Position numbers and translations under genes: made by a program
Shown: piece after piece, positions 1 to 45,046 of the stretch
Numbering within the stretch: the stretch's first letter is position 1
Layout: every line of letters begins with the position of its first letter
DNA from: Minisyncoccota bacterium
GTDB taxonomy: Bacteria > Patescibacteriota > Minisyncoccia > Phycocordibacterales > UBA1006
Direction: 5' to 3'
Assembly (NCBI GenBank): GCA_021209525.1
Contig: JAJOIF010000007.1
Span: forward strand, 1-45,046
Length of the DNA: 45,046 nt
The notes under the pieces: generated by a model
The model's database searches: none
What the model was told of the DNA's origin: nothing
The model's input: only the letters and a program-made list of their open reading frames with translations

Positions 1-2
1 GT

Positions 3-25
3 ATTTTCAAAATTTTTTTGAAAAT
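3..25. repeat. AT-rich inverted repeat at window start
   Basis: A perfect 9-bp inverted repeat (ATTTTCAAA, 5-base loop, TTTGAAAAT). It lies upstream of tuf and could be the tail of an upstream terminator or an operator. The window edge prevents a decision. Confidence 0.35.
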
Positions 26-104
26 TATTAGCAAACATTAATTACTCTTAATAATTTCTTTATAAGAAGGTATTGGATGAGAGCAAAAACACTTTTTTCT
101 CTTT

Positions 105-122
105 ACAAGTACTTGTTATAAA
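105..122 (+). promoter_or_regulatory. tuf promoter (extended -10) with overlapping palindrome
   Basis: An extended -10 TGTTATAAA lies at 114-122, about 16 bases before the chosen tuf ATG. No good -35 is visible. A perfect 12-bp palindrome ACAAGTACTTGT (105-116) abuts and overlaps it, where a dimeric regulator could bind. The promoter call rests on consensus match only; the operator role is inference. Confidence 0.5.
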
Positions 123-138
123 GCTCGCAATAAATCGT

Positions 139-1332
139 ATGGCAGAACAATTCGATCGAAGTAAACCTCACGTAAACGTGGGAACCATTGGTCACGTTGA
201 CCACGGGAAAACAACCCTCACCGCAGGGATTTTGAATGCGCTCAGACTCAAAGGATTTATGTCCTCAATGAAGTCAGTAGCAGAAATTGACAGTGCTCCA
301 GAAGAAAAAGAACGTGGAATTACCATCTCTCTTTCTCACCAAGAGTATGAATCAGCAAATCGTCACTATGCACACATCGACGCGCCTGGTCACGCCGACT
401 ACATCAAAAACATGATTACTGGTGCAGCTCAAATGGATGGCGCTATTCTCGTAGTAGCAGCAACTGACGGAGTTATGCCACAAACACGCGAACACGTTCT
501 TCTTGCAAAGCAAGTAGGTGTTCCAAACTTCGTTGTATTCCTCAACAAAGTAGACATGGTTGACGATGAAGAAATGGTAATGCTCGTTGAAGAAGAAATT
601 CGCGAACTCCTTACCAAAAATGGTTTCGATGGCGACAATACACCTGTAATCAAAGGTTCAGGACTCAAAGCTACAGAAGCAACAGATCCTAATGACCCAT
701 GGGTAGAAAAAATCATGGAACTCATGGAAGCTCTCGATACATACATTCCACAACCTGTACGTGAACTCGACAAACCATTCCTTATGCCTGTAGAAGATAT
801 CTTCTCAATCGAAGGGCGTGGAACAGTGGTTACTGGTAAAATCGAACGCGGTATCGTAAAAGTTGGATCAGAAATTGAAATCGTTGGTCTCAAAGATACA
901 GCTAAAACTACTGTAACAGGAGTTGAAATGTTCAACAAACAACTTCAAGAAGGACAAGCTGGGGACAATGCAGGGATTTTGCTCCGTGGTATCAAAAAAG
1001 AAGAAATCACACGCGGACAAGTACTTGCTGCTCCAGGATCTGTTACTCCACACACACAATTTGAATGTGAAGTATATATCTTGAAAAAAGAAGAAGGAGG
1101 TCGACACACTCCATTCTTCAAAGGTTACAAACCTCAGTTCTACATCCGTACAACTGACGTAACCGGTGAAGTAGAATTGCCAGAAGGAACAGAAATGGTT
1201 ATGCCTGGTGATACTATTAACATCAAAGTAACTTTGGTTGCACCTGTTGCACTCGAAGAACAACAACGTTTTGCTATTCGTGAAGGAGGGCGAACTGTTG
1301 GTGCTGGAGTAGTGGTGAAAATCATTGCATAA
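139..1332 (+). CDS. tuf: Elongation factor Tu
   Basis: This is the 397-aa GTPase that delivers aminoacyl-tRNA to the ribosomal A site. The N-terminus matches the family ([15 protein letters not shown]). The P-loop GHVDHGKT is at about residues 18-25, the DAPGH and NKVD nucleotide-binding motifs follow, and domains 2 and 3 are complete. The reading frame is open upstream to a TTG at 73, but those 22 residues do not resemble EF-Tu, so the ATG at 139 is chosen. No Shine-Dalgarno motif is visible. rpsJ follows after 33 bases, and the pair probably forms one transcript ending at the terminator at 1740-1769. Its partner EF-Ts is encoded at 26.4-27.0 kb. Confidence 0.98.
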
Positions 1333-1365
1333 GGCATTTGCTTATCTTGTAATATTATTTATTCT

Positions 1366-1725
1366 ATGGCTGAACAAGCTACTAAAAAAAACACAAAAAA
1401 ATCTTCAGAAGGGAATGATATGGTGCGTATGCGTATCAAGCTCAAAGCGTATGAGAATAAAATTCTCGATGCGTCAGTAAAGCAAATCATGGATACCGCA
1501 TTCCGTCATGACGCTGTTGTGCGTGGGCCTGTACCACTTCCTAATGAGATTAAAAAGTATACGGTCAACCGTGCCACATTCGTCTACAAAGACGCTCGTG
1601 AGCAATTTGAAATTCGTGTACACAAACGTCTCATTGATATTTTGAATCCTTCACCAAAAATCATTGAAGCGCTCACCAATATGAATCTCCCTTCAGGAGT
1701 TGATATTGATGTAAAAATGGCATAA
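1366..1725 (+). CDS. rpsJ: 30S ribosomal protein S10
   Basis: Protein of 119 aa. After a Lys/Thr-rich N-terminal extension of about 20 residues comes the S10 core (VRMRIKLKAYENKILDAS, then RGPVPLPN and HKRLIDILNPS). S10 contributes to the 30S head and also acts in NusB/NusE antitermination. It sits directly after tuf and is followed by a strong terminator, so unlike the usual S10 operon it is not co-transcribed by default with rplC. A TATTAT box 7 bases before the ATG might be an internal -10, but no -35 supports it. Confidence 0.97.
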   Translation: MAEQATKKNTKKSSEGNDMVRMRIKLKAYENKILDASVKQIMDTAFRHDAVVRGPVPLPNEIKKYTVNRATFVYKDAREQFEIRVHKRLIDILNPSPKIIEALTNMNLPSGVDIDVKMA

Positions 1726-1739
1726 GTAATTATGGCAGC

Positions 1740-1769
1740 AAAAAAACCTCGTTCTTGCGAGGTTTTTTT
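1740..1769 (+). terminator. Rho-independent terminator after rpsJ
   Basis: Hairpin CCTCG-TTCTTG-CGAGG flanked by seven A and seven T, 14 bases after the rpsJ stop. It separates tuf-rpsJ from rplCDWB. Confidence 0.9.
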
Positions 1770-1880
1770 GTATGTCTGGAATAAGTCTGCGTATGAATCG
1801 CACAATATTGAACTGATCATATTGTTAATAAATAAACGTACAATAACATGTTTACTAGTGTGTACATTGGCCAAGAAAAC
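1770..1880. other. Intergenic stretch between rpsJ terminator and rplC promoter
   Basis: No gene is credible here: although one frame stays open into rplC, its start lies inside the rpsJ terminator. The notable feature is an inverted repeat ACAATAT / ATATTGT (1802-1808 and 1819-1825), which could be a binding site or a vestigial structure. Confidence 0.4.
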
Positions 1881-1882
1881 CC

Positions 1883-1910
1883 TTGACTCTTTATTGAAAA
1901 TAAGTATTAT
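1883..1910 (+). promoter_or_regulatory. Promoter for rplC-rplD-rplW-rplB
   Basis: TTGACT (1883-1888), a 16-base spacer and TATTAT (1905-1910). Transcription would start near 1918 and give a leader of about 117 bases before rplC. Confidence 0.65.
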
Positions 1911-1917
1911 AGACGGT

Positions 1918-2034
1918 ATTCATAAGTTGTATGTACTCTTTGGCTTGTCCATCGAAGACCGCTACGCACTCGTCGAAAATCGTGTTTCGGTATGCATGCA
2001 ACGTTTGAAGACGTTGTTTTTTAATTTATTACTT
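1918..2034 (+). promoter_or_regulatory. rplC leader with attenuator hairpin (candidate ribosomal-protein leader)
   Basis: A hairpin CAACGT-TTGAAG-ACGTTG (1999-2016) followed by TTTTTT (2017-2022) has terminator form and ends 12 bases before the rplC ATG. An upstream segment AAGTTGTATG (1924-1933) can pair with CATGCAACGTT (1995-2005), with one bulge and one G-U, which would capture the 5' arm of the terminator and act as antiterminator. A small hairpin CGAAA/TTTCG (1974-1988) lies between them. A 10-codon frame (1992-2024) overlaps the hairpin and could be a leader peptide. Autogenous control by a product of the operon (L4 does this in E. coli) is inference. Confidence 0.55.
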
Positions 2035-2652
2035 ATGAAATTTATTTTAGGAGAAAAGCAAAGCATGACACAATTCTTTGCTGAAGATGGGTCAGCCCAC
2101 GCAGCAACAGTTGTGAAAATCCAACCTACTATTGTAACCGGTATCAAAACACTTGAACGTGATGGGTACAGCGCTGTGCAAGTAGGGTATGGAACACGCA
2201 ATGAAAAAAATATCGCCAAACCTCAACGAGGTCAATTTGGCACCTTTGGTAACTTTAGTGGTATCAAAGAATTCCGTGTCTCACCAGAGCAAGCCGCAAC
2301 ATTTACTCTTGGTAGCACATTAGACACATCACTTTTTGAAGCAGATCAAGAAATTACCGTTGCGGGTATTTCAAAAGGAAAAGGATTCCAAGGTGTAGTA
2401 AAACGCCATGGTTTCGCCGGAGGTCGTCGATCACATGGGCAAAAGCACAGTGAACGCGAACCGGGTTCTATTGGTGCAACTGGTCCACAACGGGTATTCA
2501 AAGGTACACGTATGGCTGGTCGTATGGGTGCTGATCGTATTACGGTCAAAAACCTCAAAGTGCTCGCTATTGATACTGCACAAAATATCATCTTGATTAA
2601 AGGTGCAGTTCCAGGTCGTCGCGGAACACTTCTTGAAATTATCAGTAACTAA
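2035..2652 (+). CDS. rplC: 50S ribosomal protein L3
   Basis: Protein of 205 aa, starting MKFILGEKQSMTQFF, the normal L3 N-terminus. The frame is open further upstream, but that part runs through the rpsJ terminator and the attenuator and is not L3-like, so the start is 2035. The conserved core loop (GKGFQGVVKRHGFAGG, then SHGQKHSEREPGSIGATGPQRVFKGTRMAGRMG) reaches the peptidyl-transferase centre. First gene of rplC-rplD-rplW-rplB; rplD begins 2 bases after its stop. Confidence 0.97.
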   Translation: MKFILGEKQSMTQFFAEDGSAHAATVVKIQPTIVTGIKTLERDGYSAVQVGYGTRNEKNIAKPQRGQFGTFGNFSGIKEFRVSPEQAATFTLGSTLDTSLFEADQEITVAGISKGKGFQGVVKRHGFAGGRRSHGQKHSEREPGSIGATGPQRVFKGTRMAGRMGADRITVKNLKVLAIDTAQNIILIKGAVPGRRGTLLEIISN

Positions 2653-2654
2653 AC

Positions 2655-3326
2655 ATGTCTATGAAAACAGATTTTTATAACCTTACAGGTACCAAAGAAG
2701 GAACTATTGATTTGCCAGAATCTATGTTCGACGTAGCATGGAATGGTGACCTCGTGCACCAAGTAGTTACGAGTATGCGTTCAAATATGCGTGCATCAGT
2801 TGCACATGTAAAAGACCGCAGTGAAGTTTCAGGAACAGGTAAAAAGCCTTGGCGACAAAAAGGAACAGGACAAGCACGTCATGGTTCACGCCGTTCACCG
2901 ATTTGGCGAACAGGGGGTATTACTCACGGTCCAACTAATGATCGTAATTACACCAAGAAAATCAACAAAAAGATGAAAATCAAAGCGCTCGGAGCAATGC
3001 TTTCACAAAAATTGCGCGATGGCCAGATCCTTTTTGTAAGTCCGCTTGAATTAGGGGCTATTAAAACCAAAGATGCTGCAGCGATTCTTCATAATCTTGC
3101 AACGATTCAAGGTTTTGAAACCATCAACACACCAAAAGCAAATAATATTTTGATGACGATCCCAGAACATAATGAAGTTGTTGAAATGAGTTTCCGTAAT
3201 ATTCCTCACGTAACTCTTGAGAATATTCACACACTCAATCCACTTGATCTTGCACAGTATCGTTACCTTATTATTTCAGCACCACAAGAATCAGTCGAAT
3301 TTCTTGCACGCAAGACAGAAAAATAA
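2655..3326 (+). CDS. rplD: 50S ribosomal protein L4
   Basis: Protein of 223 aa with the L4 extended loop (KPWRQKGTGQARHGSRRSPIW) that lines the exit tunnel, followed by the alpha/beta C-terminal domain. Start ATG at 2655, 2 bases after rplC; a second ATG two codons on is an alternative. In E. coli L4 represses its own S10 operon by transcription attenuation and at translation, which makes it the leading candidate ligand for the leader at 1918-2034 (inference). Confidence 0.96.
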   Translation: MSMKTDFYNLTGTKEGTIDLPESMFDVAWNGDLVHQVVTSMRSNMRASVAHVKDRSEVSGTGKKPWRQKGTGQARHGSRRSPIWRTGGITHGPTNDRNYTKKINKKMKIKALGAMLSQKLRDGQILFVSPLELGAIKTKDAAAILHNLATIQGFETINTPKANNILMTIPEHNEVVEMSFRNIPHVTLENIHTLNPLDLAQYRYLIISAPQESVEFLARKTEK

Positions 3327-3356
3327 TCATTGCTTATCTATCAAGATACCTTATTT

Positions 3357-3668
3357 ATGGCTCAATCTAAAAAAAATATGCAGATGAATGAAGATCTCTC
3401 TTGGGTATTGCAAGGTGTTCGTCTCACCGAAAAAACAGCTATCCAATCTGGAGATCGCGTGTACACATTTAATGTGCACAAAGATGCAAACAAAATTCAG
3501 ATCAAAAAAGCAGTACAACAGTACTACAATGTACAACCAGAAAAAGTTCGCGTTATGATTAATAAACCTGAACGTATTCTCGGTCGTAACCGCCGTGGAG
3601 GCATGACCAAGGCTTTCAAAAAAGCCCTCGTCTATCTTCCTGAAGGACAAAATATTGCACTTGCATAA
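3357..3668 (+). CDS. rplW: 50S ribosomal protein L23
   Basis: Protein of 103 aa. L23 sits at the tunnel exit and docks trigger factor and SRP. Features include LTEKTAIQS near the N-terminus, YTFNVHKDANKIQIKKAV and the basic RILGRNRRGGMTKAFKKA segment. The ATG at 3357 is preferred over an upstream TTG in frame because the extra nine residues are not L23-like. It is followed by a 61-base gap and then rplB. Confidence 0.93.
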   Translation: MAQSKKNMQMNEDLSWVLQGVRLTEKTAIQSGDRVYTFNVHKDANKIQIKKAVQQYYNVQPEKVRVMINKPERILGRNRRGGMTKAFKKALVYLPEGQNIALA

Positions 3669-3729
3669 AAGTCCATTTTACTAGGGTTCGTGCTTGCCGA
3701 AAAGAAGCACATAAATTGTATCTCTTATT

Positions 3730-4572
3730 ATGAAAAAATATAAACCAACAACACCTTCACGTCGTCATATGACTGTGGTGACCTACCGAGGTAAATTGAC
3801 TACATCAAAGCCATTCAAGGCGTTGACTACAGGATCAAAGAAAACTGGGGGGCGCAATAGTCAGGGACGCATTACGACACGCCACAAAGGAGGTGGTCAT
3901 AAACGTAAATATCGAGAAATTGATTTTATGTACAACAAATATGACATTCCTGCGCGCGTAGAAACTATAGAATACGATCCTAATCGATCAGCATTCATTG
4001 GTCTCGTTGTATACGCCGATGGAGAACGACGCTATGTTGTTCTTCCACAAAAAATGGAAGTAGGGAGTTCATTTGTAGTATCTCCTGATGCGCCGATTGT
4101 GCGAGGAAATCGTCTTCATCTTAAAAATATCCCTGTAGGTACCTTTGTGTACAATGTTGAATTACAACCAGGAGGAGGAGCAAAACTTGCTCGTTCAGCT
4201 GGTGCATACATTCAAGTAACTGCTCATGACGGCGGTAAAACAACACTTAAAATGCCTTCTTCAGAAGTGCGTAAGGTGGTAAGTACTTGCTGGGCATCTA
4301 TTGGAGAAGTATCAAATGATGAATACAAGCTTATGAACAAAGGTAAGGCCGGACGTTCACGATGGCTCGGTATTCGTCCCACTGTTCGCGGTTCTGCGAT
4401 GAACCCAGTAGATCACCCTCACGGAGGAGGGGAAGGCCGCCAAGGAATTGGTTTGCGCCGTGGTCCAAAGACAGGGCAAGGAAAACTTGCATATGGTGTC
4501 AAAACACGTACTCCAAAGAAATACTCAAACAAAAATATCGTTACACGTCGCAAGACAAAACGAAATCAATAA
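3730..4572 (+). CDS. rplB: 50S ribosomal protein L2
   Basis: Protein of 280 aa and full length. Hallmarks include HKGGGHKRKYREIDF, the RNA-binding middle domain, and the C-terminal AMNPVDHPHGGGEGR loop needed for peptidyl-transferase activity. Last gene of this ribosomal block. A strong terminator follows, and the genes that usually come next (rpsS, rplV, rpsC) are absent, so the S10/spc cluster is split in this genome. Confidence 0.98.
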   Translation: MKKYKPTTPSRRHMTVVTYRGKLTTSKPFKALTTGSKKTGGRNSQGRITTRHKGGGHKRKYREIDFMYNKYDIPARVETIEYDPNRSAFIGLVVYADGERRYVVLPQKMEVGSSFVVSPDAPIVRGNRLHLKNIPVGTFVYNVELQPGGGAKLARSAGAYIQVTAHDGGKTTLKMPSSEVRKVVSTCWASIGEVSNDEYKLMNKGKAGRSRWLGIRPTVRGSAMNPVDHPHGGGEGRQGIGLRRGPKTGQGKLAYGVKTRTPKKYSNKNIVTRRKTKRNQ

Positions 4573-4581
4573 AACACACAC

Positions 4582-4609
4582 AAAAAACACCACATCTGTG
4601 GTGTTTTTT
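4582..4609 (+). terminator. Rho-independent terminator after rplB
   Basis: Perfect 12-bp stem AAAAAACACCAC / GTGGTGTTTTTT with loop ATCT, starting 9 bases after the rplB stop. Confidence 0.93.
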
Positions 4610-4643
4610 GGTATATTTCCCCTTATCTTTTATGAGGCAAGTA

Positions 4644-4675
4644 TGCTATACTATAAGGTATATTAGTTATATAAT
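4644..4675 (+). promoter_or_regulatory. gyrB promoter region
   Basis: Extended -10 TGCTATACT at 4644-4652, and a second possible -10 TATAAT at 4670-4675. Predicted leaders are about 37 and 14 bases. Which one is used cannot be decided from sequence. Confidence 0.55.
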
Positions 4676-4695
4676 GACACAGTATTCTATATAGT

Positions 4696-6807
4696 ATGGC
4701 AACACCAAAGAAAAAACAGGGAAGTGCGGATTATAGCGCCAAAGACATTGCAGTGCTTGAAGGACTCGAGCCAGTACGCAAGCGTCCAGGGATGTATATT
4801 GGATCAACAGGTCCTGATGGATTACATCACCTCATCAAAGAAATTTTTGATAACTCTCGCGACGAAGCGATGGCAGGCTATGCTGATCGTATTGAAATTA
4901 CTCTCTTGCCGGACAATAGTGTGCGCGTTGTTGATAATGGTCGCGGAATTCCTGTTGACACTCATCCAAAGACCAAAGTATCTGCACTTGAAGTGATTCT
5001 TACTACCTTGCACGCAGGAGGTAAGTTTGGTGGCGACGGCAAAGGATATGTTGTCTCTGGGGGATTGCACGGAGTAGGTGCTTCTGTGGTAAATGCCTTG
5101 TCAGTATACATGAAAGCAGAAGTACACCGAGACGGCGGTATTTATGTTCAAGAATATAATCAAGGAAAACCTCAGGCTCCTGTCAAAAAGGTGGGCACTA
5201 CCGACAAAACAGGTACCATTATTACATTCCGTGCCGATGAAGAAATTTTCAAAACCATTGCGTATAGCTGGAAGCGTATTGTTGACCACTATCGCGAACA
5301 GGCATATTTGGTGCGCAATTTAGCAATTTGTTTAATTGATGCGCGCGAATCAAAAGACGCACCCCTACCTACCCCTAAAAAGCCAGATACGGTGTACTGG
5401 ATGAAAGACGCAGAACTGCAAGTACCATCAACGAGCTTTTATTTTGAAGGAGGTATTGTGTCTATGGTGCGTCACTATAATCACTTCCAAAAAGAAGTAC
5501 ACAAAACCGTGTACTATGTTGAACGCGAACTTGAAGTAGAAGGACAACCTGCCCCAGTAACTATTGAGGTAGCGCTTCAATATGTTGATGATATTTCTCC
5601 TCGCATTATTGCATTTGCAAACAATATTTATACTCCCGGAGGAGGTATGCATGTTACTGGTTTCAAAACAGCCCTGACGCGTACATTGAATACGTATAAT
5701 AAAAATAACAATGTCATCAAAGGAGGAGAACCACTCACTGGTGACGACGTACTTGAAGGACTCACAGCAGTTATTTCTATTAAAATGCCCGAAGTGCAAT
5801 TTGAAGGACAAACCAAGGACAAATTGGGAAGCCCTGAAGCGCGCGGCGCTGTTGAAAGCATTTTTGGAGAAACATTTGCCGAATTCCTCGAAGAGCATCC
5901 CGATGATGCAAAGGGTATTTTACGCAAAGCCGAGCTCGCTATGCGTGCGCGCAAAGCCGCAAAAGCTGCAAAAGACTCTATCTTGCGCAAAGGCGCCCTC
6001 GAAGGATTTACCTTACCTGGAAAACTTGCAGATTGCCAAGCCCGTGATGCATCTGAATCAGAAATCTTTATTGTAGAGGGAGACTCTGCGGGAGGTACCG
6101 CAAAACAAGGTCGGGATCGTCGCACGCAAGCTATTTTGCCACTTCGTGGAAAAATTTTGAATGTTGAACGCGCGCGTCTCGACAAAATGATTGCAAATAA
6201 TGAAATCAAATCACTTGTTATCGCGCTCGGCACATCTATTGGAGAAACCTTTGATATTGAAAAGATTCGTTATCACAAAGTAATTATTGCAACAGATGCT
6301 GATGTCGATGGTGCGCACATTCGTACACTTCTCCTCACGCTCTTTTACCGTTACTTCAGAGAAATGATCGAAGCAGGGTTTTTGTATATTGCGCAACCAC
6401 CATTGTATAAAATTCAAAAAGGCAAAGAAATTCACTATGCATATACCGAAGACGAAAAGATAACCTTACTCAAAACACTTGGTATTTCAGAATCAGAAAT
6501 GCACGAAGTTGATACAGACACAGAAGCACCGCAAGACGGTGAAGAGGCTCCAGTAGAAGCAGAAGAGTCTATAGAAAACAAATCAACAAGTGCTTACAAA
6601 ATTCAACGCTACAAGGGGCTTGGGGAAATGAATGCAGACGAACTCAAAGAAACCACTATGGATCCTGCGCGTCGCACCTTGAAGCAAGTACGTATTGAAG
6701 ACGCCAAAGAAGCAGACCGTATCTTCGATGTCTTGATGGGTACTGATGTTCCTGCGCGCAAGAGCTTTATCCAAGGAAATGCAAAAGTAGCAGAACTCGA
6801 CCTGTAA
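4696..6807 (+). CDS. gyrB: DNA gyrase subunit B
   Basis: ATPase subunit of the type IIA topoisomerase that supercoils DNA; 703 aa. The GHKL ATPase domain shows EIFDNSRDEAMAG, VDNGRGIPVDTHPK and GLHGVGASVVNALS. The TOPRIM domain shows EGDSAGGTAKQGRDR and TDADVDGAHI. The C-terminal RYKGLGEMNADEL motif is present. An acidic low-complexity linker of about 30 residues (rich in E, D, A and P) sits between TOPRIM and RYKGLGEMN. ParE is an alternative name in this family, but the motif set fits GyrB better. No gyrA in the window. It is monocistronic, between two terminators. Confidence 0.93.
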   Translation: MATPKKKQGSADYSAKDIAVLEGLEPVRKRPGMYIGSTGPDGLHHLIKEIFDNSRDEAMAGYADRIEITLLPDNSVRVVDNGRGIPVDTHPKTKVSALEVILTTLHAGGKFGGDGKGYVVSGGLHGVGASVVNALSVYMKAEVHRDGGIYVQEYNQGKPQAPVKKVGTTDKTGTIITFRADEEIFKTIAYSWKRIVDHYREQAYLVRNLAICLIDARESKDAPLPTPKKPDTVYWMKDAELQVPSTSFYFEGGIVSMVRHYNHFQKEVHKTVYYVERELEVEGQPAPVTIEVALQYVDDISPRIIAFANNIYTPGGGMHVTGFKTALTRTLNTYNKNNNVIKGGEPLTGDDVLEGLTAVISIKMPEVQFEGQTKDKLGSPEARGAVESIFGETFAEFLEEHPDDAKGILRKAELAMRARKAAKAAKDSILRKGALEGFTLPGKLADCQARDASESEIFIVEGDSAGGTAKQGRDRRTQAILPLRGKILNVERARLDKMIANNEIKSLVIALGTSIGETFDIEKIRYHKVIIATDADVDGAHIRTLLLTLFYRYFREMIEAGFLYIAQPPLYKIQKGKEIHYAYTEDEKITLLKTLGISESEMHEVDTDTEAPQDGEEAPVEAEESIENKSTSAYKIQRYKGLGEMNADELKETTMDPARRTLKQVRIEDAKEADRIFDVLMGTDVPARKSFIQGNAKVAELDL

Positions 6808-6825
6808 TTTATTTGTAGAGCACAG

Positions 6826-6861
6826 AAAACAAAACCCTCGTAAAGAAGGTTTTTGTTTTTT
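6826..6861. terminator. Bidirectional terminator between gyrB and fmt
   Basis: AAAACAAAACC pairs with GG plus T-rich GTTTT sequence with one bulged T, loop CTCGTAAAGAA. It serves gyrB on the plus strand and overlaps the end of convergent fmt on the minus strand. Confidence 0.75.
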
Positions 6862-7711
6862 AGGTATTTCTTTTATTCCATTCTTCAAATGACATCTCGC
6901 TCTTGCCTTCGGGAATTACTTTTTCAATAATACATTGATTATTCGCATAACTCATTTCAGTTATTTTGACTCTCTTACCCATGGCATCAAAAAAGAAAAT
7001 ACCAGGCCATGGGGTATATGCGCGATACATGCGCCAGACATGCTCATGGTCAAGATTATGTATATCAATACAACCATCCTCTTTTTTGATTTTGGTGCAT
7101 TTGGTCATACCTGCCAATGATTGCGGTTGAGGTGTCACAGTACCCTCTATATAGCGCGGCAAGAGGTCTACAAGCATGTGAGCACCCAAGGTATTCAAGC
7201 GTGCACGGAGCGTCGGTGTTGTGTCTGTGTCATGAATAGGTACCTGTATTTCTGAGAGAATATCCCCAGCGTCGAGCTCGTATACCATTTTCTGAATACA
7301 TACACCAGTCATAGTATCGCCGTGCAAGATTGCAGATTCTACAGGGCTTGCGCCGCGCCATCTCGGCAAGAGAGAATAGTGAATATTAAGGGTGCCATGC
7401 ACAGGTGTTACAATAATACGCTCAGGTATTATTTTTCCATATGCAACAACAAGAGCAATATCATAAGACTGATTGCGATACCATGCATAAAAATTATCAT
7501 CAAGTTTTTCAGGTTGATGTACGGGAATATTTTTTTCCTGGGCCCATATCTTGACCGGCGGGGGAGTAAGTACGTGCTTTCTTCCTACAGGTCTGTCAGG
7601 ATTCGTAATGACTGCTGCAGGTGCATATCCATGCAGAGACAAGGCATCCAGAATAGGAAGGCAAATATCCGGTGTTCCAAAAAATACAATACGAGGTGTT
7701 GATGTGTTCAT
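6860..7711 (-). CDS. fmt: Methionyl-tRNA formyltransferase
   Basis: Transfers a formyl group from 10-formyl-tetrahydrofolate to Met-tRNAfMet for initiation. The 283-aa protein shows FFGTPDICLPILDAL at the N-terminus, the catalytic NIHYSLLPRWRGASPVESAI segment (Asn, His) and LDAGDIL. It is somewhat shorter than the roughly 310-aa family norm because the C-terminal OB-fold region is compact. It lies 11 bases downstream of def, the classic pairing of formyl addition and removal, in the minus-strand run lepB-hisS-def-fmt. Confidence 0.95.
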   Translation of the reverse strand: MNTSTPRIVFFGTPDICLPILDALSLHGYAPAAVITNPDRPVGRKHVLTPPPVKIWAQEKNIPVHQPEKLDDNFYAWYRNQSYDIALVVAYGKIIPERIIVTPVHGTLNIHYSLLPRWRGASPVESAILHGDTMTGVCIQKMVYELDAGDILSEIQVPIHDTDTTPTLRARLNTLGAHMLVDLLPRYIEGTVTPQPQSLAGMTKCTKIKKEDGCIDIHNLDHEHVWRMYRAYTPWPGIFFFDAMGKRVKITEMSYANNQCIIEKVIPEGKSEMSFEEWNKRNT

Positions 7712-7722
7712 AGAGGTGTTAT

Positions 7723-8223
7723 TTAAGGGCGCTCGTCTTGATCAAGTTCGTACAAATCATGCGCATGGTCATCAAACAAAATACCATTCAGGTGATCAAT
7801 TTCATGCTGAAAAATCTGAGCAAGTAAACCACTGCCTCCATACTCAAAGAGTTCTCCGTGTTCATTGTATGCACGCACTGTGGCTTGGCCATATCGCCTT
7901 GTTTTTCCGTACCACCAGCGCACAGAGAGGCACCCTTCCGGCACAACCGTTCTTTTCTTTGCATGTTTGATAATTTCAGGATTAATGAATACTAATGGTT
8001 TATCTGGTGTGTAGGCGCTATATCCTTTTGGGGAAACTACGAAAATACGCAGAGATACTCCAATCTGAGGCGCCGCAAGAGCGACACCATCTTCTTCTTG
8101 AGCAAGGGTCGCGTGCATATCTTCTATAATTTTTTGAATAGAAACATCGGTAATATCATCAGGATTCACAGGTTGTGCTAATCCTCTCAGGCACGGATGT
8201 CCTTTTTGAACAATGCGTGACAT
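7723..8223 (-). CDS. def: Peptide deformylase
   Basis: Protein of 166 aa that removes formyl from nascent N-termini. All three family motifs are visible: GVALAAPQIG (motif 1), EGCLSV (motif 2, Cys metal ligand) and QHEIDHLNGILF (motif 3, HExxH metal ligands and catalytic Glu). It starts 4 bases after the hisS stop, so it is translated from the same transcript. Confidence 0.96.
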   Translation of the reverse strand: MSRIVQKGHPCLRGLAQPVNPDDITDVSIQKIIEDMHATLAQEEDGVALAAPQIGVSLRIFVVSPKGYSAYTPDKPLVFINPEIIKHAKKRTVVPEGCLSVRWWYGKTRRYGQATVRAYNEHGELFEYGGSGLLAQIFQHEIDHLNGILFDDHAHDLYELDQDERP

Positions 8224-8227
8224 ATGA

Positions 8228-9535
8228 TTATTTCAAACTGCGAATATATGCAGGCAATTCTTCAAGAGGTACCGTTTTCTGAGATCGACTTTGCATATCG
8301 CGCACGATTGCAGTACCGTCCATCGCTTCTTTTTGACCAAAGATAATGGTGTAGGGAACTTCTGTTTTTTCAGCGAGGGCAAGTTGACCACTGAGATTAT
8401 CTTTTGAAAGTGATTGCTGTACTGGAATTTTTGCCTTGCGTAACATTTCAAGAACCTTGAGACTGCGTAGTCTTGCATCAAATCCGAGTTGGATAAAGAA
8501 TATTTTTGGTTTTTTGACAATACGCGGACGTGTTTCATTCCACCATGGTGATTCAATAACACGCTCAATACCAATACCCACTCCTACACCAGGGACATCT
8601 TTTTTGTGTCCAAGTGTTCGTGCGAGGTAGTCATAGCGGCCACCTCCTGTTATAGATAAGGTGCGTTCAGTGCCGTCTTCGTCAATAATGGTCTCCATGA
8701 TCTCAAATACAGTATTTGAGTAATAATCAAGTCCGCGCACGAGGTTTTTATTGAGCTCGTAAGGAATATCGGCTTCTTCAAGATATTCAAGCACTTGCTT
8801 GAAATGCTTCTTGGCTTCATTGCCGAGATAGTCAAGCGATGACGGAGCATCTTGGTTAATAGCAATAGTTTTTGGTTCTTTTGAATCGAGAATACGCAAA
8901 GGATTAGTATTCAATCGTTCGCGGTCAAGAGCCGGCAAGTCATTGATATGCTTACGGTAATATGCTTTGAGCGCCTTGATATATTCATTACGAGAGTCTT
9001 TGTCGCCAATACTATTAATACTTACGAAAATATTTTTTGCACCTACTTCACGCAAAATGGTCACTGTGGTTTGAATAATAATTGCATCTGCAACAGGTTT
9101 TGGGGTACCTAAAATCTCCATGCCGAATTGATGGTGTTGGCGGTAGCGTCCTTTTTGAGGGCGGTCATGACGAAACATAGGTTCGCAGTAATAGAGCATG
9201 ATAGGTTGGGGAAGTGATTGCATGCCATGTTGAATATATGAACGCATAACTGCGGCAGTGCCTTCTGGGCGAAGCGCGACACGGTCTTTACCTTTGGTTT
9301 GAAAGGCATAAATTTCTTTATCTACAATGTCAGTGCCATCACCCACACCACGCAAAAAGAGATCAGTGTGCTCTAGGATAGGTGTTTTAATAGGACGAAA
9401 GCCATAGTATTCAGCAATTTCTTGAGCTTTTTCAAAAAAACCCTGCATATCATAATATGTTTCTCCGGTAATATCACGCATTCCTTTTACATTAGTAAGA
9501 TATTCAGATGCATTCGTTTTTTTATTCGCTGCCAT
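8228..9535 (-). CDS. hisS: Histidyl-tRNA synthetase
   Basis: Class II synthetase, 435 aa. Motif 2 region (ALRPEGTAAVMRSYIQ, then FRHDRPQKGRYRQHHQFGMEILG), the histidine-specific RGLDYYSNTVFEI, motif 3 (GVGVGIGIERV), and a C-terminal anticodon-binding domain are present. The stop lies 4 bases before def. It follows lepB by 5 bases but has its own likely promoter inside the lepB 3' end. Confidence 0.97.
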   Translation of the reverse strand: MAANKKTNASEYLTNVKGMRDITGETYYDMQGFFEKAQEIAEYYGFRPIKTPILEHTDLFLRGVGDGTDIVDKEIYAFQTKGKDRVALRPEGTAAVMRSYIQHGMQSLPQPIMLYYCEPMFRHDRPQKGRYRQHHQFGMEILGTPKPVADAIIIQTTVTILREVGAKNIFVSINSIGDKDSRNEYIKALKAYYRKHINDLPALDRERLNTNPLRILDSKEPKTIAINQDAPSSLDYLGNEAKKHFKQVLEYLEEADIPYELNKNLVRGLDYYSNTVFEIMETIIDEDGTERTLSITGGGRYDYLARTLGHKKDVPGVGVGIGIERVIESPWWNETRPRIVKKPKIFFIQLGFDARLRSLKVLEMLRKAKIPVQQSLSKDNLSGQLALAEKTEVPYTIIFGQKEAMDGTAIVRDMQSRSQKTVPLEELPAYIRSLK

Positions 9536-9540
9536 ATGAT

Positions 9541-10170
9541 TTATAGTATATCATTATTATCACTGAGTATGTCAAATGAATGACTGCCGGGCTTGAATCC
9601 TATATTATTAAGGGGCCATAAACGGAGCCACGCCTTTCCTACAATAAGGTCTCGCGGAAGCGGTCCCCAAATACGTGAGTCCGAACTAAAACTACGATTG
9701 TCTCCCATTACAAAATAATAATCATCAGGCAGGGTAAGAGATTCATTACGAGCTAGTGTTTCAGTATTTTCAGGAAGATACATTTCTTCAAGAATAAAAC
9801 CCGTAGGATCTTCTTCGCTCGTGATAGTTACTACACTATCAGTAATACGCACAGTCTCTCGAGGAAGAGCTATAATACGCTTGATGAAGAATTGACTTGG
9901 TTGTTCAGGGTACCGAAATACAATAACATCCCCTCGTTGAGGCTCTCTGAAACGATAAGAGATTTCATCAATAATGAGATAGTCACGATGTTCGAAAGTA
10001 GGAATCATTGATGTGCCGCTTACAATAAAAGGTTGTGCAATAAACACACGCACCGGAATAACAATAACTGCCGCGATGACAACAAAGCGTATAATTTCAA
10101 TAATTTGCTCTTTGAGTGTGGGTTCTGTAGATTCTGGTGTAGATTGTTTTTCTAGAGTTTCGTGATGCAT
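9541..10170 (-). CDS. lepB: Signal peptidase I
   Basis: Membrane serine protease that removes signal peptides; 209 aa from the chosen start. One N-terminal membrane segment (residues about 25-45: IIRFVVIAAVIVIPVRVFIA), catalytic Ser in SGTSMIPTF, the Lys in FFIKRIIALP, and the box E motif MGDNRSFSSDSR are present. The frame is open further upstream, but the -35/-10 pair lies in that part and places the transcription start at the ATG at 10170, so that start is chosen. This enzyme would process the secreted proteins at 10.3, 39.7 and 42.6 kb. Confidence 0.93.
   Translation of the reverse strand: MHHETLEKQSTPESTEPTLKEQIIEIIRFVVIAAVIVIPVRVFIAQPFIVSGTSMIPTFEHRDYLIIDEISYRFREPQRGDVIVFRYPEQPSQFFIKRIIALPRETVRITDSVVTITSEEDPTGFILEEMYLPENTETLARNESLTLPDDYYFVMGDNRSFSSDSRIWGPLPRDLIVGKAWLRLWPLNNIGFKPGSHSFDILSDNNDIL
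9545..9575 (-). promoter_or_regulatory. Likely hisS promoter inside the lepB 3' end
   Basis: On the minus strand: TTGACA (9575-9570), a 19-base spacer, and extended -10 TGATATACT ending at 9545. The -10 is 9 bases from the hisS ATG, so the leader would be only 1-3 bases. Confidence 0.5.
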
Positions 10171-10176
10171 GGGTTT

Positions 10177-10205
10177 AGTATAATGAAAAAAACATATGAG
10201 TGCAA
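10177..10205 (-). promoter_or_regulatory. lepB promoter, predicted leaderless
   Basis: On the minus strand: TTGCAC (10205-10200), 17-base spacer, TATACT (10182-10177), then six bases and the lepB ATG at 10170. Standard geometry puts +1 at or next to the A of ATG. Confidence 0.75.
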
Positions 10206-10214
10206 ATATAGTGA

Positions 10215-10242
10215 TTGACAATGCTGCTCTATTTTGTATTAT
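10215..10242 (+). promoter_or_regulatory. Promoter of the secreted orphan gene at 10282
   Basis: TTGACA (10215-10220), 16-base spacer, TATTAT (10237-10242). Divergent from the lepB promoter. It matches the sigma-70 type used elsewhere in the window, not the Bacteroidota TAnnTTTG type. Confidence 0.65.
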
Positions 10243-10281
10243 CATAGAAAACATTTCTGAACTTTTACAACCAAATCTAAT

Positions 10282-11118
10282 ATGAAAAAAATACTCTTCG
10301 TACTCATCTGTGTTGCAGGGGCTCTGTTCTGCTCTGCGCAAAAGAAAACAACGATTGTTATAAAACAAAAGTTTACTAACACAGTAACTCCAATCACACA
10401 AAAGGGTGCCTATGCTGCTCTTGAAGTGATTAAACAAAAACGAGGCCTTGATTTTAATGCTTTTGAAGCAGTGATTGCAATGGGTTTATATGATCCAGCA
10501 ACACGCAAGTCCACTACTTTATATGCTACTGATTATATTAAATACGTGCAAAAGACAGGGACTCTTCTTTGTGTTCGCAATAATGAAATCTTGGGTAGCT
10601 ATGACATACCAAATCATAGAACACCTCACTCGATCAAAGATACGCAACTCTTTTTAGATCGTCCGCACAAACCATTGCGTGCTGAGCGCGATTCTCTTAT
10701 AGAGAGTATACATGCTACGCACGCATTGGTGCAGACGACTTATGTGCAGGGTAATTTTAATAGATATGCACGCACATCAGGTGTATCTGTAACTGTGCCA
10801 GATCTTCAGACAAAAGAGGATGCGCATGCAGATTATGCGAAAGCATTAGACAGAGTAGATTCTCTTGAGAGATGGCATATGAGCGAATCACTTTTTCGTA
10901 TTGCCGAAGAAATGATGCAACATCCTGTGTATATACACATGGATATAAATAAAAAGTACATGTATAAAATATATACACATTGTTTTGTATTATACAATCA
11001 TGAAAAAGGAGAATTGATTTTCAACACACCAGAACGCTCATATAATCTAGTCACAGATTATGAGCGCTACAAAACAGAAATTCGCGACATTATGGAACAG
11101 ATTGTCAGAGAAACATAA
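10282..11118 (+). CDS. Secreted protein of unknown function with Bacteroidota-style signal peptide
   Basis: Protein of 278 aa with no family I recognise. Residues 1-19 form a clear signal peptide (MKKILFVLICVAGALFCSA) with a signal peptidase I site leaving Gln at the mature N-terminus, as is usual in Bacteroidota. The Cys at -3 has Phe before it and does not make a proper lipobox. The mature part is hydrophilic, without membrane segments or repeats, and has a charged helical stretch around residues 185-220. Arginine is often AGA (about 5 of 16), unlike the ribosomal and polymerase genes nearby. It has its own promoter and terminator. The signal peptide closely resembles that of the T9SS-type protein at 39724. 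Function unknown. Confidence 0.8.
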   Translation: MKKILFVLICVAGALFCSAQKKTTIVIKQKFTNTVTPITQKGAYAALEVIKQKRGLDFNAFEAVIAMGLYDPATRKSTTLYATDYIKYVQKTGTLLCVRNNEILGSYDIPNHRTPHSIKDTQLFLDRPHKPLRAERDSLIESIHATHALVQTTYVQGNFNRYARTSGVSVTVPDLQTKEDAHADYAKALDRVDSLERWHMSESLFRIAEEMMQHPVYIHMDINKKYMYKIYTHCFVLYNHEKGELIFNTPERSYNLVTDYERYKTEIRDIMEQIVRET

Positions 11119-11143
11119 GTGCCAATTAATGCGCACCATAGTA

Positions 11144-11169
11144 GCCCCCGCTTAGGGGGCCTTTTCTTT
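11144..11169 (+). terminator. Rho-independent terminator after the secreted orphan
   Basis: GCCCCC-GCTTA-GGGGGC followed by CTTTTCTTT. The most GC-rich terminator stem in the window. Confidence 0.85.
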
Positions 11170-11204
11170 GGGTGAGTACATATCACAAGATAAGCGTTTT
11201 TTAG

Positions 11205-11233
11205 TTGACTTTTATTTTTATTTTGGGTAAGAT
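11205..11233 (+). promoter_or_regulatory. rpsP promoter, predicted leaderless
   Basis: TTGACT (11205-11210), 17-base spacer, TAAGAT (11228-11233), then seven bases to the rpsP ATG at 11241. Transcription should begin at or one base before the start codon. Confidence 0.75.
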
Positions 11234-11240
11234 AGCGCCT

Positions 11241-11639
11241 ATGTTAAAGATAAGATTACAACGCATAGGTCGCCGCAATCAACCATATTATCGTTTGGTG
11301 GTGACTGACTCACGATTTGGTCCTAAAAGCGGACGTTTTATTGAAGTTATTGGTTCATATGATCCCAAGGCAGGTGCTGTGCAAGTAAAAAAAGAGCGCG
11401 CAGAATACTGGCTCGCACAAGGTGCTCAAGCATCAGATACAGCCTTTAACTTCTTGGTAGATAATAGTCTCATTGCAGGTAAAAAGCGTAATGCATTACC
11501 TAAAAAGACTGCTCCTATTAAAGAAGTTGTAGAAGAAGCTCCTGTAGCAGAAGAAGCTCCAGCATCTGAAGCGGCTTCAGAAGACACTCCAGCAGAAGAA
11601 GCTCCAGTTGCTGAAACAGAAGAAACTCCAGCGGAATAA
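11241..11639 (+). CDS. rpsP: 30S ribosomal protein S16 with acidic tail
   Basis: Protein of 132 aa. The first 80 or so residues are S16 (MLKIRLQRIGRRNQPYYRLV, DSRFGPKSGRFIEVIGSYDP). The remaining 45 or so are a low-complexity acidic tail of E, A, P, S and T, making it longer than the usual 80-90 aa. The upstream in-frame TTG is part of the -35 box, so the start is the ATG at 11241. The order rpsP-khpA-trmD follows the usual cluster but rimM and rplS are missing. Confidence 0.95.
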   Translation: MLKIRLQRIGRRNQPYYRLVVTDSRFGPKSGRFIEVIGSYDPKAGAVQVKKERAEYWLAQGAQASDTAFNFLVDNSLIAGKKRNALPKKTAPIKEVVEEAPVAEEAPASEAASEDTPAEEAPVAETEETPAE

Positions 11640-11644
11640 ATAAT

Positions 11645-11669
11645 AAAAATCCCTCATTGAGGGATTTTT
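11645..11669 (+). terminator. Rho-independent terminator after rpsP
   Basis: Perfect stem AAAAATCCCTC / GAGGGATTTTT with loop ATT, 5 bases after the stop codon. Confidence 0.92.
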
Positions 11670-11686
11670 ATATGCACAGATTGTAT

Positions 11687-11715
11687 TTGACCCATGTAAC
11701 GATACACCTTATAAT
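11687..11715 (+). promoter_or_regulatory. khpA promoter
   Basis: TTGACC (11687-11692), 17-base spacer, consensus TATAAT (11710-11715). Predicted start near 11722, giving a leader of about 73 bases. Confidence 0.75.
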
Positions 11716-11720
11716 AGATT

Positions 11721-11780
11721 ATGTATACGCATGTACTGTGTGTATACATATCTTAATGGAATAATATACCCAGTATGGGT
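11721..11780 (+). promoter_or_regulatory. khpA leader with two hairpins
   Basis: Hairpin 1 pairs ATGTATACGCA (11721-11731) with TGTGTATACAT (11739-11749), 11 bp with one G-U. Hairpin 2 pairs ACCCA with TGGGT (about 11768-11780), 14 bases before the ATG. Neither has a T-run, so translational or stability control is more likely than termination. Feedback by the KH protein is speculation. Confidence 0.45.
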
Positions 11781-11794
11781 TTACCAAATACACT

Positions 11795-12127
11795 ATGTCT
11801 CACGATTTACCTGTAGAATTTCTTGAATATGTTGTTAAAAGTCTGGTTGATCATCCAGATCATGTAAAGGTTGAAAAAACAGTAGATGAAATGGGAGTAT
11901 TACTTACCCTTGATGTGCATGCAGAAGATATGGGAAAAGTGATTGGACGTAAGGGTGCAACCGCAAAAGCCATTCGTACACTCTTGCGTGTAGTAGGAAT
12001 GAAAAATTACGCTCGTGTAAACATGAAAATTCTTGAACCAGAAGGAGGTATGCGTGCCCATGAAATGGGAGGTGCTTCAGTTGCAGATATTGATGCTGCA
12101 ATCAATGACATCAAAGCAGATCTTTAA
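11795..12127 (+). CDS. khpA: KH-domain RNA-binding protein KhpA
   Basis: Protein of 110 aa with one KH domain: the GxxG-type loop is in GKVIGRKGATAKAIRTLLR at about residues 49-67. KhpA in other bacteria binds RNA and pairs with KhpB/Jag in controlling cell elongation and division. The location between rpsP and trmD is the usual one. The C-terminus (GGMRAHEMGGASVADIDAAIND) is longer than the common 75-80 aa form. It has its own promoter and terminator, so it is not simply co-transcribed with rpsP. Confidence 0.88.
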   Translation: MSHDLPVEFLEYVVKSLVDHPDHVKVEKTVDEMGVLLTLDVHAEDMGKVIGRKGATAKAIRTLLRVVGMKNYARVNMKILEPEGGMRAHEMGGASVADIDAAINDIKADL

Positions 12128-12141
12128 TACTATCAAGGAAT

Positions 12142-12171
12142 AAAAACACCATTCTTCTGAATGGTGTTTTT
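12142..12171 (+). terminator. Rho-independent terminator after khpA
   Basis: Perfect 13-bp stem AAAAACACCATTC / GAATGGTGTTTTT with loop TTCT. The trmD -35 starts only 3 bases after it. Confidence 0.93.
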
Positions 12172-12173
12172 AT

Positions 12174-12203
12174 TTGCACAATACTGTTTTTCTGAGATAT
12201 ACT
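12174..12203 (+). promoter_or_regulatory. trmD promoter, predicted leaderless
   Basis: TTGCAC (12174-12179), 18-base spacer, TATACT (12198-12203), then six bases to the trmD ATG at 12210. Confidence 0.72.
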
Positions 12204-12209
12204 ACGCAT

Positions 12210-12866
12210 ATGAAACATTTTCACATTATTACACTTTTCCCAGACATGTTTACTTCATATGTGTCTGACTCTATTCTCAAGCGTGGTCAAGAAGCAGGTC
12301 TTTTTGCAATACATTTTTACAATCCTCGTGACAAAAGTACAGACAAGCACAAGAGTGTCGATGATACTCCGTATGGAGGAGGTCCGGGTATGGTTATGTC
12401 AGTACAACCTATTGTTGATACTGTTGAGAGTATTTTTGAGCAGTACCAAATTACTCGAAACGATGCCCACATTATCGTAACCTCACCAGGAGGAGAGCTC
12501 TTCACCAATACACATGCGCGCACATACATGCACACGCACGATCACATAATTATCATATGCGGACGCTACGAAGGCATTGACAGTCGTGTGCAACAAATTT
12601 ACCAAGCGACCACTCTTTCTATTGGCGCCTATATTCTGACAGGAGGAGAATTACCAGCAATGGTTATGATTGATGCTATGACGAGACAAATTGAAGGGGT
12701 GCTCGGTAATGCACTTTCTCTCGAAGAAGATCGTATTTCATCTCATAATATGTATACACGCCCAGAAGTTTTTGTACATCAAGGGCAATCTTATGCCGTG
12801 CCGCCAGTACTTCTTTCTGGCGATCACAAGAAAATTGACGCATGGCGAAAAGGGGAAAGGGAATAA
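12210..12866 (+). CDS. trmD: tRNA (guanine-N1)-methyltransferase TrmD
   Basis: Protein of 218 aa. SPOUT-fold enzyme that methylates G37 of tRNAs reading CNN/UNN-type codons and prevents frameshifting. Visible: N-terminal MKHFHIITLFPDMF, GGPGMVM, the knot motifs GRYEGIDSR and SIGAYILTGGELPAMVMIDAMTR, and a C-terminal domain slightly shorter than usual. The upstream in-frame TTG lies in the -35, so the start is the ATG at 12210. rimM normally lies just before trmD but is absent here. Confidence 0.95.
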   Translation: MKHFHIITLFPDMFTSYVSDSILKRGQEAGLFAIHFYNPRDKSTDKHKSVDDTPYGGGPGMVMSVQPIVDTVESIFEQYQITRNDAHIIVTSPGGELFTNTHARTYMHTHDHIIIICGRYEGIDSRVQQIYQATTLSIGAYILTGGELPAMVMIDAMTRQIEGVLGNALSLEEDRISSHNMYTRPEVFVHQGQSYAVPPVLLSGDHKKIDAWRKGERE

Positions 12867-13092
12867 AAGAAGTATCTCTATTTCATCCAAGAATAGACAC
12901 CTCTTGCTATTTTTTGCAAATAGGTATACTTATGCCTGTCTGATTTGAGTGAGTTACGGTTGCATACTCAAGATATCTATAATTTTTATAAGCGTTCTTT
13001 CTTTTCTTTTTTTTGCGGAGGAAAAGAAATCATAAGGGAATGTCCATCCCTTTGTTGTTTTGTTGTTATAATACACACACATATATAGTGTT
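12867..13092 (+). promoter_or_regulatory. rpoB upstream region with two possible promoters and hairpins
   Basis: Candidate promoter 1: TTGCTA (12904-12909), 15-base spacer, TATACT (12925-12930). Candidate promoter 2: extended -10 TGTTATAAT (13064-13072), leader about 14 bases. Between them are a 9-bp pairing TTTCTTTTC / GAAAAGAAA (about 12990-13029) and a hairpin AAGGGA-ATGTCCA-TCCCTT (about 13034-13052) followed by T-rich sequence, possibly an attenuator for promoter 1. An 18-codon frame (13040-13096) overlaps the rpoB ATG; it may be chance. Confidence 0.4.
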
Positions 13093-16000
13093 ATGAGTAA
13101 TCAAAAATTACAGCAAAAGGTTTTTTCAAAATACAAAAAACCACTTGCGCCAGTACCCAACTTGGTCGAAAATCAAATTAACTCTTTTAAGTGGTTTATT
13201 GAATCAGGTATCAAGGAAACTATTCAAGAATTCTTTCCTATTACTGACTACGCTGATAAAAAATTTGAACTCAATGTTTCATCATTTCAAGTAATCATGC
13301 CTGAATTTGATGAGTACTATGCAAAAGAAAATAAACTTACCTATGCAGCACAACTCAAAGCAACGATTATGCTCAAGAATCGTGCGCTCAATGATGTGAA
13401 AGAGCAAGAAATTATGCTCACCGATATTCCATTCATGACACCGAGTGGTACTTTTATCATGAATGGTGTAGAACGCGTTGTGGTTTCTCAACTTGCGCGT
13501 AGTTACGGTATTTCATTTACTGAACATGATACACGCAATGGAAGAAAATTTGGTGCCAAGGTAATTCCTGCGCGCGGTGCATGGGTTGAAATGGAAACTG
13601 AAAAAGACGATGTGGTATATGTACGCATCGACAAAAAACGTAAATTCCCCATCACAACACTCTTGCGCGCATTTGGTCTTTCAACAGACAAAGAAATCCT
13701 CAAAGCATATGAGGATGATGAAAAAACACTTGCATTCATCAAGAAGGCACTTGAGCGTGATCCTGTCCGTTCTCAAGATGAAGCATATGTTGAAATTTAC
13801 AAAAAACTCCGCGATGGTGAAATTGCAACAGTAGAAAACGCAAAAGAATTTTTCATGTCTATGTTTGCAAGTGATCGTTATGATCTCTCTGTAGTAGGGC
13901 GCTACCACTTTAACAAGCGTTTTGATTTGCCTGTGGACAAGAAATCAACAGAACAAGGATATCTTGATTTGCGTGATTTCAAGGTAATGATGACAAAAAT
14001 TGCTGAATTGAATACTGACCCAGAAGCACATGCTGATGACATTGATCACCTTGGGTCACGTCGCGTGCGTTATGTGGGCGAACTCTTGCAACAAAAAGTA
14101 CGCAAAGGAATGGCACAGATGAAGCGTAATATTCAAGATCGCATGTCAACAGTAGACGCAGAAACCATCCTGCCTATTAACTTGATGAATCAACGCCCAC
14201 TTCAGGCACGTATCAAAGAATTCTTTACCACAAGCCAATTGTCACAATTTATGAACCAAGAAAACATTCTTGGGGAAATTGAACACTTGCGTATTCTTTC
14301 TACGCTCGGTCCGGGTGGGCTTACCCGTGAACGTGCTGGTTTTGAAGTGCGTGACGTACACCCATCTCACTATGGGCGTGTATGTCCTATCCACACCCCA
14401 GAAGGTCCAAACATTGGGCTTATCTTGCACTTGTCTATTTATGCACGCATGAATGAATTCGGCATGATTGAAACTCCATACATCAAAGTTGAAAATGGCA
14501 AGATTACTGGAGAAATCGTATACATGAATGCGATGGAGGAAGAAAAGTATAATATTGCTCATGCAGGAATTCCTTATGACGAAGCAACAGGCATGATCGG
14601 TGCTGATCGTGTTGAAGGTCGCAAAAAAAGCGCACCAGGTTTGATTAATAAAAAAGATGTGCACTTTATCGATGTGGCTATTAATCAGTCATTGTCAGTA
14701 GCAACATCACTTATTCCTTTCGTGGAAAATAACGACTCAAACCGTGCGCTCATGGGATCAAACATGCAGAAGCAAGCAACACCATGTATTCGCACTATGG
14801 CACCACTTGTTGCTACGGGGATGGAAGAACAAGCAGCACGCGACACAGGTCGTGTCGTTATTGCGCGCGAAGCCGGAGAGGTTATTGCTATGGACGGTCG
14901 TCGTGTTATTGTAAAAAATAACAAAGGCGAAGAGGTAGTATATCCATTAGTGCAATTCGTACGAACAAATAACAATAACCCATTTTACCAACGCCCTATT
15001 GTTGCTGTGGGACAAAAAATTAAAAAAGGTGATGTGCTCGCAGATTGTCCAACAACAGACCGTGGGCAAATGGCTATTGGGCAAAATGTACTCGTTGCAT
15101 TTATGTGTTGGAATGGTCAAAACTTTGAAGACGCCATCATTATCTCAGAACGTCTCGTGAAAAATAGTATTTTTACATCTATTCGTGTAGAAGAATATGA
15201 ATGTGTGGTTCGTGACACAAAACTAGGAGAAGAAGTAACCACTCATGACATTCCTAATGTAAGTGAAGCAAAACTTAAAAACCTTGACGAGGATGGTATT
15301 ATTCGCGTAGGTGCTGAAGTTGATGAGAATGATATTTTGGTAGGAAAAATTACTCCAAAAGGTGAAACAGAATTAACTCCAGAAGAACGCCTCTTGCGAT
15401 CTATTTTTGGAGACAAAGCACGCGATGTTAAAGACACATCACTTCGTATTGGTCATGGTAAGAAAGGCCGTGTTGTGGGAGTAAAAGTATTTTCACGCGA
15501 CCAAGGACACCAACTAGAATCAGGAGTCATCAAGAAAATTTATATTGAAGTTGCGCAAATGCGTAATGTGCAAATCGGTGACAAGCTTGCTGGGCGTCAC
15601 GGAAACAAGGGGGTTATCTCGGTAGTGCTTCCCGAAGAAGATATGCCATACATGGCTGACGGAACATCTATTGATCTTATTTTGACACCGCTTGGGGTGC
15701 CGTCTCGTATGAACCTTGGTCAAATTCTTGAAATGCACCTCGGCCTTGCTGCGCACACACTTGGGTATCAAGCAATTGTTCCTTCTTTTGCAGGTGCAAC
15801 AGAACAAGAAATTCGTAATGAATTACAAACTGCAGGATTCCCAGAAAATGGAAAAGTGACCTTGTACGACGGACGCACAGGTGAAGCTTTTGATCAAGAT
15901 ATTGCTGTTGGGTATATGTATATGCTCAAATTGCACCACATGATCGAAGACAAGATGCACGCACGTTCTGTAGGTCCATACAGTCTCATTACACAACAAC

Positions 16001-16329
16001 CGCTCGGAGGTAAAAGTCAGTCAGGAGGGCAGCGATTTGGAGAAATGGAAGTGTGGGCTCTCGAAGGATATGGTGCAGCGCACACGCTTCGAGAAATGCT
16101 CACTATCAAGTCTGACGATATTGTAGGTCGTTCGCAGGCATTTGACTCTATTATTAAAGGCAATGATATTTCGTACATTGGTACACCTGCGTCATTCAAG
16201 GTATTGCTCAAGTATCTCCGCGGTCTCTCTCTTGATGTGTCGGTAGGGGGTCAAGCGCGCGAAACATCATACGAAGAAGTACCTGCGACATATGCTGACG
16301 CTGTTGAAGTTGCAGAAGTTTCTGAATAA
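13093..16329 (+). CDS. rpoB: RNA polymerase beta subunit
   Basis: Protein of 1078 aa. Catalytic-centre subunit of RNA polymerase. The N-terminus is typical (LAPVPNLVENQINSFKWF). The rifampicin-region segment (SQLSQFMNQ, then RRVRYVGELLQ nearby) and the conserved GGKSQSGGQRFGEMEVWALEGYGAAHTLREMLTIKSDD C-terminus are complete. It is shorter than the E. coli protein because lineage-specific inserts are absent. rpoC begins 36 bases downstream, so the two form an operon ending at 20002-20032. rplJL are not upstream. Confidence 0.98.
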   Translation: MSNQKLQQKVFSKYKKPLAPVPNLVENQINSFKWFIESGIKETIQEFFPITDYADKKFELNVSSFQVIMPEFDEYYAKENKLTYAAQLKATIMLKNRALNDVKEQEIMLTDIPFMTPSGTFIMNGVERVVVSQLARSYGISFTEHDTRNGRKFGAKVIPARGAWVEMETEKDDVVYVRIDKKRKFPITTLLRAFGLSTDKEILKAYEDDEKTLAFIKKALERDPVRSQDEAYVEIYKKLRDGEIATVENAKEFFMSMFASDRYDLSVVGRYHFNKRFDLPVDKKSTEQGYLDLRDFKVMMTKIAELNTDPEAHADDIDHLGSRRVRYVGELLQQKVRKGMAQMKRNIQDRMSTVDAETILPINLMNQRPLQARIKEFFTTSQLSQFMNQENILGEIEHLRILSTLGPGGLTRERAGFEVRDVHPSHYGRVCPIHTPEGPNIGLILHLSIYARMNEFGMIETPYIKVENGKITGEIVYMNAMEEEKYNIAHAGIPYDEATGMIGADRVEGRKKSAPGLINKKDVHFIDVAINQSLSVATSLIPFVENNDSNRALMGSNMQKQATPCIRTMAPLVATGMEEQAARDTGRVVIAREAGEVIAMDGRRVIVKNNKGEEVVYPLVQFVRTNNNNPFYQRPIVAVGQKIKKGDVLADCPTTDRGQMAIGQNVLVAFMCWNGQNFEDAIIISERLVKNSIFTSIRVEEYECVVRDTKLGEEVTTHDIPNVSEAKLKNLDEDGIIRVGAEVDENDILVGKITPKGETELTPEERLLRSIFGDKARDVKDTSLRIGHGKKGRVVGVKVFSRDQGHQLESGVIKKIYIEVAQMRNVQIGDKLAGRHGNKGVISVVLPEEDMPYMADGTSIDLILTPLGVPSRMNLGQILEMHLGLAAHTLGYQAIVPSFAGATEQEIRNELQTAGFPENGKVTLYDGRTGEAFDQDIAVGYMYMLKLHHMIEDKMHARSVGPYSLITQQPLGGKSQSGGQRFGEMEVWALEGYGAAHTLREMLTIKSDDIVGRSQAFDSIIKGNDISYIGTPASFKVLLKYLRGLSLDVSVGGQARETSYEEVPATYADAVEVAEVSE

Positions 16330-16365
16330 GTATCGCCTTTAATTAACTAATCTATTGCATCTCTT

Positions 16366-19300
16366 ATGAAATCACCTAAAGAACATTTCACACCCAGCTC
16401 AATCTCTCTTCGCGTTGCTTCTCCAGAAGTAATTCGCGAATGGTCATCTGGGGAAATTCAAAAACCAGAAACTATCAACTACCGAACAGGGCGCAGCGAA
16501 CGTGGCGGGCTTTTCGATGAGCGTATTTTTGGTCCAGAAAAAGACTATGAATGTTATTGTAAAAAATATCGTGGTGTAAAATACCGAGGTATTATTTGTG
16601 AAAAATGTGGCGTTGAAGTAACTCGTGCTATCGTGCGTCGTGAACGTATGGGGCATATTGATCTCGCAGCACCTGTTTCTCATATTTGGTTCTTGCGCGG
16701 TATTCCATCACGCATGAGTCTCTTGCTCGATATTTCAATTACTAATCTTGAAAAAGTTATTTACTTTGCAGGGTATATTATTACTGAAGTATACGAAGAA
16801 GAAAAACAACGTGTCATTAAAGACATTGAGCAAGAATTTAAAGTAAAACTCAAAACACTTACCAATGAAGAAGATCGTGAAAAACTCCGTGACCTTTTTG
16901 CGCAAACCAAAAAAGATGTACTTGATCTCGTTCCGGGGCGCGTATTGTCAGAAATGGAATACAACAAATTCTCACTCCGTTTTTCAACAGTATTTGAAGC
17001 TGGTATTGGTGCCGAAGCAGTATACGAAATTTTCAAAAAACTTGATCTCGAAAAACTTGCAGCACATCTTACTCAAGAACTTGCTGATGCACGCAAAACA
17101 AATCGATCAAAAATTGAAAAGCGTTTGAATCTCGTACAGGCACTGTTGAAGTCAGGAACAAAGCCCGAATGGATGTTCTTGACCGTGCTTCCAGTTATCC
17201 CTCCAGCGCTTCGTCCTATGGTTGCTCTTGAAGGTGGGCGTCATGCGACATCAGACGTAAATGACTTGTATCGTCGTGTGATTAACCGCAACAATCGTCT
17301 CAAGAAAATGCAAGCAATTGGTGCTCCTGATGTTATTTTGCGTAATGAAAAACGCATCCTTCAAGAAGCGGTAGACTCATTGATTGATAACTCAATTCGC
17401 AAGCACTCAGGAGGAGCGGCTATGAGTCAGGCACAGCGTCGCAAATTGAAATCTCTCTCAGACAACCTCAAAGGGAAACAAGGTTTGTTCCGTCAAAACT
17501 TGCTCGGAAAACGTGTAGACTACTCAGGTCGTTCTGTGATTGTGGTGGGTCCTCGTCTCAAGATGCACCAATGTGGTTTGCCAAAACAAATGGCGCTTGA
17601 ATTGTTCCGTCCATTTGTTATTTCAAAAATTCTTGAGCGTGAACTCGCATTCAATATTCGTGGAGCAGGTAAATTGATTGAGGACACTATTCCTGAAGTA
17701 TGGGAAATCCTTGAAGAGGTTATTCAAGGACGCTATGTGCTCTTGAACCGTGCGCCAACATTGCACCGTCTCTCAATCCAAGCATTCCAACCAGTACTTA
17801 TTGAAGGAAAAGCGATTCAGGTACACCCTCTCGTATGTTCTGCATTTAACGCTGACTTCGACGGTGACCAAATGGCGGTTCACTTGCCACTTTCTCAAGA
17901 AGCACAGCGCGAAGCGCGTTACTTGATGGCGGCAAACAAGAACCTCTTGAAACCTCAAGACGGAGAGCCTATTGCAACACCATCTCAAGATATGATTCTT
18001 GGATGTTATTGGATGACCAAAATGGTAGAAGGCGCACGCGGTGAAGGGCGTATGTTCTCAAGCCCTAATGAAGCGATTACTGCCTATGATTTTGGCGCTG
18101 TTGATTTCCGTGCAAAAGTGAAAATCATGCCTACAGACAGTGAACGCTATACTGAATTTGAAGGCAAGCCATTTGAAACAACTATTGGACGCTTGCTCTT
18201 TAACAGTGTCATGCCAAAACAATATGGGTACATCAATCATGAACTCAAGAAAAAAGACTTAACTGCACTTATTCATGACCTGATTCAACACTTCGGTATT
18301 GATGAAACTGCAGTGGTGCTCGACAAAATTAAAGACTTTGGTTACAAGTATGTAACAATTTCTGGCACCACTATGGGTATGGATGAAATCATTGTGCCTG
18401 AAGAAAAAACAGCAATCATTGAAGAAGCGCGTACACGTGTTGCAGATCTTGATGCGCAATATGATGACGGTTTGATTTCGCTTGACGAACGCTACCGCAA
18501 GCGTATTGAAATTTGGGAAGGAGCAAAAATTTCTATTGAAAAAGTCATTCAAGAAAAACTTACCCAAGCTGAATCTATGTCTGACATGATTATCTCAAAA
18601 GCTCGCGGTACAATCAGTAACATGAGTCAGATGGCGGGTATGAAAGGGCTTATTGTGAACACACAAGGGCGTACTATTGACTTCCCAATTACACCATCAT
18701 ACAAAGAAGGATTATCACCTATTGAATACTTCATTACTACACACGGTGCGCGTAAAGGACTTACAGACACCGCTTTGAATACCGCAAAGGCGGGATACCT
18801 CACACGCCGTCTCGTTGACGTTGCGCAAGATATGGTGATTCGTGAACATGACTGTGGCACCAAAGAAGGATTTGTGGTTCGTAAAGAAAATATTGACGGA
18901 CTTGAGCGTTCTATTGCTATTAATATGTACGGTCGCGTACTTGCCGCTGACGCTGTCGCTGCAGATGGTTCTGTAGTTGCAACAAAAGGAACTTTGGTAA
19001 CCGCAGACATTGCACGCGCATGCGAAGCTCACGATGTAACTGAGGCGGTAGTATTTTCTCCGCTGACATGTGCAACACGTCATGGGCTTTGTGCAAAATG
19101 TTATGGTCTCGATATGGCACGTAACAACCTCGTCAAATTTGGAGAAGCTGTCGGAGTAGTTGCTGCGCAAGCTATTGGAGAACCTGGTACACAGCTCACA
19201 TTGCGTACCTTCCACGCCGGAGGGGTTACAGGACTCGACATTACTACAGGGCTTCCTCGTGTTGAAGAAATTTTTGAACGACGCATCCCTAAAAACCCAG

Positions 19301-19986
19301 CAGTAGTTTGTGAAATGGATGGGGAAGTGGTTGAAATCAGAACTGATGGAGACAAGAAAATTGTTGTGGTGCTCGGTAATGGTGCATCTCAAGGCAAGGA
19401 TGGCGATCAGCAAAAAGAATACATTGTTGGTTCACGTCGCATGATTGTGGTCAAGAAGGGAGATATGGTCCGTGCAGGACAATTGCTTACTGACGGTTCT
19501 GCGCACATTCAAGAAGTCTTTGACTTTGGAGGTGTCGAACTTGCTCAACGATACATCATTAACGAAATCAACAAAGTGTATGATATTCACGCCTCACCAA
19601 TTTCACCAAAACACATTGAAATTATTGTGCGTCAGATGTTCTCTCGTCGCAAAATTAAAAACCCAGGTGATACACCATTTACTACAGGTGAAGTGCTTGA
19701 ATACATTGAACTCTCTGAAGTAAATGAAAAAGTAAAAGCACAAGGTGGTACACCAGCGAAATCAGAAGTAGTATCTATGGGTATTACCGAAGTTTCTCTC
19801 AGTACCAAGTCATGGTTGTCATCAGCCTCATTCCAACACACAACACGCACATTGATTAACAATGCCGTGCATGGAGAAGAAGATATTCTTCGTGGTCTCA
19901 AGGAAAATGTTATTCTCGGAAATCTTATTCCTGCAGGAACAGGATTGTCACCAGAATTCATTACCGAAGATTTGGTTCAAGAATAA
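16366..19986 (+). CDS. rpoC: RNA polymerase beta' subunit
   Basis: Protein of 1206 aa. The N-terminal zinc-binding motif is intact ([11 protein letters not shown] then CEKC). The catalytic metal loop is [16 protein letters not shown]; the trigger-loop/bridge region, second zinc site ([13 protein letters not shown]) and C-terminal [16 protein letters not shown] motif follow. Both zinc sites are kept here, in contrast to DnaG and Tgt in the same window. Operon with rpoB. Confidence 0.98.
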
Positions 19987-20001
19987 GTCCATGAAAGACG
20001 C

Positions 20002-20032
20002 AAAAACCACCACATAGTATGTGGTGGTTTTT
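20002..20032 (+). terminator. Rho-independent terminator after rpoC
   Basis: Perfect 14-bp stem AAAAACCACCACAT / ATGTGGTGGTTTTT with loop AGT. Confidence 0.93.
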
Positions 20033-20067
20033 GGTATATACGCATTCTGGGGACGTAATACACGGTG

Positions 20068-20096
20068 GTGACAAAAGAGCATATTCGTGATAGAAT
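20068..20096 (+). promoter_or_regulatory. dnaG-rpoD promoter, predicted leaderless
   Basis: GTGACA (20068-20073), 17-base spacer, TAGAAT (20091-20096), then six bases to the dnaG ATG at 20103. Confidence 0.7.
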
Positions 20097-20102
20097 CACT
20101 CT

Positions 20103-21854
20103 ATGTCATCAGATGTTGAACGTATCAAAGAGCGCTTGTCTATTGTGGATGTGGTGAGTCCTTATGTAAAATTAGAAAAATCAGGCAAGACCTATAAAGG
20201 CAAATCTCCTTTTACCACTGAACGCACTCCTTCTTTTTTTGTGTCTCCGGAGACCAATCTCTTTCATTGTTTTTCATCTCAGAAAGGGGGTGATATTTTC
20301 ACATTTATTCAAGAGGTTGAGCATGTTGATTTTCGTGGAGCACTCGCACTTCTTGCTGAAAAAGCAGGTATTACACTCAATACGCTCGACAAAAAAGAAA
20401 ATGACGAAAAGACCACGCTCTATGCAATTATGGATGCAGCTGCGCGATTCTATGAAGTGCAATTACGCAAAGACGCTGACGCTGTTGCGTATCTTACAGG
20501 GCGCGGACTCACCAAAGAAACTATTGCTGATTTCCGTATTGGATACGCTGGTACTGATTGGCAGCACCTCTATAATTTTTTACGCTCAAAAGGATATACT
20601 GACACACTCATTGAAAAGGCAGGTCTTGCTCTGCAGGGTAAGCGAGGTATGTATGACCGATTTCGTGAAAGAATCATGTTTCCTATTGCTGATAGTCAGG
20701 GACGCATTGTTGCTTTCACAGGAAGAATTTTTGTCAAAGAGAGTTCTGTGACAGACCCTACACAAACAGGTAAATACATCAATAGCCCAGAAACTCCCAT
20801 TTATCACAAATCACATATTCTGTTTGGTTATGATCGCGCCAAGAAAGCCATGATGGAACACGATGTCTGTATTGTGGTAGAAGGGCAAATGGATGTGATT
20901 ATGTCGCACCAGGCAGGTGTGCGCAATACTGTAGCGCTTTCAGGCACAGCGCTCACAGAGTATCATATAGGATATATACAACGTTTTGTTGATACGGTTG
21001 TTTTTGCTCTTGATGCAGACAAGGCAGGTATTGAAGCTACTAAAAAAAGTGCGCGACTCGCATATGCTGCCGATATGTCTGTTTCAGTGATTCCTATTAC
21101 TCACGGTAAGGATCCTGCTGATATGATTGCCGATAACCCACAAGATTGGATAGAGGCACTATCTCACCCTGTTTCATATATTGAGTATCGTTTGAGCACG
21201 CTGCAGAGCATTGATGATCTTAAGAAAAAAAACACATTAGTCCACCAAGATATTTTTCCTTTTATTGAGGTTATGAAAAGCGACATCATGAAAGACGATG
21301 CGCTACAAAAAGTCAGTCATATGCTTCGTGTCACCCATGATGCCGTACGCAATGATTTTGCTTCATGGCAAGCAAAAAACCCCGAAGAACGTATTGTGTC
21401 TTCGCAAAGTGCCCATGCAACCAAAAACCAAGGTTTTGATATGTATGAATCCATTCATCCTCTTGAGCGGGATATTTTAGGTATTTTAATATGGAAAAAA
21501 ATACAAGGAAAAGATGTGTTTCCTCATGAAAAATACCTTACGGAATATAAAAATCTAGTTGGAGAAGCTTGGTTTGAGCAAGCGTGGGCTCGGGCAGAGA
21601 AATACGCAAATCGCTTGATTTTTGACATAGAATTAAGGTATGATGGGGATTCACAGGACAGTGTTGAGCGCGATCTCCGAGAGCTTTTGCGGCAAGCTGC
21701 GCTCAAGAAATGGGAGAAAGAACAGCGCCGTATCATTGAAGAATTACGCCATATTGAACAATCAGGTGATGAAGAAGCCTCTCAGAAGCTTCTTGATACA
21801 TATCAATCTATTACTCAAACTATCAACAAACTCAAAGAAGAATTATCTTCATAA
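20103..21854 (+). CDS. dnaG: DNA primase with degenerate zinc motif
   Basis: Protein of 583 aa that makes RNA primers for replication. The N-terminal CHC2 fold is recognisable ([30 protein letters not shown]), but the ligands at positions equivalent to E. coli Cys40, His43 and Cys64 are Ser35, Thr38 and Ser59; only Cys56 remains. The TOPRIM core is intact ([38 protein letters not shown]). The C-terminal helical part is expected to bind DnaB. rpoD follows 5 bases after the stop, the reduced macromolecular-synthesis operon without rpsU. Confidence 0.95.
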
Positions 21855-21859
21855 TACAT

Positions 21860-23098
21860 ATGCCTACTCAAAAGAAAAAAGCCACAACTAAAAAGGTTGC
21901 CCCTAAAAAAGTAGTCAAAAAAGCTGCTCCCAAAAAAGCGCCAGTCAAAAAAGTTGTTTCAAAAACCAAAGAAGTGTCTACAAAACATGCTCCTAAAAAA
22001 GTCCGTCACAGCAATGCTCGTCTCGAAGAAATTGAACAAAAAATTCAAGAACTTATCACCAAAGGAAAAAAGCGTCGCTTCGTAACCTATGATGACATTC
22101 TCAAAGCATTTCCTGACGCAGAAGATGATGTGATGTTCATTGATGATTTGTATGTGCGTTTTGATGAGTCTGGTATTGATGTGCTTGATTCAGGTAATTT
22201 GCTTGATTTTGATAATAATGACGAGGACTTGTTCAAGACAGGTACTAAATATGATCGCGAAGCAAGTACTCATGATTCTATTCAAATCTATCTCAAGGAA
22301 ATAGGGAAGTACCCACTCATTAAAGGTCATCAAGAAAAAGAACTTGCGCAACGTATTGAGCAGGGTGACGAGGAAGCAAAAAATCTTTTAGCGCGCGCTA
22401 ACTTGCGCTTGGTGGTTTCTATTGCTAAAAAATATGTTGGACGCAGTCCTGATCTTACCCTCCTTGACCTTATTCAAGAAGGGAACTTAGGTCTTTTTAA
22501 GGCTGTTGAAAAATTTGATTGGTCAAAGGGTTTCAAGTTTTCTACATATGCGACATGGTGGATTCGTCAATCTATTACACGAGCACTCGCTGATCAATCT
22601 CGTACGATTCGCATTCCTGTGCACATGGTTGAAACTATTTCAAAATATAAACAAGTTATGCGACGTTTGACGCAAGATTTGGGACGCCATCCACTCCCCG
22701 AAGAAGTTGCTATGGAAATGGATCTTGATGTTTCAAAAATTCACATGATTGACAAGATTAATCAAGATACTATGTCGCTTGAAGAACCTATTTCAAATGA
22801 CAGTGATGAAAAATCAACACGCGGTGAATTTATTGCAGATACCAAAATCCCAAGTCCTATCCAAGACGCTTCAACACGTATTTTGATTGATCAAATTCAT
22901 GAAATTTTGAATGACCTCACTGACAAAGAACGCAAAATTATCGAAATGCGCTACGGGCTCCTTGATGGTATTAACCACACTCTTGAAGAGGTAGGGAAAC
23001 AGTTTGGGGTAACACGGGAACGTATTCGTCAAATCGAATCAAAAGTACACGACAAAATGCGCATGAATGAAAAAATTCAAAAATTGCGCGATTATTAA
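21860..23098 (+). CDS. rpoD: Primary sigma factor RpoD with Lys-rich N-terminal tail
   Basis: Protein of 412 aa. Residues 1 to about 52 are a Lys/Ala/Pro-rich tail with repeated PKK units, like histone H1 tails. Region 1.1-like segment ([20 protein letters not shown]), region 2 ([42 protein letters not shown]), region 3, and region 4 ([20 protein letters not shown]) follow. It would recognise the TTGACA/TATAAT-like promoters seen throughout the window. Co-transcribed with dnaG. Confidence 0.96.
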
Positions 23099-23118
23099 TT
23101 TTTTATAGCATATTCTCT

Positions 23119-24372
23119 ATGGCACTCTGGCTTCTTATTCTCCTCTATACACTCGCTTTCTTCTCCTTGTATACGCAAGTGTTTTTCCTCTTGTCGTATT
23201 TAGAAAACAGAGATATTATGAAAAAACAAGAACAGCGCCGTGTTGCTGATGAGGATCTGCCAGCGGTAACCATGATTGTGCCGTGTTGGAATGAAGAAGC
23301 GTCAGTGTATGATTCTATCCAGTCAATTTTTGATATTGATTATCCTATGGATCGCTTCCATGTAATTGCTGTTGATGACGGAAGTACTGATAATACGTGG
23401 CAAGAACTACAGCGCTTTGCAGGTGATGCGCGCATCACCTTGCTTCAAAAAGAAAATGGTGGCAAACACAGTGCACTTAACTTCGCTATTCCTCATGTGA
23501 CTACACCGTATATGTGCTGTATTGACGCAGACACCACTTTTGAACCTCAATCATTGCGAGAGCTCGTTACCTATGCTGTTTTTGAGCCAGAAGTCGCTGC
23601 TGTTGCGGGGACCGTACTCATTAAAAAGCCGTCAACTATTTTCCAGATGGCACAAAATATTGAATACCAAATGTTCGCATTTAATAAAAAAGTACTTGGT
23701 TTGTTGCACGGAGTCCTTGTAGCGCCTGGAGCATTTTCTCTGTTCAAGACTCAGGTGGTGCGAGCAGTGGGAGGGTATCGTCAAGCACACAACATGGAAG
23801 ATCTTGAGCTCACGTATCGTCTTCAGGTGCATGGGCATCGTGTTGAGCATTGTCATAGTGGTATTGCGTATACCACCGGACCGCGTACCCTCAAAGCGCT
23901 TTTCAAGCAGCGTATGCGTTGGAGTTATGGATTTTTACACAATACCAGAGATTACAAGTACGCAATCTTCAATAAGTCATACGGAAGTTTCGGTGTCTTT
24001 ACGTTACCTATGAGTCTCTTTGCATACGTGGTGGTAGTGGTGCTCTTTTTCTTGAGTTGGTACTATTTCATCAATTTTTTTGTTGATGCAATAACCTTGA
24101 TTCGTTTGGCGGGCATGAGCGCATTCGCGGGATCTTTAGTGAATTTTGACTGGTTCTTTATAAACACTCAAGCCTTCTTCTTTTTAAGCTCTCTCATGGT
24201 TATTATTGTGGTGGCGACCATCTTGCTTGGGCGCAAGACATCAAAATTACCTATGCTCTCTCACATTGGTCATGTTGTTTGGTTTTTTGGTCTCTATAAC
24301 TTACTTGCACCATTTTGGATTATGAGTTCTATACTGAATGTGATTCGTTCTCATCAGCCGTCATGGCGATAA
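23119..24372 (+). CDS. Membrane family-2 glycosyltransferase
   Basis: Protein of 417 aa resembling processive GT2 enzymes such as poly-N-acetylglucosamine or chitin synthases. One N-terminal membrane segment (residues about 3-25), then the GT-A domain: VTMIVPCWNEEASV, AVDDGSTDNTW, CIDADTTFEP (DxD metal site), EDLELTYRLQ (catalytic Asp region) and QRMRWSYG (QxxRW product-binding motif). Three to four membrane segments follow from about residue 295. The motif set supports processive polysaccharide synthesis at the membrane; the sugar is not predictable. It lies 20 bases after rpoD. Confidence 0.85.
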   Translation: MALWLLILLYTLAFFSLYTQVFFLLSYLENRDIMKKQEQRRVADEDLPAVTMIVPCWNEEASVYDSIQSIFDIDYPMDRFHVIAVDDGSTDNTWQELQRFAGDARITLLQKENGGKHSALNFAIPHVTTPYMCCIDADTTFEPQSLRELVTYAVFEPEVAAVAGTVLIKKPSTIFQMAQNIEYQMFAFNKKVLGLLHGVLVAPGAFSLFKTQVVRAVGGYRQAHNMEDLELTYRLQVHGHRVEHCHSGIAYTTGPRTLKALFKQRMRWSYGFLHNTRDYKYAIFNKSYGSFGVFTLPMSLFAYVVVVVLFFLSWYYFINFFVDAITLIRLAGMSAFAGSLVNFDWFFINTQAFFFLSSLMVIIVVATILLGRKTSKLPMLSHIGHVVWFFGLYNLLAPFWIMSSILNVIRSHQPSWR

Positions 24373-24427
24373 GCATATCAAGAACTCATCACTTACAACA
24401 TAGTATTATACGTATAACTTTTTATTT

Positions 24428-25135
24428 ATGGAATCATCAGCACAACGTTACATCGCAGTTTTCATTATCACGCTCACTATTTTTGGTCTGGCATTTTTTG
24501 CAAGCACAGTGCTTGGCAACAAGAAAATTGAACAAATCACCAATGCACAACAAGATATTAGTCTTGAAATTTTATCTACAGAAACACGGTACGCACTTCT
24601 CGGTTCATCATCATGCGAATACAAAATTCAAAACGAAAACTTTGAATTCAGCTTGAATCAAGAACTCAATGATTTGGCGCGCCGTGTCAAATTCCTTGAA
24701 AGTGAATTAGGAGGGAATAATAGAACAGTGCAACAACTCAAGAAGCAATACAACTTACTACAAATCAAAGATTACTTGCTCTGGCGAGATATCCAAGCCG
24801 AGTGCGGAGAGCAAATGGTTTCTATTCTGTACTTCCATGAACCTAATTGTCGTCGATGTCAAAACCAAACGGTTATTTTAGATGAGCTGGTAAAGATGTA
24901 TCCCGAAGTACGTATCTATTGGTTTGATCGTGATTTGGCAACACCCGCTGTAGAGACACTCGTAGCTATGTTTGGTATTAAAAAATCACCAAGTATTGTG
25001 ATCGAAGGGCAGGTGATTACTGACTTTATGCGCGTAGAAGATTTTGAAAATTATTTCCCTGAGTGGCTTTTGGAAAAATATGCACCAGCACCAGCGCCAG
25101 AAGAAGATAGTGTATCCGAAGAGGGAAGTAATTAA
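24428..25135 (+). CDS. Membrane-anchored thioredoxin-like protein
   Basis: Protein of 235 aa. One N-terminal membrane helix (residues about 8-28), a coiled-coil-like charged region (about 65-110), then a thioredoxin-like domain with active-site pair CRRC in YFHEPNCRRCQNQTVIL and a cis-Pro-type SPSIVIEG segment. The C-terminus is acidic with a short PAPAPEED stretch. The orientation suggests that the redox domain faces outside. It could help oxidise or isomerise disulfides in secreted proteins. The exact role is inference; it ends at a shared terminator. Confidence 0.78.
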   Translation: MESSAQRYIAVFIITLTIFGLAFFASTVLGNKKIEQITNAQQDISLEILSTETRYALLGSSSCEYKIQNENFEFSLNQELNDLARRVKFLESELGGNNRTVQQLKKQYNLLQIKDYLLWRDIQAECGEQMVSILYFHEPNCRRCQNQTVILDELVKMYPEVRIYWFDRDLATPAVETLVAMFGIKKSPSIVIEGQVITDFMRVEDFENYFPEWLLEKYAPAPAPEEDSVSEEGSN

Positions 25136-25147
25136 TATAACCATAAG

Positions 25148-25178
25148 AAAAACCGACACATACCGTGTCGGTTTTTTT
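25148..25178. terminator. Rho-independent terminator between convergent genes
   Basis: CCGACAC-ATACC-GTGTCGG (25153-25171) flanked by A5 and T7. It serves the thioredoxin-like gene and possibly the convergent membrane gene. Confidence 0.9.
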
Positions 25179-25194
25179 GTAGAGAAGTGCGGTA

Positions 25195-25854
25195 TTATGA
25201 TGCTGTAATCATAAGCAGCAATATGCCGAGTCCTATGTACATGATTTGTATAAGAAATGCGGTAAGCATATCTAAATTAGTGAGTGAATATTTCTCATAA
25301 GAAACATCGCGATCTTCTGCAGGTGCAGCAGATGATCCTCTCAAGTATTTGTTGGTGTGCGTGAGTCGTGGCAAAAATTCTGTATACCTCTTCTCGAGAT
25401 ATAGTTGATAGAGGCGATATTTATACGCCTCAATTCTGGTGGTCACGATTTTGTGCTTCTGAATTTTTGTAACCACGAGACCGAATATGATGCCTATGCA
25501 TATGATTACCAATTTCTTTGTGGTAGTTACATCAGGGAGTAGTGCACCTGAAATAACCGAGGACGTAATAATGAGTGTTGCCCATTGTAGGCGCGCAGAT
25601 GCTTCTACGCGATACGCTCCTTTTGCAAGAGCTCTTTTCTCAAATTCATCATACAAGATACGCACATCACGCGAGCGGGGTAGACGATCCCATTTTCCAA
25701 AAAATATACAAGGACATTCAGTGTAATTGTTTTCATTACAAAAATTATTAAATTTGTTTTTGTATGACTGTAAGAGATTCGTTGAATCTTTGTTGAGCCA
25801 TGTGAGGAATTCGTATATCAAATGTATTGGTATACCAGAAAGTTTTTTGATCAT
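25195..25854 (-). CDS. Membrane protein of unknown function (three predicted TM segments)
   Basis: Protein of 219 aa. The N-terminal 80 residues are soluble, with a Cys-containing stretch (CNENNYTECPC). Two membrane helices lie close together (about residues 92-107 and 112-128), followed by a basic, helical, Tyr-rich segment (TTRIEAYKYRLYQLYLEKRY) and a third helix at the C-terminus. The two-helix hairpin plus trailing helix is reminiscent of SLATT-type membrane effectors, but no motif makes that certain. The upstream sequence (25855-25930) is very AT-rich. I cannot assign a function. Confidence 0.65.
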   Translation of the reverse strand: MIKKLSGIPIHLIYEFLTWLNKDSTNLLQSYKNKFNNFCNENNYTECPCIFFGKWDRLPRSRDVRILYDEFEKRALAKGAYRVEASARLQWATLIITSSVISGALLPDVTTTKKLVIICIGIIFGLVVTKIQKHKIVTTRIEAYKYRLYQLYLEKRYTEFLPRLTHTNKYLRGSSAAPAEDRDVSYEKYSLTNLDMLTAFLIQIMYIGLGILLLMITAS

Positions 25855-25937
25855 GGTATAAAAATTTTAAGGTGAATGTATATTTGAATTTAAACATATA
25901 TACATATAAAAGTCAAATTTTATGTAGTTTTTATATA

Positions 25938-26013
25938 TGGAGCCAGAAAGGAGACTCGAACTCCTGACCTACCGCTTACAAGGCGGTTGCTCTACCAACT
26001 GAGCTATTCTGGC
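25938..26013 (-). tRNA. tRNA-Thr (anticodon TGT)
   Basis: On the minus strand a full cloverleaf is readable: acceptor GCCAGAA / TTCTGGC, D-arm GCTC-AGTTGGTAGA-GC region, anticodon stem ACCGC / GCGGT with loop CTTGTAA (anticodon TGT, reads ACA), and T-arm AGGAG-TTCGAGT-CTCCT. The 3' CCA is encoded in the DNA. Discriminator base is T. Confidence 0.96.
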
Positions 26014-26027
26014 AAGGACTATATCCC

Positions 26028-26399
26028 TTAGGATATAGTATCGTCTTGGTTCATTTTATTTGCAAGTGATGACTCAGGCACTTGTCCTTTTGTCATGTCT
26101 TGTTCTTGAGTATCAATATTTTTGAGGATTTGTGTAATCACTGATCGCACAATCATACGTAGACGGTGGGTAAGTGCGCGATACAAGCCAAGACCCGTAT
26201 ACACACTTTTCTTGATGCATGACTGAGACCATACTTGGAGCGGCATCACTATGTCATCATGAATCGTCTTGCTCGTTATTATATGCCAATCGCTCCTTTT
26301 TTTCAAGAGGTCAGGGTTGTTGCGCACATGTATGATTTGCCATACAATCAGCCCGATGATTCCTGCGAGTGACACAAAGAATATAATACTCATTACCAT
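26028..26399 (-). CDS. Small single-pass membrane protein, unknown
   Basis: Protein of 123 aa with one strong N-terminal membrane helix (IIFFVSLAGIIGLIVWQII, residues about 4-23) followed by a basic, hydrophilic tail with no motif I recognise. It begins 19 bases after the tsf stop and is probably part of the rpsB-tsf transcript. The tRNA-Thr lies 14 bases beyond its stop, so one transcript might include it. A second ATG two codons downstream is an alternative start. Confidence 0.6.
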   Translation of the reverse strand: MVMSIIFFVSLAGIIGLIVWQIIHVRNNPDLLKKRSDWHIITSKTIHDDIVMPLQVWSQSCIKKSVYTGLGLYRALTHRLRMIVRSVITQILKNIDTQEQDMTKGQVPESSLANKMNQDDTIS

Positions 26400-26418
26400 A
26401 TACTCTATATAGTAGCCT

Positions 26419-27018
26419 TTATTCCTCTAAAAGTCCATAGCGCACAAAGCGGCCTACTGATACTTTTTCTCCAAGTTTTTGAATTGCTTCTTCGATGAGT
26501 ACACCAACAGTGACGTCTGGATTTTTTACGAATGGTTGCTCAAGGAGTGTTTGACTTGCAAGGTAATCATTGAGTTTGCCTTCAAGAATTTTTGCGCGCA
26601 CCTCTTCGCTCTTGTCGGTGAGGGCTGCAACTTCTTCTGCAAAGAGTGCTTGCGCTGCGGCAAGTGATTCTTCTTTGATTTCTTCGCGAGAAATATAGCG
26701 TGGCTGCATTGCGGTAATGTGCATAGCAATATTATCTGCAAGTGCTTTGAATTCGCTATTATTTGCAACGAAGTCAGTTTCACAATTGAGTTCCACAAGT
26801 GTTCCTACAGTATTATTGCTGTGAATGTATGAACAGATAATACCTGCGCCGAGTTCGCGATCTGCTTTCTTGCTCGCTGCTTTTGCAGAAAGTTTGCGCA
26901 GGATAAGCTTTGCTTTTTCCATGTCGCCTTCAGCTTCTTCGAGGGCGTTTTTACATTGCATAACAGATACGCCTGTTGCGTCACGTAATGCTTTGATGTC
27001 TTCGGTGGTAATATTCAT
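26419..27018 (-). CDS. tsf: Elongation factor Ts
   Basis: Protein of 199 aa, the nucleotide exchange factor for EF-Tu. The UBA-like N-terminus (ITTEDIKALRDATGVSVMQCKNALEE) and the core domain motif (ELNCETDFVANNSEF), which inserts between EF-Tu helices, are present. It is short compared with E. coli (283 aa) and has one compact core subdomain, as in many reduced bacteria. It follows rpsB by 33 bases. Confidence 0.97.
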   Translation of the reverse strand: MNITTEDIKALRDATGVSVMQCKNALEEAEGDMEKAKLILRKLSAKAASKKADRELGAGIICSYIHSNNTVGTLVELNCETDFVANNSEFKALADNIAMHITAMQPRYISREEIKEESLAAAQALFAEEVAALTDKSEEVRAKILEGKLNDYLASQTLLEQPFVKNPDVTVGVLIEEAIQKLGEKVSVGRFVRYGLLEE

Positions 27019-27051
27019 AAAGAGTATTAAGATTATAATAAATAAAATCGA

Positions 27052-27735
27052 CTATGCTTTTCCTTGTTCAAATGCTTGGGTCATTTTCTTGGTAAAGAAT
27101 CCGATGCTTTTTACTGAGCTATCATTACCTACTACCGGGTGTTGGATAAGGTCAATATTTGCGTCGGTATTTGCAAGTGCAATAATAGGGATATTGAGTG
27201 TGCGCGCTTCTTTGACAGCAATATCTTCGTGGAGAGAGTCAATAACAATAATTGCCGCAGGGAGTTTTGCAAGACCTACGAGTCCGCCAAAGTTCTTTTC
27301 GAGTTTGATAATTTCTCGCTCAAGCATTAAACGTTCTTTTTTGGTTTTGAATACGAGTTGATTTTTTTCTTTGCGATCTTGAAGATCTACGAGACGATTA
27401 ACACGTTTGCGAATTTCGCCAAAGTTGGTAAGCGTTCCACCAACCCAACGATTTTCAACGAAAGGCATAGCAATACGTTCTGCTGCTGCGCGTACAATAT
27501 TGCGTGATTCTGGCTTCGTGCCAACAAAGAGGATGGTTCCTCCTTGTGCTGCAAAAGCGCGTACTGTTTCCATGGCTGCTTCGAGGAGTTCTGCTGTCTT
27601 TTCGAGATCAACAACATCTCCGCGAGATTTATTTGCGAAAATAAAAGGCACAGTTGACGGATGCCGTCGTGTGCGTGAGTATCCGAGATGCATTCCTGCT
27701 TCGAACATTTCTTGAATAAGAGGTGATACTTCCAT
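27052..27735 (-). CDS. rpsB: 30S ribosomal protein S2
   Basis: Protein of 227 aa. Family signatures include AGMHLGYSRTRRHPSTVPFIFANKS, ILFVGTKPESRNIV, ENRWVGGTLTNF, DSLHEDIAVKEARTLNIPIIALANTD and the terminal region NDSSVKSIGFFTKKM. First gene of rpsB-tsf. It is preceded by a structured leader with an attenuator, described separately. Confidence 0.97.
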   Translation of the reverse strand: MEVSPLIQEMFEAGMHLGYSRTRRHPSTVPFIFANKSRGDVVDLEKTAELLEAAMETVRAFAAQGGTILFVGTKPESRNIVRAAAERIAMPFVENRWVGGTLTNFGEIRKRVNRLVDLQDRKEKNQLVFKTKKERLMLEREIIKLEKNFGGLVGLAKLPAAIIVIDSLHEDIAVKEARTLNIPIIALANTDANIDLIQHPVVGNDSSVKSIGFFTKKMTQAFEQGKA

Positions 27736-27767
27736 AAAATATATAGTGAATAACTACTAAGGTGAAT

Positions 27768-27914
27768 AAAAAAACACTCGTCAGACGAGTGTACCAAACA
27801 GTAATAGTATAACTATGCGCTCAGTGCGCATCGTGCTGCTTGGTACTCGTTACGTCCTGTATGGGGAGCCGAAGCACCCCTGACTTCAATTGCGCATGCG
27901 CAACGACAAGTACA
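27768..27914 (-). promoter_or_regulatory. rpsB leader RNA with antiterminator/terminator switch
   Basis: On the minus strand, transcription is predicted to start near 27914. P1 pairs GTACT (27913-27909) and CGTT (27905-27902) with AACGAGTAC (27851-27843), with a TGT bulge. It encloses a palindromic hairpin TTGCGCATGCGCAA (27903-27890) and a GGGG/CCCC hairpin with a UUCG tetraloop. A second hairpin (ATGCGC / GCGCAT, 27831-27815) follows. The terminator is ACACTCGTCTGACGAGTGT (27792-27774) plus T-run. The segment ACGAGTACCAA (27850-27840) can instead pair with TTGGTACACTCGT (27797-27785), an 11-bp helix with a two-base bulge that excludes both P1 and the terminator. Ligand (S2?) is inference. 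Confidence 0.75.
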
Positions 27915-27919
27915 GACAG

Positions 27920-27948
27920 AGTATACTATATATTTTCATACCATGCAA
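27920..27948 (-). promoter_or_regulatory. rpsB promoter
   Basis: On the minus strand: TTGCAT (27948-27943), 17-base spacer, TATACT (27925-27920). Start is expected near 27914, exactly where the P1 5' strand of the leader begins. Confidence 0.7.
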
Positions 27949-27951
27949 CCT

Positions 27952-27979
27952 TTGCGTTATGCTCTTTTTTAGGTATTAT
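27952..27979 (+). promoter_or_regulatory. proS-mreB promoter
   Basis: TTGCGT (27952-27957), 16-base spacer, TATTAT (27974-27979). Predicted leader about 65 bases. Divergent from the rpsB promoter. Confidence 0.55.
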
Positions 27980-28050
27980 GGTAAGTATCACCAGATGACT
28001 GTTGCTCGGATGCCTCCGCATTTTTGCAGTACAAGTCTGTGTATATAGGT

Positions 28051-29286
28051 ATGCGTCAAACACAATTATTTACCAAAACAAGAAAAGAGGCACCAGCTGA
28101 TGAGGTTGCAAAAAATGCGCAACTCTTGATTCGTGCGGGTTTTATTCATAAAGAGATGGCGGGAGTGTACACCTTCTTGCCTTTAGGGGTGCGCGTTATT
28201 CAGAAAATCGCTGATATTATTCGCTCGGAAATGAACAAGATTGGCGGTATTGAAACACAGTCAACAGCACTCCAATCAAAAGAGGTCTGGGATAAAACAC
28301 GCTGGAGTGATGATATTGTAGATAATTGGTTCAAGACAGAACTCAAGAGTGGAGGTGTACTCGGTCTTGCATTTACTCATGAAGAACCTATGGCGCATAT
28401 GATGAAAAATTTCATAGCTTCCTACAAAGACTTGCCTGCATATCCGTATGATATTCGTACCGTGTTTCGTAATGAGGCGCGTGCCAAATCTGGTATTATG
28501 CGCGGACGCGAATTTTTCTGGAAAGCACTCTATTCTTTTTCGCAATCACAAGAAGAGCATGATATTTTTTATCAAAATATAACCGATGCGTATATACGTA
28601 TCTTTAATGCTGTGGGTATTGGAGACAAAACATTCCTCACCTTTGCTTCTGGGGGTACTTTTTCAAAATATTCTCATGAATTTCAGACATTGTCAGACGC
28701 TGGCGAAGATATCATTTATGTTGACCGATCTTCACATCAAGCGGTTAATCAAGAGGTGTATACTGACGAAGTGCTCGCTGATCTTGGTCTTGATCGTGAA
28801 AAACTAGAACAACACAAATCTATAGAGGTGGGAAATATATTCTCTTTAGGGTATAAATTTTCAGAACCACTCGAATTGACCTATACCGATCAAGACGGAC
28901 GCGCTCAATTGGTGTATATGGGTTCATATGGTATTGGTATTTCTCGGCTTATGGGTACTGTCGCTGAGGTATTACATGATGAACGCGGTCTCGTCTGGCC
29001 AGAAAGCATTGCGCCATATCGTGTGCACTTGCTCTCACTAGGGAGCGACGATGCTGCAACAGTGCTCTATGATATGCTGGTGCAGCGAGGTATTGAAGTA
29101 CTGTTTGATGATCGCGATGTGCGTGCAGGAGAAAAATTCGCAGATGCCGATTTAATGGGATTACCTCATCGTATTGTGGTGAGTCAGAAATCTCTTGATG
29201 CTGGCGGATATGAATACAAGGCGCGAACTTCAGATACTCCAGAGATATACACCCAAGACGTATTACTTGCACGACTTACCCAATAA
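28051..29286 (+). CDS. proS: Prolyl-tRNA synthetase (short form)
   Basis: Class II synthetase, 411 aa from the ATG at 28051 (MRQTQLFTKTRKEAP, the ProRS start; nine extra in-frame residues upstream are not family-like). Motif 1 region AGVYTFLPLGVRV, motif 2 TVFRNEARAKSGIMRGREFFW, motif 3 GSYGIGISRLMG, and a C-terminal anticodon-binding domain are present. It lacks the roughly 180-residue INS editing domain of the E. coli type, so Ala-tRNAPro editing would need a separate protein. mreB begins 6 bases later. Confidence 0.96.
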   Translation: MRQTQLFTKTRKEAPADEVAKNAQLLIRAGFIHKEMAGVYTFLPLGVRVIQKIADIIRSEMNKIGGIETQSTALQSKEVWDKTRWSDDIVDNWFKTELKSGGVLGLAFTHEEPMAHMMKNFIASYKDLPAYPYDIRTVFRNEARAKSGIMRGREFFWKALYSFSQSQEEHDIFYQNITDAYIRIFNAVGIGDKTFLTFASGGTFSKYSHEFQTLSDAGEDIIYVDRSSHQAVNQEVYTDEVLADLGLDREKLEQHKSIEVGNIFSLGYKFSEPLELTYTDQDGRAQLVYMGSYGIGISRLMGTVAEVLHDERGLVWPESIAPYRVHLLSLGSDDAATVLYDMLVQRGIEVLFDDRDVRAGEKFADADLMGLPHRIVVSQKSLDAGGYEYKARTSDTPEIYTQDVLLARLTQ

Positions 29287-29292
29287 ATTATT

Positions 29293-30357
29293 ATGTTCGA
29301 TCAACTTATTCAAAAAATGTATAAACGCTTTTCAAATGATATTGGTATTGACCTAGGAACGGCAAATACTCTGGTATATGTGCGCGGACATGGAATTGTT
29401 ATTGATGAGCCATCTATTGTCGCTATGAACAAAAAAACCAAGCGTATTGTTGCAGTTGGTGCTGAAGCAAAACGTATGCTCGGTCGCACACCGGGACATA
29501 TTGAAGCAATACGACCGCTCGTTGATGGGGTTATTTCTGATTTTGAAATCACCGAAGAAATGCTTTCGTATCTCATCAACAAAGCTGAAAAAGTATCACC
29601 TAAATTATTACGACCGCGTGTGGTAGTAGGGGTTCCTTCAGGTATTACCAATGTTGAAACACGTGCTGTATATGATGCTGCTAAAAGCGCTGGTGCTCGT
29701 GAAATTTATATTATCGAAGAACCGATGGCAGCTGCTATTGGTATTCGCTTGCCGGTGCATGACCCTGTTGGTTCTATGGTTATTGACATCGGAGGGGGAA
29801 CTACTGACATTGCTGTAGTGTCTCTGGGTGGTATTGTTCAATCAAAAAATCTCAAAGTCGCAGGAGATCGTATCAGTAATGATATTATGCAGTACATTCG
29901 CAATGAGTTCAAGATTCTTATTGGAGACAAAACTGCGGAGTATATTAAAACAGAAATTGGTTCAGCGCGCGCTGTACCAGGAGAAATCCTTGAACTTGAA
30001 ATCAAGGGGCGTGATCTCGTTTCAGGATTGCCTCGAGAAATACTTTTGACTGATGCTGATATTCGCGAAGCAATCGGTGATTCTATTCGCGCACTCGTTG
30101 ATGCGGCCAAAGAGGTGGTTGAAACAACGCCGCCTGAAATTCTCTCTGATATTGTACGACGAGGTATTTTCTTGACAGGAGGAGGAGCCCTCATTCGTGG
30201 ATTAGACGTGCTCTTGCATGAAGAATTAAATATTCCTGTACATGTTGCCAATGATCCGCTTTCTGCGGTGGCTCGAGGGGCTGGTATTATATTAGAAAAT
30301 GTTGATATGTATCGAGACGTACTCGTACAAGAAAATGATCATGTATTACCGCGATAA
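29293..30357 (+). CDS. mreB: Rod-shape determining actin MreB
   Basis: Protein of 354 aa. Actin-fold ATPase that guides lateral wall synthesis. Phosphate 1 loop NDIGIDLGTANTLVYV, phosphate 2 DIGGGTTDIAVVS, and adenosine motif LTGGGALIRGLD are present. The short N-terminal amphipathic stretch (MFDQLIQKMYKRF) fits membrane attachment. Adjacent mreC overlaps its 3' end by 17 bases, indicating translational coupling. Confidence 0.97.
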   Translation: MFDQLIQKMYKRFSNDIGIDLGTANTLVYVRGHGIVIDEPSIVAMNKKTKRIVAVGAEAKRMLGRTPGHIEAIRPLVDGVISDFEITEEMLSYLINKAEKVSPKLLRPRVVVGVPSGITNVETRAVYDAAKSAGAREIYIIEEPMAAAIGIRLPVHDPVGSMVIDIGGGTTDIAVVSLGGIVQSKNLKVAGDRISNDIMQYIRNEFKILIGDKTAEYIKTEIGSARAVPGEILELEIKGRDLVSGLPREILLTDADIREAIGDSIRALVDAAKEVVETTPPEILSDIVRRGIFLTGGGALIRGLDVLLHEELNIPVHVANDPLSAVARGAGIILENVDMYRDVLVQENDHVLPR

Positions 30358-31147
30358 TACAACATCATATCGTTCATGGATGTGGGGAGGTGTGGTTATT
30401 GCTCTCATTATTATTGCGTGGATTGCAACGCCGATTCCACGAGGCGTCCAACATGTCTTTCAAAAAATGAATAGTTCATGGTGGGGTGCGCGTTTTGCTC
30501 TTGCAGAATATACTGCGCGTGAAATTACTCTCGCTACACATTCAAAAAGAAGTATCTATGCAGCCTATCAGCAACTAAAAAAAGATCATGAGCATGCGCA
30601 GGCACTTCTTGTGGCACGCGAAGCAGAACGTCTCCAGTATGAATTTTTTAATGCGCATACAAACCCGCAGAGGCCCACAAATACTCAAGCACGCGTACTC
30701 GTATCGCATGTGCATAACCCTTATGGGGTAATGATTATTGGGCAAGGGTCAGATGATAATGTGCGTGTGGGTGACGCAGTGAGTTTTGCCGGACAGATAC
30801 TTATAGGTCATGTTGTTCAAGTATTTGCACGTACTGCATATGTGCGTTTGATTACTGATACAACATATACAGGCGAAGGCATGCTTCCTGAATCAGAGCT
30901 TGTGGTGACCGTATCTGGTGGTCCTGGAAATACGCTCCGTTTTGATGCGCCGCGCGATGTTTCTGTGACTACTGACACGCTTATTATTGATCGGAGTACA
31001 GGTCTTGTTTCAGGTGTTGTTGGTTCAGTTATTTTTGATCCACGCTCTCCTGTGCAATCAGTGATTGCGCGCATGCCTCTTGATGTGCGTAATGTCTCAT
31101 GGGTATCTATTCATCCAAACCCTCTTACTCAGATTGAATCTGAATAA
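30341..31147 (+). CDS. mreC: Cell-shape protein MreC
   Basis: Protein of 268 aa from ATG 30341; an ATG two codons earlier is possible. One membrane helix (WMWGGVVIALIIIAWIATPI, residues about 11-30), a coiled-coil stretch (about 60-95), then the two beta-barrel subdomains (VRVGDAVSFAGQILIGHVVQV; SGVVGSVIFDP). MreC links MreB to the external wall-synthesis enzymes. No mreD, PBP2 or rodA follows; tgt starts 3 bases later. Confidence 0.85.
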   Translation: MYYRDNTTSYRSWMWGGVVIALIIIAWIATPIPRGVQHVFQKMNSSWWGARFALAEYTAREITLATHSKRSIYAAYQQLKKDHEHAQALLVAREAERLQYEFFNAHTNPQRPTNTQARVLVSHVHNPYGVMIIGQGSDDNVRVGDAVSFAGQILIGHVVQVFARTAYVRLITDTTYTGEGMLPESELVVTVSGGPGNTLRFDAPRDVSVTTDTLIIDRSTGLVSGVVGSVIFDPRSPVQSVIARMPLDVRNVSWVSIHPNPLTQIESE

Positions 31148-31150
31148 TAT

Positions 31151-32377
31151 ATGAAAAAAAATTTTGAAATCGAGAAAAAAATACCTGGCGCATTGGGGCG
31201 CGCGGGGAATATCTATACTCCTCACGGCGTCGTGCAGACACCTGCATTTATTATTGTAGGCACTAAATCTACAGTCAAAGGAGTGCATCCTGACTATCTT
31301 AAAAATATTCATACGCAAGCAGTGCTTGCAAATACATATCACTTGTACCTACAGCCGGGGGATGACATTGTTGCTCAAGGTGGCGGTATTGGCGCATTTA
31401 TGAATTGGCAAGGTCCGACATTTACTGACAGTGGTGGTTTTCAAGTTTTTTCACTTGGAGAAGCATTTGGTACCAAGGTGTCAAAAGTGGCAAGCGGTGA
31501 AATTCCCATGGTGAGCGAAACAGATAGGACGCAGCAGAGTAAAGCACATAAGCTTGCGCACATCGACGAAGAAGGAGTAACCTTCAAATCGCATATCAAT
31601 GGATCTTTGCATCGCTTCACTCCCGAGCGATCTATGGAAATACAGTGGAACTTGGGTGCTGATATTATTTTTGCATTTGATGAATGCACGAGTCCTCTTG
31701 CTGGAGAAGCATATCAACGACAAGCAATGGATCGTACGCATCGCTGGGCGCTGCGTTCATTGGTGCGTCACAATGAATTAGATCCAGAGAAAAAACAAGC
31801 GCTCTTTGCGGTGGTGCAGGGTGGGCGTTTTGAACATTTACGACAAGAATCAGCACGTATACTTGCAGAGATGATTACCGAACATGGAGATACCTTTGAT
31901 GGTTTTGGTATTGGGGGAAGTTTTAATAAAAATGATATGGGTACTGCGGTCAAGTGGGTGAATGAAATCTTGCCCGAAGACAAACCGCGTCACTTGCTCG
32001 GTATTGGTGAACCGCGCGATATTTTTGAGGCTGTAGAGCAGGGGTGTGATACATTTGATTGTGTATCGCCAACACGTATTGCTCGTACGGGTACTGTGTA
32101 TACCACTTACGGCCCTATTAATTTAATGAATGCGCGTTTCAAGACAGATTTTTCTCCTATTGATACAGAAACGCCATCTGAGCCGTCACTAAAATATACG
32201 CGCGCATATCTCGCGCACCTATTCCGTGCCAAAGAAATGATGGGCCCAATACTCGCGTCAATGCACAATGTATTTTTCATGGTCAAGCTCGTTGCTGATA
32301 TTCGTCAGTCTATTCTTGATGATAGATTTTATGAATTCAAAAAAGAATTTATGGATAAGTATTATGGGGGTAAATAA
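31151..32377 (+). CDS. tgt: tRNA-guanine transglycosylase, zinc ligands lost
   Basis: Protein of 408 aa. TIM-barrel enzyme exchanging G34 of GUN-anticodon tRNAs for preQ1 or queuine. The catalytic residues are kept: the Asp in FTDSGGFQVFSL, Asp177 in FAFDECTSP, and nucleophile Asp303 in DTFDCVSPTR. Two departures are visible. The zinc ligands (C-x-C-x2-C) are Thr341, Ser343 and Ser346, with only His372 retained at the correct spacing. The base-recognition loop that reads GGLAVGE in bacterial enzymes is GGSFNKN (255-261). The fold is otherwise full length. It is in the proS-mreB-mreC run, 3 bases after mreC. Confidence 0.9.
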   Translation: MKKNFEIEKKIPGALGRAGNIYTPHGVVQTPAFIIVGTKSTVKGVHPDYLKNIHTQAVLANTYHLYLQPGDDIVAQGGGIGAFMNWQGPTFTDSGGFQVFSLGEAFGTKVSKVASGEIPMVSETDRTQQSKAHKLAHIDEEGVTFKSHINGSLHRFTPERSMEIQWNLGADIIFAFDECTSPLAGEAYQRQAMDRTHRWALRSLVRHNELDPEKKQALFAVVQGGRFEHLRQESARILAEMITEHGDTFDGFGIGGSFNKNDMGTAVKWVNEILPEDKPRHLLGIGEPRDIFEAVEQGCDTFDCVSPTRIARTGTVYTTYGPINLMNARFKTDFSPIDTETPSEPSLKYTRAYLAHLFRAKEMMGPILASMHNVFFMVKLVADIRQSILDDRFYEFKKEFMDKYYGGK

Positions 32378-32380
32378 TGT

Positions 32381-32425
32381 ATGCGTACTTTACTTCTAGA
32401 TCGTGATGGAACAATTTATTCATGA
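32381..32425 (+). pseudogene. Remnant of a HAD-family phosphatase N-terminus
   Basis: Fourteen codons from an ATG read MRTLLLDRDGTIYS, then stop. LLLDRDGTI is the HAD motif I (DxDGT) found at the extreme N-terminus of sugar-phosphate phosphatases such as GmhB. No continuation is found in the other frames downstream, where the uvrB promoter begins. It is most simply a truncated gene left after a deletion; a chance match is less likely but possible because it is so short. Confidence 0.5.
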
Positions 32426-32438
32426 TTACCCATCTTTA

Positions 32439-32447
32439 TGCTATAGT
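32439..32447 (+). promoter_or_regulatory. uvrB promoter (extended -10), predicted leaderless
   Basis: TGCTATAGT at 32439-32447, then six bases to the uvrB ATG at 32454. No convincing -35, as expected for an extended -10 promoter. Confidence 0.65.
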
Positions 32448-32453
32448 ACACCT

Positions 32454-34508
32454 ATGAAAAAAAAGCAGCCTTTCAAGATTGTGAGTGATTTTCAGCCTGC
32501 AGGGGATCAACCGCAGGCTATTGACGCACTCACTGCAGGGCTTGAACATGGTGATGCCAAACAAACACTCCTTGGGGTGACAGGGTCAGGCAAGACATTT
32601 ACCATGGCGCATGTTATTGAGCGCATCCAAAAACCAACACTCGTCATCGCACATAATAAAACATTAGCAGCACAGCTTGCCCAAGAATTTCAAATGTTTT
32701 TTCCAGACAATGCAGTGCACTATTTTGTGTCATATTATGACTACTATCAACCAGAGGCATATATGCCTATTACTGATACGTATATTGAAAAAGATGCCAG
32801 CATTAACGAAGAAATTGATCGATTGCGTCACGCATCAACACAATCACTCCTCACGCGCGATGATGTGATTATTGTAGCATCGGTGTCGTGTATTTATGGT
32901 TTAGGTTCGCCAGATGAATATCGTCATGCAAATCTCTGTCTCGAGGCGGGTGCGCCATGGTCATTGCGCGATCTCATGGAGCGTCTCATCAGTATGCACT
33001 ATGAGCGGACTACCGCAGATCTCACTTCGGGGACATTTCGCGTCCTTGGTAATCGTCTCGAAATTATGCCGGTTTCAGAAACAACGATGTACAGTATGGT
33101 TATCTCTGGCGGGCGCATTGAATCACTCATTCATATTGATCCGGTGACCTCTCGCATTTATGACGAGGCATTGCCGTATGTATTTATTTTTCCAGCAAAA
33201 CACTTTTTGACAGAAGGGAGTAAAAAGGAGCAAGCACTTGTTTCTATTGAGCAAGAACTCACAGAGCGTATCGCATATTTTGAAGCAGAGGGAAAAGTCC
33301 TCGAAGCTGAGCGCATCAAGCGTCGCACGACCTATGATCTCGCTATGATTCGTGAAATTGGATATACCAATGGTATTGAAAATTATTCACGCCATTTGTC
33401 GGGTAAGGGGGCAGGTGAGCCGCCTGACACATTATTGTCATATTTCCCTCATGACGCAGATGGTGTCCCTCAATTCTTGACGATTATTGATGAATCTCAT
33501 GTGACATTGCCACAATTGCGCGCTATGTATGCGGGTGATCAATCACGCAAGCAAACGCTTGTTGATTTTGGTTTTCGCTTACCCAGCGCCAAAGACAATA
33601 GACCACTTCGTTTCGAAGAATTTGAGGCGCGCGTTGGTCAGCAAATATATGTTTCAGCAACGCCGGGTGATTTTGAAAAAACAGAAAGCGCTCGCATTGT
33701 GGAGCAAGTGATTAGACCAACAGGGCTCGTTGATCCGCAAATCGAAATACGACCTGTCACAGGGACAGCAGATACGCCAGGTCAAGTCCAAGATTTTATA
33801 GAGACAGCATTCCGTGAAATAGAGAAGGGTGGACGTGTGCTCGTGACAACACTCACTAAAAAAATGGCCGAAGACCTCGCACAATATCTTGATGATAAAA
33901 AAATTAAATCGGCATATATTCACAGCGATGTGAAAACTATTGAACGTATCAAAATTATCACCGACTTGCGCAAAGGGGTGTATGATATTCTTGTTGGAGT
34001 GAACTTGCTCCGCGAAGGATTGGATATGCCCGAGGTGACACTTATTGGTATCTTGGACGCTGACAAAGAAGGGTTCTTGCGTTCCGAAACTTCACTCATT
34101 CAAACTATTGGACGCGCTGCACGTAATGTTGATGGTCGTGTGATTATTTATGCGGACAAGATGACGGGTTCCCTCGAGCGCGCTTTAGCTGAAACAACGC
34201 GCAGGCGAGACAAGCAACTCGCATATAACAAAGCACATGGTATTACTCCAAAAACGATTACCAAAACGATTCGAGATATTACAGAACACATGCAAACCGA
34301 GCATGAAAAATCTCTCAAGAGAGATCTCGATGCTGACCTTGCGGGTACTGAAAAAATGAGCAAGGCAAAGAAAACTGCATATATCAAAAAACTTCTCAAA
34401 CAAAAAAACAAAGAGATGAATGCAGCTGCTCAAGAATTACAATTCGAAACAGCGGCATTATTGCGTGACGAGATTATTGCATTGGAAAAGATGATAGAGG
34501 ATAAGTAG
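32454..34508 (+). CDS. uvrB: UvrABC excinuclease subunit B
   Basis: Protein of 684 aa. Damage-verifying helicase-like subunit of nucleotide excision repair. Walker A GVTGSGKTFTMAHV, beta-hairpin region YYDYYQPEAYMPITDTYIEKD, helicase motif DESHV, motif VI QTIGRAARN, and a C-terminal UVR domain (MNAAAQELQFETAALLRDEI) that binds UvrA or UvrC are present. The upstream in-frame ATG at 32403 would place the promoter inside the gene, so 32454 is chosen. uvrA follows 371 bases later with its own promoter. Confidence 0.97.
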   Translation: MKKKQPFKIVSDFQPAGDQPQAIDALTAGLEHGDAKQTLLGVTGSGKTFTMAHVIERIQKPTLVIAHNKTLAAQLAQEFQMFFPDNAVHYFVSYYDYYQPEAYMPITDTYIEKDASINEEIDRLRHASTQSLLTRDDVIIVASVSCIYGLGSPDEYRHANLCLEAGAPWSLRDLMERLISMHYERTTADLTSGTFRVLGNRLEIMPVSETTMYSMVISGGRIESLIHIDPVTSRIYDEALPYVFIFPAKHFLTEGSKKEQALVSIEQELTERIAYFEAEGKVLEAERIKRRTTYDLAMIREIGYTNGIENYSRHLSGKGAGEPPDTLLSYFPHDADGVPQFLTIIDESHVTLPQLRAMYAGDQSRKQTLVDFGFRLPSAKDNRPLRFEEFEARVGQQIYVSATPGDFEKTESARIVEQVIRPTGLVDPQIEIRPVTGTADTPGQVQDFIETAFREIEKGGRVLVTTLTKKMAEDLAQYLDDKKIKSAYIHSDVKTIERIKIITDLRKGVYDILVGVNLLREGLDMPEVTLIGILDADKEGFLRSETSLIQTIGRAARNVDGRVIIYADKMTGSLERALAETTRRRDKQLAYNKAHGITPKTITKTIRDITEHMQTEHEKSLKRDLDADLAGTEKMSKAKKTAYIKKLLKQKNKEMNAAAQELQFETAALLRDEIIALEKMIEDK

Positions 34509-34844
34509 GGAGTAGGAAGTACCAAATTTCAAAATATTCTCCTTTGCTACGTTACGGCGAACAAGCAAATAACACATACTCACTCATTCCTTGAATGAGT
34601 GAGTATGCGAACAAATGTTTGGGATTTTGTTTCTTATCAATGAATAATCGGCATATGTACCACCATAACGAGACCTTGTACATATTATCCGCTTGCTCCG
34701 CTTGGCCAGGTTGGTGATCAGAGAATTCTAGGTAAAAGGCGGTAACTCATTCACAAAATCGGTTCTGAAGGTTTTTGTGGTTTTTGGTTGTTTGAGAATT
34801 TGATGCTTGGGATTTAACCTTGTTAGTGTCTTCTGTCGTGTATC
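34509..34844. other. Gene-free interval between uvrB and uvrA
   Basis: I see no gene, tRNA or credible truncated homologue. The visible structure is a perfect long hairpin (34575-34607, listed separately) and three copies of TTGGGATTT (about 34619, 34808 and 34845), the last supplying the uvrA -35. Base texture differs from nearby coding DNA, which would fit a decayed gene or an element remnant. Confidence 0.4.
34575..34607. repeat. Perfect 15-bp stem-loop
   Basis: CATACTCACTCATTC, loop CTT, then the exact reverse complement. No T-run follows on either strand, so it is not a standard terminator. It is 67 bases after the uvrB stop and could be a 3' end stabiliser, a protein site or a repeat element. 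Confidence 0.6.
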
Positions 34845-34872
34845 TTGGGATTTACTCTACTTATGCTATACT
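34845..34872 (+). promoter_or_regulatory. uvrA promoter, predicted leaderless
   Basis: TTGGGA (34845-34850), 16-base spacer, extended -10 TGCTATACT ending at 34872, then seven bases to the uvrA ATG at 34880. Confidence 0.72.
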
Positions 34873-34879
34873 ACCTCTC

Positions 34880-37675
34880 ATGTCACCAAAAGCCAAAAAG
34901 AACAACCCAGAATCCCTTCGTGCATTTGACCGATTCGGCAAAGAAGCATCGGCTATTTATGTGCGCGGAGCACGTACTCACAATCTTAAAAATATTGATG
35001 TCACCATACCGCGCAACACCCTGACCGCCATTACAGGTCTTTCTGGTTCTGGAAAATCATCACTCGCATTTGATACTATTTTTGCCGAAGGGCAGCGTCG
35101 GTATGTAGAGTCTCTGTCTGCATATGCGCGTCAATTCTTGAGTCAAATGGGCAAACCAGATGTTGATGAAATCACAGGGCTTTCACCAGCCATTTCTATT
35201 GATCAAAAAACAGCACCGCGCAATCCTCGCTCAACCGTTGCTACGATGACAGAAATTTATGACTATATGCGCGTGCTCTTTGCTCGGCTAGGGCGACCCT
35301 ATAGCCCTATTTCTGGTGCGCCTATCAAGAAAATGACCAATGATGAAATCATAGCGCTCGTACAAGCAAAAGTGAAAGCACTTTACGAACAATCTACAGG
35401 CAAGAAAAAAATAATGGATGTAGAATTTGATAATCGTATGGTGCGTATTTTGGCACCTGTTATTCGTGGACGCAAAGGGGAATACTATCAGCTCTTGTAT
35501 GATGCATTGGGTAAGGGATTTAGTCATGCACGCATTGATGGTGTACTGCATAATTTGCGTGAACAAATAGTTTTGGCTAAACACAAAAAACATGACATTG
35601 AATTAGTGGTAGATGCTTTTGCGGTACATGAACTTATTGATCATCCTGCGGATGTGGGGCTGCGTCTCGCTGAGGCGGTTGAGCGTGCTCTCGCAGAAGC
35701 CGACGGGCTCATTACTATTGTATTTGAATCAGAGACGGAAATTCTCGAAGAAATCCTCGTATCTGCAAAACTCATTTCTCCAGAAGACGGCTATTCATTT
35801 CCTGAAATAGAACCGCGCATGTTTTCATTTAACAGCCCATACGGAGCATGTCCTACATGTAATGGATTAGGTACGCAGCATCTATTTGGTAATGAGCATG
35901 ATGATTTGTGTAAGGTGTGTAAAGGTGGACGCTTGCGCGAAGAAGCATATCATGTGCTTCTTGGTTCTGAAGATCAGGCGCGTACCTATGCAGCAAAAAT
36001 TTCAGAAGCAACATTATCTGTGCCACGCGAAGTGGATTCAAAAAAATGGACACGCAAGGGGTTGAATATTTTTGAGCTTACCCAACTCTCTATTTTTGAT
36101 GTACATGAATTTATTTTGGGACTTGATTTGCCTGCATCGCATGCAGATATTGCAGCGCCGCTCTTGAATGAAATTGAGAGCCGTCTCCAATTCATGATTA
36201 ATGTTGGTTTGGATTATTTATCACTCAATCGTCGCGCGAATACACTTTCTGGTGGTGAAGCACAGCGCATTCGTCTGGCGAGCCAGCTTGGATCACAGCT
36301 CGTAGGGGCGCTCTATGTACTTGACGAACCAACTATTGGACTACATCAGCGCGATAATGATCGACTCATTAAAACATTGCTTCATTTGCGTGATCTCGGC
36401 AATACCATTATCGTTGTTGAGCATGATGAGGACACATTGTATGCAGCAGATTATATTGTTGATATTGGTCCTGGTGCAGGGCGTCATGGTGGACATGTCG
36501 TCGTGCAAGGCTATGTTCAAGAGTTATTAGATGCACCTACGAATCCGACTCAATCAGTAACACTTGATTACTTGCGCCGTGATACAGTTATTCCTCTTCC
36601 AGAAGTGCGTCGCACCAAAGACAAAGGAGAGCTCCTCATCAAAGGCGCATCAATCAATAATATTCACAATCTTGATGTGCGTATTCCTTTGGGTAAGCTG
36701 GTCGTTATTTCTGGCGTGTCCGGGTCAGGTAAATCATCATTCATGTACCAAGTACTTGATCGCAATCTAAAAGCGCGTTATGACCGCAGGTATCGTAGCG
36801 CCAAAGCACATAATTGCGCTCAATTTATTGGGGACGATAGTTTATCGCGCACTATTCTCGTAGACCAATCTCCTATTGGGCGTACACCACGCTCAAATCC
36901 TGCGACCTATACGGGCGCATGGACACATATTCGCGACCTCTTTGCATCGAGCGAAGAAGCGCGCTTGCGTGGATGGAAAGCAAACCGTTTTTCATTTAAC
37001 GTAAAAGGCGGGCGTTGTGAAAATTGCCAAGGTCGTGGAGAAATTGCCGTAGAGATGCACTTTTTGCCGACCGTGTATGTGCAATGTGATATTTGTGAAG
37101 GGAAGCGCTTTGACAAAGAGACGCTTCAGGTGAAATATAAAAAGAAAAACATTTACGAAGTTCTCGAAATGACCATTGAAGAAGCATATGAATTTTTCCA
37201 TGATATACCTGCTATTGCTGAGCGACTCCATACGCTTCTTGAAACCGGCTTGTCATACTTGAAACTCGGACAACCCGCAAATACCTTATCCGGAGGAGAA
37301 TCGCAGCGTGTAAAAATCTCAAGCGAGCTCTATCGCCCTATGACACAGAAAACAATTTACTTGCTCGACGAACCAACAGTGGGTCTCCATTTTGCTGATG
37401 TTGCAAAACTCATTGATATTCTCAATCGCCTCATTGATCGCGGCAATACCGTAGTGGTTATTGAACATAATCTAGAAATTATTAAATGCGCTGATTACAT
37501 TTTAGACTTTGGCCCAGAAGGGGGAAGTGGTGGTGGTCATATTGTGGCGCAAGGCACTCCAGAAGATGTAGCGAATAATCCTGCATCGCATACAGGAAAG
37601 TATTTGGATATGGTTTTGCGATCACACAAGAAAGCTGCAAAAACTACACACAAAGCTAAGGTCAAAAAAAAATAA
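34880..37675 (+). CDS. uvrA: UvrABC excinuclease subunit A
   Basis: Protein of 931 aa. Damage-recognition ABC ATPase with two nucleotide-binding halves: Walker [17 protein letters not shown] and [15 protein letters not shown]; signatures [18 protein letters not shown] and [17 protein letters not shown]; Walker [15 protein letters not shown] and [14 protein letters not shown]. The second zinc module is intact (CENC, then CDIC). In the first, the CxxC before PRMFSFN is replaced (Ser300, Asp303), while CPTC (324-327) is kept and followed closely by CKVC (344-347), so the module seems rearranged. The start at 34880 is set by the promoter and by family alignment. An HD-domain gene follows 15 bases later. 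Confidence 0.96.
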
Positions 37676-37690
37676 GTACGTATACCGAGT

Positions 37691-38368
37691 ATGATTCCGA
37701 TTCAAGAAATTTATGATACATATAAAGTAATGCCCACATTGCGTGAGCATCAATTACGCGTTGCTGCAATAGGGCTCTATATTGCCGAGCATTGTCATGA
37801 GGATGTAGATAGCGTAGCGGTTGTATCTGCGCTCTTGCTGCATGATATGGGAAATTGTATCAAGTTCGATTTCTCTATTTTTCCTCAATTTTGTGAACCA
37901 GAAGGTGTTGCCTATTGGGAGCGCATACAGCATGCATATCGCCTTGCATATGGTCATAATGAACACCACGCACATATGCTCATTGCCGAAGAACTAGGTA
38001 TGGAGCCGCATATTCTGGAATATATTGATGCAGTAGGTTTTTCAACAATGCAAGATGTAGCACTTTCTGATTCATTGGAAAAGAAAATATGTGCCTATGC
38101 AGATCAGCGCGTAGGTCCATTTGGTGTAATCTCTCTTGCAGAACGTCTCGAAGAAGGGCGCAAGCGCTATGGTATTTCACTCAAAGAAGCACGCATGGAT
38201 CTCGTTGCTGCAGTTTTTGATATTGAGGCAGAATTAACCCGGGTAACAGGGGAATATATTGCTGATATTAATGAATCCACTATCGCATCATACAAGAAAA
38301 GGGTGGCAGAGATGCGTCTTTCTGTGCATATCTCAGAACCAATTTTTATCAAATTCCTTGAAAAATAA
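37691..38368 (+). CDS. HD-domain phosphohydrolase-like protein
   Basis: Protein of 225 aa with the metal-binding HD pattern: His in TLREHQLRVA, the HD pair in LLLHDMGN, and later His and Asp candidates in YGHNEHHAHM and YADQRVGPFG. Such proteins hydrolyse nucleotides or other phosphate esters; the substrate is not predictable here. The C-terminal 70 residues are helical. It is 15 bases after uvrA and may share its transcript, but no functional link to repair can be shown. Confidence 0.75.
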   Translation: MIPIQEIYDTYKVMPTLREHQLRVAAIGLYIAEHCHEDVDSVAVVSALLLHDMGNCIKFDFSIFPQFCEPEGVAYWERIQHAYRLAYGHNEHHAHMLIAEELGMEPHILEYIDAVGFSTMQDVALSDSLEKKICAYADQRVGPFGVISLAERLEEGRKRYGISLKEARMDLVAAVFDIEAELTRVTGEYIADINESTIASYKKRVAEMRLSVHISEPIFIKFLEK

Positions 38369-38419
38369 GGCGATATTGACATTTTTTAAAAAAGTAGCAA
38401 AAAAAGATGTTCGTAATAT

Positions 38420-38448
38420 TTGACATTTCTACTTTATATTGTTATTCT
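38420..38448 (+). promoter_or_regulatory. Promoter of the sigma4/HARE gene
   Basis: TTGACA (38420-38425), 17-base spacer, TATTCT (38443-38448) with an upstream TG. Predicted leader about 36 bases. An earlier TTGACA (38376-38381) has no matching -10. Confidence 0.7.
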
Positions 38449-38490
38449 ATGGATATATTATTTATAGCGTAAGTAATTTAGATTCATTTT

Positions 38491-39534
38491 ATGGCAAAGA
38501 AAAATATTAGTTTTAAACTAAAACAACTTACTAAAAAACTCCTCAAGGAACTCAATGATCGTTCACAGTATGTGATTACGAAACGTTTTGGACTACACAA
38601 GGGCGGCGATGTTTTAACACTTGAAGCAATTGGACAAGAGTACGGCATTACTCGTGAACGTGTGCGTCAAATTGAAAAGATGGCACTCAAAGCAATTCGC
38701 TCATCATCAACATTTGCAGAAGTTGAGCACATTATGCACGAACTCAAAGACATTATTACGAGCATGGGTGGCATCGTCGAAGAATCACACTTGCTCTCGT
38801 CACTTTCAAAAGATCCTGAAGAACAAAATCATATTCACCTGTACCTCCATCTCGGTGATCACTTTGAAAAACTCAAAGAAGACAAACACTACCAAGCTCG
38901 CTGGGTCATCAAAGGAGAAACAGCATCACGTATTGAAAAAGCGCTCAAAGATATTCATGATGCGCTTGATCATCACGAACTCATTCCCGAAGATGAAATT
39001 ATTGATCGCATCCTGTGTCACGATGGTGTCTGTGAAGTCCTTACGACCAATTATCAAACTTCAGAAAATGCTCAAGGATGGCTCAAGATTTCAAAGAAAC
39101 TCGACAAGAATGAATTGGGTGAATGGGGTCGTGCCGCATCACCAAATGTTCGTGCGCGTGGTGTCAAAGATTATGCATACCTCGTTATGCGCAAGCATGG
39201 AAGCCCTATGCACTTCCGTGAAGTAGCAGAAGCTATTGAAAAAACATTTAACCGCAAGACACATACAGCAACCTGTCACAATGAACTTATCAAAGATAAT
39301 CGTTTTGTGCTCGTTGGTCGCGGTGTATACGCACTCAAAGAGTGGGGATACAAAGGCGGTGTCGTGCGTGATGTCATTCGCGAAATCATTGAAAAAGAAG
39401 GCCCTCTTTCAAAAGAAGAAATTGTTGATCACGTACTCAAAGAACGATATCTCAAGAAAAATACTATTCTCGTGAATTTGCAAAATTCAAAATATTTTGT
39501 CAAAGACGATAATGGATTATACAGACTCGCATAA
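38491..39534 (+). CDS. Sigma-70 region 4 / HARE-HTH regulator
   Basis: Protein of 347 aa. Near the N-terminus (residues about 25-70) is a sigma region 4-type helix-turn-helix: LTLEAIGQEYGITRERVRQIEKMALKAIR. No sigma region 2 is present, so it is not a full sigma factor. The middle is helical and acidic. The C-terminal third holds HARE-HTH-like units (VMRKHGSPMHFREVAEAIEK ... RFVLVGRGVYALKEWG, then IIEKEGPLSKEEIVDHVL ... LYRLA), related to the domain in RpoE delta and ASXL proteins. Likely a polymerase- or DNA-binding transcription regulator; this is inference from domains. Confidence 0.8.
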   Translation: MAKKNISFKLKQLTKKLLKELNDRSQYVITKRFGLHKGGDVLTLEAIGQEYGITRERVRQIEKMALKAIRSSSTFAEVEHIMHELKDIITSMGGIVEESHLLSSLSKDPEEQNHIHLYLHLGDHFEKLKEDKHYQARWVIKGETASRIEKALKDIHDALDHHELIPEDEIIDRILCHDGVCEVLTTNYQTSENAQGWLKISKKLDKNELGEWGRAASPNVRARGVKDYAYLVMRKHGSPMHFREVAEAIEKTFNRKTHTATCHNELIKDNRFVLVGRGVYALKEWGYKGGVVRDVIREIIEKEGPLSKEEIVDHVLKERYLKKNTILVNLQNSKYFVKDDNGLYRLA

Positions 39535-39549
39535 TATAATACGGGTAAT

Positions 39550-39579
39550 AAAAACCTCGGCCAGTGTGCTGAGGTTTTT
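39550..39579 (+). terminator. Rho-independent terminator after the sigma4/HARE gene
   Basis: Stem CCTCGGC / GCTGAGG (one G-U), loop CAGTGT, flanked by A5 and T5. Confidence 0.85.
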
Positions 39580-39661
39580 GTATGTGAGGGCAAAATAGTA
39601 GTCGATGTTTTCTCGGGTAATGAGACATCAAGAGTTATGCTCATGCATAATTGTCAGAAAT

Positions 39662-39690
39662 TTGCGAAAACTTGTTTTTTGTTGTATAAA
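39662..39690 (+). promoter_or_regulatory. Promoter of the T9SS-type secreted gene
   Basis: TTGCGA (39662-39667), 17-base spacer, TATAAA (39685-39690). It is of the same sigma-70 type as the other genes here; I see no Bacteroidota TAnnTTTG box. A 6-bp hairpin (TTATGC / GCATAA) at 39635-39650 lies just upstream. Confidence 0.65.
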
Positions 39691-39723
39691 TAATAAAAAC
39701 ATATAAACCTTAAAAAACAAAAA

Positions 39724-42477
39724 ATGAAAAAAATACTATTCTTACTTATCTCTGTATGTGCTGGAGTTATGCAAGCACAAAAAGTTAATTTTTCTCACGA
39801 AAATTCATGGTATAGCCAAGAGTTTTTATTGGAGCTTTCTACAAACTCTTCTGAAAATATTTGGTACACCATAAACGGTGAAAAGCCTGTTCCTGGAAGT
39901 GCGTACACACTTGAGTATGTGCAACCTATTCCTGTGTATACATTGACTGATACTCCATATCAACTCATAGGGAGAATGGAAGATTTTACTTCAGACCTCT
40001 CTGTATATGAAGGAGGGACAAGTTTTTTTAGCCAAAACGGGCCGGGTTCATTTAGTTTTCTAAACACTATTAGACATGATGAAGTTTTGAAAAAGACTAT
40101 TATTCGTGCCTGTGCTGGTGACTGTCAAAAGATATACACAAGATCGTATGGTATTGGGAATCCTTTGCAGCAATGGGAAATAGAATTTGTATTCGATGAT
40201 CCTGATTTGGTTTTTGACAAGGACTCGGGTCAATATGCACGAGGGGTAGGAATGAATGTTCCATGGTTTCTGTCGCCAACATTATTTGGAAATAATCCTT
40301 TTGGTTTTGACTTATCGGGATTTCCTGATTCTGTGTGGCTAGAAAATTACAGCGTTAATGCTCGTAAACGAGAATTATCTCTTCCTACTATATTAAATCC
40401 CGAAGGATTTAGTTTTCCTGAAATACCAGATCATTGGGATTATACTCAAGCAACAATACTCTTTTACTATAATAATGTATTTATAGAAGAGCTGACTGGT
40501 GAAGTGCGTCCGAATGGTAATGGGCGACTACATGTGCCACTAAAGGGTTGGAAAGTAAAGCTGCACAAATCTCCCAAGACAGATATTCCATTTGCTCGTA
40601 CTGGTAATTTTGTGCTGCGTACACAAACAACATTTAAAGGCACTATCGAAGCGCGCATTACCAGTGAGATTACTAATTTATGGAGTAGCGGATTAAAGGT
40701 TTCTCGCACCACAGATCAAGGAGCACTCTCTGTGTATAATGGTGCATTTCTAGAAAATTTCGGTATGTATGGAATTTTCGAGGCTTCAGACAAGCGCTAT
40801 GCAAAAGAGAACTGGATGATGCGTAACCCAGAACAGTTATTATGGGTAAATGCATCTGATGGTGCAGAATTTCTTTTTCCATCAGCGCATCCTGAATCTG
40901 ATCCTTCGTGGCGAGCTTTAGTAAAAGACACACAGTGGGTATACTCACGCCCTCGTGATTCTTTGGAATTATACGTTGATGCAGAAACATGGATTAAATA
41001 TGCTGCACATAAAGCATTCATTAGACCAAACAGTTCTTGGCATCGAGAACAAAAAGTTTTTTATGATCAAGGAGGTCGCTCACCAAAAACAAGACCGGTA
41101 ATCAAGGACGATGACTCTGCATTTTCTCACCAGAATTTGCAATGGAATCATATTGCAACATTTGTTTCTGGTGATTCTGCTTGGGGTGGAACGAGTGATG
41201 CGATCGAGTACATAGATTTATTTCCTCATTGGGCTCTCCGTGCATCACTGATGCACCCAGAAAGAAGGCACTACTATCAAAATATTATGCTGGATGGTTT
41301 TGAAATGGCAATGCGCTATTCAAAAACAAAACCAGTTTTTGATAGAATTGTTACTGATTTTTGGACTGACTACAGTATTTTTGTACCGGTGCATAGGCTC
41401 AATAATTCTATGGATTCATTGATGCATATCTATCAGCAAGAAAGCATGGATGTATTTTTGCAAAATGCGCCCATAGCGTATCTTCGTGATTGGATAGAAT
41501 TCTTTCATTCTGGATATACACTCGCAGACACTTTTAATGTTCGCATAGTAATCGATCAAGAAATTGATGATTGTGGTATTTATCCAGGAAGTGTGAGAGT
41601 TAATTCGATGCAATTTATTTCTGACGGATCTCGTATTCATGTGCGGGACTATCCACTAGAAATAGAGGCAATTCCCAGTCCAGGGTATACCTTCAGCCAC
41701 TGGGAACAAAATACAGAAAATCAGTCATTCATGCTTATACATGAAGCAATTGATGATGTATGGTTAACCCCTGTATTCATCAAAGAATACAGCGCATGTG
41801 AAGGAAGGGAAGAGCTCATTATTAATGAAGTGCTTCCATGGCATGCTGAACTACCTGACCTCATAGAAATCTACAATCCAACATATCAAGATATTATACT
41901 TGATGGTATGTATATTTCAGACAGGTCTTCAGTTCTCAAGCATCAATTTATTGACGCAGTGATCCCGGCTCAAGGTTTCTTGGTTATCCAAGCAGGAGGA
42001 AGTCCTTCAGATAATGCTGATTACTATGTGAGCGAATTTTCATTAAGTAAAAATGGCGAAGCTGTCTATCTATTTGATGCTGATTCTGTATTAGTTCACT
42101 ATGTAGAATGGGGTGCTGTTGAGTATCCGCTATCTTATGGATACTGTAATAACCAAAAAACCGATGGTGCTATTTTTTCAATGGAAATTATGACACTAGG
42201 AAAGCCGAATGAGTGCTTGGAAGATACCGTAGACACATCTATTGATTTTGTGGAAACATACAACATCAAGGTGTATCCAAATCCTGCCTCTTCGCATATA
42301 AGTGTTACATCTGATATTCAGATTCATGAAATACGTATACTTAACCTTCAAGGTGCTTATGTATATACATCTTCTGAATACACATTTATAGACGTTTCTT
42401 TTCTTTCATCGGGGGTCTATTTTGTAGAAATACAGACACCAATCAAGAAAGAATATGTGAAGTTTATAAAAGATTAA
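39724..42477 (+). CDS. CotH-like / lamin-tail surface protein with T9SS C-terminal sorting domain
   Basis: Protein of 917 aa. A signal peptide (residues 1-18, cleavage before Gln) is followed by a chitobiase-like beta domain (about 25-125; IWYTINGEKPVPGSAY), a divergent CotH-type region (about 155-610; VFDKDSGQYARG, GRLHVPLKGWKV and a KTRPVIKDDDSAF motif near 455-468 with the DxD metal pattern), a bacterial-repeat segment (about 620-690; PSPGYTFSHWEQ), a lamin-tail domain (about 692-830; LIINEVLPWHAELPDLIEIYNP) and a C-terminal type A sorting domain (about 847-917; VYPNPASSHISV, GVYFVEI, VKFIKD). This order is typical of Bacteroidota secreted proteins. About a third of its Arg codons are AGA/AGG, and it is the only gene here with A before the ATG. 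It is probably horizontally acquired. Confidence 0.85.
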   Translation: MKKILFLLISVCAGVMQAQKVNFSHENSWYSQEFLLELSTNSSENIWYTINGEKPVPGSAYTLEYVQPIPVYTLTDTPYQLIGRMEDFTSDLSVYEGGTSFFSQNGPGSFSFLNTIRHDEVLKKTIIRACAGDCQKIYTRSYGIGNPLQQWEIEFVFDDPDLVFDKDSGQYARGVGMNVPWFLSPTLFGNNPFGFDLSGFPDSVWLENYSVNARKRELSLPTILNPEGFSFPEIPDHWDYTQATILFYYNNVFIEELTGEVRPNGNGRLHVPLKGWKVKLHKSPKTDIPFARTGNFVLRTQTTFKGTIEARITSEITNLWSSGLKVSRTTDQGALSVYNGAFLENFGMYGIFEASDKRYAKENWMMRNPEQLLWVNASDGAEFLFPSAHPESDPSWRALVKDTQWVYSRPRDSLELYVDAETWIKYAAHKAFIRPNSSWHREQKVFYDQGGRSPKTRPVIKDDDSAFSHQNLQWNHIATFVSGDSAWGGTSDAIEYIDLFPHWALRASLMHPERRHYYQNIMLDGFEMAMRYSKTKPVFDRIVTDFWTDYSIFVPVHRLNNSMDSLMHIYQQESMDVFLQNAPIAYLRDWIEFFHSGYTLADTFNVRIVIDQEIDDCGIYPGSVRVNSMQFISDGSRIHVRDYPLEIEAIPSPGYTFSHWEQNTENQSFMLIHEAIDDVWLTPVFIKEYSACEGREELIINEVLPWHAELPDLIEIYNPTYQDIILDGMYISDRSSVLKHQFIDAVIPAQGFLVIQAGGSPSDNADYYVSEFSLSKNGEAVYLFDADSVLVHYVEWGAVEYPLSYGYCNNQKTDGAIFSMEIMTLGKPNECLEDTVDTSIDFVETYNIKVYPNPASSHISVTSDIQIHEIRILNLQGAYVYTSSEYTFIDVSFLSSGVYFVEIQTPIKKEYVKFIKD

Positions 42478-42488
42478 TTCATTAACTC

Positions 42489-42516
42489 AAAGCCTCGCTC
42501 ATAGCGAGGCTTTTTT
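42489..42516 (+). terminator. Rho-independent terminator after the T9SS-type gene
   Basis: AAAGCCTCGCT-CAT-AGCGAGGCTTT followed by three more T, 11 bases after the stop codon. Confidence 0.93.
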
Positions 42517-42543
42517 ATTATCTGATATCGTTTTTTAACTTTA

Positions 42544-42552
42544 TGGTAGAAT
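42544..42552 (+). promoter_or_regulatory. Promoter of the beta-helix/peptidoglycan-binding gene
   Basis: Extended -10 TGGTAGAAT at 42544-42552. No clear -35. Predicted leader about 31 bases. Confidence 0.5.
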
Positions 42553-42589
42553 ACAGCTACATTTATTAATCATTATTACACACATCATC

Positions 42590-45025
42590 ATGACCACAAC
42601 CATCAAATACTTTATTACCATTATCACAACACTTGTCGCATTTGTTATTGCGCCAACTGTTTTTGGGGCAACTATTACAGTTACCACTGCAGATGACATC
42701 ATCGCAGAAGACGGCGCATGTTCTTTTTCTGAAGCTATTCAAAATGCAAATGATCAGGGTGCGACGCATGCTGACTGCGCACCCGCCACAGTAGGTATGA
42801 ATGTGATTGCATTTAATATACCAGGAGCAGGTCCGCACAGCATAGCTATTGCGGGCGGTGCGCGGAATATAAATTCCCCAATTCATATTCAAGGTATCTC
42901 GCAACCGGGTGCATCTTGTGGTTCATTATCTGATTTGTCAGACAGAAACCTCCTCATTGAGTTATCGGGGAACATTTCTTTTAATAATGGTTCTGAGGGA
43001 TCTATTGTTGAAGGCATTGCTATTGCAGGGTCTCCTGCTATTCGTGTCGGCACATCAGATATTCAAATTATCTGTAATCATATTGGTGTGAATACTGCAG
43101 GCACAAATCGACTCAGTGATGCTCATTTTGGTATTGAATTAAGTTTCGGCGCACAATTTATCACTATTGGAGGCGGCGCACCAGGTGATCGAAATATTAT
43201 TTCTGGGCACACCGAAAATGCTTTGTATAGCAACGCTCCTGTTCATAATATTTTCATTAGAGGTAATTATATTGGAACAGATATTTCAGGATCGCACGCT
43301 ATTGATAACTGTGCTCGAGGTATTAATTTTTTTGATTTTACAGAATATATTTATATTGGAGGAGAGGTTGAAGGTCAAGGAAATCTTCTTTCTGGGAATG
43401 GTCTGTATGATTATTTTGGAGCAGCCCACTGCGCCCCTTTTGAAAGATTTCGAGCTGCCTTAGGGACAGAGGATAATGCTATTCCTATTCAAAATATTTT
43501 TATTCAAAATAACACCATCGGACTTGATAGTACAGGCTCCTATGTAATCGGAAATGGTGCCGGTATCGGAATGGTTCTTTCTGGTGCTGTGATTTCAGGA
43601 AATATTGTTTCTGGAAATCAGATTGCTGGTATTGGTGCGTGGGGAGAAAATATTACCATTACAGGCAATTATGTAGGTACTGATAGTACAGGAATGATAG
43701 GTCTTACGAATATTAGTGACGATACAGATACAGGTGACTTCCCATTTTTTGGAGCCGTAACAGTGTATGGTAACAATATTACCATTGGAGGACCTCTTGC
43801 ATCTGATAGAAATATTATTTCAGGAAATGACGGTGATGGATACGTGGGCGCATTGGGGGGTATTTTGATTGTTCCTGATTTTGAAAATGGTGAACCTTCT
43901 CAAAATATTACCATCCTCAATAATTATATCGGTGTTGCGGCTGATGGGGTTACACCGCTTTCTAATGCAACATCCGGTATTTTCATGCTGGGGGGCGCTA
44001 TTGACTCTTTGATTCAAAATAATATTATTGCGAATTCTTTATCAAATCCATTTTTCCCTTCAGCAGGAGTTATTGGATTTGAGAATACTGTTTTTAATTT
44101 ACCTATTAGGAATGTCGCAATTCTAGAAAATTCAATATATGGACAGACTTTTGCTATTGATTATTTCTCTGACCCTGATGGTCAATTCGATCCTAACGAA
44201 TGGATTTTAGTTGGCATCAATCCCAATGATCCAGGCGATACAGATGAAGGACCTAATGACCTTCAAAATTATCCTGTGATTACTCAGGCAAGTGCACAAA
44301 ATGGAAATGCCCTGATTACATTTAGCGCAGATTTCCAAGCAGGAGATTATCGTATTGAATTCTTTAGGAATAGCCAAGAAGTTCGTTGGCTTGAGAGCTT
44401 TGTAGGATTTATGACGATAACTCATGCCGGTAATGGTCCTCAAGTATTTACAGCGACATTACCTCTTCTTCTTGATGATATTGTGACTGCAACTGCGACA
44501 CGTATTAATCCAGTAGCTCTGTCAGGGTTTGGAAGTACTTCTGAAGGAGGGAATCCATTTCGTGTGACATTACCTACTGCCACTACACCGCGCCGCTCAT
44601 CAGGTGGAGGGTCACGCTTAACACCAGCGCAACTCGACAATCTCGGTATTACCATCACTGAACAACCTGGAGCACCTTCGGCTCCTTCTACTGAGAATCC
44701 TTTTGGCGGTAATCTCTGTCCAGCACACCTCATCATCACCAACAATATGAAACAAGGAGACCGAGATGGACGTATGAGTACCTACAATAGAGGAATAGTT
44801 ACACAAATACACATCCTCCAAGGACATATGAACAGACTCCTTCTTGATGAATACGGACAACAAGCATCAGGACCAGTAGACGGTATCTTTGGACCACTCA
44901 CCAAAAGAGGAGTAGAACGACTCCAACGCAGACTCAATCAACTCCTAGAAGGTAAAATCACACCACTTGTCATTGATGGTATTGTAGGACCCTTCACACG
45001 TGCTGCTATTAATATGAGTTGTTAA
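42590..45025 (+). CDS. Secreted beta-helix protein with peptidoglycan-binding C-terminus
   Basis: Protein of 811 aa. A signal peptide (residues about 1-26, ending FGA) precedes a CSLREA-like motif (DGACSFSEAIQNAND, about 40-55). Parallel beta-helix repeats run to about residue 500, with recurring units of the type NNIIGNYIGTD / ITIGG / RNIISGN. A smaller beta domain and a Ser/Gly-rich linker (RRSSGGGS, about residue 665) follow. The last 100 residues carry two peptidoglycan-binding-type units (GPVDGIFGPLTKRGVERLQ and VIDGIVGPFTRAAINMSC), as in many Parcubacteria surface proteins. It is probably held on the cell wall by the C-terminus and displays the helix, perhaps for carbohydrate binding or adhesion. 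No catalytic residues could be assigned. Confidence 0.82.
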   Translation: MTTTIKYFITIITTLVAFVIAPTVFGATITVTTADDIIAEDGACSFSEAIQNANDQGATHADCAPATVGMNVIAFNIPGAGPHSIAIAGGARNINSPIHIQGISQPGASCGSLSDLSDRNLLIELSGNISFNNGSEGSIVEGIAIAGSPAIRVGTSDIQIICNHIGVNTAGTNRLSDAHFGIELSFGAQFITIGGGAPGDRNIISGHTENALYSNAPVHNIFIRGNYIGTDISGSHAIDNCARGINFFDFTEYIYIGGEVEGQGNLLSGNGLYDYFGAAHCAPFERFRAALGTEDNAIPIQNIFIQNNTIGLDSTGSYVIGNGAGIGMVLSGAVISGNIVSGNQIAGIGAWGENITITGNYVGTDSTGMIGLTNISDDTDTGDFPFFGAVTVYGNNITIGGPLASDRNIISGNDGDGYVGALGGILIVPDFENGEPSQNITILNNYIGVAADGVTPLSNATSGIFMLGGAIDSLIQNNIIANSLSNPFFPSAGVIGFENTVFNLPIRNVAILENSIYGQTFAIDYFSDPDGQFDPNEWILVGINPNDPGDTDEGPNDLQNYPVITQASAQNGNALITFSADFQAGDYRIEFFRNSQEVRWLESFVGFMTITHAGNGPQVFTATLPLLLDDIVTATATRINPVALSGFGSTSEGGNPFRVTLPTATTPRRSSGGGSRLTPAQLDNLGITITEQPGAPSAPSTENPFGGNLCPAHLIITNNMKQGDRDGRMSTYNRGIVTQIHILQGHMNRLLLDEYGQQASGPVDGIFGPLTKRGVERLQRRLNQLLEGKITPLVIDGIVGPFTRAAINMSC

Positions 45026-45046
45026 CAAAATCACACATACTCAATT

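Follow-up and report, generated by a model that had tools for sequence, protein, structure and literature searches.

Why would a patescibacterial chromosome encode a protein with the C-terminal sorting domain (CTD) of type IX secretion system (T9SS) cargo? The question arises from P0001, a predicted secreted protein with a T9SS type A sorting domain that was found, by ORF, translation and Pfam/NCBIfam models, at positions 39724..42477 of the plus strand in the window, the stretch of 45,046 nucleotides from a Minisyncoccota bacterium (contig JAJOIF010000007.1) analysed in this work. The reading frame is open throughout and its product is 917 aa long; all features of P0001 given below lie on the same strand. 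A first-pass annotation had described P0001 as T9SS cargo with the full Bacteroidota layout, and had offered three explanations for its presence: acquisition from Bacteroidota with a vestigial tail, an unrecognised use of the tail, or an assembly chimera.

By eye, the protein begins with a Sec signal peptide, MKKILFLLISVCAGVMQA (39724..39777), followed, as had been claimed, by Gln19 (39778..39780), the predicted new N terminus in the Bacteroidetes Q-rule position. The lamin-tail domain of that description was also recovered, at residues 696-797 (41809..42114; PF00932, 49 bits, cut-off 34.3, E 9e-13). The chitobiase-like domain survives only as a chitobiase/Fn3-associated-like stretch at residues 36-73 (39829..39942), which is present but lies below the gathering scores of PF13290/PF13287 (15-19 bits versus a cut-off of 22 for PF13290). 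The CotH-like domain was not confirmed: PF08757 did not match the whole of P0001 at E<1, nor residues 230-600 at E<10, and since the pattern is seen by eye only and the profile is silent, no CotH identity is claimed. A full-length AlphaFold2 model built from the single sequence was worthless (pLDDT 31). The tail at residues 850-916 (42271..42471), which carries the motifs YPNP ... GVYFVEI ... VKFIK, exceeded the curated cut-offs of both sorting-domain models, with 40.8 bits for PF18962 (cut-off 27) and 37.6 bits for TIGR04183 (cut-off 23), and the E value of 1.6e-9 shows that the match is not due to chance.

Could the gene be Bacteroidota sequence that was misassembled or misbinned into a Patescibacteria genome? 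The assembly is a draft of 679,573 bases in 15 contigs (98.6% complete), the end of the tail gene is 2.6 kb away from that of the contig, and signs of contamination are indeed seen in some other genomes, for instance G034. P0001 is, however, embedded in a contig that also encodes EF-Tu, ribosomal proteins, gyrB, rpoB, rpoC, dnaG, uvrA and uvrB (names read from translations, those of rpoB and dnaG assigned by HMM). The flanking genes, noted earlier as patescibacterial-looking, are indeed core genes of a Paceibacteria-type genome, and among named records rpoB shows the highest identity to Paceibacterota/Nomurabacteria. Two more tail genes of the same genome occupy family-conserved loci on a 135-kb contig, and the trait recurs in most genomes of the family (see below), so that a chimera is very unlikely and, in our judgement, largely refuted. 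A hairpin resembling an intrinsic terminator was found behind P0001, as annotated (42489..42513; 11 pairs, 6 of them GC, then a T run). The sigma-70 promoter proposed for the gene could not be upheld, as promoter-like sites around P0001 were at chance level (18 found versus 17.0 expected). Positions 38491-39534 of the window encode sigma-70 region 4 and a HARE-HTH (RNAP delta-like) domain joined in one protein.

The first-pass annotation was right in seeing T9SS cargo in a member of Patescibacteria, and overlooked that the trait spans the family and involves several genes. The P0001 genome carries four tail genes, and at least one tail over the cut-off was found in 17 of the 20 genomes (draft assemblies) of the same GTDB family, compared with 15/193 genomes of other families in the order and 9/379 in a phylum sample outside the P0001 genome. 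The Fisher test, which takes genomes as independent although relatives are not, gave p 9e-14 for family versus order and p 1e-20 for family versus phylum sample. Por_Secre tails elsewhere in Patescibacteria (G411, G300) match the same model as those of the family; they are, however, sporadic rather than family-wide, and several of them are of a YPNPF...GIYFYKI...KMILLK variant, with and without Gln at +1. The 99% complete genome G411, from another Patescibacteria lineage, carries four tails of the YPNPF...KKM type (L221-L224). Ten tails were found in G034 (L033, L034, L035), on contigs that also carry transposases and cargo genes in tandem; these stretches look Bacteroidota-like and are probably bin contamination or a mobile island, and the G034 tails were set aside. 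One tail gene, L063:8136-10090 (G202), is apparently frameshifted, its signal peptide and body lying in a different frame from its CTD.

The tail genes of the family are found at recurrent chromosomal places. At locus A, the order is nusA, a cassette of secreted proteins, the tail gene, tpiA and pgk (names by HMM); in 12 genomes, drawn from four genera, tpiA has a tail gene no more than 7 kb away, mostly in this order, and the representative in the P0001 genome is C14:15759-17552. Nine of the ten cassette proteins tested have no Pfam family. Such nusA-tpiA cassettes are seen at L025:11935-15312, L028:7334-13497 and L057:676-7515, and one cassette protein (L057:3775-5847) contains a weak Hint-like stretch. 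Locus B, where a tail gene sits beside a disulfide oxidoreductase and two conserved genes (fam10/fam12), is present in the P0001 genome (C14:55622-57775) and in two genomes of genus g3. At locus C, which three genomes of genus g2 share and which follows infC-rpmI-rplT, the protein is reduced to a signal peptide and a CTD (102-113 aa), and a fourth CTD-only mini-protein (G199) sits outside this locus; the four signal peptide plus CTD-only genes are L061:8532-8906, L066:4708-5040, L067:7523-7867 and L072:3788-4111. P0001 itself had no syntenic counterpart among the family neighbourhoods compared. The bodies of the tail proteins vary (FG-GAP, Big, Fn3-like, M43 peptidase, glycine-rich) and, from one locus to the next, are mostly unrelated, while both protein ends are constant. 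Syntenic orthologues whose bodies are only 37-47% identical still have Gln+1, the CTD and its C-terminal basic residue, the tail being no more conserved than the body. The tail genes are thus native to the family and old. For practical purposes, the conserved loci and the ends kept in orthologues rule out a chimera and speak against a dead tail; the vestigial tail of the earlier proposal is further disfavoured by those proteins that consist of a signal peptide and a tail only.

The tail genes also share an unusual leader. Upstream of P0001 it is A-rich, carries a ACCTTAAA element and has no Shine-Dalgarno sequence (39670..39723), and the same type is common to most tail genes of the family. 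The element TTAAA, which was picked post hoc, after the sequences had been looked at, occurs within 32 nt upstream of the start in 17/23 tail genes versus 83/507 other genes (p 6e-9), and the A content of the leaders likewise differs between tail genes and other genes (p 4e-8). An A-rich leader with a ACCTTAAA-like element may mark a regulon, or it may be left over from the translation leaders of Bacteroidota. Leaders that differ from those of other genes would also be expected if these genomes kept acquiring Bacteroidota cargo genes in recent, independent transfers, with the tails as passive baggage. Full-length relatives of P0001 were found neither in the order, nor in GTDB contigs (searched with a peptide pattern), nor in plasmids, and bodies at the same locus differ from genus to genus, which also fits such transfers. 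Against them stand the within-genus syntenic orthologues that retain both ends, the same core genes flanking tail genes in four genera, and the codon use of P0001, which is inside the range of the adjoining genes. Recent transfer is therefore a very unlikely account of the tails.

If the tails are old, are they still the tails of T9SS cargo? Lauber and colleagues reported that the conserved motifs of type A CTDs specify the fold, with the exception of an almost invariant Lys near the C terminus of the CTD, which is functionally important and contacts PorV (PMC10994853). In P0001, the alignment places Lys913 (42460..42462), the fifth residue from the C terminus, as the counterpart of RemZ Lys1110, and a Lys or Arg is found at position -5 or -6 in 24/25 family tails, about one quarter having Arg. 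A CTD profile, A1, built solely from the 25 family tails matched in the PDB the translocon-bound CTDs of NucA and FspA (8glk, E 4e-14; 8glj, E 4e-12), as well as mirolase, RgpB and RemZ. Modelled by AlphaFold2 from the A1 alignment, the P0001 tail comes out with seven strands (pLDDT 90.7), and the best match of this model among solved structures is 8glk_D, a cargo CTD in complex with SprA-PorV (Z 11.7, 1.4 Å over 71 residues). In the structural ranking, the top five entries are T9SS cargo CTDs, the sixth is PorZ, and the lower rows have Z <=8.9; Foldseek agrees with this ranking. The predicted fold of the tail is thus a seven-stranded Ig-like beta-sandwich like that of the solved CTDs, and, as judged from profiles and models, the family tails are authentic T9SS type A CTDs. 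The PNP motif has been lost in two g3 tails.

The other end of the proteins follows a Bacteroidota pattern as well. The Bacteroidetes Q-rule describes a Gln at +1 after the signal peptide that is cyclised by glutaminyl cyclase (PMC5837995). In all 30 of the 30 family tail proteins whose N terminus could be read, Gln directly follows the predicted cleavage site, the signal peptides having been judged by eye rather than with SignalP. The likeness to the Q-rule pathway ends there. The family's other secreted proteins do not generally have Gln+1: among secreted-type proteins, a crude signal-peptide finder that misplaces some sites counted it in 10/84 within the family versus 2/38 in other families (p 0.34), and a general Q-rule was not established beyond the tail proteins. 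Moreover, neither an animal- nor a plant-type glutaminyl cyclase was found in the 20 family genomes: PF04389 gave 0/20 with the control positive in 14/14, and PF05096 gave 0/20 with the control positive in 3/14. Within the window, a secreted protein of 278 aa without a tail (10282..11118, plus strand; identified by translation) has a leader peptide, MKKILFVLICVAGALFCSA/Q, that is nearly identical to that of P0001. It has no Pfam/NCBIfam family over the cut-off and adjoins a signal peptidase I-like gene (9541-10437, minus strand) in divergent orientation.

A machine to which these ends could be addressed was not recognised in the family. Omp85 (PF01103) was found in 0/20 family genomes, with the control positive in 7 genomes, in keeping with a cell that lacks a regular outer membrane. 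SprA (TIGR04189) had no match in the P0001 genome and none over the cut-off in 197 genomes; the PorU sortase (NF033707) had 0/20 over the cut-off, its one weak match being itself a tail; and GldL (TIGR03513) had 0/20. For these three models no control exceeded the cut-off either, and the results are strong hints rather than proof; a divergent machine might have escaped the searches. The earlier observation that the window holds no T9SS component stands and extends, with the same reservation about controls, to the whole-genome searches. A genuine cargo class thus exists without an evident machine. One way out would be a CTD reader of the family's own, sortase- or PorV-like and so far unrecognised, acting in a single-membrane cell, so that the tail works in cis. 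The family-wide conservation, the conserved position of tail genes beside a cassette whose secreted proteins mostly have no Pfam assignment, and the missing controls leave room for such a reader. We nevertheless consider it unlikely, because the PorU model matches only a tail, and that in one genome, Omp85 is missing throughout the family, and no candidate reader gene emerged.

Alternatively, a Bacteroidota-derived CTD may have been exapted and may now serve on the Patescibacteria cell only as a surface or adhesion domain of compact Ig-like fold, with no T9SS involved. The failure of the family searches to find a T9SS component, Omp85 or glutaminyl cyclase is in line with this, and so is the fold, as the CTD is an Ig-like beta-sandwich and adhesins commonly have folds of this kind. 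The cargo bodies, with their FG-GAP, Big, Fn3 and lamin-tail domains, are typical of surface proteins, and the loss of PNP from two tails also speaks for exaptation. What such a domain explains less well is the strict coupling of Gln+1 to the CTD in every readable protein (30/30), the basic C-terminal residue of nearly all tails (24/25), which is more than the fold reportedly needs, and the occurrence of the same two ends on non-homologous bodies, which looks like a targeting code. We regard exaptation, the main rival of our preferred explanation, as a real possibility, though clearly below an even chance.

A tag retained in several genera at conserved chromosomal positions probably has a reader other than a machine of the family's own, and a Bacteroidota host cell may be that reader. 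Our preferred explanation, held tentatively and at not quite an even chance, is an ancient acquisition of the genes from Bacteroidota followed by selection for their retention, most likely because the T9SS of a Bacteroidota host uses the products in trans. It builds on the observed domains, predicted fold, family-wide occurrence and conserved loci, and on the absence of Omp85 and of the glutaminyl cyclase families; from these we infer the Bacteroidota origin of the genes and the retention of the tails by reading in trans. P0001 would then be one member of an old, family-wide secreted set in a Paceibacteria lineage without Omp85. Having left the Patescibacteria cell through that cell's Sec system, the tail protein would arrive at the envelope of a Bacteroidota host to which the cell is attached. 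There, the host translocon or surface complex (SprA/PorV, PorU) would bind the CTD and display or release the protein at the host surface. The meeting point with the host machine might be the host periplasm, or the host surface via PorV/PorU; residence in the periplasm would bring the protein to the machine and also expose Gln+1 to the host cyclase. The CTD-only mini-proteins are easiest to understand if activity resides in the CTD itself, and they could then be ligands or competitors of the host machine. That the family addresses its secreted proteins to the T9SS or surface-anchoring machine of the host by the host's own code at both ends, and that CTD-only proteins could occupy this machine, is a possible but rather doubtful elaboration.

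Several reported observations are compatible with reading in trans. A single plastic pocket accommodates type A CTDs, the contacts being mainly hydrophobic, and SprA complexes bind purified CTD fusions in vitro (PMC10994853). Gene transfer from Bacteroidota to Patescibacteria has been reported in aquifers (PMC12455944). Acquisition from Bacteroidota, as suggested by the first-pass annotation, fits the evidence, but a donor gene was not found among GTDB contigs and plasmids, and this counts against reading in trans, as does the fact that no known host of the family was found. In addition, Gln+1 and the CTD could both have been simply inherited from the donors, the tails of orthologues show no more conservation than their bodies, and the Arg at the Lys position in some tails together with the PNP loss in g3 suggests a relaxed demand in places. 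Of the explanations first proposed for the tail, an unrecognised use is now the one that the evidence favours.

The family proteins resemble Bacteroidota cargo with a type A CTD (F. johnsoniae NucA, RemZ and FspA) in their signal peptide, diverse bodies, CTD sequence, predicted seven-stranded fold and C-terminal Lys. They differ in that their cells have no recognised SprA, PorU, GldL or Omp85, and in that some of them consist of nothing but a signal peptide and a CTD. A literature search found no paper joining the T9SS or a C-terminal sorting domain with the biology of Patescibacteria/CPR. According to a 2024 paper, no T9SS genes occur outside the FCB phyla, and CTD proteins are likewise missing from Bacteroidetes species without a T9SS (PMC11285876); in contrast, the Patescibacteria family described here has CTD proteins and no recognised machine. 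Its members are tiny and probably symbiotic bacteria, and the CTD proteins suggest Bacteroidota as their possible hosts, no known host of the lineage having been found. With these proteins, host-symbiont protein traffic in Patescibacteria becomes testable with existing laboratory T9SS assays. If the family does address its proteins to the host machine, this would be an ultrasmall symbiont using the secretion system of its host.
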